Origin: Solirubrobacterales bacterium
GTDB taxonomy: Bacteria > Actinomycetota > Thermoleophilia > Solirubrobacterales > Solirubrobacteraceae
Direction: 5' to 3'
Assembly: GCA_026392385.1 (NCBI GenBank)
Contig: JAPLCG010000018.1
Span: 1 to 46,457 of the forward strand
Length of the DNA stretch: 46,457 bases
Shown here: piece by piece, positions 1 through 46,457 of the stretch
Layout of the letters: each line of letters starts with the position of its first letter
Numbering within the stretch: position 1 is the first letter of the stretch
Translations under genes and position numbers: made by a program
Notes under the pieces: model-generated
The model's database searches: none
What the model was told of the DNA's origin: nothing
Seen by the model: the letters and a program-made list of their open reading frames with translations, nothing else

Positions 1-718
1 GCGCCATGAACTTGATCGGCGCTGCCTCATCGGCCGGTGCAGCAACGATGATCGTGTTCTCAAGCGCACCATTCTCAGCTAGCGTCTCTGCGAGCTGAAC
101 GACGGTTGCGAGTCGCTGACCAATTGCGACATAGACGGAGATCAGGCCCGTCCCCTTGTTGTTGATAATCGCGTCAAGTGCAATCGCAGTCTTTCCAGTC
201 TGGCGATCGCCAATGATCAGCTCTCGCTGGCCGCGACCGATTGGAATCATCGAGTCAATCGCCTTGAGGCCGGTCTGCATCGGCTCAGTCACCGGCTGAC
301 GCTGCACAACACCAGGCGCCTTGAACTCGGCTGGACGCTTCTCCGTCGTGGCAATCGGACCCTTGCCATCAAGTGGGTTACCAAGTGGGTCAACGATCCG
401 TCCGAGCATCGCTTCGCCGACCGGAATCTCCAGCAGGCTTCCAGTGCGCTTAACCGTGTCACCCTCAGAGATCTTCTCCCAGCTACCGAAAAGCACGGCG
501 CCGACATTGTCCGACTCAAGGTTGAGCGCAAGCCCAGTAACCCCGTGAGGGAATTCGAGCAGCTCGAATGACATGCAGTTCTCAAGCCCGTGAATACGGG
601 CGATACCGTCGGCAACCGAAAGAACGGTTCCGATCTCGGTCAGCTCGGCCGCTCCGGCATCAAGACCCTCGATGCGGCTCTTCAAAATGGATGTGATCTC
701 GTCTGGCTTGATCTGCAT
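1..718 (-). CDS. atpA: F1 ATP synthase subunit alpha, N-terminal part (runs off the left edge)
   Basis: Reverse-strand open frame from ATG at 716-718 reads [20 protein letters not shown]...[25 protein letters not shown]...[32 protein letters not shown]; Walker A GDRQTGKT; downstream of atpH. Confidence 0.97.
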
Positions 719-758
719 GGCGTGTTTGGTCTCGCTCCTGGTTGGCGCGTTGTGGTTG

Positions 759-1289
759 TCAGGCGGTTGCAACGGTCCGACGCAGCCGCTCAAGGCGGGC
801 CCGGATCGAAGCGTCAAGGATTTGATTGCCAACCCTGACGATGATCCCACCGAGGATCTCCGGGTTGACACTGCTTGTGAGTCTTACCGTCTCGCCTGTC
901 TGCTGACCAATGCGGTCACCAATCTGGCTAACGGTTGCTTCGTCTAGTTCAACTGCTGAGGTGACTTCAACCGGGAGAACCTTCATCTGCTGCTCCCAGA
1001 GCCGGTCGAAGCGGGCGCGAATCCGATGAATTGCCGGCATCCTGTGACGCTCAAGCAGCGCCTCAAGGAAGTTCTGCACGGCAGGGTCGGCACCATCGAT
1101 CGCGCTGCGAAGGCCGCTGATCTTTTCCTCAGTCGAAAAATTCGGTGAGAAGAAGAAGAGACCGAGGTCCGGGTTGGCGGCCAGTGCATCGTCAAACTCA
1201 ACGAGCTGGTCGCGAACCGTGTCAAGCGTTCCATGTTCGAGTGCTACCTCAAACAATGAACGTGCGTAAACCTCGGCGATCTGTTCCAT
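759..1289 (-). CDS. atpH: F1 ATP synthase subunit delta
   Basis: 176 aa, [20 protein letters not shown]... with C-terminal ...[28 protein letters not shown]; operon position. Confidence 0.95.
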
Positions 1290-1846
1290 CAGTTGCCTGT
1301 CCTGTCGCCAGTAAGGCTTGCGAAATCAAGCTCTGACAGCGCGTCCTCGACGAGCTTGCGCTGACCATCGCTATCAAGCGTCTGGCGGGTTACCTTTTCA
1401 GTTGCAGCGATCGTCAGATCCGCAACCTCGCGACGGAGCTCGGCGATTGCGCGCCTCGTCTCAGCCTCAATGTCGCGGGTGGCTTGAGCCTCACGCTCGG
1501 CAATAACGAGCGCAGTTGCCTCGCGTGCCTCACGGTCGTAGCTCTCGGCCGACTTCTGCGCACGCTCAACGATCTCCTCGGCTTGGAGGCGCGCCTCAGC
1601 GAGCCTCGCCCGATAATCATCAAGCAGCTTCTGAGCATCCGCACGCGTCTGCTCAGCCTGCTCGATTGACTCCTCGATCATCCGCTGGCGGCGATCAAGT
1701 CCATCCTGGATCTTCGGGAATGCAAACCGCTTGAGCAGGTAGAGCGTTATCCCAAACGCCAGCAGAGTCCAGACCATGAGGCCCAGACCCGGCGTGACGA
1801 GGAAGTTGCCCGACTCCTCTTTGGCTGCTGCGAGAACCGGAAGCAT
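1289..1846 (-). CDS. atpF: Fo ATP synthase subunit b
   Basis: 185 aa, one N-terminal TM then long charged helix; between atpE and atpH. Confidence 0.95.
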   Translation of the reverse strand: MLPVLAAAKEESGNFLVTPGLGLMVWTLLAFGITLYLLKRFAFPKIQDGLDRRQRMIEESIEQAEQTRADAQKLLDDYRARLAEARLQAEEIVERAQKSAESYDREAREATALVIAEREAQATRDIEAETRRAIAELRREVADLTIAATEKVTRQTLDSDGQRKLVEDALSELDFASLTGDRTGN

Positions 1847-1850
1847 TCGC

Positions 1851-3065
<1,215 letters not shown>

Positions 3066-3069
<4 letters not shown>

Positions 3070-3428
3070 TTGCTGCCTGCTTCCTCAAATGGCTTGAACA
3101 GCATTTCGACTGTGAAAAGCACTGTGAACAGAGCGATTGTTAGTACTGCCGCGCAGAGTCCTGCGCGATCGCCAAACACCATTCCGCAGGCAAAGATCGA
3201 AATCGCCATGAACCAGCCTCGACCAATCAGCGAACCGGCAAGCAGTCCGACGAGTGTGCGCGGGTCATCGGTTGTCTCGGCGCGGCGAACCGCCCATGCG
3301 CGCACCCAGCGCTGGATGCTCCAGGCAACAGCCACGACCAGCCATGCCGACATCGGCAGGTTGGCAACGAGGAACAGCGGCAGCGTCACTGCGAGCAGCA
3401 CGAAGTCGAGCCGGTAGGCGACGTACAT
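3066..3428 (-). CDS. ATP synthase I-like small membrane protein
   Basis: Four-TM-like protein directly upstream of atpB; internal start MYVAYRLDF at 3428 avoids overlap with the upstream gene. Confidence 0.6.
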
Positions 3429-3432
3429 GGGG

Positions 3433-3636
3433 TTAGAGGTCCCTAAAGCGGACGATGACAAGTGCAATTCCGATCCCGAAGCCGATTAGCGTCCCACCCA
3501 CGACTCCCGCTACCAATGAGCCCGCAAGCGCCCCCACTCCTGCGCCTAGCGCCGCGCAGAGCAGCACAGTTGAGAGCAGGTAGAACCCCGCTCCTGCGCC
3601 GGAGGGCGACGGTCGCTCTCTCTGGGGCTCGGTCAT
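3433..3636 (-). CDS. AtpZ/AtpI-like F1Fo ATPase accessory protein
   Basis: 67 aa, two Gly-rich hydrophobic helices (AGFYLLSTVLLCAALGAGVGALAGSLVAGVVGGTLIGFGIGIALVIVRFRDL); first gene of ATP synthase operon. Confidence 0.6.
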   Translation of the reverse strand: MTEPQRERPSPSGAGAGFYLLSTVLLCAALGAGVGALAGSLVAGVVGGTLIGFGIGIALVIVRFRDL

Positions 3637-3822
3637 TTGGAGTGTGGGAAGGGTTTTCCATTGCTGGGCGAGCCACCTGCAAACAGCTAAAGCTTCTCCT
3701 CGGCGGCATACGGAGTGCTGCTTGTCTTTCTACCACACGCCGCTGATCGCTGTCGTGAGTTTCCCTCTCAGAAAGATGACGCGATGTCACAGATGCCGCC
3801 TCCGACGCTATTCTCACGCGCC

Positions 3823-4212
3823 ATGACCTACATCGAACCAACTCAGGAACAGCTCGCCGAGCTGATCGCTGGCCCAGCTGGCCCCGTCGTAATGCTCAAC
3901 CTGCTGCGCTATACGCGCAACGAAGCGGGTGAACTTACCGGTCAGGACACCTATATGAAATACGCGGAGGCCGTGGCTCCGCTTCTCGCAGGAGTTGGCG
4001 GAAGCCCAATCTGGATGGGTCGTGGAGACCAAATTGTAATTGGTGACGACCATGAGAAATGGGACGCAGTCGTGCTGGTTCAGTACCCGTCTCGCGCCGC
4101 TTTCATTGAGTTTGCGACATCCGAGGCCTACGGAGCAATTAGCCACCTACGGATTGGCTCGTTGGAAGACTCGCGACTGATCGCCTGCACAGAAAACGCA
4201 CTCGCTGAATAG
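3823..4212 (+). CDS. DUF1330-like (dimeric alpha/beta barrel) protein
   Basis: MTYIEPTQEQLAELIAGPAGPVVMLNLLRYTRNEAGELTGQDTYMKYAEAVAP...WDAVVLVQYPSRAAFIEFATSEAY, typical DUF1330 pattern. Confidence 0.75.
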   Translation: MTYIEPTQEQLAELIAGPAGPVVMLNLLRYTRNEAGELTGQDTYMKYAEAVAPLLAGVGGSPIWMGRGDQIVIGDDHEKWDAVVLVQYPSRAAFIEFATSEAYGAISHLRIGSLEDSRLIACTENALAE

Positions 4213-4218
4213 GTTCGG

Positions 4219-5247
4219 TCAGCCGGCTGGCTGATCAACTACGAGAATCGTCAGGCCGCGCGTACGCTGATGGAAGTTGGCGCGCACGGCCTCAGGCGAA
4301 TCACCGCTGTCGATCGGCCACCACGCGGCACCAGTTGCTAATGCGGCAGGTTTTGCGAGCGCTGCCTCCGGTGAATCAGCGGCAGCTGCGATTGTCACAG
4401 GGACTCCCTCAGCGGTGGCAACAATCACCGTGTCGAGCTGGCCTAGAAGCGACTCTGCTGTAAGTGCAAGAACCACCGGCGTGCGAGGCCGCCCGAGTCG
4501 CAGCCCAAGCGCAAATGGGGCTCCCATGCCAGGGCCATCAGCCCCAGGCATAACGCTCCGCTCAAGATCACCAAAAAGTCCGGCCGTTGCAAGCGTCGCT
4601 GAACCTGTCAACGAACTGTCGTCAAGCGCTAGGACAAGGTCTGCGCCCGGCGCGGCCTTCGGCGGGCGCGTCTGGTGGCTTGCGGCTTGGCGGCCACCGC
4701 GCCGCCTTGCCCTGCGGAACAGGATCGGGAAGGACACATCGAGCCGAACTGGGCCAGCCGAATCGGCGATTGCACTCGCAAAGGCCTCGTCAATCATTGG
4801 CTCAAGCTGATCGGTCGAATCGCAGAGAAGCTGCTGCTTAGCGGCGCCGCTTAGGAACGCGCCGTGATCGAGCCCTTGGAAGACCTCATCGATCCGCGTG
4901 CGCTTAGCGGGCGGCTGGCATGGCGTCAGGTAGACAACCGGAGCCGAGGAGAGCTTCGCTGAGGCAACGGCAACCGCCTCATTCGCGACTCCCGGTCCTA
5001 GCGTGTTCATCACAACCGCCGGCCGGCCGCTCGCCAACCCATAGCCCTCAGCCATAAGGGCCGCGGCCCGTTCCGTGCGTGGGACGATCAAGCGCGGACC
5101 ATGGACGCGATCGAGTGCGTCCCAGATTGGCAGTACCTGCGACCCGGGGATTGAGAAGACGAAGTCGACGCCGAGCTCCTTGAGTCGCATCGCAACGCGT
5201 TCAGCGCCACTTGGCGCGACGCTGCCGATAAGCAGTGGGCGCCTCAC
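4219..5247 (-). CDS. ThDP-dependent enzyme-like protein, PYR-competent subunit with degenerate PP domain
   Basis: N-terminus aligns with acetolactate-synthase-type PYR domain (FSIPGSQVLPIWDAL...PRTERAAALMAEGYGLASGRPAVVMNTLGPGVANEA); C-terminus resembles PP domain but GDG replaced (VVLALTAESLLGQLD). GTG start overlaps the upstream gene stop (GTGA). Confidence 0.85.
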   Translation of the reverse strand: MRRPLLIGSVAPSGAERVAMRLKELGVDFVFSIPGSQVLPIWDALDRVHGPRLIVPRTERAAALMAEGYGLASGRPAVVMNTLGPGVANEAVAVASAKLSSAPVVYLTPCQPPAKRTRIDEVFQGLDHGAFLSGAAKQQLLCDSTDQLEPMIDEAFASAIADSAGPVRLDVSFPILFRRARRRGGRQAASHQTRPPKAAPGADLVLALDDSSLTGSATLATAGLFGDLERSVMPGADGPGMGAPFALGLRLGRPRTPVVLALTAESLLGQLDTVIVATAEGVPVTIAAAADSPEAALAKPAALATGAAWWPIDSGDSPEAVRANFHQRTRGLTILVVDQPAG

Positions 5248-6971
5248 TTGCGCAGAGCTCCTGCAGTCACGCGCAAGGTCGCAGCAAGGGCCGGACGGTC
5301 CTTAGCTGCTGCCAACAAACCACCAAGCGCAGCCGATCCAGCAAGCGGCCCGAGCGCGCCGTCAAGTTCAGCGAGAATCAGGTTCGCACCAACGAACGGG
5401 ATTGATCCCTTTTCAACACGAATGTCTACGACGAGCGGCTTGTTGCGCGGCTCCTGTGCGAGGCTCAGCGCTTGAGCTAGGTCGCTTGGCGTCCGGACTC
5501 GAATCGTCTCGCAGCCGTGAAGTTCAGCATGGCTCCGATAGTCAACCTCGGGTAGATCAGTGCCGATCGTGCGGTGACGGAAGAACAGCGTCTGAACCAG
5601 TCGAATCGCGTTCCAGGAGCGATCATCAAATACGAAAACTGCGATCGGCACTCCACGCTCCGCGAGTCCGGCAAGCTCACGCGCGCAGTAGAAGAATGCG
5701 CCATCACCGACAACCGCCCAGATTGGCCGATCTGGTTCAGCGAGCGCGGCACCTGCAGCCATAGGAATCGAAGCGCCAATCGACGCATGCTGTGATGGCA
5801 CGATCAGTGGTCGCAGCCATGCGTAAGACGCCAGCCACATCCCAGCAGCTCCTCCCTCACCAACCAAAATTGCATTTGCCGGAGCGGCGCTAACGATCTC
5901 GCGAGCGGCCAGCGGCGCACTCAGCCTGTCGCTGTCGCCAGCGCGGTGAGCCTCCTCGTCAACCAAACCTGACCACTTTGATCGCGCCTCGCTGAATCGC
6001 TCCACCCAGTTGTCTCGGGTCAGCGCCCCACCGCGAACGATTTCAGCCGCGAATGCTTTTGCAAAGACTCCAGCATCAATATCAACGGTTCGATCGGCTA
6101 TTCCATCGGTGCCAGGATTAAGCGCCACGCGCGTGACTGGGGCACGGACTAGCTTCGCATCGCTAAGCCCAAACCAATCGGCCTCCGAAAGGCCGCTTCC
6201 GAGTGCGAGCAGGTGATCAGCCCGCGTCAGTGCGTTAGTCCACGGCACTGTCCCCGCCGGTAGCAGCGGAATGTCCGCACCAAACAGAGCTAGGCAACGG
6301 TCAAGGGTGTCAGCAGCCATTGAGGTCGCCGAGAACGTCAGGCAGACAGGCGCCTGCCAGAGGCGTGCGAGCGCAGCGATCGACTCAAGCGCAGTCGTTG
6401 AGAGCGCGCCGCTGCCAAGCAGAATCACTGGCTTCTTGGCTTCGCGTAGCTCCTCAAAGGCCGGTTTCAGGTCAACAGATCCGCCAACCTCTGCTTGAGA
6501 ATCAACCGACTCTCTGATCGCACAGTTTGCTGCGACCGCTTTTACGACTGCAGCAAGATCTGAATCGCGATTCAGGACCAGCGAAACCGGTGCAGAAAGC
6601 TGTAGCGACTCGTTGCAACGCTCGGCAAGCCTTTCAGCAGACTCACCGGGCTCGACGATCAGCGTTGAACGGGAAGCTGTCTCAATCGCTGGCAGGGCTA
6701 CTTCGCGTTCCGTGTCACTCAGTTGGAGCACTGCGATCACAGGCTTGCGGTCGCCGCTTGCCGTTACAAGGCCGCTTGCGACCCTCAGTACATCAGCAAT
6801 CCCGCGTGCCGTAACAACCGCAGGGCGTCCGCTAGCCCTTGCTGCGCCATCAGCTGCATGTGCGGCCGCCTGCGGGTCTCGCATTGCGATCGCCCCAATC
6901 TCTAGGGCAAGTGATCCGGAAGCTAGAACGGGCAACTCTGCGGTCTTGCTTAGTTCTGCTTCTGTCGCCAT
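5244..6971 (-). CDS. ThDP-dependent enzyme-like protein, PP-competent subunit with degenerate PYR domain
   Basis: MATEAELSKTAEL...RDPQAAAHAADGAARASGRPAVV (catalytic Glu position lost), central domain, then GASIPMAAGAALAEPDRPIWAVVGDGAFFYCARELAGLAERGVPIAVFVFDDRSW. Confidence 0.88.
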   Translation of the reverse strand: MATEAELSKTAELPVLASGSLALEIGAIAMRDPQAAAHAADGAARASGRPAVVTARGIADVLRVASGLVTASGDRKPVIAVLQLSDTEREVALPAIETASRSTLIVEPGESAERLAERCNESLQLSAPVSLVLNRDSDLAAVVKAVAANCAIRESVDSQAEVGGSVDLKPAFEELREAKKPVILLGSGALSTTALESIAALARLWQAPVCLTFSATSMAADTLDRCLALFGADIPLLPAGTVPWTNALTRADHLLALGSGLSEADWFGLSDAKLVRAPVTRVALNPGTDGIADRTVDIDAGVFAKAFAAEIVRGGALTRDNWVERFSEARSKWSGLVDEEAHRAGDSDRLSAPLAAREIVSAAPANAILVGEGGAAGMWLASYAWLRPLIVPSQHASIGASIPMAAGAALAEPDRPIWAVVGDGAFFYCARELAGLAERGVPIAVFVFDDRSWNAIRLVQTLFFRHRTIGTDLPEVDYRSHAELHGCETIRVRTPSDLAQALSLAQEPRNKPLVVDIRVEKGSIPFVGANLILAELDGALGPLAGSAALGGLLAAAKDRPALAATLRVTAGALRK

Positions 6972-7001
6972 CGGGCCGAGCCTATCGCCCACCGCGCAAT
7001 A

Positions 7002-9335
7002 TCAGGAGCGTGGGTCTCGCTGACGATCGCTTGCTGGCGATGCGCCAACAGCTCCGATCGCCGGCGTTATGCCCTTGAAGCGCCTTAGCCGCAGGGCATT
7101 ACCGATGACAAACAGGCTTGAGAAGGCCATCGCCGCCGAAGCAATGATCGGCTGCAGCAGACCAGCGACAGCGAGTGGCAGCGCGGCGACGTTGTAACCA
7201 AATGCCCAGGCAAGGTTCCAGCGGATTGTCGACAGCGCCTTTCGTGAAAGCAGAATTGAGTCAGCGATTAGACGAGGGTCAGGGCGCAGCAGAGCGAGAT
7301 CGGCGGCCTCTACTGCAGCATCCGCCCCACCACCAACTGCGATGCCGAGGTCGGCGGCGACGAGCGCAGGCGTGTCATTGATCCCATCGCCAGCCATCGC
7401 CACGCGCTTTCCGGTTGCTTGGATCTCAATTACTGCGGATGACTTACCACCCGGCAGAACTTCAGCCCTGACCTCGCTAATCCCCAACTGGGCGGCAACC
7501 ACTTCGGCTGCTGCTCGCGAATCACCGGTAAGCAGCACCGGCCGAGCGCCAAGGCTCTTGATCGCTTCTACCGCCTGTACAGCACCCTCGCGCAGACTGT
7601 CTGACATTCCGGCCACAAGTCGAACTTCTCCATCCCAACCAGCCGCAACAACTGCGCGGCCCAACTCACGCTGTGAATCAACGGCAGCGCCCAGCGCATT
7701 GAGGCCAAGACCTTCCGCGACGAGGTGTTCCGGCCGACCAACGGTGACTCGCGTTCCGTTGACGGTTGCAGCGACACCAAGTCCGCCCTGTTCGAGCAGA
7801 TCCTCAAGCACCATTGCCTCTGTCGGTGCAGGCGCTTCAGCAGCAAGCGACCTAGCCGCAGGATGCGATGAGGCCGCGGCGACGCTCCCTGCAATCGCGA
7901 GCACCTCCGAGCGATCGTTCCCTTCAGCAACGAACAGTTCGGCAACTTCCAGCTGCCCGGTTGTGAGGGTTCCCGTTTTATCGAGAACAACAACATCAAC
8001 GTTTCGACTTGCCTCGAGAGCTTCCGGTCCTCTTACGAGAATCCCAAGCTGGGCGCCACGGCCTGAGGCGACCAGCAGGGCAGCTGGTGTAGCTAGGCCG
8101 AGCGCACATGGGCAGGCAACAACCAATACGGCAACCGCTGCAGTCAGCGCTCCTGCGGCGCTCGCACCAACTAGCAGCCAGCCAATGAATGTCAGCACTG
8201 CGAGGACGATCACGCTGGGGACAAAAATCGCACTGACCTGATCAACGATCTTCTGCACCGGCGCCTTGCGTGCCTGAGCATCACGAACAATCGCCGCAAT
8301 CCTTGAGAGCTCGGTGTTCTCGCCGACTTCGGTCGCCCTAACGATCAACCTGCCGCCAACATTGACTGTCGCGCCGGCGACCATGTCGCCCGGCCCGACC
8401 TCCTCGGGCAGGCTCTCGCCGGTCAGAATTGAGCGGTCCACCGAACTGCTGCCCGCCTCAACTTCACCGTCAGTCGCGATCCGCTCGCCCGGTTTAACGA
8501 CGAATCGGTCGCCAACCAGCAGTTCGGCAGCGGGTACAGATCGCTCACTGCCGTCAGCGTCAACAACGGTAGCCGCCGGTGGAACAAGGTCAAGCAGCGC
8601 TTCGACGGCAGCGCCCGCCCGACTCTTTGCACGACTTTCCAAAACTCTGCCGAGCAGTACGAGAGTCGTAACCGCAGCAGCAACTTCAAAGTAGACAGCG
8701 CTCCCAGCTGCTGATCGATCAAGCGTCAAGTCAAAGCCCATCGTCATTGACGACTCGCCAGCGCCCCCGAAGATCAGTGCGCCAAGCGACCATCCCCACG
8801 CAGCTAAGACACCAAGCGAAACAAGCGCATCCATACCAACAGTGCGGTGCCGCAAGGAGAGAAACGCAACTCGATGAAATGGCCAAGCGCCCCAGAGGGC
8901 AACTGGAGTAGCGAGTACGAGCGAGACCCACGCCCAGCCGTTGAATTGCAGCGCTGGGATCATCCCGATCGCCAGCAAGGGAACCGTTAGGCAGGCACTG
9001 ACGGCAAGTCGCGGTCCAAGTCCATCGCCTGAAGCCATTCCATGCGACGCGTGATCGTGCTGTTCGCCGCCATTCGATTGAGAGTGATGAGCACCAGCAA
9101 TAGCAGCCCCATAGCCGACCGACTTGACCGCTTCAAGGATCTCGTCCTGCGTGCTAGTCAGCGGCTCGAAACTAACCCTTGCTGAATCGGTCATCGCGTT
9201 TACCGATGCGTCGACTCCCGGCAGCCCATTAAGCGCTCGTTCGACCTTTACTGCGCAACCAGCACATGTCATTCCCGAGATGCTTAGGTCAAGAACCTCC
9301 GGCCGATCTGGAGTTACCTTTTCGCCAGTAGTCAC
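7002..9335 (-). CDS. copA: Copper-translocating P-type ATPase
   Basis: N-terminal HMA domain [65 protein letters not shown] start. Confidence 0.94.
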
Positions 9336-9423
9336 GGATCAGAGAGTAGCCCGGCGCTGAGTGGCCTGCGACAGAGCGTAGGCAGCGGAGCGATCGTCGC
9401 CCGGCCACGTCGGTCGCGGTCAA

Positions 9424-10620
9424 TCAGCCGTCATCTCGCTTCTCAGCCTGGACGGCATCCCATTCGCCAGTGACTATTTCTTGCTGCACCTTTGCATCGA
9501 TGGCGTGTTCGCTTGTCTCTGGGTCAACACTACGAAGCTGCCGGGCGCGCAACCTTCGGAAGCCGCCAATCTCTAGTACGGCAACAACCTGAATGCTAAC
9601 TGCGAGCGCCAGCAGGCCAAGCAGTACGAGGAGCAGAGTCCAGCCGAGGTTGAAGTGACCATGGTCATCGCTGTACGGGACGAAGCGCAGCGCAACAGCA
9701 AACAGGCCAAGCAGAAAGGTCCAGAGGTAGAGATAGATGACGGTTCTCCGCGCCGAAAATCCAACCCGCGCAAGCCGATGGTGAAAGTGATTCTGGTCGG
9801 CTTGATGAACAGGCCGCCCATATCGCAGGCGCTTAGCTACGACAAAGCCACTGTCAAGCAGCGGAACGGCAAGGATCATCAGCGGCAGAATCAGCGCAAC
9901 AACAGCGTTCGTCTTGAGGGTTCCCTGGACGGCTACACAACCAATCAGCAGACCAAGCAGATTGGCGCCACTGTCCCCCATGAATACTTTCGCCGGCGGG
10001 AAGTTGTGGAACAGGAAGCCAAGCGACGAGCCCGCGACAATTGCTGCGAGAACTCCGGCCGCTGCGCGATCGAGATCAAATGCAATCACCGCGAAGGCAA
10101 CCGAGCCAATCGCGCAAACCCCTGCGGCGAGACCATCAACTCCATCTGAGAAGTTGACGACATTCATCAGCGCGACAAGCCCAAATACCGTCAGGGGTCC
10201 GGCGGCCGCACCGAGGTTGACTGACCCGACAAACGGCAGCGTCAAGACGACAACCTTGACGCCAACCGCAACTGGAATGATCGCCGCGATTATCTGGCCA
10301 AGCAACTTCCAGCCTGGAGCAAGCTCAACGGCATCATCAATTGCTCCGATCACGGCAATGACAATCGCTGCGACGAGAATCCCTTTGGTTTCAGCGTCCC
10401 ATGGCAACCAGATCAGGCCGGCGACCAAAACCGCCGCGAGCATTGCGAGACCACCAAACAGTGGTGTTGCACGCTCCGAAAGTCCACGGGCGCGCGGCTC
10501 GTCGATTGCCCCGACCCGAGTCGCTAAACGGGCGGCCAGCGGCGTTAGAGCGGCTGATACGAGCATCGCCGCGAGAAACGCGTAGAGGGCATCTAGTGAA
10601 GTCACCACGGTGTCAGACAA
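9424..10620 (-). CDS. Polyprenyl-phosphate GlcNAc-1-phosphate transferase (WecA/TagO, MraY superfamily)
   Basis: Multi-TM; GAIDDAVELAPGWKLLGQ and NVVNFSDGVDGLAAGV, FMGDSGANLLG motifs. Confidence 0.9.
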   Translation of the reverse strand: MSDTVVTSLDALYAFLAAMLVSAALTPLAARLATRVGAIDEPRARGLSERATPLFGGLAMLAAVLVAGLIWLPWDAETKGILVAAIVIAVIGAIDDAVELAPGWKLLGQIIAAIIPVAVGVKVVVLTLPFVGSVNLGAAAGPLTVFGLVALMNVVNFSDGVDGLAAGVCAIGSVAFAVIAFDLDRAAAGVLAAIVAGSSLGFLFHNFPPAKVFMGDSGANLLGLLIGCVAVQGTLKTNAVVALILPLMILAVPLLDSGFVVAKRLRYGRPVHQADQNHFHHRLARVGFSARRTVIYLYLWTFLLGLFAVALRFVPYSDDHGHFNLGWTLLLVLLGLLALAVSIQVVAVLEIGGFRRLRARQLRSVDPETSEHAIDAKVQQEIVTGEWDAVQAEKRDDG

Positions 10621-10662
10621 GAGTGGCAGGCGCCGCGGCCCACACCGCCTGCTTCTGGCAGG

Positions 10663-11952
10663 TCAGGCAGGCGCGGCCGTCTCGAGGCTCGCATAGAGCG
10701 GGAAGGACTCGGCAATCGCCGCAGTTCGTGCCGTCAACTCCGCTCGCTTCGATTCGAAGTCCGGTCCAAGCGCTTCCGCAATCACACTGCCAACCTCATT
10801 GAAGTCCTCAACAGCCAATCCTCGGGTCGCGAGAGCTGGCGTACCAATCCTCAATCCCGAAGTGACCATCGGTGGCCGTGGGTCAAATGGAACGGCATTG
10901 CGGTTGACGGTGATGCCAATCGTGTCAAGCCTGTCCTCAGCCTGACTTCCGTCCAGTTCGCTCTCTCGCAAGTCAACGAGCACGAGGTGCACATCAGTTC
11001 CCCCGGTCAGAACGCTGACACCATCGCCAGCTGACAGAAGCTGTTTAGCGACCGCCTGAGCTCCGGCAATCGTGCGTTCCTGCCGCTCGCGGAATGAGTC
11101 GGTCATAGCGAGCTTAAAGGCAACTGCTTTGCCCGCAATTACGTGCTCGAGTGGACCGCCTTGCTGGCCTGGGAAGACACCCTGATTGATTTGCTTCTTG
11201 AGCTCTTCGCGGCAGAGGATCAATCCGCCGCGTGGGCCACAGAGGGTCTTGTGAACTGTTGTCGTAACAACATCGGCGTGCGGAACCGGGCTTGGATGCA
11301 GACCGGCTGCGACCAATCCCGCGAAGTGGGCCATGTCGACAAGCAGCATCGCGCCAACCTCGTCAGCGATCTCCCGGAAGGCGGCAAAGTCAAGCTGGCG
11401 AGGGTAAGCCGACCAGCCAGCAATGATCAGCTTCGGTCGCCTCTCCCTTGCAACAGCAGCGACAACATCCATGTCAACGAGGAATGTCTCGGGGTCAACT
11501 CCGTAGGAAGCAACATCGAAGAGCTTGCCAGACATATTCAGCTTCATGCCGTGACTTAGGTGACCGCCATGAGCGAGCTCAAGGCCGAGGATCGTGTCGC
11601 CGGGATTGAGCAGCGCGTGGTAAACGGCAGCATTGGCCTGCGCGCCGGAGTGTGGCTGAACATTGGCGTGTTCAGCACCAAAAAGCTCCATTGCCCTGTC
11701 GATCGCAAGCTGCTCGGAGACATCAACACTTTCGCAGCCGCCGTAATAGCGCTTGCCTGGGTATCCCTCGGCGTACTTGTTAGTCAGTACCGACCCTTGG
11801 CACTCCATGATTGCCCGTGGCGCAAAGTTCTCGGACGCAATCATCTCGAGTGTTTGCTGCTGGCGACGTGTTTCGGCCCTAAGAACATCATTGATCTCGG
11901 GATCGATTTCACTTAGCGGCCGGTCAAGCCAATCGGCTGGAAGGTCGGTCAT
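10663..11952 (-). CDS. glyA: Serine hydroxymethyltransferase
   Basis: [43 protein letters not shown] Lys in [14 protein letters not shown]. Confidence 0.97.
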
Positions 11953-12401
11953 TTGGTCTGCGGCTCCTTTTCTATCGCCGTTATCTCCTCAACTCGGCGG
12001 GCGTGGCGTCCACCCTCGAAATCGGTCGTTAGGAAACTTTCCAGAATCAAGACTGCCTCTTCGCTAGCGATACGCCCTGCTCCGAGTGCGAGCACGTTCG
12101 CATCGTTATGGCGTCGCGACATCTCGGCCTCCTGTGGATCATGCGCATTGACGGCACGAACGCCATCGAACTTATTCGCCGTGATAGCCATGCCAACACC
12201 AGAGCCGCAGATCAGGATTCCCCGGTCAGCCTCGCCCTTCGACACCATCCGTGACACCAGCGCAGCATAGGTCGGGTAATCAACAGCTTCCGTCGTCTCT
12301 GGGCCAAGATCAAGTGGCTGGTGACCCAGCTCCATGAGGTGATCGTAGAGCTGCTGCTTGAGAGCAACTCCATGGTGGTCTGAGGCGAGGGCGATCTTCA
12401 T
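11949..12401 (-). CDS. rpiB: Ribose-5-phosphate isomerase B
   Basis: [18 protein letters not shown]...[23 protein letters not shown]...[16 protein letters not shown]. Confidence 0.96.
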
Positions 12402-12458
12402 CTCAATCTGCGGCCAAGCTACCAGAGCGCCCCCACCGCTCAGCCGCTGCCGTCGCCG

Positions 12459-13070
12459 CTAGCCGAGTAGTTCAGTGATCTGCTCGGCTGGCATGGCACC
12501 TTCCCGGATCAGGGTCCACTCTCCAAGCCGTTCGTAATCGAGCATGCCGATCACAGTGGAAGCTAGCCCTGGCAGCTCACCGCCGTCAAGGATTAGGTCA
12601 CATCCCTCACGGATTGAGGACGGAATCTCTTCCAGCGTTCGCGGGTCAGGGCCACCTGCCAGATTCGCAGACGACTGAATAACCGGCCAGCGGACTTCAC
12701 CAAGTGGAGCGATAGGCCCCTCGCAACGCGGAACCCGCAGACCGAGGACTGAGTGATCACCAGTGCAGGCAAGCGGAAAGCGGCCGAACGGATTCGGCAG
12801 CAGCAGCGTTGCCGGGCCGGGTAACAGTCGCCTAACCGCCTCAACCGACCGCGGCCCAAGGTCAGGTAAGGCTGCGAGCGCTAGGTCAACATCAAAGAAC
12901 ATCACGGCTGCCGGTTTGTCGGGGACTCTGCCCTTGAGCGCATAGAGGCGAGTAACAGCCTGTTTGTCGTCGGCTTCGCACGCTAAGCCGTAGACGGTGT
13001 CGGTCGGCATCACGGCGACACCACCGACCGACATGCAGCGTTCGAACAGCTCGCCATCACCGCTATTCAC
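12459..13070 (-). CDS. L-threonylcarbamoyladenylate synthase (Sua5/YciO/YrdC)
   Basis: MPTDTVYGLACEADDKQAVTRLYALKGRVPDKP...PGPATLLLP...LGLRVPRCEG...QSSANLAGGPDP. Confidence 0.92.
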   Translation of the reverse strand: MNSGDGELFERCMSVGGVAVMPTDTVYGLACEADDKQAVTRLYALKGRVPDKPAAVMFFDVDLALAALPDLGPRSVEAVRRLLPGPATLLLPNPFGRFPLACTGDHSVLGLRVPRCEGPIAPLGEVRWPVIQSSANLAGGPDPRTLEEIPSSIREGCDLILDGGELPGLASTVIGMLDYERLGEWTLIREGAMPAEQITELLG

Positions 13071-13839
13071 TTCTGACCTGCCGCTCTAAGCTGACAGCCG
13101 CTAACAACTCGCTCAATCCCAGCTAGGTCGCGGATGATCTCAACCTGTTGCCACCCGGCCTGACGGACAGCATCGGCAACCTCAGACGCCTGTCCTTGAC
13201 CTAACTCCAGCGCAATCCTCCCGATCCCCCGTTCAGCCGCAGCGACAACCAGCAAAGTGATTAGTTCCAATCCCCCTTCTCCCGGACTAAGCGCCGACTG
13301 AGGTTCATATTTCGCGACTTCAGGTTCGAGATCGCTCAGATCAGAAGCTGGCACGTACGGCAGGTTTGAAACAAGCGCATCGGGAGTCCCGGTCACAGCA
13401 TCGAGCAGGTTTCCCGCGGAAAACGAGACAGTCAAATCGAGCCGCTCAGCGTTGTCAATTGCTACTGCGAGCGCGTCTGAATCAACATCGGTAGCGCTGA
13501 CTCACTCTCAGGCCGTGGAATTAGAACTCGGCGATCGACAGTTAGCTCGAGTCGTCTAAACCAGCGACTGCCAATCAGGTAGGCAACCGGTTCGCGTTCC
13601 TGCCGGCGGAGAAATAGCTGTTCGGCCCGCTCAGCGCTTTCGCGACCGACAATTGCCTCGGGCGACCTGCGCAGACCAGCACGGTCGGTTGCAAGGGCTT
13701 CGGCGACGAGCAGCTCGGCATCGAGTTGCGGACTCGCGCAGCCGGCCTCGGCAAGACGCTTAGCTCCGCTGCGGACCAGCTCGCCAACAGTTTCCTGATG
13801 GTGCTCGGCTGTAGCCGGCAAATCCGCGGCCATGCTCAC
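13067..13839 (-). pseudogene. prmC: Release factor glutamine methyltransferase PrmC, disrupted by internal deletion and frameshift
   Basis: N-terminal ORF 13462-13839 ends shortly after RVLIPRPESES; the other frame resumes as ATDVDSDALAVAIDNAERLDLTVSF...VSNLPYVP...ERVVSG (13067 to about 13500). The SAM-binding motif I segment normally between them is absent. Confidence 0.85.
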
Positions 13840-14885
13840 TCTCCGCTGGCCTGCGCCTCAAGTCGCTGACGCTTTTCATCGTCCTGAAGCGCGGCGGTGA
13901 ACTCATCCAATCCACCATTCAATACGCCATCAAGATCATGGAGGAGGAGTCCAACGCGATGATCCTTGACGCGCCGCTCGGGGAAGTTATAAGTACGGAT
14001 CTTCTCTGCTCGCTCGCCTGTTCCAACCTGAGCAGAGCGATCGGCATCAAGCTTCGCCCGCTGCTCGGCCATTGCCCGTTCATGCAGCCTTGCCCGCAGG
14101 ACTCGCATCGCCTTCTCGCGGTTCTGCAACTGACTCTTCTCGTCCTGCATCGAGACAACTACGCCGGTTGGCTTGTGAGTGATTCGTACAGCTGAGTCGG
14201 TCGTATTGACTGATTGCCCACCTGGCCCAGATGAGCGATAAACATCGATTTGGAGGTCAGACTGCTCAATTGCTACATCAACATCTTCAACCTCTGGAAG
14301 GACAGCAACTGTGGCGGTTGAGGTATGAATTCTGCCCTGGGATTCCGTCTCAGGAACCCGCTGAACACGGTGCGTTCCACCCTCAAACTTGAAGACGGAG
14401 TAGGCGCCTCGGCCCTTGACCGCAAATGTGGCACTACCTTCACCGCTGCTCAACTCCTCAGTCTGGAATCCGCGCTGCTCGGCGTAGCGGGCGAGCATCC
14501 GATGTAGGTCTGCTCCCCAGAGGGTCGCCTCATCTCCACCGGCACCGGGTCGGATCTCAATGATCACATCGCGCTCATCATTCGGATCCTTCTCAACCAT
14601 CGCGAGCCGCAGATCTTCAACAAGCGCCTCCGCGCGTTGACGGGCGTCAGCAGCCATTTGGCGCATTTCCGGATCCTCTGCTTCCTCAAGCAGCTCAAGC
14701 GCACCCTGTTCATCATCAATTGCCCTGCGCCACTGAGCAGCCAGCCGCGCTGGCTCCTCAAGCTCGGCGTAGGCACGGCTAGCAGCCTCAAAGGCCGCGC
14801 GATCGCCGATCGTCTCCGGATCACCTAGCGCCGCCTCAAGTTCAGCGAAGCGCTTCTCAATCCGTTCTACGAGCTCCTCAATCAA
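13836..14885 (-). CDS. prfA: Peptide chain release factor 1
   Basis: GGQ motif SSGPGGQSVNTTDSAVRITHKPTG; GAGGDEATLW; HRVQRVPETESQGRIHTSTATVAVLPE. Confidence 0.97.
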   Translation of the reverse strand: MIEELVERIEKRFAELEAALGDPETIGDRAAFEAASRAYAELEEPARLAAQWRRAIDDEQGALELLEEAEDPEMRQMAADARQRAEALVEDLRLAMVEKDPNDERDVIIEIRPGAGGDEATLWGADLHRMLARYAEQRGFQTEELSSGEGSATFAVKGRGAYSVFKFEGGTHRVQRVPETESQGRIHTSTATVAVLPEVEDVDVAIEQSDLQIDVYRSSGPGGQSVNTTDSAVRITHKPTGVVVSMQDEKSQLQNREKAMRVLRARLHERAMAEQRAKLDADRSAQVGTGERAEKIRTYNFPERRVKDHRVGLLLHDLDGVLNGGLDEFTAALQDDEKRQRLEAQASGE

Positions 14886-14913
14886 GTCTCTCTCCCCAAT
14901 TGGCAGCAGGCGA

Positions 14914-15831
14914 TTAGGCTGCTACCTCAAGACCGGCACTTGCGGCCAGCTCAAGATCTTCAGGCTTCTCGCCGTCAATTACTGACTGAAGCGCGGCGAT
15001 CGCTACCTCGAGTTGAGCATGATCTGGCTCGCGAGTAGTAAGCCGTTGGAGCTGTAAGCCTGGCCACATCAGATGGCGGACCCATGCCTTCGATCGATTG
15101 CGGCCGAACCAGCGGATCGCCTCAAACGAAAGTCCCGCGATCAGTGGAACTCCAAGGATTCGTGAGAGAACGAGCCAGTACCAAGCCGGCAGTCCAAGCG
15201 GAGCGAAGACGAAGATCGCTATCACCATCACGATCAGCAGGAAGCTGGTTCCGCAGCGAGGGTGCAGCCGTGAGTACTTGTCCGCGTTTTCCGGAGTTAG
15301 CGGCTGGCCTGCCTCATAACAGGCGATTGTCTTGTGCTCGGCGCCGTGGTATTCGAAGACGCGCCGTAAATCAGGCATCTTCGCCAGCAGCGCCAAGTAG
15401 CCGAGGAAGATTGCCGTACGCAGCAATCCCTCAACGAGCCAGAACAGCCAGCCGGAGGCCAGCTGGTCGCGGAGCAAGCTGGTCAGCCCGACCGGAATAA
15501 CGAAGAACAGGCCAATTGCGAGGACTAGCGAGAGAACCATCGCCCCAATCCATGCTCCCCGCGAGAGTTCCTCCTCCTCACCGAGTTGAATGTCAGCGCT
15601 TAGCTGCAAAGCGCGGAAGCCGATCGCAAGTGACTCCCACAGCGCGACTACACCGCGGACAATCGGCAGCCGCAGAAACCTATGACGCCGCAAGACCGAC
15701 TGGAGCGGGAAGCTCCGAAGCTCAATCTCGCCCTCCGGCTCGCGGACCGCTACCGACCAGAGGCCGATGCCGCGCATCATTACTCCTTCTAAGACCGCCT
15801 GGCCGCCAATCGGGGCGTCCTTGCCAGCCAT
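14914..15831 (-). CDS. DUF1385 membrane protein (YqhQ-like)
   Basis: IGGQAVLEGVMMRGIGLWSVAVR...YHGAEHKTIACYEAGQPLTPENADKYSRLHPRCGTSFLL; internal ATG at 15829-15831 preferred because longer ORF overlaps rpmE. Confidence 0.9.
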   Translation of the reverse strand: MAGKDAPIGGQAVLEGVMMRGIGLWSVAVREPEGEIELRSFPLQSVLRRHRFLRLPIVRGVVALWESLAIGFRALQLSADIQLGEEEELSRGAWIGAMVLSLVLAIGLFFVIPVGLTSLLRDQLASGWLFWLVEGLLRTAIFLGYLALLAKMPDLRRVFEYHGAEHKTIACYEAGQPLTPENADKYSRLHPRCGTSFLLIVMVIAIFVFAPLGLPAWYWLVLSRILGVPLIAGLSFEAIRWFGRNRSKAWVRHLMWPGLQLQRLTTREPDHAQLEVAIAALQSVIDGEKPEDLELAASAGLEVAA

Positions 15832-15892
15832 CAGGCGCCCATCCGCTAGGCGCACCGGCTCGCCGACCTGAGCGCTCACCTGAGCAGTCCGC

Positions 15893-16105
15893 TCAGCTGT
15901 CTGGCTGGCTCTTGGCGGCGCGCCGCTTGAAGCGCTCAACACGACCGCCTGTGTCGACAAGCTTCTGGCGTCCCGTATAGAACGGGTGACACTCGGAGCA
16001 GATCTCGACGATGATCTCCGGCTGGGTCGAGCGCGTCACGAACTCGTTGCCGCAGTTGCAGCGAACGTGTGCCTCGACATATTCTGGGTGGATCGCGGAA
16101 CGCAT
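15893..16105 (-). CDS. rpmE: 50S ribosomal protein L31, zinc-binding type
   Basis: [27 protein letters not shown]...[28 protein letters not shown]. Confidence 0.96.
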
Positions 16106-16165
16106 CGCGGTCTAGTTTAGCGGGGCGGGCGATCCAATGACTCGGTCGCAGCGGTACGCACCGAT

Positions 16166-16990
16166 TCAGACTGCCGGCGCAGGGCAAAAAACTTCCCAAA
16201 TATTGTTGTCGGACCTACTCTCACCAAGCCTATTTGCAGGATCAACCTCAATTTGATCCGTACGCCCCGCTGGAGCCTGGCTGACAGGAACATCAAGTTT
16301 GACCACCAAGGAATGGCCCGCACTTATCGGACCAACAGAGGCAATCCAACGAGTCCCAGAGACAATCGTCTGCACCGTCGTGGCCGCTGAGCGCCCCTTG
16401 CCAACGTTGGCGACTGTCACCTCGTACCTAACCTTTCCAGCCGGCGCAGGCTTGACAATCGCGACGCCTTTGATCTTTAGGTCCGGACGGAGATCAGGCT
16501 GAGTGCAACTGACGGGCGCAAGTGTTCGTTGTGAGATCAGATTTCCACGCGACCCGAACCAGCGCACATCCACAGTCAGGCGATAGCCGGCTGGAGCAGC
16601 GAGCCCAGCAATGCTCTTGCTCGCCTCCCAGTGAGTTGTCGGGGCAGCGTTTTGGAACTTCCAGACCTCGAGGCCAGCCGCATATTTGGTCTGTTCACGC
16701 CCGCCCGCAAGCGTCTCGCGCAGGTGGAAGCGCACCGCCATACGACTTACACGTGCGGCGCCATAGATCGACACTCGCGCTGCCATGGAGCGCTGCGAGG
16801 CAAGCGATCCCGTTGTGCACGCGGTCCGTGTGAGCGATGCTCGATAGGTCGAGGCTGCGGTCGCAGAAACAGCAGGCGCGATCGCCGTCGCACCAACTGG
16901 CGCAAGAGCGCACGAGCAGATTGTCGCCAAGGCGACGAATATTCCTCTACGCATAATCACCACTCTTACCAACCCGACGGAACTCCGCAA
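16166..16990 (-). CDS. Secreted protein with CARDB-like domain
   Basis: Signal-peptide-like N-terminus; C-terminal DLKIKGVAIVKPAPAGKVRYEVTVANVGKGRSAATTVQTIVSG...DPANRLGESRSDNN pattern. Confidence 0.7.
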   Translation of the reverse strand: MRSSVGLVRVVIMRRGIFVALATICSCALAPVGATAIAPAVSATAASTYRASLTRTACTTGSLASQRSMAARVSIYGAARVSRMAVRFHLRETLAGGREQTKYAAGLEVWKFQNAAPTTHWEASKSIAGLAAPAGYRLTVDVRWFGSRGNLISQRTLAPVSCTQPDLRPDLKIKGVAIVKPAPAGKVRYEVTVANVGKGRSAATTVQTIVSGTRWIASVGPISAGHSLVVKLDVPVSQAPAGRTDQIEVDPANRLGESRSDNNIWEVFCPAPAV

Positions 16991-17014
16991 GTTGCGGCCG
17001 TCAGGAAGTTAAGC

Positions 17015-18757
17015 TCAGGTGATCTGGTAGAGAGGCCCATCGCCGCCCTCAGGCGGCGTAAGCCGACCGCCCTTGGCCGTGATTGCTCCGCACTGCACAC
17101 AGTTCGTGTAATTGACCGTGACATCGACTGGTCCACTCTCAGGAGCGTCCTCGGGTATTTCGTATACGCCCGCTGGACACATCCACTTCCAAGTCTCCGC
17201 GATCTCGCGTGGAACATTCGTCTGAACACGGATGTGATTTGGCGCATCGTCACGGGTCTGATTACCGGTGATGTAGACGCTTGAGAGCTTGTCGAATGTC
17301 AACTTGCCATCAGGCTTTGGATAGTTCTTATCCATCTTGCCGACAAACATTGGCTGTGCGTCGTTGCGGTGCAGCGACCACCGACCGCCTGGGAAGTGGC
17401 CCTTTGTCGCGATCATCAGATTGACAAGTGGTCCACCCTTGATCAATCCCTTTGAGAACGGCTGACGGACATTGCGGACTGTGTAGAGCTCCTTGCCGAT
17501 GAATGACTCCTCGACAGCGTCCTCGTAAGCCTCAAGTGATTGACCAGTCTTGAGATTGGCGTAGATCGACTCAGCAGCAAGAATTCCCGACTGAATCGCA
17601 TAGTTGACACCCTTGAGTGCAGCCGTATTGACCAGTCCGCCCGAGTCCCCGACGATTACTGCGCCAGGCATTGAGAGCTTCGGTACCGACCAGTATCCAC
17701 CGGCAGGCAGAGCCTTGGCTCCCCAACCGACGCGCTCGCCGCCGTCAAGAATCTTCTTGACCATTGGGTGAGTCTTGAACTGCTGCAGCAGGTCATGTGG
17801 AGAGGTCGTAGCGTCCGCATAGTCAAGGTCAACTACGAAGCCGATTGACACAAGGTCGTCGCCGGTCTTCTCGTCCTTCATCGGGTAGATCCAGGATCCA
17901 CCGATCTGATGGTGCTTTGCGCTGATCTTCAGCGGCCATCCAGCAACCGTGTGAATGACGCGATCAAGTGGCTTAGTGACCTTCCAGACTTCCTTGACGC
18001 CAAGCTCCCAAACCTGAGGTTCACGATCTTCGCCAAGGCCGAATTCGCGGATTGCCGCGCCGGTGAGGCTCCCCCAACAACCATCAGCGAGCACCGTGGC
18101 CTTCGCGGTTACGTCGGCGCCTGGCTCGAAGTTTCCGAGCTCCTCACCGTCCTTGCCACGCCCCTTGTCGCCAGAACGCACACCCTTGACTTCGCCGTCC
18201 TCAATCAACAGCTGCGCAGCGGCAGTCTCAGTAAGGACATAGGCGCCAGCCTCTTCGGCCTGCTGCTGCATGAATCGGCAGAGTTCCGAGACCGAAATAA
18301 CCTCATTGCCGTGATTCTTGAGCGGCGGCGGCGGCGGAATCCGCACTTTCGTCTTGCCGTTTGGAAGCAGGTAGATAGCTTCCTTCTTGACCTCGCCATA
18401 TGCGAAACCGGCTTTGCGCCAGTCCTCGCGTGACATCTCTGGGAACAGCTCTTCGAGAGCTTCAGGACGCATAACGGCGCCGGACAGGTTGTGTCCGCCG
18501 CAGGTCTTCGCCTTCTCGATTACGGCAACCGGGACTTCGCCCAGCTTCTCCATCATCTCCGGATCGTCAGCCAACAGCTGCAGAAGTCGATTGGCACAGG
18601 CGAGGCCGGCGGTACCACCGCCGACAATCGCCACGCCAACATCAATCCGCTCATCCTCAGCATCAAGCTCCCGCTTGACAAATTCCGCTGGGGAATCAAC
18701 TGGGGGCGGGAAGGAAACTGGTGCGACCTTCCCGTTTGAGTTGCCGTTGGTTGACAT
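17015..18757 (-). CDS. Electron transfer flavoprotein:quinone oxidoreductase (FixC-like)
   Basis: FAD motif VGVAIVGGGTAGLACANRLL; GGHNLSGAVMRPEAL; C-terminal CPAGVYEIPED...NCVQCGAITAKGG...TPPEGGDGPLY; next to etfAB. Confidence 0.92.
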   Translation of the reverse strand: MSTNGNSNGKVAPVSFPPPVDSPAEFVKRELDAEDERIDVGVAIVGGGTAGLACANRLLQLLADDPEMMEKLGEVPVAVIEKAKTCGGHNLSGAVMRPEALEELFPEMSREDWRKAGFAYGEVKKEAIYLLPNGKTKVRIPPPPPLKNHGNEVISVSELCRFMQQQAEEAGAYVLTETAAAQLLIEDGEVKGVRSGDKGRGKDGEELGNFEPGADVTAKATVLADGCWGSLTGAAIREFGLGEDREPQVWELGVKEVWKVTKPLDRVIHTVAGWPLKISAKHHQIGGSWIYPMKDEKTGDDLVSIGFVVDLDYADATTSPHDLLQQFKTHPMVKKILDGGERVGWGAKALPAGGYWSVPKLSMPGAVIVGDSGGLVNTAALKGVNYAIQSGILAAESIYANLKTGQSLEAYEDAVEESFIGKELYTVRNVRQPFSKGLIKGGPLVNLMIATKGHFPGGRWSLHRNDAQPMFVGKMDKNYPKPDGKLTFDKLSSVYITGNQTRDDAPNHIRVQTNVPREIAETWKWMCPAGVYEIPEDAPESGPVDVTVNYTNCVQCGAITAKGGRLTPPEGGDGPLYQIT

Positions 18758-18761
18758 TCGG

Positions 18762-19736
18762 TCAGCCAGCCTTCTTAGCCGCGAGGGCTTCTGTCAGCTT
18801 CGGCAGGATCTTGTTGAGGTCACCGACGATCCCGAGATCCGAGAACTCAAAGATTGGAGCATTTGAGTCCTTGTTGATCGCGATGATGTTCTCAGAACCC
18901 TGCATTCCAACCTTGTGCTGAATCGCACCGGAGATTCCAGCTGCGAAATAGAGCTTCGGAGCAACGGCCCTGCCGGTCTGCCCAATCTGGCCCGCATATG
19001 GGAACCATCCGGCATCAACGACTGCGCGGGTGGCAGCAACGGCGCCGCCAAGTACCTCGGCAAGGTCGTCACACATCTTGAAGCCTTCAGCTTCACCGAG
19101 TCCACGACCACCAGCAACGAGCACACTGGCATCCTCAATGTTCACATCGGCGCCACGCTGCTCGCCACGTGTGACCATCTTCGCCTTGAGTGAGAACGGC
19201 GAGAAATCAACTGGCAGCTGCTCTACAGCCGCAGTGCCACCGGTCTCCTTGACCTCAAAGGCGTTGATCCGGCCAATGATGATTCCTACATCGCCGCGGT
19301 AGGTCGATGTTGAGATCTGTGAGTCCTGGAGGATTGGACGCTCAGCAACTGCCTTGCCGTTCTCGACGCGGATCGCTGTCACTTCCATTGTTACTCCAGC
19401 CTCAAGCCTTGCTGCGAGGCCTGCACCGATCTCGAATCCCAGCAGTCCGCCGCCAAACAGCGCGTTGGAATAGCCGTTTGTCTTGATCAGCTGCGCCATC
19501 GCGTCAATAACTGGCTGGGAGAGCCCCTCAGGACCGTCAACCTTGTAGACCTTCGATGCGCCGTAATTGCCGAGCGCTGCGAGTGTTTCGTCGGTCAGAT
19601 CGGCTCCGCCGACGACAACGACATCACACTGGCCGCCGAGCTCGCCCGCAACGCGGGTTCCCTCGGAAATCGCGCCAAGCGAGTTCTTGTTGATGACTCC
19701 ATCCTTGTGGAGTGCGTAGACCAGAACTGAGCTCAT
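18762..19736 (-). CDS. etfA: Electron transfer flavoprotein subunit alpha
   Basis: C-terminal VAPKLYFAAGISGAIQHKVGMQGSENIIAINKDSNAPIFEFSDLGIVGD. Confidence 0.96.
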   Translation of the reverse strand: MSSVLVYALHKDGVINKNSLGAISEGTRVAGELGGQCDVVVVGGADLTDETLAALGNYGASKVYKVDGPEGLSQPVIDAMAQLIKTNGYSNALFGGGLLGFEIGAGLAARLEAGVTMEVTAIRVENGKAVAERPILQDSQISTSTYRGDVGIIIGRINAFEVKETGGTAAVEQLPVDFSPFSLKAKMVTRGEQRGADVNIEDASVLVAGGRGLGEAEGFKMCDDLAEVLGGAVAATRAVVDAGWFPYAGQIGQTGRAVAPKLYFAAGISGAIQHKVGMQGSENIIAINKDSNAPIFEFSDLGIVGDLNKILPKLTEALAAKKAG

Positions 19737-20527
19737 GCGATCAGCTTCCTTTCCTCAAGCCAGGCGACAATCTCTGCGACTGTCTCGTTGGTGTCTTCAT
19801 CCTCAATAATGCGACCGGATTCCTTGCTCGGTGGGGCCTTGAAGTCGCCACAGGAAACCTGTGAACCATCAACGCCAACCTTGCCGGCATCAATGCCGAC
19901 ATCAGCTGCGGCCTTGACGTCAAGTGGCTTCTTCTTTGCGCCCATGATCGCCTTCAGCGATGGGTAACGCGGCTCGTTGATTGCGTCACCAACTGAGATC
20001 ACTGCTGGCAGTTCAACGGCAACGGTGTCGTAGCCATACTCAGCCTGGCGCTCGCAGGTTGCAACCTTGTCAGCGAGATCCATCTTTACGACCTGAGTCA
20101 GAGATGGCATCTGCAGGTGATCGGCGACAACTGCACCGATCGTGTAGCACTCGCCGTCATCCGACTGCTGACCGAGCAGCACGAGGTCGGGATTCTCCGA
20201 CTCAAGCACCTTGGCGAGCGAATAACCGGTTGCGGCTACATCCGAGCCAGCAAGCGCATCGTCTGAAAGGTGAATTGATCGATCTGCACCAAGTGAAACT
20301 GCCTTGTGCAGAGCGCGCTCTGAGCCGGCTGGGCCCATTGTCACGGCGACGATCTCTTCGACGGGTGTCACGCCACCCTCACGGATCTGCATTGCTGCTT
20401 CGATCGCATGGGTGTCGTATGGATTGAGGTTGGCTTCGCCGGAGCGATCAAGGCGGCCCGTTGCCGGGTCAATGCGCTTGTCTACTGCGGCGTCAGGAAC
20501 CTGTTTGACCAGGACGCAAATCTTCAC
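19733..20527 (-). CDS. etfB: Electron transfer flavoprotein subunit beta
   Basis: MKICVLVKQVPDA...NPYDTHAIEAAMQIRE...VTMGPAGSERALHKAVSLGADRSIHLSDDALAGSD; GTG start with AGGAGG upstream. Confidence 0.96.
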   Translation of the reverse strand: MKICVLVKQVPDAAVDKRIDPATGRLDRSGEANLNPYDTHAIEAAMQIREGGVTPVEEIVAVTMGPAGSERALHKAVSLGADRSIHLSDDALAGSDVAATGYSLAKVLESENPDLVLLGQQSDDGECYTIGAVVADHLQMPSLTQVVKMDLADKVATCERQAEYGYDTVAVELPAVISVGDAINEPRYPSLKAIMGAKKKPLDVKAAADVGIDAGKVGVDGSQVSCGDFKAPPSKESGRIIEDEDTNETVAEIVAWLEERKLIA

Positions 20528-20583
20528 GGTGTGGTCGTCCTCCTAGGGAGCGGTTGATTGGTACGGGATCCTACGCAACTGAC

Positions 20584-20603
20584 CTGACTGACGAGTCAAT
20601 CAG
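20584..20603. promoter_or_regulatory. Imperfect 20-bp palindrome, candidate TetR-family operator upstream of etfB
   Basis: CTGACTGACGAGTCAATCAG, 8 of 10 base pairs symmetric; lies in the gap between etfB start (20527) and the mutase small-subunit stop (20644). Confidence 0.4.
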
Positions 20604-20643
20604 ATTACGGCGCTGATCCACTTTGGGATTGATTTTGATGCTT

Positions 20644-21069
20644 TTAGGCTGTTACTGCGCCTTTTATGAAGTCGATTATTGCCTGTGTTGAAGCGCCTGG
20701 CGTGAAGACTTCAGCCACGCCGAGCGCCTTAAGTTCGGGAATGTCGTCGGCCGGAATTGTGCCACCAACCGTTACAAGGATGTCTCCAGCCTCCTGCTCG
20801 CGAAGCAGTTCCACGATCCGTGGCACGAGCGTCATGTGCGCGCCAGAGAGGATCGAAAGCCCAACAGCGTCTGCGTCCTCTTGGATCGCAGTTTCAACAA
20901 TTTGCTCTGGTGTCTGATGAAGACCGGTATAGATGACTTCCATACCGGCATCGCGCAATGCGCGGGCGATGATCTTCGCGCCGCGATCATGGCCGTCAAG
21001 CCCTGGCTTGGCGACGACAACACGGATCTTTCGCTGGGTGGTGATTGAGCTCATTTGAGTGGTTGCCAT
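20644..21069 (-). CDS. B12-binding small subunit of a methylmalonyl-CoA mutase-type enzyme
   Basis: DGHDRG cobalamin motif: [41 protein letters not shown]...[14 protein letters not shown]. Confidence 0.94.
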
Positions 21070-21153
21070 GCAGGACTTGGGGCACCTGCGAGGACGCCGT
21101 GAATCCTATCGCCCGAGCGCTTGACGCGGCAGCGCCAGCGCGGGCCAGGACCT

Positions 21154-21603
21154 TTAGCTGTTGTCCTCTACGTATCCCTTCAGCTTGCCGGGCATCGTGT
21201 CAACCATCTGACCGCGCAGTAGATCAACGAGCGGACCGCGAATCAACATCCCGAGGCCACGGCCCATGTCAACGGTCATCTCATAGGTCGCCTTTGTGGT
21301 TCCGTCACCAAGGTCTTCGAGTGTCCACGAACCTTCAACCGACTTCATGTCGCCCTTCTTCTGCTTCCAGGAAAGCCCATTTGGCTCGTCGTAGCTGAAC
21401 TCAAGTTCGCTGGTCACAGTCTTAACCCGCGCATCGCTCTTTGTACGAACAAGAACTTGATTTCCATCCTTGTCGCGTTTGAGAACCTCAGCATCCTTAA
21501 TCTCCGGCTGCCAAGCAGGTGAGTTCTCAACATCGGCTGCAACCGCGTAGACGGCTTCAATCGGTGCATTAATCGTTTCGGTTGCGCTTCCGTGAATCGC
21601 CAT
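21154..21603 (-). CDS. SRPBCC (polyketide cyclase/START-like) protein
   Basis: MAIHGSATETINAPIEAVYAVAADVENSPAWQPEIKDAEVL...GDGTTKATYEMTVDMG. Confidence 0.85.
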   Translation of the reverse strand: MAIHGSATETINAPIEAVYAVAADVENSPAWQPEIKDAEVLKRDKDGNQVLVRTKSDARVKTVTSELEFSYDEPNGLSWKQKKGDMKSVEGSWTLEDLGDGTTKATYEMTVDMGRGLGMLIRGPLVDLLRGQMVDTMPGKLKGYVEDNS

Positions 21604-21664
21604 CAGTTGCTCTCCTCGCGTTTGCGACCGACTCCCCCGCCGGTCTTTGTAACTGCGGCGCCGA

Positions 21665-23323
21665 TCAGAAGACCGGCGTCTCCCGATAAGTGCCAAATAC
21701 CTTCTGCAGTGACTTGATCATCTCGCCCTCAGTGCAATCTGCGCGCGCCGCATCAAGCAGTGGCTCCATCAAATTGGTGCCTGCCTCGGCGGCTGACTGA
21801 AGATTCGCGAGTGCTACCTCAACGCCAGCCGCGTCGCGGCGGTTGCGCAGCTCAGCAAGCCGCTCGATCTGCTGGCTCTCGAGTACCGGATCAATCCGCA
21901 GAATCGGCGTTTGATCCTCCGACCCTTCGGTGAAGGCATTGACGCCAACTACCTGCCGTCGTCCAGCTTCAATCTCTTTCTGCAGATCGAATGCGGCATC
22001 GGCAATCTCTCGCTGCGGGAACCCCTCCTTGACGGCAGCAACCATGCCGCCGAGCTCATCAATCCGACGGAAGTAGTCGTAGGCCTGAGCCTCAATTGCA
22101 TCGGTCATCGCCTCAACAGCGTATGAGCCTCCGAGTGGATCAATCGTGTTTGCGACTCCGGTTTCGAGTGCGATGATCTGCTGGGTTCGCAGGGCAATTC
22201 GTACCGCCTCCTCGGTCGGAAGCGCGAGCGCTTCGTCGTAGGAGTTGGTGTGCAGGGATTGTGTTCCTCCAAGCACTCCAGCTAGCGCCTCAATTGCCGT
22301 GCGGACAATGTTGTTGAGCGGCTGCTGGGCGGTCAAGGAAACGCCTGCTGTCTGCGTGTGGAAGCGCATCAGCCACGAACGTGGATCCTTGGCGCCAAAT
22401 GTCTCCTTCAGTTCGCGTGCCCAGATCCTGCGCGCTGCTCGGTACTTGGCAATCTCCTCAAAGAAGTCAATTTGTGCGTTGAAGAAGAACGAGAGCCGCG
22501 GCGCGAAATCGTCAACATTGAGGCCACGCTCAACTGCCTCTTCGACGTAGGTGAGGCCGTCCTTGAGCGTGAAGGCGAGCTCCTGAGCTGCGGTCGCCCC
22601 CGCCTCACGGATGTGGTAGCCACTGATTGAAACCGGATGCCAGCGTGGCATCTCCTGCGAACACCATTCGATCATGTCACCGACCAGCCGCATCGCTGGA
22701 TCGATTGGGAAGCACCACTCCTTCTGAGCGATGTACTCCTTGAGAATGTCGGTCTGGATTGTCCCCGCGAGGTCCTTCGCGGCGACTCCCTGGCGCTCGG
22801 CGGCAACTACATAGAAGGCGAGCATGATCGCCGCCGGGGCATTAATCGTCATCGAGACTGAAACCTCACCAAGCGGAATGCCGTCGAACAGACGCTCCAT
22901 GTCCTCAAGCGAATCGACTGCGACGCCCTCGCGACCAACCTCGCCATGCGAGAGCGGATCGTCTGAGTCGTGGCCCATCAGTGATGGCATGTCGAACGCA
23001 GTCGACAGGCCGGTCTGGCCGTGCTCGAGCAGGTAGTGGAAGCGCTTGTTTGTCTCCTCGGCCGTGCCGAAGCCCGCGAACTGGCGCATCGTCCAGAGGC
23101 GACCCCTGTACATCGAGCCATAAACACCGCGGGTGAACGGGTACTGACCGGGCAGGCCGATCGAGTCGTCAAGGTCAGATGGCAGATCGGCAGCCGTGTA
23201 GAGCGGATCGACCGGTTCGTTCGACAGCGTTGTGAAGGGAACGTCGCGCTCGGGAGTCCTGTCAAAAGTCTCGCTTCGCCAACGCTCTAGGTCGTCGGCA
23301 AATGTCCGTGGTGTCGCTGCCAT
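21665..23323 (-). CDS. Methylmalonyl-CoA mutase-type catalytic large subunit (separate from B12 domain)
   Basis: [63 protein letters not shown]...[19 protein letters not shown]...[32 protein letters not shown]. Confidence 0.92.
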
Positions 23324-23370
23324 CGAACCGGAGTCTAAACCCACATGCGAGGTTCGGACTTAGTAGGCAG

Positions 23371-24501
23371 TCAACGCGCAGCTTCGCCCAAGAGCGCGCG
23401 GGCAATCACGAGGCGCTGAACTTCACTTGTGCCTTCGTAAATCTCAGTGATCTTCGCATCACGGTAGTAACGCTCAGCGGGCAGGTCGGTCATATAACCG
23501 GCACCACCCATGACCTGGATCGCTTCACCTGTCTGGAATCGGGCGACGCGGCTAGCGAACAGCTTGGCCTGCGCCCCCTCAACTGTGTGCGGCTCGCCAA
23601 GATCCTTGAGCATCGCGGCACGCAGGTAGAGCGCGCGGGCAGCTTCAACATCGGTACTCATCTCAGCGATCTTCGCCTGAATCTGGCCGAGCTTTGCGAT
23701 CGGAGCTCCGAATGCCTCGCGCTCCTTTGCCCAGTCGATGGCAAGGTCGAGGGCCCCTTGCGCTAGCCCGGTCGCTTGCGCGGCAATACCAATCCGGCCA
23801 CCGTCCATCACGCCGAGTGCGATCCGCATCCCCTGACCGGGTTCGCCAAGCCGCTCACATTCGACGCCATCAAAGGAAAGGTCCGCCGTGTTCGAAGCGT
23901 GCAGACCCATCTTTTCCGGCGTGCCAACCAGCTCAAGTCCACTCGCCGGCCGTTCGACGATGAAGGCGGACGGCTTCCCGTCTGCTTCGCTGTCGCGCGC
24001 TATTACGACAATCGTCTTCGCAAACGAGCCGTTCGTTACCCACTGCTTGTTTCCATGCAAACGACCATCGCGAAACTCGGTTCTGATCGCCCCAAGGTCA
24101 CTTCCAGCATGCGACTCGGTCAAGGCGATCGCCGCCAGACCATGCCCTTGGGCAAGTGGTGGAATCAGCCGCTGCTGCTGCTCCTCACTGCCGAACTGGA
24201 GGATCGGCTGTGTACCGACCGAGAGGTGCACTGAGACGGTCACAGCAAGCGATGCCTCTACGCGCGAGAGCTCCTCGATTACAAGCGCTGCCGATGTAAA
24301 GCCAGCCCCCGCTCCTCCAAGTGAACTGGGAACACAGATGCCGAGCAGCCCAAGCTGTCCCAACTGATCAACTAGCGCCTTCGGGAACTCGCGCTGACGG
24401 TCGCGCTGGGCAGCACCAGGCGCCACCTGCTCGTCGGCAAACCGCTTAGCGAGCAAACGCGTTTCGTTCTGCTCGTCACTGAGTCCAGGAATCAAACCCA
24501 T
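23371..24501 (-). CDS. Acyl-CoA dehydrogenase
   Basis: ALTESHAGSDLGAIRTEF; QVMGGAGYMTDLPAERYYRDAKITEIYEGTSEVQRLVIAR. Confidence 0.95.
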   Translation of the reverse strand: MGLIPGLSDEQNETRLLAKRFADEQVAPGAAQRDRQREFPKALVDQLGQLGLLGICVPSSLGGAGAGFTSAALVIEELSRVEASLAVTVSVHLSVGTQPILQFGSEEQQQRLIPPLAQGHGLAAIALTESHAGSDLGAIRTEFRDGRLHGNKQWVTNGSFAKTIVVIARDSEADGKPSAFIVERPASGLELVGTPEKMGLHASNTADLSFDGVECERLGEPGQGMRIALGVMDGGRIGIAAQATGLAQGALDLAIDWAKEREAFGAPIAKLGQIQAKIAEMSTDVEAARALYLRAAMLKDLGEPHTVEGAQAKLFASRVARFQTGEAIQVMGGAGYMTDLPAERYYRDAKITEIYEGTSEVQRLVIARALLGEAAR

Positions 24502-25262
24502 CGTCGCCCATCCCTTCTGGCTACTAGCGCGCCGATACCGCCGGCAAGTGCCGTTGTAAGGATCGCGCCGCCAAGAACTAGGCGGCGACCGATCGTTTCA
24601 AAGGTCATTATCTCCCAGCCCTCTTCGGCAGCAACCTTCGCCAACGGCCGGTCAGGGTTGACGGCAACCGGGTGACCGACGGCGCGCAGCATTGGCAGGT
24701 CAGACTCGGAATCCGAATATGCGTAGGACTCAGCCAGGTCGAATCCCTGATCGGCGGCAAGTTTGCGGATTGCCTCCGCCTTACCCTCGCGGTAGGTGAA
24801 GATCCCCTCACCGCGGCCGGTATAGCGGCCGTCAACGATCTCTGACCGCGCACCGATCCCACCGTCAAAGCCAAGAATCAGCGCGAGCAGGCCAGCGATT
24901 TCCTGCGAAGCGGCAGTCATGATGTAGACGGGGCGGCCAGCATCTTGGTGCATCCACGCCTCCTTCAGCATCTGCGGGTAGAGGCGTGGAAGGACGCCAG
25001 CAAGCACATCCGGGGCGAGCCGCTGCATTGAGCGGGCATCAACCCCCTCAATCAGCGATGCAATCCGGTCGCGCAACTCGTCGGTGCGTTCGTCGGTTGA
25101 TCCAACCAACCGAAACCTCAAGTTCTCATAGGCGGAGCTCGCCATCCGTCGCCTCGACAGGAGCCCAGCCCGATATGCAGCACGGCCAAACTCGAACGCC
25201 GACGATCCAGCCATCAGCGTGCGGTCGAGGTCGAAGAAGACGGCGGAACGGCCCGCCATCAC
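24492..25262 (-). CDS. HAD-IB family hydrolase (SerB-like)
   Basis: SAVFFDLDRTLMAGSSAFEF; SYAYSDSESDLPMLRAVGHPVAVNPDRPLAKVA. Confidence 0.9.
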   Translation of the reverse strand: MMAGRSAVFFDLDRTLMAGSSAFEFGRAAYRAGLLSRRRMASSAYENLRFRLVGSTDERTDELRDRIASLIEGVDARSMQRLAPDVLAGVLPRLYPQMLKEAWMHQDAGRPVYIMTAASQEIAGLLALILGFDGGIGARSEIVDGRYTGRGEGIFTYREGKAEAIRKLAADQGFDLAESYAYSDSESDLPMLRAVGHPVAVNPDRPLAKVAAEEGWEIMTFETIGRRLVLGGAILTTALAGGIGALVARRDGRRWV

Positions 25263-25269
25263 AGCTCCC

Positions 25270-26219
25270 TCAGGATGCCCGCAGAATCACGGCATCGCCC
25301 TGACCGCCGCCCGAACAGATCGCGACGACACCGAGGCCGCCGCCACGACGGCGTAGCTCCAGCGCCAGCGTTCCGAGAATCCGCGCGCCAGAGGCCCCAA
25401 TTGGGTGCCCAAGTGCGATTGCTCCACCGTGGATATTGACCTTGTCCTCATCGAGGTCAAGCATCCTCATCGAATTGAGCGCCACCGAACGGCAGTCGTC
25501 GAACCATCCTCAACGAAGATCGCTGGAAGCGTTGCGAGCCGTTCAAGAGTTGTATCGGCACGAGGACTCTCATCCGTGTCAACAACCGTCTCACCCTTAC
25601 GCGACTTGATTGTTACCGGGACGATCTCCTCAGCCATCACTCCCGACTCAATTGCTTTGAGCGCAAGTTCATGGCTGCGCAGAGCGAAGCGGTCCATGTC
25701 AGGACGGCTCATCTCAAACTCAGCAGCAACCTCAGACGCCTCGTGCGCCATGTGCTTACCAGAGAATGGGTTCGTCAGACCATCCTTGATCATTGCGTCG
25801 TTGGCCTTGACATCTCCCATCCGGAAGCCTTGGCGTGCACCCGGCAACAGGTAGGGAGCATTCGTCATTGATTCCATGCCACCACCGAGACCAACCTCAA
25901 TGTCACCAACACGAATTGCCGTATCAATCAGCGCTACGGCCCGAACGCTTGATGCACAAACCTTGTTGACGGTCTCGGAGCTGACCTCCTTTGGAATGCC
26001 ACCCTTGATCTGAGCCTGCCGCGAAGGGATCTGGCCCTGGCCGGCCTGAAGGACCTGCCCCATGACGACATGGTCAATCTGCTCGCCCTCAATGCCAGCC
26101 CGTTCCAGCGCTGCGGCAATAGCGATTCCACCAAGGTCGGTGGCGTCCTGGCTGGCCAGGCTGCCGGACATCTTGCCGATTGGCGTACGTGCGGCAGAGA
26201 GGATCACGGTCTTGGGCAT
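25270..26219 (-). pseudogene. Acetyl-CoA C-acyltransferase (thiolase), disrupted by internal deletion and frameshift
   Basis: N-terminal part MPKTVILSAARTPIGKMSGSL...NKVCASSVRAVAL...[19 protein letters not shown] then out of frame; C-terminal part in another frame [69 protein letters not shown]. The ...GINDGA...NEAFA segment is missing. Confidence 0.87.
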
Positions 26220-26281
26220 CAATGGTCTCCGGTCTAGTTCAGTCGGGTAATAAGGCAAGCGTAGCGATAGGCTCCGAGGCG

Positions 26282-27730
26282 ATGCAGGTTGAGGCCACCA
26301 CGACAGCACCGGGCGCAACGCTTGCCGACACGATTGCGGTGCCGGTATTCGAAGCTGAGGGGATCGCCCATGACCTTGAAGGCGGGCAGCTTGACGCACT
26401 AGTTGACCGCGGCGAGGCACGAACTTCGGTTGGTTCGGTTGCTCTAACCCACGCAGGATCAACCCGCTATCTGATCTACGGACTCGGTAGCCGCGACAGG
26501 CTTGACGGCGAAGCAGCAAGGCGCGCCGCCGCAGCGGTTGAAGCCGAAGCCCGCCGACTTGGTACTGAAACGCTCTGTGTTGAGATCCCTCATCACGCGT
26601 CCGATCAGGTTGTTGAAGGGCTCGTTGAGGGAGTTGTGTTGTCAGCACATCGCTGGGACACCCGCAAGACCGAGAACTCCGCTCGGCGCGAACCAGCAAC
26701 CAGAGTTCTGCTTAGCGACCATCAGGATCGTTCAGCTGCAGTCGCCCGCGGATTTTTGCTCGCTACAGCGCAGAACTGCGCACGCGACCTTCAGAACGCG
26801 CCACCGAACGAGTTGACTCCGGAGGCACTAGTCGCCCGTGCCGAAGAGATTGCCCTGCTTAGTGAGCACGCTTCGTTGGAGACACTTGACCGTGCCGGAC
26901 TGATCGCTGCCGGCTGCGGAGCCTTCGCCGCTGTCGCTCAAGGATCGGTACGCGAGCCGCGGATGATCATTCTGCGCTGGTCACCACCGGGTGTCGACGC
27001 CAAACCACTCGCAATCGTTGGCAAGGCGGTCACCTTTGACAGCGGTGGCATCTCGATCAAGCCCTCAGGCGGCATGGAAGAGATGAAGTTCGACATGTCC
27101 GGCGGAGCAACTGCGCTCGAAGCAACCGCTGCGATCATTGAGCTTGGCATCGCGACGCCCGTCATCTGCATTGTCGGCGCGACTGAAAACCTCCCATCCG
27201 GCAGCGCGATGCTCCCAAGCGACATCGTCACCGCTTCCGATGGAACAACGATCGAGATTGACAACACCGACGCTGAGGGTCGACTCGTCCTAGCTGATTG
27301 CATTGTCCGAGCCAAGGCTGAGGGCGCCAGCCGAATAGTTGACTTTGCGACGCTGACTGGCGCGATGCGCATCGCGCTCGGCCATGCCTATGCGGGACTG
27401 TTCAGCAACAGCGATGCATGGGCCGAGCAACTGCTTGACGCTTCAGCAGAAAGTGGTGAGCCACTCTGGCGGATGCCACTCCATCCTTCATACATGAAGA
27501 TGATTGAGGGTCGATACGCCGACATTCGCAACACCTCAAGCAAGCGTGTCGCCGGCGCATCGACCGGGGCCGAGTTCATCCACCACTTCGCAGGCGACGA
27601 GATCCCATGGGCGCACATTGACATCGCCGGCGTTGCCGACGGCGTTGGCCTTCCCTACGCAAAGCATGGCGGAGCTGGCTTCGGAGTCAGGCTGCTTGTC
27701 TGCTTGACAGAATCGCTTGCCGAGGCATGA
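26282..27730 (+). CDS. pepA: M17 leucyl aminopeptidase
   Basis: VGKAVTFDSGGISIKPSGGMEEMKFDMSGGA; NTDAEGRLVLADCI metal-binding motif. Confidence 0.95.
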   Translation: MQVEATTTAPGATLADTIAVPVFEAEGIAHDLEGGQLDALVDRGEARTSVGSVALTHAGSTRYLIYGLGSRDRLDGEAARRAAAAVEAEARRLGTETLCVEIPHHASDQVVEGLVEGVVLSAHRWDTRKTENSARREPATRVLLSDHQDRSAAVARGFLLATAQNCARDLQNAPPNELTPEALVARAEEIALLSEHASLETLDRAGLIAAGCGAFAAVAQGSVREPRMIILRWSPPGVDAKPLAIVGKAVTFDSGGISIKPSGGMEEMKFDMSGGATALEATAAIIELGIATPVICIVGATENLPSGSAMLPSDIVTASDGTTIEIDNTDAEGRLVLADCIVRAKAEGASRIVDFATLTGAMRIALGHAYAGLFSNSDAWAEQLLDASAESGEPLWRMPLHPSYMKMIEGRYADIRNTSSKRVAGASTGAEFIHHFAGDEIPWAHIDIAGVADGVGLPYAKHGGAGFGVRLLVCLTESLAEA

Positions 27731-27731
27731 G

Positions 27732-28880
27732 ATGAACTTCGACCTTTCAGACGAACACCGCCTGCTGCGCGACTCAGTCCGCGAATTCGCCGAGGGCGAA
27801 GTCGCACCGATCGCCGAGGAGATTGATCACAACAAGCGCTTCCCAATTGAGATCGTCAGGAAGATGTCCGACCTCGGCTGGATGGGCATCCCGTTCCCCG
27901 AGTCTGTTGGCGGCGGTGGCGGCGACTCGCTCGCCTATGCGATCGCCGTCGAGGAACTGACTCGGATCGACAGCTCGGTTGCGATCACGCTCTGCGCACA
28001 CACATCGCTTGGCACTCAGCCGATCTACCAGTTCGGCAGTGACGCGCAGAAGGCAGAGTGGCTGCCAAGGCTCTGCTCCGGTGAGCTGTTAGGCGCATTT
28101 GGGCTGACTGAGCCGGAGGCAGGATCGGACGCCGGCAACACCCAGACTCGGGCCGAGCTTGAAGATGGTGAGTGGGTAATCAACGGCGCGAAACAGTTCA
28201 TTACCAATGCAGGCACCGAGATCTCCGGCGTTGTTGCGATCACAGCAGTCACCGGCGAAGATGAACGCGGTCGCAAGGAGATCAGCAACATCCTCGTCCC
28301 AAACGGCACGCCCGGCTACGAACAGGGTAAGCAGTACGGCAAGATCGGATGGCACGCATCTGACACGCGTCCGCTGACATTCACCGACTGTCGTGTTCCA
28401 GAAGAGAACCTGCTTGGCCCGCGCGGAGCAGGCTTCAAGCAGTTCCTGCAGATTCTCGATATCGGGCGCATTGGTGTCGCCGCTATGGGCGTTGGCCTTG
28501 CCCAGGGCGCTCTCGACCTAGCGATCGCCTACGCGAACGAGCGCGTTGCATTCGGCCAGAAGATCGCCAAGTTCCAAGCTATCCAAGCGAAGATCGCGAA
28601 CATCTCAGCCGAGCTTGAAGGGGCTCGCTTGCTGACCTATAAGGCGGCACTTGAGAAGGATCAGGGGCGTGACTTCTCACTGACTGCAGCTCAGGCAAAG
28701 TTGAAGACAGGCCGCCTTGCCGTCTGGGCTGCCGAGGAGGCACTCCAAATCCACGGCGGTTACGGCTGGATCGACGAATATGCGATCTCACGGCTTTACC
28801 GCGACGCCAAGATCCTCACGATTGGCGAGGGGACCGATGAGGTTCAGCAGATGGTGATTGCTCGCAAACTTGGCTGCTGA
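27732..28880 (+). CDS. Acyl-CoA dehydrogenase (short/branched-chain type)
   Basis: MNFDLSDEHRLLRDSVREFAEGEVAPIAEEID...GLTEPEAGSDAGNTQTRAEL...QIHGGYGWIDEYAISRLYRDAKILTIGEGTDEVQQMVIAR. Confidence 0.95.
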   Translation: MNFDLSDEHRLLRDSVREFAEGEVAPIAEEIDHNKRFPIEIVRKMSDLGWMGIPFPESVGGGGGDSLAYAIAVEELTRIDSSVAITLCAHTSLGTQPIYQFGSDAQKAEWLPRLCSGELLGAFGLTEPEAGSDAGNTQTRAELEDGEWVINGAKQFITNAGTEISGVVAITAVTGEDERGRKEISNILVPNGTPGYEQGKQYGKIGWHASDTRPLTFTDCRVPEENLLGPRGAGFKQFLQILDIGRIGVAAMGVGLAQGALDLAIAYANERVAFGQKIAKFQAIQAKIANISAELEGARLLTYKAALEKDQGRDFSLTAAQAKLKTGRLAVWAAEEALQIHGGYGWIDEYAISRLYRDAKILTIGEGTDEVQQMVIARKLGC

Positions 28881-28913
28881 GCCAGCGAAGCCAAGACCAG
28901 CCTTCAGACTTGC

Positions 28914-29873
28914 CTATGCGTCATTTCGGCTGGCGAGAATTTCTACGGCAGCAGCAGCAGGGTCAAGCTCTCGCGCGGCCACCCGGTTGAGCAGCTGCTC
29001 AAAGCCTGGATCAGATGCGATCGCGCTCTCAAGGTCACGGCGGAGGCGGCCGGTCGCAATCGAGAGAATCTCTGAACGGAGGTTGTGCCGACGTCGCTGC
29101 GCAAGTGTGCCATCGGCTTCCATAAACGCACGGTGCTCAGAGAGGCTGTCGAGCAGCTCTTCGACTCCCTCACCGCGCAGCGCCTCAGTCTTGATTATCG
29201 GTGGCACCCAACCATCCATTGGTCCGAGCGAGAGGACACTGCGAACCTCGCGAACCATCGTGTCTGTCATTGGGTGATCGCATTTGTTGATGACGATCAC
29301 ATCGGGAATCTCCATGACTCCGGCCTTCAAGGCTTGGATTGAGTCACCGGAACCGGGCATCAGAACAAGAACGACCGTGTCGGCATGGTCAATGATGTCG
29401 ACCTCAGCCTGCCCAACGCCAACCGTTTCAAGCAGCACGAGGTCTCGCCCCGAAGCATCAATCAGCAGCGCCGCCTGCAATGAGGCTTCGGACAGACCGC
29501 CAAGCGCGCCACGATTTGCCATTGAGCGGATAAACACGCCCGGATCAAGGAAGTGTTCAGTAAGGCGGATTCTGTCCCCCAAAAGTGCGCCGTGCGTAAA
29601 TGGCGACGAAGGGTCAATCGAAAGCACGCCAACGGTCTGATCCCGCTCACGTTCAATTCGGGTTATTGCACTGATCAGCGTGCTCTTCCCCGCACCCGGT
29701 GCACCAGTAAGCCCAACCATCCGCGCTCTACCTGTATGCGGATAGACCTCGCTGACAAGCGCCCAGCCCCTCGGGTCGTCATCCTCGACGAGCGAGATTG
29801 CGCGGGCGAGTGCGCGGCGGTCACCGGCCAACAGCCGTTCGGCAAGCCTTTCGTCTTTTGCGGCAACTCCCAT
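28914..29873 (-). CDS. meaB: Methylmalonyl-CoA mutase-associated GTPase (MeaB/ArgK)
   Basis: GLTGAPGAGKSTLISAI; SIDPSSPFTHGALLGDRIRL; LLETVGVGQAEVDIIDHADTVVLVLMPGSGDSIQALKAGVMEIPDVIVINKCD. Confidence 0.95.
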   Translation of the reverse strand: MGVAAKDERLAERLLAGDRRALARAISLVEDDDPRGWALVSEVYPHTGRARMVGLTGAPGAGKSTLISAITRIERERDQTVGVLSIDPSSPFTHGALLGDRIRLTEHFLDPGVFIRSMANRGALGGLSEASLQAALLIDASGRDLVLLETVGVGQAEVDIIDHADTVVLVLMPGSGDSIQALKAGVMEIPDVIVINKCDHPMTDTMVREVRSVLSLGPMDGWVPPIIKTEALRGEGVEELLDSLSEHRAFMEADGTLAQRRRHNLRSEILSIATGRLRRDLESAIASDPGFEQLLNRVAARELDPAAAAVEILASRNDA

Positions 29874-29951
29874 CGATCTTGGATCATCGCAGGAGCGGCA
29901 GCGATCCGGCTGAACTGCCCATAGTTGCCGACGGCTCTACGATCTCCGGTT

Positions 29952-30632
29952 ATGGAATCGCAGCACGAGTCAGACGGCAGCACCGCTGATCGCTCCGGGC
30001 TGCGACCGCCACCCGCGCCACTCCACGGTGGGCCACTGGCACTCTTCACGCATATGCGCCGCAAGCAGATGCTGACGCCGGAGTACGCGAAGTTGATTGT
30101 TCGGTTTGTTTGGCTAAAGCTCCGCTGGGGCAAGCGCCTTAGGACCGATGGACTTGTATTCGTCGCCCCGGGTGTGACCTTTGAGATCGGCCGCGACGCA
30201 ACCCTGACTCTCGGTCGCTGGTCATGGATTGGTCACGGCTGCAAATTCCGCGTCCATGAGGGCGAGGTTGAAATTGGCGCCAAGACCGTCCTAGGCCAGG
30301 AGTGCACGATCACTGCCTTCCAACACATTTCGATCGGTCGTGAATGCATCCTCGCCGACCGGGTGATGCTGATCGACTTTGACCATGGTGTCGTCGAAGT
30401 TGAGCGACCAATCCGCGAGCAGGGCATCTACAAGCGGGATGTGCGCGTCGGCCACAACTGCTGGATTGGCTATGGGGCGTGCATGCTGCGCGGCGTAAGC
30501 GTTGGCGACAACGCGATCGTTGGCACAAGCGCAGTGGTTACAAAGGACGTCCCCGACAACGCGATCGTTGGCGGCTCGCCAGCTCGCGTATTGAGAATGC
30601 GAGAGACGCCCACCCAGATGCGCTGGCGCTAA
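29952..30632 (+). CDS. Hexapeptide-repeat (left-handed beta-helix) acyltransferase
   Basis: VEIGAKTVLGQECTITAFQHISIGRECILADRVMLIDFDHG...VRVGHNCWIGYGACMLRGVSVGDNAIVGTSAVVTKDVPDNAIVGGSPARVLRMRE. Confidence 0.9.
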   Translation: MESQHESDGSTADRSGLRPPPAPLHGGPLALFTHMRRKQMLTPEYAKLIVRFVWLKLRWGKRLRTDGLVFVAPGVTFEIGRDATLTLGRWSWIGHGCKFRVHEGEVEIGAKTVLGQECTITAFQHISIGRECILADRVMLIDFDHGVVEVERPIREQGIYKRDVRVGHNCWIGYGACMLRGVSVGDNAIVGTSAVVTKDVPDNAIVGGSPARVLRMRETPTQMRWR

Positions 30633-32129
30633 ATGTCTCCCGGCGAAAAGGCATTGGTCGCCGGCATTCTGCTGGCCAGTGCGGTGGTCGCATCACGGCT
30701 CGCCAACCGACTTAGCGTTCCCGCATTGCTGCTGTTCCTAGCTATCGGAATGGTGATCGGCTCCGACGCGATCGGCTGGGTCAACTTCTCCGATTATGGG
30801 CTTGCCAAGACCTTCGGAATCTTCGCGCTGGCGTTGATTCTGTTTGACGGTGGCCTGCGAGCCGGCTGGCCAGAGATCCGGCCGGTCGTAGGAATATCCG
30901 TCAGCCTCGCAGTCATTGGCACGATTGTGTCGGCGGCAATTACCGGCATTGTAGCTGCCCCCCTGCTGGGAATCTCCACCCTTGAGGGGCTACTGCTTGG
31001 CGCCGTGCTCTCTCCGACCGATGGTGCTGCAGTCTTTGCACTGCTGCGCGGATCGCGTCTCAAACACAGCGTTGAACGAGCCTTGGAAGGCGAATCGGGA
31101 TTCAACGATCCAATCGCAGTCCTGCTCGTCATCTTGCTGATTGAGGCGATCACCAACGCACACAACTCGGCGGGCGATATCGCATTGACAGTCTTCAACG
31201 AGATTGGCTTTGGAATCGCCTTCGGCGTACTGATTGGGATTGCTGCCGTCGCAATTCTCAAACGCCTCCACCTCGATTCCTCCGGCCTCTACCCAGTCGC
31301 GACAATCGCCTTCGCGGCGATCAGCTTTGGCGCCGCCGATGCGCTCGGAGGGTCAGGCTTCCTAGCCATTTATCTGACCGGCTTAATCATCGGCGGCAAG
31401 CCGATCCCTGCAAGACGGACGGTTGAAGCATTCCATGATGGCCTCGCCTGGTTGGCACAGGTCGCCCTATTCATGACGCTTGGCTTGCTGGTCTTCCCAA
31501 GCCATTTCGACAGCGTCGCGCTTGAGGGCACAGCGATTGCGCTCGTGCTTGCGCTGGTTGCTCGGCCAGTCGCAACTGCGATCGCCTGTCTGCCATTCCG
31601 GCTGCCATGGCGCGAAGTGGTGCTGATCGGCTGGGCCGGATTAAGGGGTGCCGTGCCAGTCGTGCTGGCAACCTTTGTTGTCGTTGGACATGTGCCAGAC
31701 GCGCAGAACGTCTTTGACATTGTCTTCTTTGCAGTCGTCGTTTCGACCCTGCTGCAGGGCGCCACAGTTAAACCGCTCGCCAAGCGGCTTGGCCTGACAA
31801 AGGATGAACCGCCTCCAGTTGCATCGCTGCGGTCAACGGCGGCGCTTGAACGGATGGGCGCAAGGGTTCTGCAGTTCAGCGTCAAGCAGGGTGATGCAAT
31901 TGTCGGCGAGCGCATCCGCGACCTTGGACTGCCACGCGAAACGCTCGTCAACCTGATCGTTCGTGATGGCTCAGCGCTGCCGCCACGGGGATCAACCGTC
32001 GTTGAGGCCGGCGACGAGCTGCGCGTGATGATGCGAGAGGAGTCGGAGGATGAGGTTGCAGCTGTCTTTACTCGCTGGCGCACAGGCCTAGTCGCCGACA
32101 CTTCGGCAACGCGCACCCACCCGCTCTAG
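30633..32129 (+). CDS. Potassium/proton antiporter, CPA1 NhaP2/CvrA-like with C-terminal TrkA-C-like domain
   Basis: About 12 TMs, SPTDGAAVFALLRG...LEGESGFNDPIAVLLVI, C-terminal VGERIRDLGLPRETLVNLIVRDGSALPPRGSTVVEAGDELRVM. Confidence 0.9.
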   Translation: MSPGEKALVAGILLASAVVASRLANRLSVPALLLFLAIGMVIGSDAIGWVNFSDYGLAKTFGIFALALILFDGGLRAGWPEIRPVVGISVSLAVIGTIVSAAITGIVAAPLLGISTLEGLLLGAVLSPTDGAAVFALLRGSRLKHSVERALEGESGFNDPIAVLLVILLIEAITNAHNSAGDIALTVFNEIGFGIAFGVLIGIAAVAILKRLHLDSSGLYPVATIAFAAISFGAADALGGSGFLAIYLTGLIIGGKPIPARRTVEAFHDGLAWLAQVALFMTLGLLVFPSHFDSVALEGTAIALVLALVARPVATAIACLPFRLPWREVVLIGWAGLRGAVPVVLATFVVVGHVPDAQNVFDIVFFAVVVSTLLQGATVKPLAKRLGLTKDEPPPVASLRSTAALERMGARVLQFSVKQGDAIVGERIRDLGLPRETLVNLIVRDGSALPPRGSTVVEAGDELRVMMREESEDEVAAVFTRWRTGLVADTSATRTHPL

Positions 32130-32136
32130 GCGACGG

Positions 32137-33342
32137 TTAGGCGCTTGTCTTGGCTTCAGAGCCAAGAACATCCGAATAGAGCTGCGCGGTTGACCGCGCA
32201 ACGTCAGCCCAATCGAATGAGAGCACGTGCTCGGAGGCCTCAGCTACCAGCCGGTCACGCAGAACGTCGTCGCTAAGCAGACGCTCGATCATGATCGCCA
32301 AGTGCTCTGCATCACCACCGTTAAAGCGCAGCCCGACTCTCTCCCCCTCAGGCACAACCTCACGCAGACCTCCAGTGTCAGCGACGATAGTTGGGCAACC
32401 CGAGGCCATCGCCTCAAGCGCAACTAGACCGAATGGTTCATAGAGACTTGGGACAACTGTCAGATCAGCGATCCGATAGAGCGAATGGAGTTTGTCGTCG
32501 CCGATCCAACCGAGGAATGTCCCGTGGTCGTCCAAGCCAAGTTCAGTTGCCTGCGCCTTCAGGTCAGCCTCTGCAGTTCCTGATCCGGCAATCAGGAAGC
32601 GGACGTTGCCGAGCGTTTCGATGATCCCTGGCAAGGCCTCCAGTGCGAGGTGGAAACCCTTTTCGTAGACGAGCCTGCCGACGAGCAGGATGAGACGCTC
32701 GTCAGGCGCGGCGAATTCAGCACGCAGCGTCTCGAGATCATCGGCAGGGACAAGGTCGATCGGGTCAATCCCGTTCGGGATCACTTCAACATGGCCCTCG
32801 TCAAGCGAGTAGATGTCGCTGATGTGGTCGCGCATGTAGGCCGAGCAAGCGATCACACGGTCGGCGCGATTCGTCATCCAGTTTTCAACACCATGTATGT
32901 GGGACTGCGGGTGTTCCTTGACCCAGCCTTGGTGGCGGCCGTATTCAGTCGCATGAACCGTCACAACAAGTGGGCAGCGGAAGCGGTTGGCGAGGTGGTC
33001 ACCAGCGACTGCAACCAGCCAGTCGTGACCGTGGACAAGATCGAAGTGCCAGCGATCGCCGAGTTCAACGCCGGCGGCCAGTAGGTCAGCGTTCATGTGT
33101 TCAACCCATGCGATGAACTCACCGAGCTCAGTCGGCCGCCGCGGCTCGCGAACTCGATGCACGAATACGCCGTCGAGCTCCTCTTCCGCAGGCGAGACGT
33201 CATCACCACGCGTCAGCACATGGACCTCGGCGCTACCAGTCGCAACCAGCTGCTCAGCCAGCTTTCGCACATGGCGGGCAAGCCCACCCTCAACGATCGG
33301 TGGGTACTCCCAGGAGAGGATCAGTACGCGTGGTTTTGTCAT
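32137..33342 (-). CDS. GT4-family glycosyltransferase (alpha-glucan synthase-like, cf. Rv3032)
   Basis: PRVLILSWEYPPIVEGGLARHVRKLAEQL...LLVGRLVYEKGFHLALEALPGI...VVPSLYEPFGLVALEAMASGCPTIVADTGGLREVV; ATGA overlap with GH57 gene. Confidence 0.9.
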   Translation of the reverse strand: MTKPRVLILSWEYPPIVEGGLARHVRKLAEQLVATGSAEVHVLTRGDDVSPAEEELDGVFVHRVREPRRPTELGEFIAWVEHMNADLLAAGVELGDRWHFDLVHGHDWLVAVAGDHLANRFRCPLVVTVHATEYGRHQGWVKEHPQSHIHGVENWMTNRADRVIACSAYMRDHISDIYSLDEGHVEVIPNGIDPIDLVPADDLETLRAEFAAPDERLILLVGRLVYEKGFHLALEALPGIIETLGNVRFLIAGSGTAEADLKAQATELGLDDHGTFLGWIGDDKLHSLYRIADLTVVPSLYEPFGLVALEAMASGCPTIVADTGGLREVVPEGERVGLRFNGGDAEHLAIMIERLLSDDVLRDRLVAEASEHVLSFDWADVARSTAQLYSDVLGSEAKTSA

Positions 33343-34745
33343 GGGCTAAACAGCGCCGCTTCCTGAAGGTCGGGGGCCAACGAGGACAGCAGGTCAGCTC
33401 CAGCCGATTCTAGCTGGCCGAGGCATCCCGCCAAGTGCGCATTGGCCCGCTCGTTTGGATATTCCCCGCAGCTCTCAGCGTCGGCCAGGAAAGCCCAGTC
33501 GGAGGCCTGCAATGCCAACAGTGAACGCAGCGCCTCAGGCCCCGCACCGGAATGGCGCAGGAAAAGCTCGGCGGCGCGAATCCTCACCGGGTACTCAGCG
33601 ACCTTCGGTGATGACCAAGTTTCAAGCGTTCTTGAGCGACCCCAGCTAGTAGCCGCTGGGAGTGGGTTCGGTACGGCAGTCGGTTTACGACCTGCCAGCG
33701 CCTGATCAAGTTGCTCAATAACTAGCCCCCGCTCCGATGCTTCAGCGACGACCGCTGCCAACCAATCAACACCCTCGTGCCACCAATGACCGAATAGTTC
33801 CGTGTCAACTGCAAAAACTGCAAGTGGATCGGCCACTGAGCCTTTCACCTCATTCAGCCGTTCGATAACCGCAGATACAAATGCTGCTGCATCACGTTTG
33901 ACAATCTCGCTGGCCCGCTGCTCGTCATAAGGCTCGCCGTCATTTGCCCATGCCCGGTGATGATGAGTTGTAAGACCATGGTGGTTTCGATAGCCCGGGT
34001 CCGACGGATAGCCATCGCTGGCCCAGACGAGGTCAACCAGCTGGCGGTCAAGTGGCGCAAAGACAAGGCCCTCCGGAGAACGGTGCGGAGTTAAGTTCTC
34101 AGGCCTGCCAAGGCCAAGAACGTCTGTCCAGTCAACAACCGTTGACCGGACACCGGACTCAACCAACACCCGGTCGAGCCAGGGAGAATGAGCGCACTCA
34201 GGAAGCCAGAAGCCACCTCCCCAGTACCCAAATCGTCGCCGCTGCGAGGCAATGCCTGTCTGAACTTGAAGTCGAACGGCAGCGTCAACTGCGGCTAACG
34301 GTAAGAGCTGGTGGGTAGCCGCGGAAGTCCAGCTTGCGTGCTGAGCAAGTGCGCCGACTAGATCACCGTCAATCTCTCGCCACCGCTCGGCGGCCGAGGC
34401 ATAGCGCGCTGCAGAGAGATCGATCTGAGCGGCCTCGGCAACCCGTCCGTCAGCAGCGAGCTCAGCAGCATCAAGCCGATGCGTTTCGGGACGAAGCTCC
34501 TCGAGAAACACCCTGCATAGCTCTCGAGTCTGCGGAGCTTCGAGCTGATCGGCCAAGACCGGTGTAATTGACAGCGTCAGTGGCGCGCCACCATCAAGCA
34601 GGTCAAGAATTGGCAGATAGGAGGTTGCCACCGCTTCCCAGAGCCACTCCTCACCAAACGGCCAGCTGCCGTGTCCAAGCACGAACGGCATATGCGTATG
34701 CAGGACAATCGCCAGCGAACCGTCGCGACGACGGCCAGGGCTCAT
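33339..34745 (-). CDS. GH57-family alpha-glucan branching-type enzyme (DUF1957-like, cf. Rv3031)
   Basis: SLAIVLHTHMPFVLGHGSWPFGEEWLWEAVATSYLPIL...GYWGGGFWLPECAHSPWLDRVL...AVFAVDTELFGHWWHEGVDWL. Confidence 0.9.
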   Translation of the reverse strand: MSPGRRRDGSLAIVLHTHMPFVLGHGSWPFGEEWLWEAVATSYLPILDLLDGGAPLTLSITPVLADQLEAPQTRELCRVFLEELRPETHRLDAAELAADGRVAEAAQIDLSAARYASAAERWREIDGDLVGALAQHASWTSAATHQLLPLAAVDAAVRLQVQTGIASQRRRFGYWGGGFWLPECAHSPWLDRVLVESGVRSTVVDWTDVLGLGRPENLTPHRSPEGLVFAPLDRQLVDLVWASDGYPSDPGYRNHHGLTTHHHRAWANDGEPYDEQRASEIVKRDAAAFVSAVIERLNEVKGSVADPLAVFAVDTELFGHWWHEGVDWLAAVVAEASERGLVIEQLDQALAGRKPTAVPNPLPAATSWGRSRTLETWSSPKVAEYPVRIRAAELFLRHSGAGPEALRSLLALQASDWAFLADAESCGEYPNERANAHLAGCLGQLESAGADLLSSLAPDLQEAALFSP

Positions 34746-35500
34746 GTTCGGCAGACGGCGAGAAGATCCAACGAAGTATCCAAATCACGGCGCCGCAGCG
34801 TGAAGTCACTTGACTGGATTGCCGGAACGAATCGCTCGTAGAAGGGCCCAGTAATTCGAAGGCGAGGATGTACATGATCCCAGCCGAGCCGCAGAGCAAC
34901 CTCATGCGCACGCAACATGCGGGAGTGGAAAAGCCCCAAGACCTCAACCTGGGGGAAGTGTCGGCGGCAAAGCTCCGCGTATTCACCAGGTTTGTACTCG
35001 CGTAGGTGGAACGGATTGTCTGACCGCTCCTTCCCCTCCGGCGCCAGCGTCAGGACATTCGGCGTCGATACATAGGCAACTCCTCCAGGTCGCAGGTTCG
35101 AACGGATTTGGTCAAGGATTGAGTCCGGATCCTCAACATGCTCAATCGTTTGAAGAAACACTGCGGCGTCAACCTCACCATCAAAAGTCTCTACAAGCGT
35201 GCGCTCAAATGTGATGTTTGGTCGCGTGTAACGGAGCCGGGCATGTTCAAAGGTCTCAGGGTTCGCCTCAACACCAATTACCGACTTCGCAGTGCGGGCT
35301 AGGACCTCGGTGCCATACCCCTCACCGCAGGCGAGGTCAACAACATCTACGCCAGCAACGCGCGCAGCTATCCACTCGTAGACGGCGAGATGACGGCGGT
35401 ACCAGTAGTTCTCCTCAGGGACATCGGGCAGGGTACGCTCGCCTGTAAGTGCAAGCGGCGGGACTCCCGGTGGTTGATTCTCTTGGAGATACTCAGACAC
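34742..35500 (-). CDS. SAM-dependent methyltransferase (cf. Rv3030)
   Basis: LTGERTLPDVPEENYWYRRHLAVYEW...VVDLACGEGYGTEVLA...VFLQTIEHVEDPDSILDQIRSNLRPGGVAYVSTPN; GTG start chosen to avoid overlap with divergent gene; ATGA overlap with GH57. Confidence 0.88.
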   Translation of the reverse strand: MSEYLQENQPPGVPPLALTGERTLPDVPEENYWYRRHLAVYEWIAARVAGVDVVDLACGEGYGTEVLARTAKSVIGVEANPETFEHARLRYTRPNITFERTLVETFDGEVDAAVFLQTIEHVEDPDSILDQIRSNLRPGGVAYVSTPNVLTLAPEGKERSDNPFHLREYKPGEYAELCRRHFPQVEVLGLFHSRMLRAHEVALRLGWDHVHPRLRITGPFYERFVPAIQSSDFTLRRRDLDTSLDLLAVCRT

Positions 35501-35527
35501 TGTCTGTGAGAGTAGAGTTCCCGAGCG

Positions 35528-36442
35528 ATGAGCGCCCCTCAGACCGATGACGAGATCCGCGAAGTTAATGAGCGCTACCACGATGTAGCGGCTCAATCCT
35601 ACGATTCAAAGTGGGGGATTGACTTCGGCCCTGACGGCTTATCTCAAGTCACTGGGAAGCTGGAAAAGATGCTTGGCAGGCCGCTGCCACCCCTCGGCCG
35701 CATCGTGGAGATCGGCTCCGGCACCGGATACTTCTCGCTAAATCTGCTGCTTGGAGGTGCATGCGACTCGGCTGTTTGCACGGACATTTCGCCGGGAATG
35801 CTGAAGTCACTGAAGGGGAACGCCAAACGATTGGGCTTGAAGGTCGAGACCCACGCCTGCGACGCGGCATCTCTACCACTCGCTGACGGATCAGTTGACA
35901 CGGTGATTGGTCACGCAGTCCTTCACCACCTCCCTGATCTCGAAGCAGCTTTCGCCGAGTTCAATCGAGTGTTAGCTCCGGGCGGCATCGTCGTGTTCGC
36001 GGGTGAGCCATCGCGGCTTGGCGATCAAATTGCACGCCTGCCAAAGGGTGCAGCTAAGACAATTGCTCCTGCCTGGCGGGCAGCGATGCGAGCTGGGCCT
36101 GCACCAGCCGCCCACGAGGACGGCTCAGGTTGCGAACAGGACCATTCGCTCGAGCAGTACGTGGATATTCACGCCTTCGATCCATCGGCGCTGAGGGTCG
36201 CTGCTTCATCTGCAGGATTTGACGACATCAATGTTGTTGGCGAAGAGTTGCTGGCCAACTGGTTTGGCTGGACGAACCGCGTGCTCGAGGCAACAGCCAA
36301 CCCCGACGATGTACCTATGGCCTGGCGCAAGTATGCATATCGCGGCTACCTCGCTCTGCAGCGTGTTGACCGCAGCCTGCTTGAAGGGCGCCTGCCTCCT
36401 GCGATCTTCTACAACCTGATGATTGCTGCTCGCAAACCCTGA
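35528..36442 (+). CDS. Class I SAM-dependent methyltransferase
   Basis: IVEIGSGTGYFSLNLL...DISPGMLKSLKGNAKRLGLKVETHACDAASLPLADGSVDTVIGHAVLHHLPDLEAAFAEFNRVLAPGG. Confidence 0.9.
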   Translation: MSAPQTDDEIREVNERYHDVAAQSYDSKWGIDFGPDGLSQVTGKLEKMLGRPLPPLGRIVEIGSGTGYFSLNLLLGGACDSAVCTDISPGMLKSLKGNAKRLGLKVETHACDAASLPLADGSVDTVIGHAVLHHLPDLEAAFAEFNRVLAPGGIVVFAGEPSRLGDQIARLPKGAAKTIAPAWRAAMRAGPAPAAHEDGSGCEQDHSLEQYVDIHAFDPSALRVAASSAGFDDINVVGEELLANWFGWTNRVLEATANPDDVPMAWRKYAYRGYLALQRVDRSLLEGRLPPAIFYNLMIAARKP

Positions 36443-36550
36443 TTCTCTAGCTGTTTGGCTCTCAAACTCGTTAGCTCGGGGGCTCGCGCGCTCCCGGTAA
36501 CAAGAATTGAACTGGAGCTTTAATGGCTGCCGTGTGTCAGAATTACTCCA

Positions 36551-37996
36551 ATGAGTCGTAAGTCCTCAACCGCAAGCCGCGTGACGGCAACTGCTGCAAC
36601 GCTTGCAATCTGCGCAGTCGCACCCAGCTTCGCTCTGGCAGCCAGCCCATCGGCTCCACTCACGCTGAACGCTTCGGCTAAGTCAGCCGACAGCCAATCG
36701 ATTGGAATGGCTTCAAGCGGTGCGAAGACCGTAGTTTGGAAACAGACTCAGGGCCCTTACGCAACGCCTACCGGCAACGATGTGATGGCGACCCGGATCA
36801 CGGTTCGAACAAGAATCGTCACGATCGGGTCTGGACGGAACCGGCGCAAGGTCAAGAAGTCCGAGACTGTTGTAACCCCGCTGCGCGTCTACAGCGCAAC
36901 TGGCCGGTTCATTTCCGAGGTTGTCTCGGCGACCACCCCATCGGGAGTGACGACAATCGCGTGGGGGCTTCGTGACCGAACCGGAAACAAGGTTTCGCTG
37001 ATGGCAAGAAGGATCACTGCCGCCGGGCGCCTCGGTCCGGTGATCACCGTTTCACCGGCCGGCAAGCGGGCGCACGACCTGCGCATTGCATCAGCAACCA
37101 GCAGCGCCGCGACCCTGCTCTGGACAAGCGACGACTCATTCGTGTCCTGGGTTGAGGCCAAGCGGATTGGTTCAACCGGCACGGTCGGGAACCTGATTAG
37201 TGTCACCCCCAACCATGGCGCTTACCATGATGTTGTGATGGCTGGCCGCCCTGATGGCTCAGCTGATGTTGTCTGGCGCAATGGAAATGGCGCCCAGCCC
37301 ATTACCGAGTTGGTGCAGATCACGGCAGGAGGCCTTACGAAGGACGCAGTTGAGCTTGGTGACCCTGCTAACTCCAGCAACGACGATCAGGCGATTGCAA
37401 TGGGTGCAAACGGACGCAGCACCATTGCTTGGTCTGAGTCGGTATACGACCCTGTCAGCAAGACGTATTCGATGCTGCTGCGGATGACGCGCGTTGACGC
37501 AGCCGGCAACCGCGGCCGGACAGTCAACATCACTTCAGCCGATTCCCCTTACCAGCCTGCGATTGGTGTCGCAGCAAATGGAACCAGCACAATCGCGTGG
37601 GGCTACGACACGGGCGGCATGACACGGGTGCGGATGGCGAGGATCAGCGCGAACTATGCGAAGAGCTCAATCCTTGACCTCGGACCAGTTGGAGAAAGGC
37701 TTGTCTCAGGCTTCGGACCTACGGTCGCAGTAGCGCCAAATGGTCTCGCAACCTTCGCATGGTCGGTAGTTAAGGCGGGCGGGTTCCCACAGGCTGTCTA
37801 CCTCCAGTCACTACGGGTTGATGCTTCTGGCCACAAGGGCTCGACAGTCAAACTTGTAGCTCCAGATTCAGCAAATCCAGACCTTGTTCACTTTCCAGTG
37901 CTGGCATCGGGTCCGGACGGGACGTGCCTCGTCGCTTTCGTTCGACGCAGTGTCTACGGCAGCTCAGCTTCGCTGAAGCTAATCAGCTGGAAGTAG
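36551..37996 (+). CDS. Secreted repeat protein, beta-propeller-like, unknown function
   Basis: Sec-like signal peptide (TAATLAICAVAPSFALAA); recurring (A/S)T(I/L)xW blocks (VTTIAWGL, AATLLWTS, ADVVWRN, STIAWSE, STIAWGY, LATFAWSV). Confidence 0.65.
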   Translation: MSRKSSTASRVTATAATLAICAVAPSFALAASPSAPLTLNASAKSADSQSIGMASSGAKTVVWKQTQGPYATPTGNDVMATRITVRTRIVTIGSGRNRRKVKKSETVVTPLRVYSATGRFISEVVSATTPSGVTTIAWGLRDRTGNKVSLMARRITAAGRLGPVITVSPAGKRAHDLRIASATSSAATLLWTSDDSFVSWVEAKRIGSTGTVGNLISVTPNHGAYHDVVMAGRPDGSADVVWRNGNGAQPITELVQITAGGLTKDAVELGDPANSSNDDQAIAMGANGRSTIAWSESVYDPVSKTYSMLLRMTRVDAAGNRGRTVNITSADSPYQPAIGVAANGTSTIAWGYDTGGMTRVRMARISANYAKSSILDLGPVGERLVSGFGPTVAVAPNGLATFAWSVVKAGGFPQAVYLQSLRVDASGHKGSTVKLVAPDSANPDLVHFPVLASGPDGTCLVAFVRRSVYGSSASLKLISWK

Positions 37997-38001
37997 TCCA
38001 A

Positions 38002-39318
38002 CTACTGGCTTTGACGAGCGCGCAAAGCTGCAGCATGCGCGGGAAAGTCCTCGTGCGCCGCCAACTCAAGCGCCGCATCTGAAAGGGCCACCGCTGCTTG
38101 ATTCGAAACGGCGGCGACCGATGTCCGCTTCAGGAAGGTCTCGGCCGTAATCCCAGACGACACCCGCGCGAACCGGCCAGTTGGAAGCGATGCGGGAACG
38201 CCAACCGTGTAGTTAGCAAGCGCAAACGAAGCCCCCTGACCAAGAAGCACCTCACCGGCGTTGACGATCGATGTGAGCATCGCTTCAGGGTCGGCTACAG
38301 CCAGCTGCAAGTGCTCCGGCGCAAGCGCATTGACGAGTTCGCAGGCCTCCGCTTCGTTCGCAACAAGGATCACGCCACCGTTGTCGGTAATTGCAATCCT
38401 CGCCCAATCAGCGCGCTGTTCCGGAAGTTGCTCAAGCCTTGCCTGCACCCGCTCACCTAGCGGTTCAACAATCGACTGGTCAGCGGTGATCAGGAACGCA
38501 GATGAGTCCGGACCATGCTCAGCCTCATTAAGCAGGTCGGCTGCGAGCAGGTCTAGGTCTGCATTCGCGTCGGCGATAATTACGCTCTCAGTTGGGCCAA
38601 GGACCATCTGGGTTACGCAGCCTCTCCGCTGGCATTCCAGCATCGCAGCTGAAACCGGCGGGCTGCCTGGCCCGACAATCTTTACAACCGGCTGAATCGA
38701 CTCAGTCCCAAGTGCGACAGCGGCAACTGCCGCCGGTCCATTGCCACAGATCAATTCGCCAATGCCAAGTTGACGCGCAACCTCCAGCACCGCGGCATCA
38801 GGCCGCCCCGTGCGCTGATCCGGTGGCACGATCACGACTAGCCGCCCGACATTCGCAACGACAGCCGGTGTGCCTATCTGCACCAAGACTGAGGGGAATG
38901 AGCCCTTACCCGATGGCACGAACAGCCCGGCCGACTCGATCGGCGAGACAACCTCTCCGACACTTAGACCTGGCAGAATCTCGCGCCGCCATGAGCGCTC
39001 AGGGAGTAAGGCACGGTTGAAAGCCTCTGACCGCTCAATTGCGACTGCGATCGCCTCACGCAATGCGGGTGCGGTCTGTGACGCGCCAGCAGCAATCGCA
39101 TCGCTGTCTAGGCGTGTACCAGCAGAATTAAGGTCTATCCCGTCGAAGCGTTCTGTCGCCTCTTCGAGGGCAGCATCTCCTCGCTGCTCGACATCGTCTA
39201 CGAGCCTCTCAATCTCCGAACGTAATGCGGGATCAAACATTGCGCGCGCAGTATCACGGCGTTGAATAATCGCTAGGCGCTGAGATTCGTTGAGTTCCGA
39301 CCATCGAAGAGTTCGCAT
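38002..39318 (-). CDS. Histidinol dehydrogenase family protein with altered metal-site residues
   Basis: HisD-like throughout: SAGLFVPSGKGSFPSVLVQIGTPA...GPGSPPVSAAML...LGPTESVIIAD...EAEHGPDSSAFLIT...NALAPEHLQLAV...LKRTSV. Confidence 0.88.
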   Translation of the reverse strand: MRTLRWSELNESQRLAIIQRRDTARAMFDPALRSEIERLVDDVEQRGDAALEEATERFDGIDLNSAGTRLDSDAIAAGASQTAPALREAIAVAIERSEAFNRALLPERSWRREILPGLSVGEVVSPIESAGLFVPSGKGSFPSVLVQIGTPAVVANVGRLVVIVPPDQRTGRPDAAVLEVARQLGIGELICGNGPAAVAAVALGTESIQPVVKIVGPGSPPVSAAMLECQRRGCVTQMVLGPTESVIIADANADLDLLAADLLNEAEHGPDSSAFLITADQSIVEPLGERVQARLEQLPEQRADWARIAITDNGGVILVANEAEACELVNALAPEHLQLAVADPEAMLTSIVNAGEVLLGQGASFALANYTVGVPASLPTGRFARVSSGITAETFLKRTSVAAVSNQAAVALSDAALELAAHEDFPAHAAALRARQSQ

Positions 39319-39408
39319 TGGTTCTAATCCTGCCGGTTATTGAGATCTATTGTCGCTATTGGCCGTGGACAAGCATTCGAATCACGACTGATTCAGCCCG
39401 TCGGCATA

Positions 39409-40815
39409 TCAACTGTCAGCGTCGGCGACTGAGCGATAACGCTCAACTGCTCTCAGCCGCTCGGCCTTGTGATCGAGGATTGGGGCTGGATAGTCACTAC
39501 CAATTAGACAGTCCGACGCCTGCTGCTCTTCAGTTGACATTAGCCACGGCTCAGCTAGGAACCGATCCGGCACCGCCGAAAGCTCCGGTACCCAGCGGCG
39601 AACATAAGTCCCATCCGAATCGAACTTCTTCTGTTGCAGGACCGGATTGAATATCCGTTTGAAGTAGGGCTGGGGATCAACTCCCAGCGATGCGACCCAC
39701 TGCCAGTTGCCGTTGTTCTGGGTTGTGTCGCCGTCGAGTAGCAGGCGCATGAACCACTGCTCACCCTGTCGGTAGTCAATGTGCAGGTCTTTGGTGAGGA
39801 ACGAAGCGACAACCATCCGAACTCGGTTGTCCATAAAGCCGGTTGCTGCCAGTTCTCGCATGCCAGCATCAACGAGCGGAAAGCCGGTCTGCCCCTCGCA
39901 CCATGCCTGCCATCCGGCCTGATCCTCAAGCCATTTGAGATTGGCAAAGCGCTTCTGGAACGGCTCCCTGACATTGCGCGGACTGAAAAGCATCACATGG
40001 GCGTAAAAGTCGCGCCAGGCGAGCTGCCTGCGAAATGCTGCCGAACCAGGCCCAGGCACTGTCGCTGCCCGCGCTTCGAGTTCCAAAGCCGAAAGGCTGC
40101 CGATGTGCAGGTGGTGCGAGAGCATTGAACTGGGCTTGGCTATCTGGTCATGGTCTTCTACGTAGCTATCCACTCCACCCGAAAGCCAAGCCTTCATCTG
40201 AGACCTCGCGGCCCGCTCTCCGGCGGCGAGTGGATCAGTCAGCAGGCGGGTCAAGCCAAGCTCTTCGACACTTGGTATTGCACCGTCTTCGATCTCCGGT
40301 GAAAGCATTGCTTTGGGAGCAGGTAGGACGACTCGCCTCGGCTGCTCTGCCCAATTCCTCCAGAACGGTGAGAAAACTGCGTACGGCTTCTGTTGCTGGG
40401 TGAGGATCTTCGAGATATCAGCGCAGTAGGTGCCCGGGTGGCGCTCAAAGCTGACTCCCGCCTGCTCCAGCGCCTCCCCAACACGAGCATCGCGCTCAAG
40501 CGCAAACGGTGCCGCATCGCTTGTTGCATGAACAGTTAGGGCACCAACCTGTTCAGCAAGCTGGACGAGCACCCGCTCAGGGTCACCCTGCCGCAGGACG
40601 AGTCTGCCGCCGATCGATTCGAAGTCGCTCCGCAACTCGCTAAGTGCTGTCAGCAGCGAATGCGTTCGATCAGCTGAGGCCCAGCGACCTTGATAGACGG
40701 CACTGTCGAGAACAAAAACCGGCAGAACGAGATCACTGTCGGTAAGGGCGGCGACCAACCCAGGGTGATCGTGAACGCGAAGGTCACGTCGAAGCCAAAG
40801 AATCGAGGTGCTCAC
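39409..40815 (-). CDS. Deoxyribodipyrimidine photolyase (cryptochrome/photolyase family)
   Basis: ILWLRRDLRVHDHPGLVAAL; GFPLVDAGMRELAATGFMDNRVRMVVASFLTKDLHIDYRQGEQWFMRLLLDGDTTQNNGNWQWVASLGVDPQPYFKRIFNP. Confidence 0.95.
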   Translation of the reverse strand: MSTSILWLRRDLRVHDHPGLVAALTDSDLVLPVFVLDSAVYQGRWASADRTHSLLTALSELRSDFESIGGRLVLRQGDPERVLVQLAEQVGALTVHATSDAAPFALERDARVGEALEQAGVSFERHPGTYCADISKILTQQQKPYAVFSPFWRNWAEQPRRVVLPAPKAMLSPEIEDGAIPSVEELGLTRLLTDPLAAGERAARSQMKAWLSGGVDSYVEDHDQIAKPSSMLSHHLHIGSLSALELEARAATVPGPGSAAFRRQLAWRDFYAHVMLFSPRNVREPFQKRFANLKWLEDQAGWQAWCEGQTGFPLVDAGMRELAATGFMDNRVRMVVASFLTKDLHIDYRQGEQWFMRLLLDGDTTQNNGNWQWVASLGVDPQPYFKRIFNPVLQQKKFDSDGTYVRRWVPELSAVPDRFLAEPWLMSTEEQQASDCLIGSDYPAPILDHKAERLRAVERYRSVADADS

Positions 40816-40895
40816 AGTTGCCTAATCTACGGGCAATTGCGCCTGTCGGATCAGATCCGGCGCGATTCGGACCAATTCGGTCCTAGACTCGCGGC

Positions 40896-41516
40896 ATGGC
40901 AGATGACGAACACTTCCCACTATTCCCGCTCGGTCTTGTGGCGCTTCCACATGAGGCGATACCGCTTCACATCTTTGAAGATCGCTACAAGGCGATGATC
41001 GGGTTCTGCCTAGAGAACGATGTTGAGTTCGGAATTATTTGGGCAGCGGAGGATGGCACTCATGATGTCGGCTGCGCAGTGGTCGTTGAGACAGTGCTTG
41101 ACAGGATGCCCGACGGCCGGATCGACATCCTCTGCCGTGGCACTCGACCGTTTGGATTGATCTCCCAAGGCAGCGGCTTTCCCTACCCAACCGGCGAAGT
41201 TGTTTTCCTTGCCGACGACGAACCCGTTGCGGCTGAGGAAGACTGCCGGACGCGTGAGATTTATGCCGAACTGCTTTTCGAGGCAACCGAACGCGAGATC
41301 GAGGATCAGGAACTGAACGCAATGACCTCCTACGAAATGGCAGCCACAGTTGAGTTCGGTCCAGAGGCGAAGCAGACGCTGCTTGAACTGCGTGAGGAAT
41401 CCGCACGCCTTTCCCTGCTCGAGAAAATCTTTCTTGCCGCGCTTGAACGCGTCAACCAGGTTGGGCGAACCGAGGCACTTGCGCGCAGTAATGGCAAGGT
41501 CCGTTTCGGCGACTGA
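40896..41516 (+). CDS. Stand-alone LON substrate-binding domain protein
   Basis: FPLFPLGLVALPHEAIPLHIFEDRYKAMIGFCLENDVEFGIIWA... typical LON N-domain without ATPase or protease. Confidence 0.88.
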   Translation: MADDEHFPLFPLGLVALPHEAIPLHIFEDRYKAMIGFCLENDVEFGIIWAAEDGTHDVGCAVVVETVLDRMPDGRIDILCRGTRPFGLISQGSGFPYPTGEVVFLADDEPVAAEEDCRTREIYAELLFEATEREIEDQELNAMTSYEMAATVEFGPEAKQTLLELREESARLSLLEKIFLAALERVNQVGRTEALARSNGKVRFGD

Positions 41517-41527
41517 CGCGTCAACCG

Positions 41528-41956
41528 CTAACGAACTAAGTGGCAGGGCCCCTTGGCTACCTTCCGCGTGAATTGGGAAAGCTTCAGGTAGGACTCGGGA
41601 AGCCCGAGGCTGCCATCAATCCAGTCGAGCTTGCCGGCTCCTAGCTGCACCTGATACCGGTAGATCCAGTTGATCGGCGGGTCGCCCGCAATCGGCTTGC
41701 TGCTGTCAGCTGCCAGCTGACGGGCAATGTCGCGGGCATCGAGCAGCAGTTCGCTAGTTAACGGCTGTGGCGTGCCCCCGTTACAGACAACCGTCCCCGA
41801 ATCATTGACGAGCAGCGTCAAATTTGCTCCGGGTATCTTGCCGCTGCGTTTGACCGTGAACAGGTCGGCGGACTGCTGGGTACCGCAGCCAACACTCAAC
41901 AGGCAGAGTGCAGCCAACGCAGGCAGCAAGCCCCTTAGACCTTTTACTTTGCCCAT
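41528..41956 (-). CDS. Putative lipoprotein
   Basis: Lipobox-like LCLLSVGCGTQQ; start overlaps the ggt stop region. Confidence 0.6.
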   Translation of the reverse strand: MGKVKGLRGLLPALAALCLLSVGCGTQQSADLFTVKRSGKIPGANLTLLVNDSGTVVCNGGTPQPLTSELLLDARDIARQLAADSSKPIAGDPPINWIYRYQVQLGAGKLDWIDGSLGLPESYLKLSQFTRKVAKGPCHLVR

Positions 41957-43421
41957 GCCACCGCCCCGCCCCGTCGCGGATCACCGCCACCATCAAGGCT
42001 GCCATCCGATGCTGCGCTTACAGCCTGCACGCCACCAAAGAATAGATTCGGCGAGCGGAATGGAGCTACTGCAAATCCCTCGCTTTCCAGAGCCTCAACA
42101 TCGATTCCAGGCTCGCAGTAGACCACGCCATCCTCAGGGTGCAAGCGTGGTGCTGCGATTGCCTCAGAGACAGTCATGCCGTGGTCAACGACACCGGCAA
42201 CGGTCTGGACAATTGCTGACCGGATTCTGTTCGACCCGGCACTTCCGATTACAAGCGATGCGCGCCCATTTTCGGTCACCGCTGCCGGAGTCATCATGCT
42301 CGGCAGTCGCCTGCCCGGCGGATGCTTGTGGAAGCCCTCTGGGTTGAGATCCTGCTCGCCAAGCATGTTGTTGAGGTGCACACCGGTGCCGGGGACCACA
42401 ACACCAGAGCTTGAACCATTTGAGCAGGTCACCGAACAGGCGAGCCCTTCAGCATCAAGCGTTGAGACATGCGTAGTCGATCCGAGGCGTGAGGATAGGA
42501 ACTGCTCAGCGAAACCCTCGCGGGTAAGCCCCTCAAGGAACTCGCCATCACGCGCCTGCTGGGCTTCCTGCATAGCCTCCACCAGTGCTACCGCCGATGG
42601 CGGTGCTGGCTGCTGATCAAGACGCGCGAGCGTCAGGGCGATTAGCGTGCCACCTGCCGATGGCGGTGGGGTTGCTAGGAACCGCTTACCGCGGTAAGCG
42701 ACTTCGACAGGCTTGCGCTCAACAACCTCGTAGGAAGCTAGATCCTCACGAGTTACAATCCCTCCCCGCTCAGCTAGCCAGTCGGCCACAGCTGCAGCGA
42801 TTTCTCCTGTGTGGAAGGGAGCAGAGCCCTCCTTGCCAAATAGCTCGAGTGCATCGGCAAGCTCTGGCTGGCGGAGTGACTGGCCTTCGATCAGTAGGTC
42901 ACCAGCCGGTGAAAAAATCGCTGTTGACTCTGCAGTTGAGGTAACGATTCCTTCAAGAATGCCTACGACGTAAGCCTGTTCAGCATTGAGCGCAACACCA
43001 TCCCTTGCGAGCAAAGCGGCTGGACCGGCAAGCTCACTCAGAGGCAGGCGTCCGAACCGCTTTGATGCATGTGCGAGACCGGCTGCTGTCCCGTAGGTGC
43101 AGGCGCTTGCAGGACCCGCATTGAAGACTTGCGCCGCATCACCAAAGTCAACCTCCCAGGGCACAAGCTCGGCGCGCGCATCATGATCAGCGCCGCGGCC
43201 CGGTGACTCAACGAAGAAATCGAGGCAAACGGCATCACCGCCCGGTGGCACTACCAGCATCAGTCCACCAGCGCCAAAGCCAGTTAGCAGTGGCTCAGCA
43301 GCGAACGACGCCAGCACGGCGGCTATAGCCGCATCAACAGCATTCCCACCTGCATCAAGGGCATCAGCTCCAGCCTGGGCCGAGACGGGATGACCAGCCG
43401 CTACAACTCCGCGCGCCATTG
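41944..43421 (-). CDS. ggt: Gamma-glutamyltransferase family protein
   Basis: GVVAAGHPVSAQAGADALDAGGNAVDAAIAA; catalytic region STTHVSTLDAEGLACSVTCSNGSSSG; start internal to ORF to avoid overlap with ftsZ. Confidence 0.92.
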
Positions 43422-43441
43422 CGCCGCGGTTTCCCCGACTC

Positions 43442-44758
43442 CTAGCGCCCCGAGAGGAACTCGGGCACTTCGATGTCGTCGCCACCGCTTCGCGATGAGC
43501 TACGCCGACGCTCAACTCGCGGCTCACCTGACGGTTCGCCGAGTGCTGCTGCGACATCCCTTCGCGCCTTGCGGGCTGCGCGCTCGTTCGCATATCCGGT
43601 TGCAACAACCGTGACCCAGACTTGGTCGCCGAGCGTGTCATCAACCATCGCGCCGAAGATTATGTTCGCGTCGGGATGAGCAACATCAGAGACTGCCTTT
43701 GCAGCCTCATTGACCTCCCAGAGAGCGATATCTGGGCCACCGGTGACGGAGAGCAGGATTGAGCGCGCACCTTCAACGCTCGTCTCAAGCAGAGGTGAAC
43801 TGATTGCTCCCTCAGCAGCATCGAGTGCACGGCGCTCGCCGGTTCCCATGCCGATTCCGAGCAGCGCCGTACCAGCATCGGTCATGATCGTTCGAACATC
43901 AGCAAAGTCGAGGTTGATCAAGCCAGGCAGCGTTACAAGATCGCTGATTCCCTGAACACCCTGACGAAGAACATCGTCAGCAACCCGGAATGCTTCAACC
44001 ATTGAAGTCCCATGCTCAAGTACATCCAGCAGCTTGTTGTTGGGGACGGTGATAAGCGTGTCTACCTCGTTGCCAAGCGACTCGATACCTGCGTCAGCGG
44101 CCTTGCCACGACGTGTGCCCTCAAAGTTAAATGGTCGAGTCACAATCCCGACTACAAGTGCGCCGGCGTCGCGTGCGATTCGTGCAACTACCGGAGCTGC
44201 ACCGGTACCGGTTCCGCCGCCTGCACCAACAGCAACGAAGACCATGTCGGCACCGCGAAGCGCCGCCTTAATCTCATCGTGATCGTCCATCGCTGCTCTA
44301 CGACCAATTTCGGGGTCGGATCCTGAACCGAGACCGCGGGTTACCTCTTCACCAATGTGGAGAGTGTGGTCAGCGGCTGACTGCTGCAAGGACTGCACAT
44401 CGGTATTGACGGCAATGAACTCAACGCCACCGACACCAGCTTCAACCATGCGATTAATCGCATTTACGCCAGCGCCGCCTACACCTACAACGAGAATCAG
44501 TGGCTCACCGTTGTTCTGCTCAGAAGATGTTGGTTCCGATGGGTTGCTCTGAAGCGGCCTGCGTTCAGCCTGGCGCTCAGATGTAAATGATTCAGCGAGT
44601 CGCTCCTGAGCAGGTTCAGCAGCTGACGGCTGGGCTGCTCGCGTCTCTGAAACACGCTCATCTTCAGCTTGGGGAGTTCCTTCAGCCTCGTCGGTCTTAC
44701 GGAACAGCGCCGCAAGCGGTCCCTCGCGCATGCTGGCGCGCTTCTTGTTACTTGACAC
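43442..44758 (-). CDS. ftsZ: Cell division protein FtsZ with about 85-aa N-terminal extension
   Basis: ILVVGVGGAGVNAINRM; GGGTGTGAAPVVARIA; NLDFADVRTIM; C-terminal peptide DDIEVPEFL; GTG start preceded by AGGAGGTGAT. Confidence 0.96.
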   Translation of the reverse strand: MSSNKKRASMREGPLAALFRKTDEAEGTPQAEDERVSETRAAQPSAAEPAQERLAESFTSERQAERRPLQSNPSEPTSSEQNNGEPLILVVGVGGAGVNAINRMVEAGVGGVEFIAVNTDVQSLQQSAADHTLHIGEEVTRGLGSGSDPEIGRRAAMDDHDEIKAALRGADMVFVAVGAGGGTGTGAAPVVARIARDAGALVVGIVTRPFNFEGTRRGKAADAGIESLGNEVDTLITVPNNKLLDVLEHGTSMVEAFRVADDVLRQGVQGISDLVTLPGLINLDFADVRTIMTDAGTALLGIGMGTGERRALDAAEGAISSPLLETSVEGARSILLSVTGGPDIALWEVNEAAKAVSDVAHPDANIIFGAMVDDTLGDQVWVTVVATGYANERAARKARRDVAAALGEPSGEPRVERRRSSSRSGGDDIEVPEFLSGR

Positions 44759-45641
44759 CGGCCATCACCTCCTGGGCGAGATCGCGGTAAGACTTGGCTG
44801 CTGAGCCCTCCGGTTCGTACTTGAGAACCGACATACCCTGCACCGGCGCTTCGGCGAAGCGCACGGTTCGATTGATTCTCGACTTGAAGACCTGACCCTC
44901 AAAGTTCTCCTCGAGCAGCTCAATCGCTTCCTGCGCATGCAGGGTGCGGGTATCAAGCATTGTCGGCAGGATTCCCTGAATCTGAATTTCCGGATTGAGA
45001 TGTTCTTGGATCATTGCGAGCGTGTTCTGAAGCTGGAGCAGCCCTCTCATCGATAGATACTCGCATTGGACGGGGACGATCACCCGATCTGACGCTGTCA
45101 GAGCATTGATCGTCAGCAGTCCAAGGCTGGGCGGCGTATCAATAAACACGACGTCGTAGTCGTCCTTGATCGCGACAAGCGCTTTCTGGAGTGCGCGCTC
45201 GCGACCAATCATTGACGCCATTGCCAGCTCTGCACCAGCAAGGTCAATCGCAGATACAGCAACATCGATCTCACGGCGATGAATCACTTCACGCATCGTT
45301 GCCTGGCCAATTAGGACGTTGTACATCGAGAGCTCGATCTGATCGGGATCCATTCCCTGTGACATCGTCAGGTTGCCCTGAGGGTCCATATCGATGCAAA
45401 GCGCGCGATAGCCCTCTTCTGCAAAGGCAACAGCGAGGTTCAAGGTTGTAGTGGTCTTGGCGACGCCACCCTTCTGATTGGCAAGCGCGATCACAGTCGG
45501 CCCGCTCGGCTCTGGAGCTGGTGGTGCTGGTGCATACGGTGAGGTTGCAGTGCCGTTAGGCGATGCGATCCCGCTCATGCGACTTGAATAAGACTCCATG
45601 CCCTGCTCCCCCGTTTGGGTTTGACTGCTGTCTTCGACCAT
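44748..45641 (-). CDS. parA: ParA/Soj-family ATPase
   Basis: VIALANQKGGVAKTTTTLNLAVAFAEEG; CIDMDPQGNLT; DVVFIDTPPSLGLLTINALTASDRVIVPVQCEYLSMRGLLQL. Confidence 0.92.
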   Translation of the reverse strand: MVEDSSQTQTGEQGMESYSSRMSGIASPNGTATSPYAPAPPAPEPSGPTVIALANQKGGVAKTTTTLNLAVAFAEEGYRALCIDMDPQGNLTMSQGMDPDQIELSMYNVLIGQATMREVIHRREIDVAVSAIDLAGAELAMASMIGRERALQKALVAIKDDYDVVFIDTPPSLGLLTINALTASDRVIVPVQCEYLSMRGLLQLQNTLAMIQEHLNPEIQIQGILPTMLDTRTLHAQEAIELLEENFEGQVFKSRINRTVRFAEAPVQGMSVLKYEPEGSAAKSYRDLAQEVMAGVK

Positions 45642-45732
45642 TGCGCGGCGTTCTTCGCGCACAATCGCCCGATTCCTTCCCAGAGAGCTGAAGTTCCACT
45701 GCTTCGGCCGCTGCCAATACTCTGGTTAGGCG

Positions 45733-46457
45733 ATGACTAAACGAGGATCAACCCCGGAGAAACGCCGTACCAGAGGAGTAACTGACCTCGGGGCGATCCT
45801 CTCTTCGAGAAGGATTTGCGTTGTAACGGGACCAGGCGGTGTTGGCAAGACAACTACGGCAGCAGCTCTGGGGCTTGGGATGGCACGGCGTGGCGCCAAA
45901 GTCGCTGTCGTCACAATTGATCCGGCTAAGCGACTCGCCGCCGCGCTCGGGACTGACTCGCTGGGGAACGAGCCGGCACGGGTCAGCAGCCGCCGACTTG
46001 CGCGCGTTGGCATTGATGCCGCAGGCAGTGGGCAGCTTTGGGCGATGACGCTTGACAGTCGACAAACCTTTGACGACCTGATCACTCAACTTTCGCCGGA
46101 TGAACAGAGCCGTGATGATGTGCTCAGCAACCGCATCTACCGTGAGATTTCAGGAGCAGTAGCCGGATCACAGGAGTTCACTGCGGTCGCGAAGCTCTAC
46201 GAGCTTGACCGTGACGGTGGGTTTGACCTCGTGATCCTTGATACGCCCCCATCACGCAATGCGATTGATTTTCTTGATGCTCCGGCTCGTATCTCGAACT
46301 TCTTCGATGGTCGCGCCCTCCAGATCCTGATGAGGCCTGCCGGCTTTGGTCTGAGGCTTGCCGGTGGTGGAACCGGACTGCTGATGGGCGTCCTCAAGCG
46401 GGTGACAGGGTTCGACCTTTTCGGAGATCTAGCGAGCTTCTTCAGCGCAGTTGGCGG
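45733..46457 (+). CDS. ArsA/GET3-family ATPase, N-terminal part (runs off the right edge)
   Basis: MTKRGSTPEKRRTRGVTDLGAILSSRRICVVTGPGGVGKTTTAAALGLGMARRGAKVAVVTIDPAKRLAAALG...FDLVILDTPPSRNAIDFLDAPARI; no in-frame stop before window end. Confidence 0.9.
   Translation, partial: MTKRGSTPEKRRTRGVTDLGAILSSRRICVVTGPGGVGKTTTAAALGLGMARRGAKVAVVTIDPAKRLAAALGTDSLGNEPARVSSRRLARVGIDAAGSGQLWAMTLDSRQTFDDLITQLSPDEQSRDDVLSNRIYREISGAVAGSQEFTAVAKLYELDRDGGFDLVILDTPPSRNAIDFLDAPARISNFFDGRALQILMRPAGFGLRLAGGGTGLLMGVLKRVTGFDLFGDLASFFSAVG

What the first reader, a model, noticed from the sequence alone, without database searches (positions are those of the whole stretch)
4219..6971. Two overlapping ThDP-enzyme genes with reciprocally degenerate domains: a candidate obligate heteromeric enzyme
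Sequence: the 342-aa protein keeps the PYR-domain Glu (PRTE-RAAALMAEGYG; codon at 5071-5073) that activates ThDP, but in its PP-like half the GDG motif is replaced (VVLALTAESLLGQLD) and the N-N metal site becomes AAAADS; it also lacks the usual central domain. The 582-aa-ORF partner is the mirror image. Its PYR-like region has RDPQAAAHAADG where RHEQ is expected (Pro codon at 6873-6875), but it has an intact PP motif GDGAFFYCARELAGLAERGVPIAVFVFDDRSW (GDG at 5700-5708, DD at 5623-5628). The genes overlap as GTGA (5244-5247), implying coupled translation. Knowledge: ThDP active sites form between the PYR domain of one chain and the PP domain of another, and split PYR/PP subunits exist (e.g. ComD/ComE sulfopyruvate decarboxylase). 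Inference: each chain supplies one live half, giving one class of functional sites and a pseudo-site, with an unknown 2-oxo-acid-type substrate. I know of no described enzyme with this exact reciprocal decay.
Basis: partly seen in the sequence, partly recalled or inferred. Interest (0 to 1): 0.85.

Follow-up and report, generated by a model that had tools for sequence, protein, structure and literature searches.

The report
Two-chain thiamine enzyme, one working site
Two overlapping genes encode two related thiamine-dependent proteins, each with one intact and one worn-out half of the active site, and relatives in 18 other bacterial genomes keep the two together with the same key residues intact, which points to an undescribed enzyme that works only as a pair.

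Summary
The 342-aa chain ("SM", 5247-4219, minus strand) has an intact ThDP PYR domain (Glu59, Gln124, GPG loop) and a dead PP domain. The 575-aa chain ("LG", 6971-5244) has an intact PP domain (GDG, Asp450) and a dead PYR domain. The pattern is not private to this genome. All four genomes of the genus (freshwater Solirubrobacterales) carry the pair, same order, 4-nt overlap, about 56% identity, with all domains under purifying selection. A phylum search found a wider family: 15 genomes in a second class hold LG next to SM (one pair split by a contig end), and no genome searched holds only one. In all 19, SM keeps the Glu and lacks GDG; LG keeps GDG, an Asp metal ligand and an Ile. LG's PYR Glu is kept in 2 genomes, Asp in 13, Pro/Ala in the 4 of the window genus. 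The window SM has also lost the central domain, the least conserved part of its distant relatives. Best reading: an obligate heteromeric ThDP enzyme with one composite active site and one pseudo-site per pair, probably a carboligase or acyl-transfer type. Complex formation and substrate are untested; single-chain AlphaFold models were poor.

The parts
4219..5247 (-). SM gene, 342 aa: intact PYR domain (about residues 10-178), no central domain, degenerate PP domain (about 200-342)
5244..6971 (-). LG gene, 575 aa from ATG: degenerate PYR (about 13-145), central domain (about 165-330), intact PP (about 350-525), family-specific C-terminal tail
5071..5073 (-). SM Glu59 (standard Glu51), activator of the ThDP aminopyrimidine; kept in all 19 SM sequences
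   Evidence: sequence
4876..4878 (-). SM Gln124 (homolog of AcHACL Gln128 / AHAS Gln123); kept in all SM sequences where the position is present
   Evidence: PMC13327070
4990..4998 (-). SM Gly84-Pro85-Gly86 loop of the PYR domain
4447..4467 (-). SM degenerate PP motif ALTAESL (residues 261-267) where GDG is expected; the loop after the metal-ligand strand is shortened
5700..5708 (-). LG Gly422-Asp423-Gly424, ThDP diphosphate/Mg motif; kept in all 19 LG sequences
   Evidence: sequence
5622..5624 (-). LG Asp450, metal-ligand position (Asp in all 19 LG sequences, as in AlsS)
5604..5606 (-). LG Ile456, position of the carbanion-protonating Glu493 of AcHACL (by alignment); Ile in all 19 LG sequences
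   Evidence: PMC13327070
5778..5780 (-). LG Ile398, hydrophobic wedge under the thiazolium ring (by alignment)
6873..6875 (-). LG Pro33 in place of the PYR Glu (Ala in the three other species of the genus, Asp or Glu in distant relatives)
5244..5247 (-). GTGA overlap of LG stop and SM start; GGAG lies about 11 nt upstream of the SM start in the four species compared
7002..9335 (-). copper-type P-type ATPase directly upstream of LG (30-bp gap to the LG ATG), conserved neighbour in the genus
3784..4212 (+). DUF1330 gene, convergent with SM, conserved neighbour in the genus

Best explanation
LG and SM are the two subunits of an obligate heteromeric ThDP enzyme of the pyruvate oxidase/decarboxylase superfamily, descended from a homomeric, three-domain ancestor by gene duplication and complementary loss. 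In the usual PYR:PP head-to-tail dimer, the SM PYR domain (Glu59, Gln124, GPG loop) faces the LG PP domain (GDG, Asp450, Ile398, Ile456) and forms the one working active site. The LG pseudo-PYR and SM pseudo-PP domains pair as a dead but structural second site. Overlapping genes with coupled translation would supply the chains 1:1. Shown here: domain identity, which motifs are intact or lost, conservation, co-occurrence, order and purifying selection. Inferred: physical complex and stoichiometry. Less certain inference: because LG has Ile at the position of the carbanion-protonating Glu while SM keeps the Gln, the chemistry is more likely carboligation or acyl transfer from a 2-oxoacid (AHAS, glyoxylate carboligase or pyruvate oxidase type) than simple decarboxylation to an aldehyde.
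For: Reciprocal intact and dead domains. In 19 genomes SM keeps the PYR Glu and never has GDG, and LG always has GDG, Asp at the metal position and Ile at +6. Exact co-occurrence and adjacency with constant gene order. Mirror-image conservation. Window genus, excluding the closest pair: LG PYR 47-57% identity against PP 70-83%; SM PYR 62-83% against PP 46-66%. Family f26: LG PYR 57% against PP 79%; SM PYR 81% against PP 63%. dN/dS of the closest pairs is 0.02-0.16 for every domain except the f26 SM central domain (0.28). HMM-HMM scores place LG with LG (280, against 181 for IlvB and 147 for SM) and SM with SM (174, against 155 for HACL and 86 for LG). The PYR tree puts distant-class LG and SM as sisters (93/96), as expected from duplication. 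Survey frequencies (Glu51 in 94% and G443 in 98% of the superfamily, PMC3534367) make the losses unusual.
Against: No complex was modelled or measured. The single-chain AlphaFold models are poor (pLDDT 55 and 47). Glyoxylate carboligase works with Val in place of the Glu (PMC3534367; Ec_Gcl), so loss of the LG Glu alone does not prove that LG's own site is dead, and two relatives still carry it. Orthology of the window pair with the distant pairs rests on profile scores, gene order and shared motifs; the trees support it only weakly. Ile at the Glu493 position also occurs in human HACL2 (PMC13327070), so it does not settle the reaction.
Confidence: 0.77

Rival explanations
1. LG is a self-sufficient homomeric enzyme that works without (or with a weakened) PYR Glu, as glyoxylate carboligase does, and SM is a regulatory pseudoenzyme subunit.
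For: Two distant LG sequences keep the Glu and thirteen have Asp. Glyoxylate carboligase is active with Val at this position (PMC3534367).
Against: The SM PYR domain keeps Glu and Gln throughout and is the best conserved domain of SM in family f26 (81%), while the LG PYR domain is the least conserved of LG (57%) and has lost the GPG loop and, in the window genus, the first helix and strand. A purely regulatory SM would not need the catalytic residues.
Confidence: 0.13
2. Both genes are decaying remnants of a duplicated acetolactate synthase-like gene.
For: Loss of motifs in both chains and loss of the central domain in the window SM.
Against: dN/dS of 0.02-0.09 in all domains of the closest pair in the genus, no stop codons, intact ribosome-binding site and overlap, and conservation in 19 genomes of two classes.
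Confidence: 0.02
3. The pair binds ThDP but is not an enzyme: a thiamine sensor or scaffold.
For: No substrate can be assigned; in the window genus the neighbours are a copper ATPase and a DUF1330 gene.
Against: The composite site keeps the catalytic Glu, Gln, GDG, metal ligand and a hydrophobic wedge. In distant genomes the neighbours include enzymes of acyl and hydroxyacid metabolism (ketopantoate-reductase-like, 4HBT thioesterase, 3-hydroxyacyl-CoA dehydrogenase, MaoC).
Confidence: 0.05
4. The window pair and the distant-class pairs arose independently by convergent reciprocal decay (this concerns origin, and is compatible with the best explanation of how the pair works).
For: The PYR tree places window SM nearer to HACL than to distant SM (89/53), and a single SM clade is neither supported nor rejected (AU p 0.36).
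Against: Same gene order, same chain losing the same site, shared shortening of the SM PP loop, shared LG motif xDxxWNxI(K/R), a shared LG tail with E(F/L)(E/D)G, and better profile scores between like chains.
Confidence: 0.2

Closest known systems
Sulfopyruvate decarboxylase ComDE and phosphonopyruvate decarboxylase RhiEF (PMC12141560)
   Same: Two adjacent genes; one chain gives the PYR half and the other the PP half of a ThDP site
   Different: Each ComDE/RhiEF chain is a single domain with no degenerate partner domain and no pseudo-site; here both chains are multidomain and each carries a dead copy of the other half
Acetohydroxyacid synthase large subunit (IlvB)
   Same: Best NCBIfam model class for both chains; same three-domain order in LG; Gln and a non-Glu residue at the two catalytic positions
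   Different: AHAS catalytic chains are homo-oligomers with both halves intact in one chain; scores are far below the AHAS cut-offs (94 and 147 bits for the window chains), and the genus has its own IlvB
2-hydroxyacyl-CoA lyase (AcHACL, Methylibium homolog)
   Same: Best match of the SM PYR domain (40% to the Methylibium homolog; AcHACL tops the PDB list)
   Different: The acid/base Glu493 is Ile in LG, PP similarity is lower, and HACL is a single-chain enzyme
Split-gene transketolase of Carboxydothermus (PMC7661550)
   Same: Alpha2beta2 ThDP enzyme reconstituted from two polypeptides of a split gene
   Different: Transketolase superfamily; no reciprocal degenerate domains known to me (only the abstract was seen)
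Glyoxylate carboligase
   Same: A superfamily member without the PYR Glu (Val) and with Ile at the Glu493 position
   Different: Single chain that carries its own PYR and PP domains

Membership tests
ThDP-dependent pyruvate oxidase/decarboxylase superfamily | PYR, central and PP domains by profile | tested here: met
   Met by LG (all three, PYR weak) and by the pair; the window SM lacks the central domain; complete distant SM chains are 515-529 aa, and one of them matches acetolactate synthase models along residues 8-481
ThDP-dependent pyruvate oxidase/decarboxylase superfamily | One chain carries both the PYR Glu and the GDG...N/D motif | tested here: not met
   Neither window chain has both; two LG relatives have both but lack a normal GPG loop
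Acetohydroxyacid synthase (IlvB) | Score above the curated AHAS cut-off | tested here: not met
   TIGR00118 cut-off 538 bits; window chains score 94 and 129 bits; three distant chains score 219-266 bits
Acetohydroxyacid synthase (IlvB) | Acetolactate-forming activity and regulatory subunit | not testable with these tools
   Activity cannot be tested; no ACT-type small subunit gene was noticed beside the pair, but this was not searched for
2-hydroxyacyl-CoA lyase (actinobacterial type) | Glu493 acid/base catalyst in the PP domain | tested here: not met
   Ile at this position in all 19 LG chains (PMC13327070)
2-hydroxyacyl-CoA lyase (actinobacterial type) | Score above the HACL model cut-off | tested here: not met
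   NF058623: 78.5 bits for SM, cut-off 600
ComDE/RhiEF-type split decarboxylase | PYR and PP supplied by two different adjacent genes | tested here: met
ComDE/RhiEF-type split decarboxylase | Each subunit a single domain | tested here: not met
   Both chains carry remnants of the other domain; LG has a central domain
Obligate heteromer with one active and one pseudo-site | Physical complex, with one ThDP per LG-SM pair | not testable with these tools
   No multimer prediction or bench work available

The most novel reading that the evidence does not exclude
A previously undescribed family of obligately heteromeric ThDP enzymes in which duplication of a homodimer gave two full-length chains that lost opposite halves of the active site, with living intermediates: SM PP dead and LG Glu kept (two f32 genomes), LG Glu changed to Asp (thirteen genomes), LG Glu changed to Pro/Ala and the SM central domain deleted (window genus). 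This would be a stepwise natural record of a symmetric enzyme becoming an asymmetric, mutually dependent one.
Probability: 0.62. Interest if true: 0.85.

Novelty: new variant of a known kind. Interest (0 to 1): 0.74.

Why it matters
ThDP enzymes with a PYR:PP interface are a textbook case of active sites shared between identical chains, with proposed communication between the two sites. A natural enzyme with one live and one dead site per dimer would allow direct tests of whether both sites are needed, and would show how homomers turn into obligate heteromers. The graded series of relatives makes that route testable by swapping single residues in purified proteins. It also shows that genes annotated only as acetolactate synthase-like can hide a separate two-gene enzyme family.

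Tried and rejected
Structure: AlphaFold2 on both chains with four-sequence alignments gave low confidence. Foldseek for LG still ranked AHAS structures first, with TM-scores of only about 0.3, so no geometry is claimed. Parent family: PYR and central+PP trees with AU tests do not decide between AHAS-like and HACL-like parents. Plasmid collection: the hits inspected were single-chain relatives, no pair. Possible further short TPP_N ORFs in relatives were contig ends, and one an ilvB gene broken by a frame change. Copper link: copA homologs are common in the order and nothing ties the pair to copper beyond adjacency, so no copper role is proposed. Named-genome scan with LG found only the three genus mates. 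Literature searches found split ThDP enzymes but no reciprocal-decay heteromer.

Full report
Observation. The window holds, on the minus strand, LG (6971-5244, 575 aa from the ATG conserved in relatives) and SM (5247-4219, 342 aa), overlapping as GTGA. Pfam finds only the N-terminal ThDP domain in SM (TPP_enzyme_N, 4e-28). In LG it finds the C-terminal (2e-31), central (8e-12) and a truncated N-terminal domain (2e-9, profile positions 28-99 of 119).

What is intact and what is lost. Aligned with reference enzymes, SM has Glu at standard position 51, the GPG loop and the Gln that corresponds to AcHACL Gln128. LG has Pro at the Glu position and G-I-A-D in place of the GPG loop, and lacks the first part of the PYR fold. 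LG has GDG and an Asp 27 residues after its Asp; this is the metal-ligand position, and the plasmid AlsS in the comparison also has Asp there. SM has TAE in place of GDG and a shortened loop after the next strand; its PP ancestry is still recognised by HMM-HMM comparison (E 3e-6), and the LG PYR relic likewise (E 7e-9). In a published survey of the superfamily, Glu51 is present in 94% of members (3% Val), Gly443 of GDG in 98% and Asp444 in 91% (PMC3534367).

Conservation in the genus. Three other genomes of the genus have the same pair at 54-57% identity, with the same order, overlap and neighbours. A named scan identifies them as Solirubrobacterales/Actinomycetota MAGs JAPLCJ010000050.1, JAPLCH010000099.1 and WLNJ01000002.1. 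In the closest pair (L028, L030) dN/dS is 0.086 for the LG pseudo-PYR, 0.070 for the SM pseudo-PP and 0.02-0.04 for the other domains, so the dead halves are maintained, not decaying freely. The block copA-LG-SM-DUF1330 lies between wecA and the ATP synthase operon. In two other genera of the family wecA lies close to that operon with no copy of these genes in between. The genus keeps its own IlvB, a PRK05858-type enzyme and a further ThDP gene read as MenD, so the pair does not replace branched-chain amino acid synthesis.

A wider family. A profile of the four SM chains, searched in 398 genomes of the phylum, hit genomes of another class. In those genomes the hit gene again lies directly downstream of a second ThDP gene. 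Here SM is 515-529 aa, with a stretch between PYR and PP as long as the usual central domain, and LG is about 600-620 aa. With profiles of these distant chains, 15 of the 32 genomes of that class have SM and exactly the same 15 have LG; the scores of the true members are well separated from other ThDP enzymes (LG 739 bits or more against 440; SM 451 or more, large fragments included, against 327). The LG profile finds no further member in the 398-genome phylum sample. In one genome (G740) a contig end splits the pair.

Motif table over all 19 pairs. SM: Glu in 19 of 19, Gln in all where the position is present, GDG in none. LG: GDG 19 of 19, Asp at the metal position 19 of 19, Ile six residues later 19 of 19. 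LG at the PYR Glu: Glu in two f32 genomes (G507, G538), Asp in thirteen (twelve f26 genomes and G740), Pro or Ala in the four of the window genus. The LG GPG loop is altered in all three groups. Distant SM chains have GAG where the window SM has GPG. A likely order of events can be read: the SM PP site was lost in every member, LG's PYR Glu is kept, softened to Asp or lost, and the window genus has in addition lost the SM central domain. In family f26 that domain is the least conserved part of SM (52% mean identity against 81% for PYR).

Mirror-image rates. In family f26 the live domains are the best conserved (LG PP 79%, SM PYR 81%) and the dead ones clearly less so (LG PYR 57%, SM PP 63%). 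The window genus shows the same pattern. This is what a single composite site predicts.

Orthology. LG of the window scores 280 against distant LG, 181 against IlvB and 147 against distant SM. SM of the window scores 174 against distant SM, 155 against a HACL/OXC set and 86 against distant LG; the SM pseudo-PP alone scores 68 against distant SM and at most 43 against others. The profiles differ in depth, so these scores are a guide, not a test. LG chains share a motif xDxxWNxI(K/R) and a C-terminal tail with E(F/L)(E/D)G. Trees agree but weakly. In the PYR tree the distant LG and SM groups are sisters (93/96) and a single SM clade is not rejected (AU p 0.36). In the PP tree LG and SM are each on one side of a branch with low support. 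Common origin is therefore likely but not proven.

Mechanism. In this superfamily the active site lies between the PYR domain of one chain and the PP domain of another (established knowledge); AcHACL structures describe the site as lying between two protein chains (PMC13327070). With the residues kept here, only SM-PYR facing LG-PP can make a complete site; LG-PYR facing SM-PP can make none. The complex itself is inferred. On chemistry: PMC13327070 lists Glu at the Glu493 position for AcHACL, the mycobacterial HACL, sulfoacetaldehyde acetyltransferase and pyruvate decarboxylases, and Ile or Val for pyruvate oxidase, AHAS and glyoxylate carboligase, which need no on-pathway protonation of the carbanion. 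Ile in LG with Gln in SM therefore favours carboligation, acyl transfer or oxidation over plain decarboxylation. It is not decisive, since human HACL2 and carboxyethylarginine synthase also have Ile there. Neighbours in the distant class differ between genera but recur in acyl and hydroxyacid metabolism: ketopantoate-reductase-like protein with a 4HBT thioesterase, 3-hydroxyacyl-CoA dehydrogenase with SCP2, and MaoC. In the window genus the neighbours (copper ATPase, DUF1330) say nothing clear.

Known relatives. Split ThDP enzymes are known: ComDE and RhiEF, with one PYR and one PP chain (PMC12141560), and a split transketolase (PMC7661550). None found in the papers searched has two multidomain chains each carrying a dead copy of the other's half. 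I therefore rate it a new variant of a known kind.

Limits. Both AlphaFold2 models are poor, most likely because only four sequences were in each alignment; no complex could be modelled. Genome searches covered one phylum, with only the best few candidates per genome scored in the larger runs, so more divergent or other-phylum members may exist. The second class is known only by handle, not by name.

Noticed in passing
window 3784-9335: The block copA-LG-SM-DUF1330 is present in all four genomes of the genus between wecA and the ATP synthase operon, but absent from that site in two other genera of the family (G007, G016).
   Followed up: partly
L079, L089, L105, L106 upstream of LG: A 4HBT-type thioesterase lies upstream of the distant pairs in these genomes, with a ketopantoate-reductase-like gene in three of them; other genera have TetR plus a metallo-beta-lactamase (L086, L088) or SCP2 (L085, L087; 3-hydroxyacyl-CoA dehydrogenase also in L085) in the same place.
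   Followed up: partly
L062 (G018:C95:1-6000): An ilvB gene in a fragmented assembly appears broken by a frame change; probably an assembly error.
   Followed up: no
window 5247-5396 (LG C-terminus): LG chains carry a conserved C-terminal tail beyond the PP domain (IPFVGANLILAELDG in the genus, SFxxxEFEG in relatives) of unknown role.
   Followed up: no
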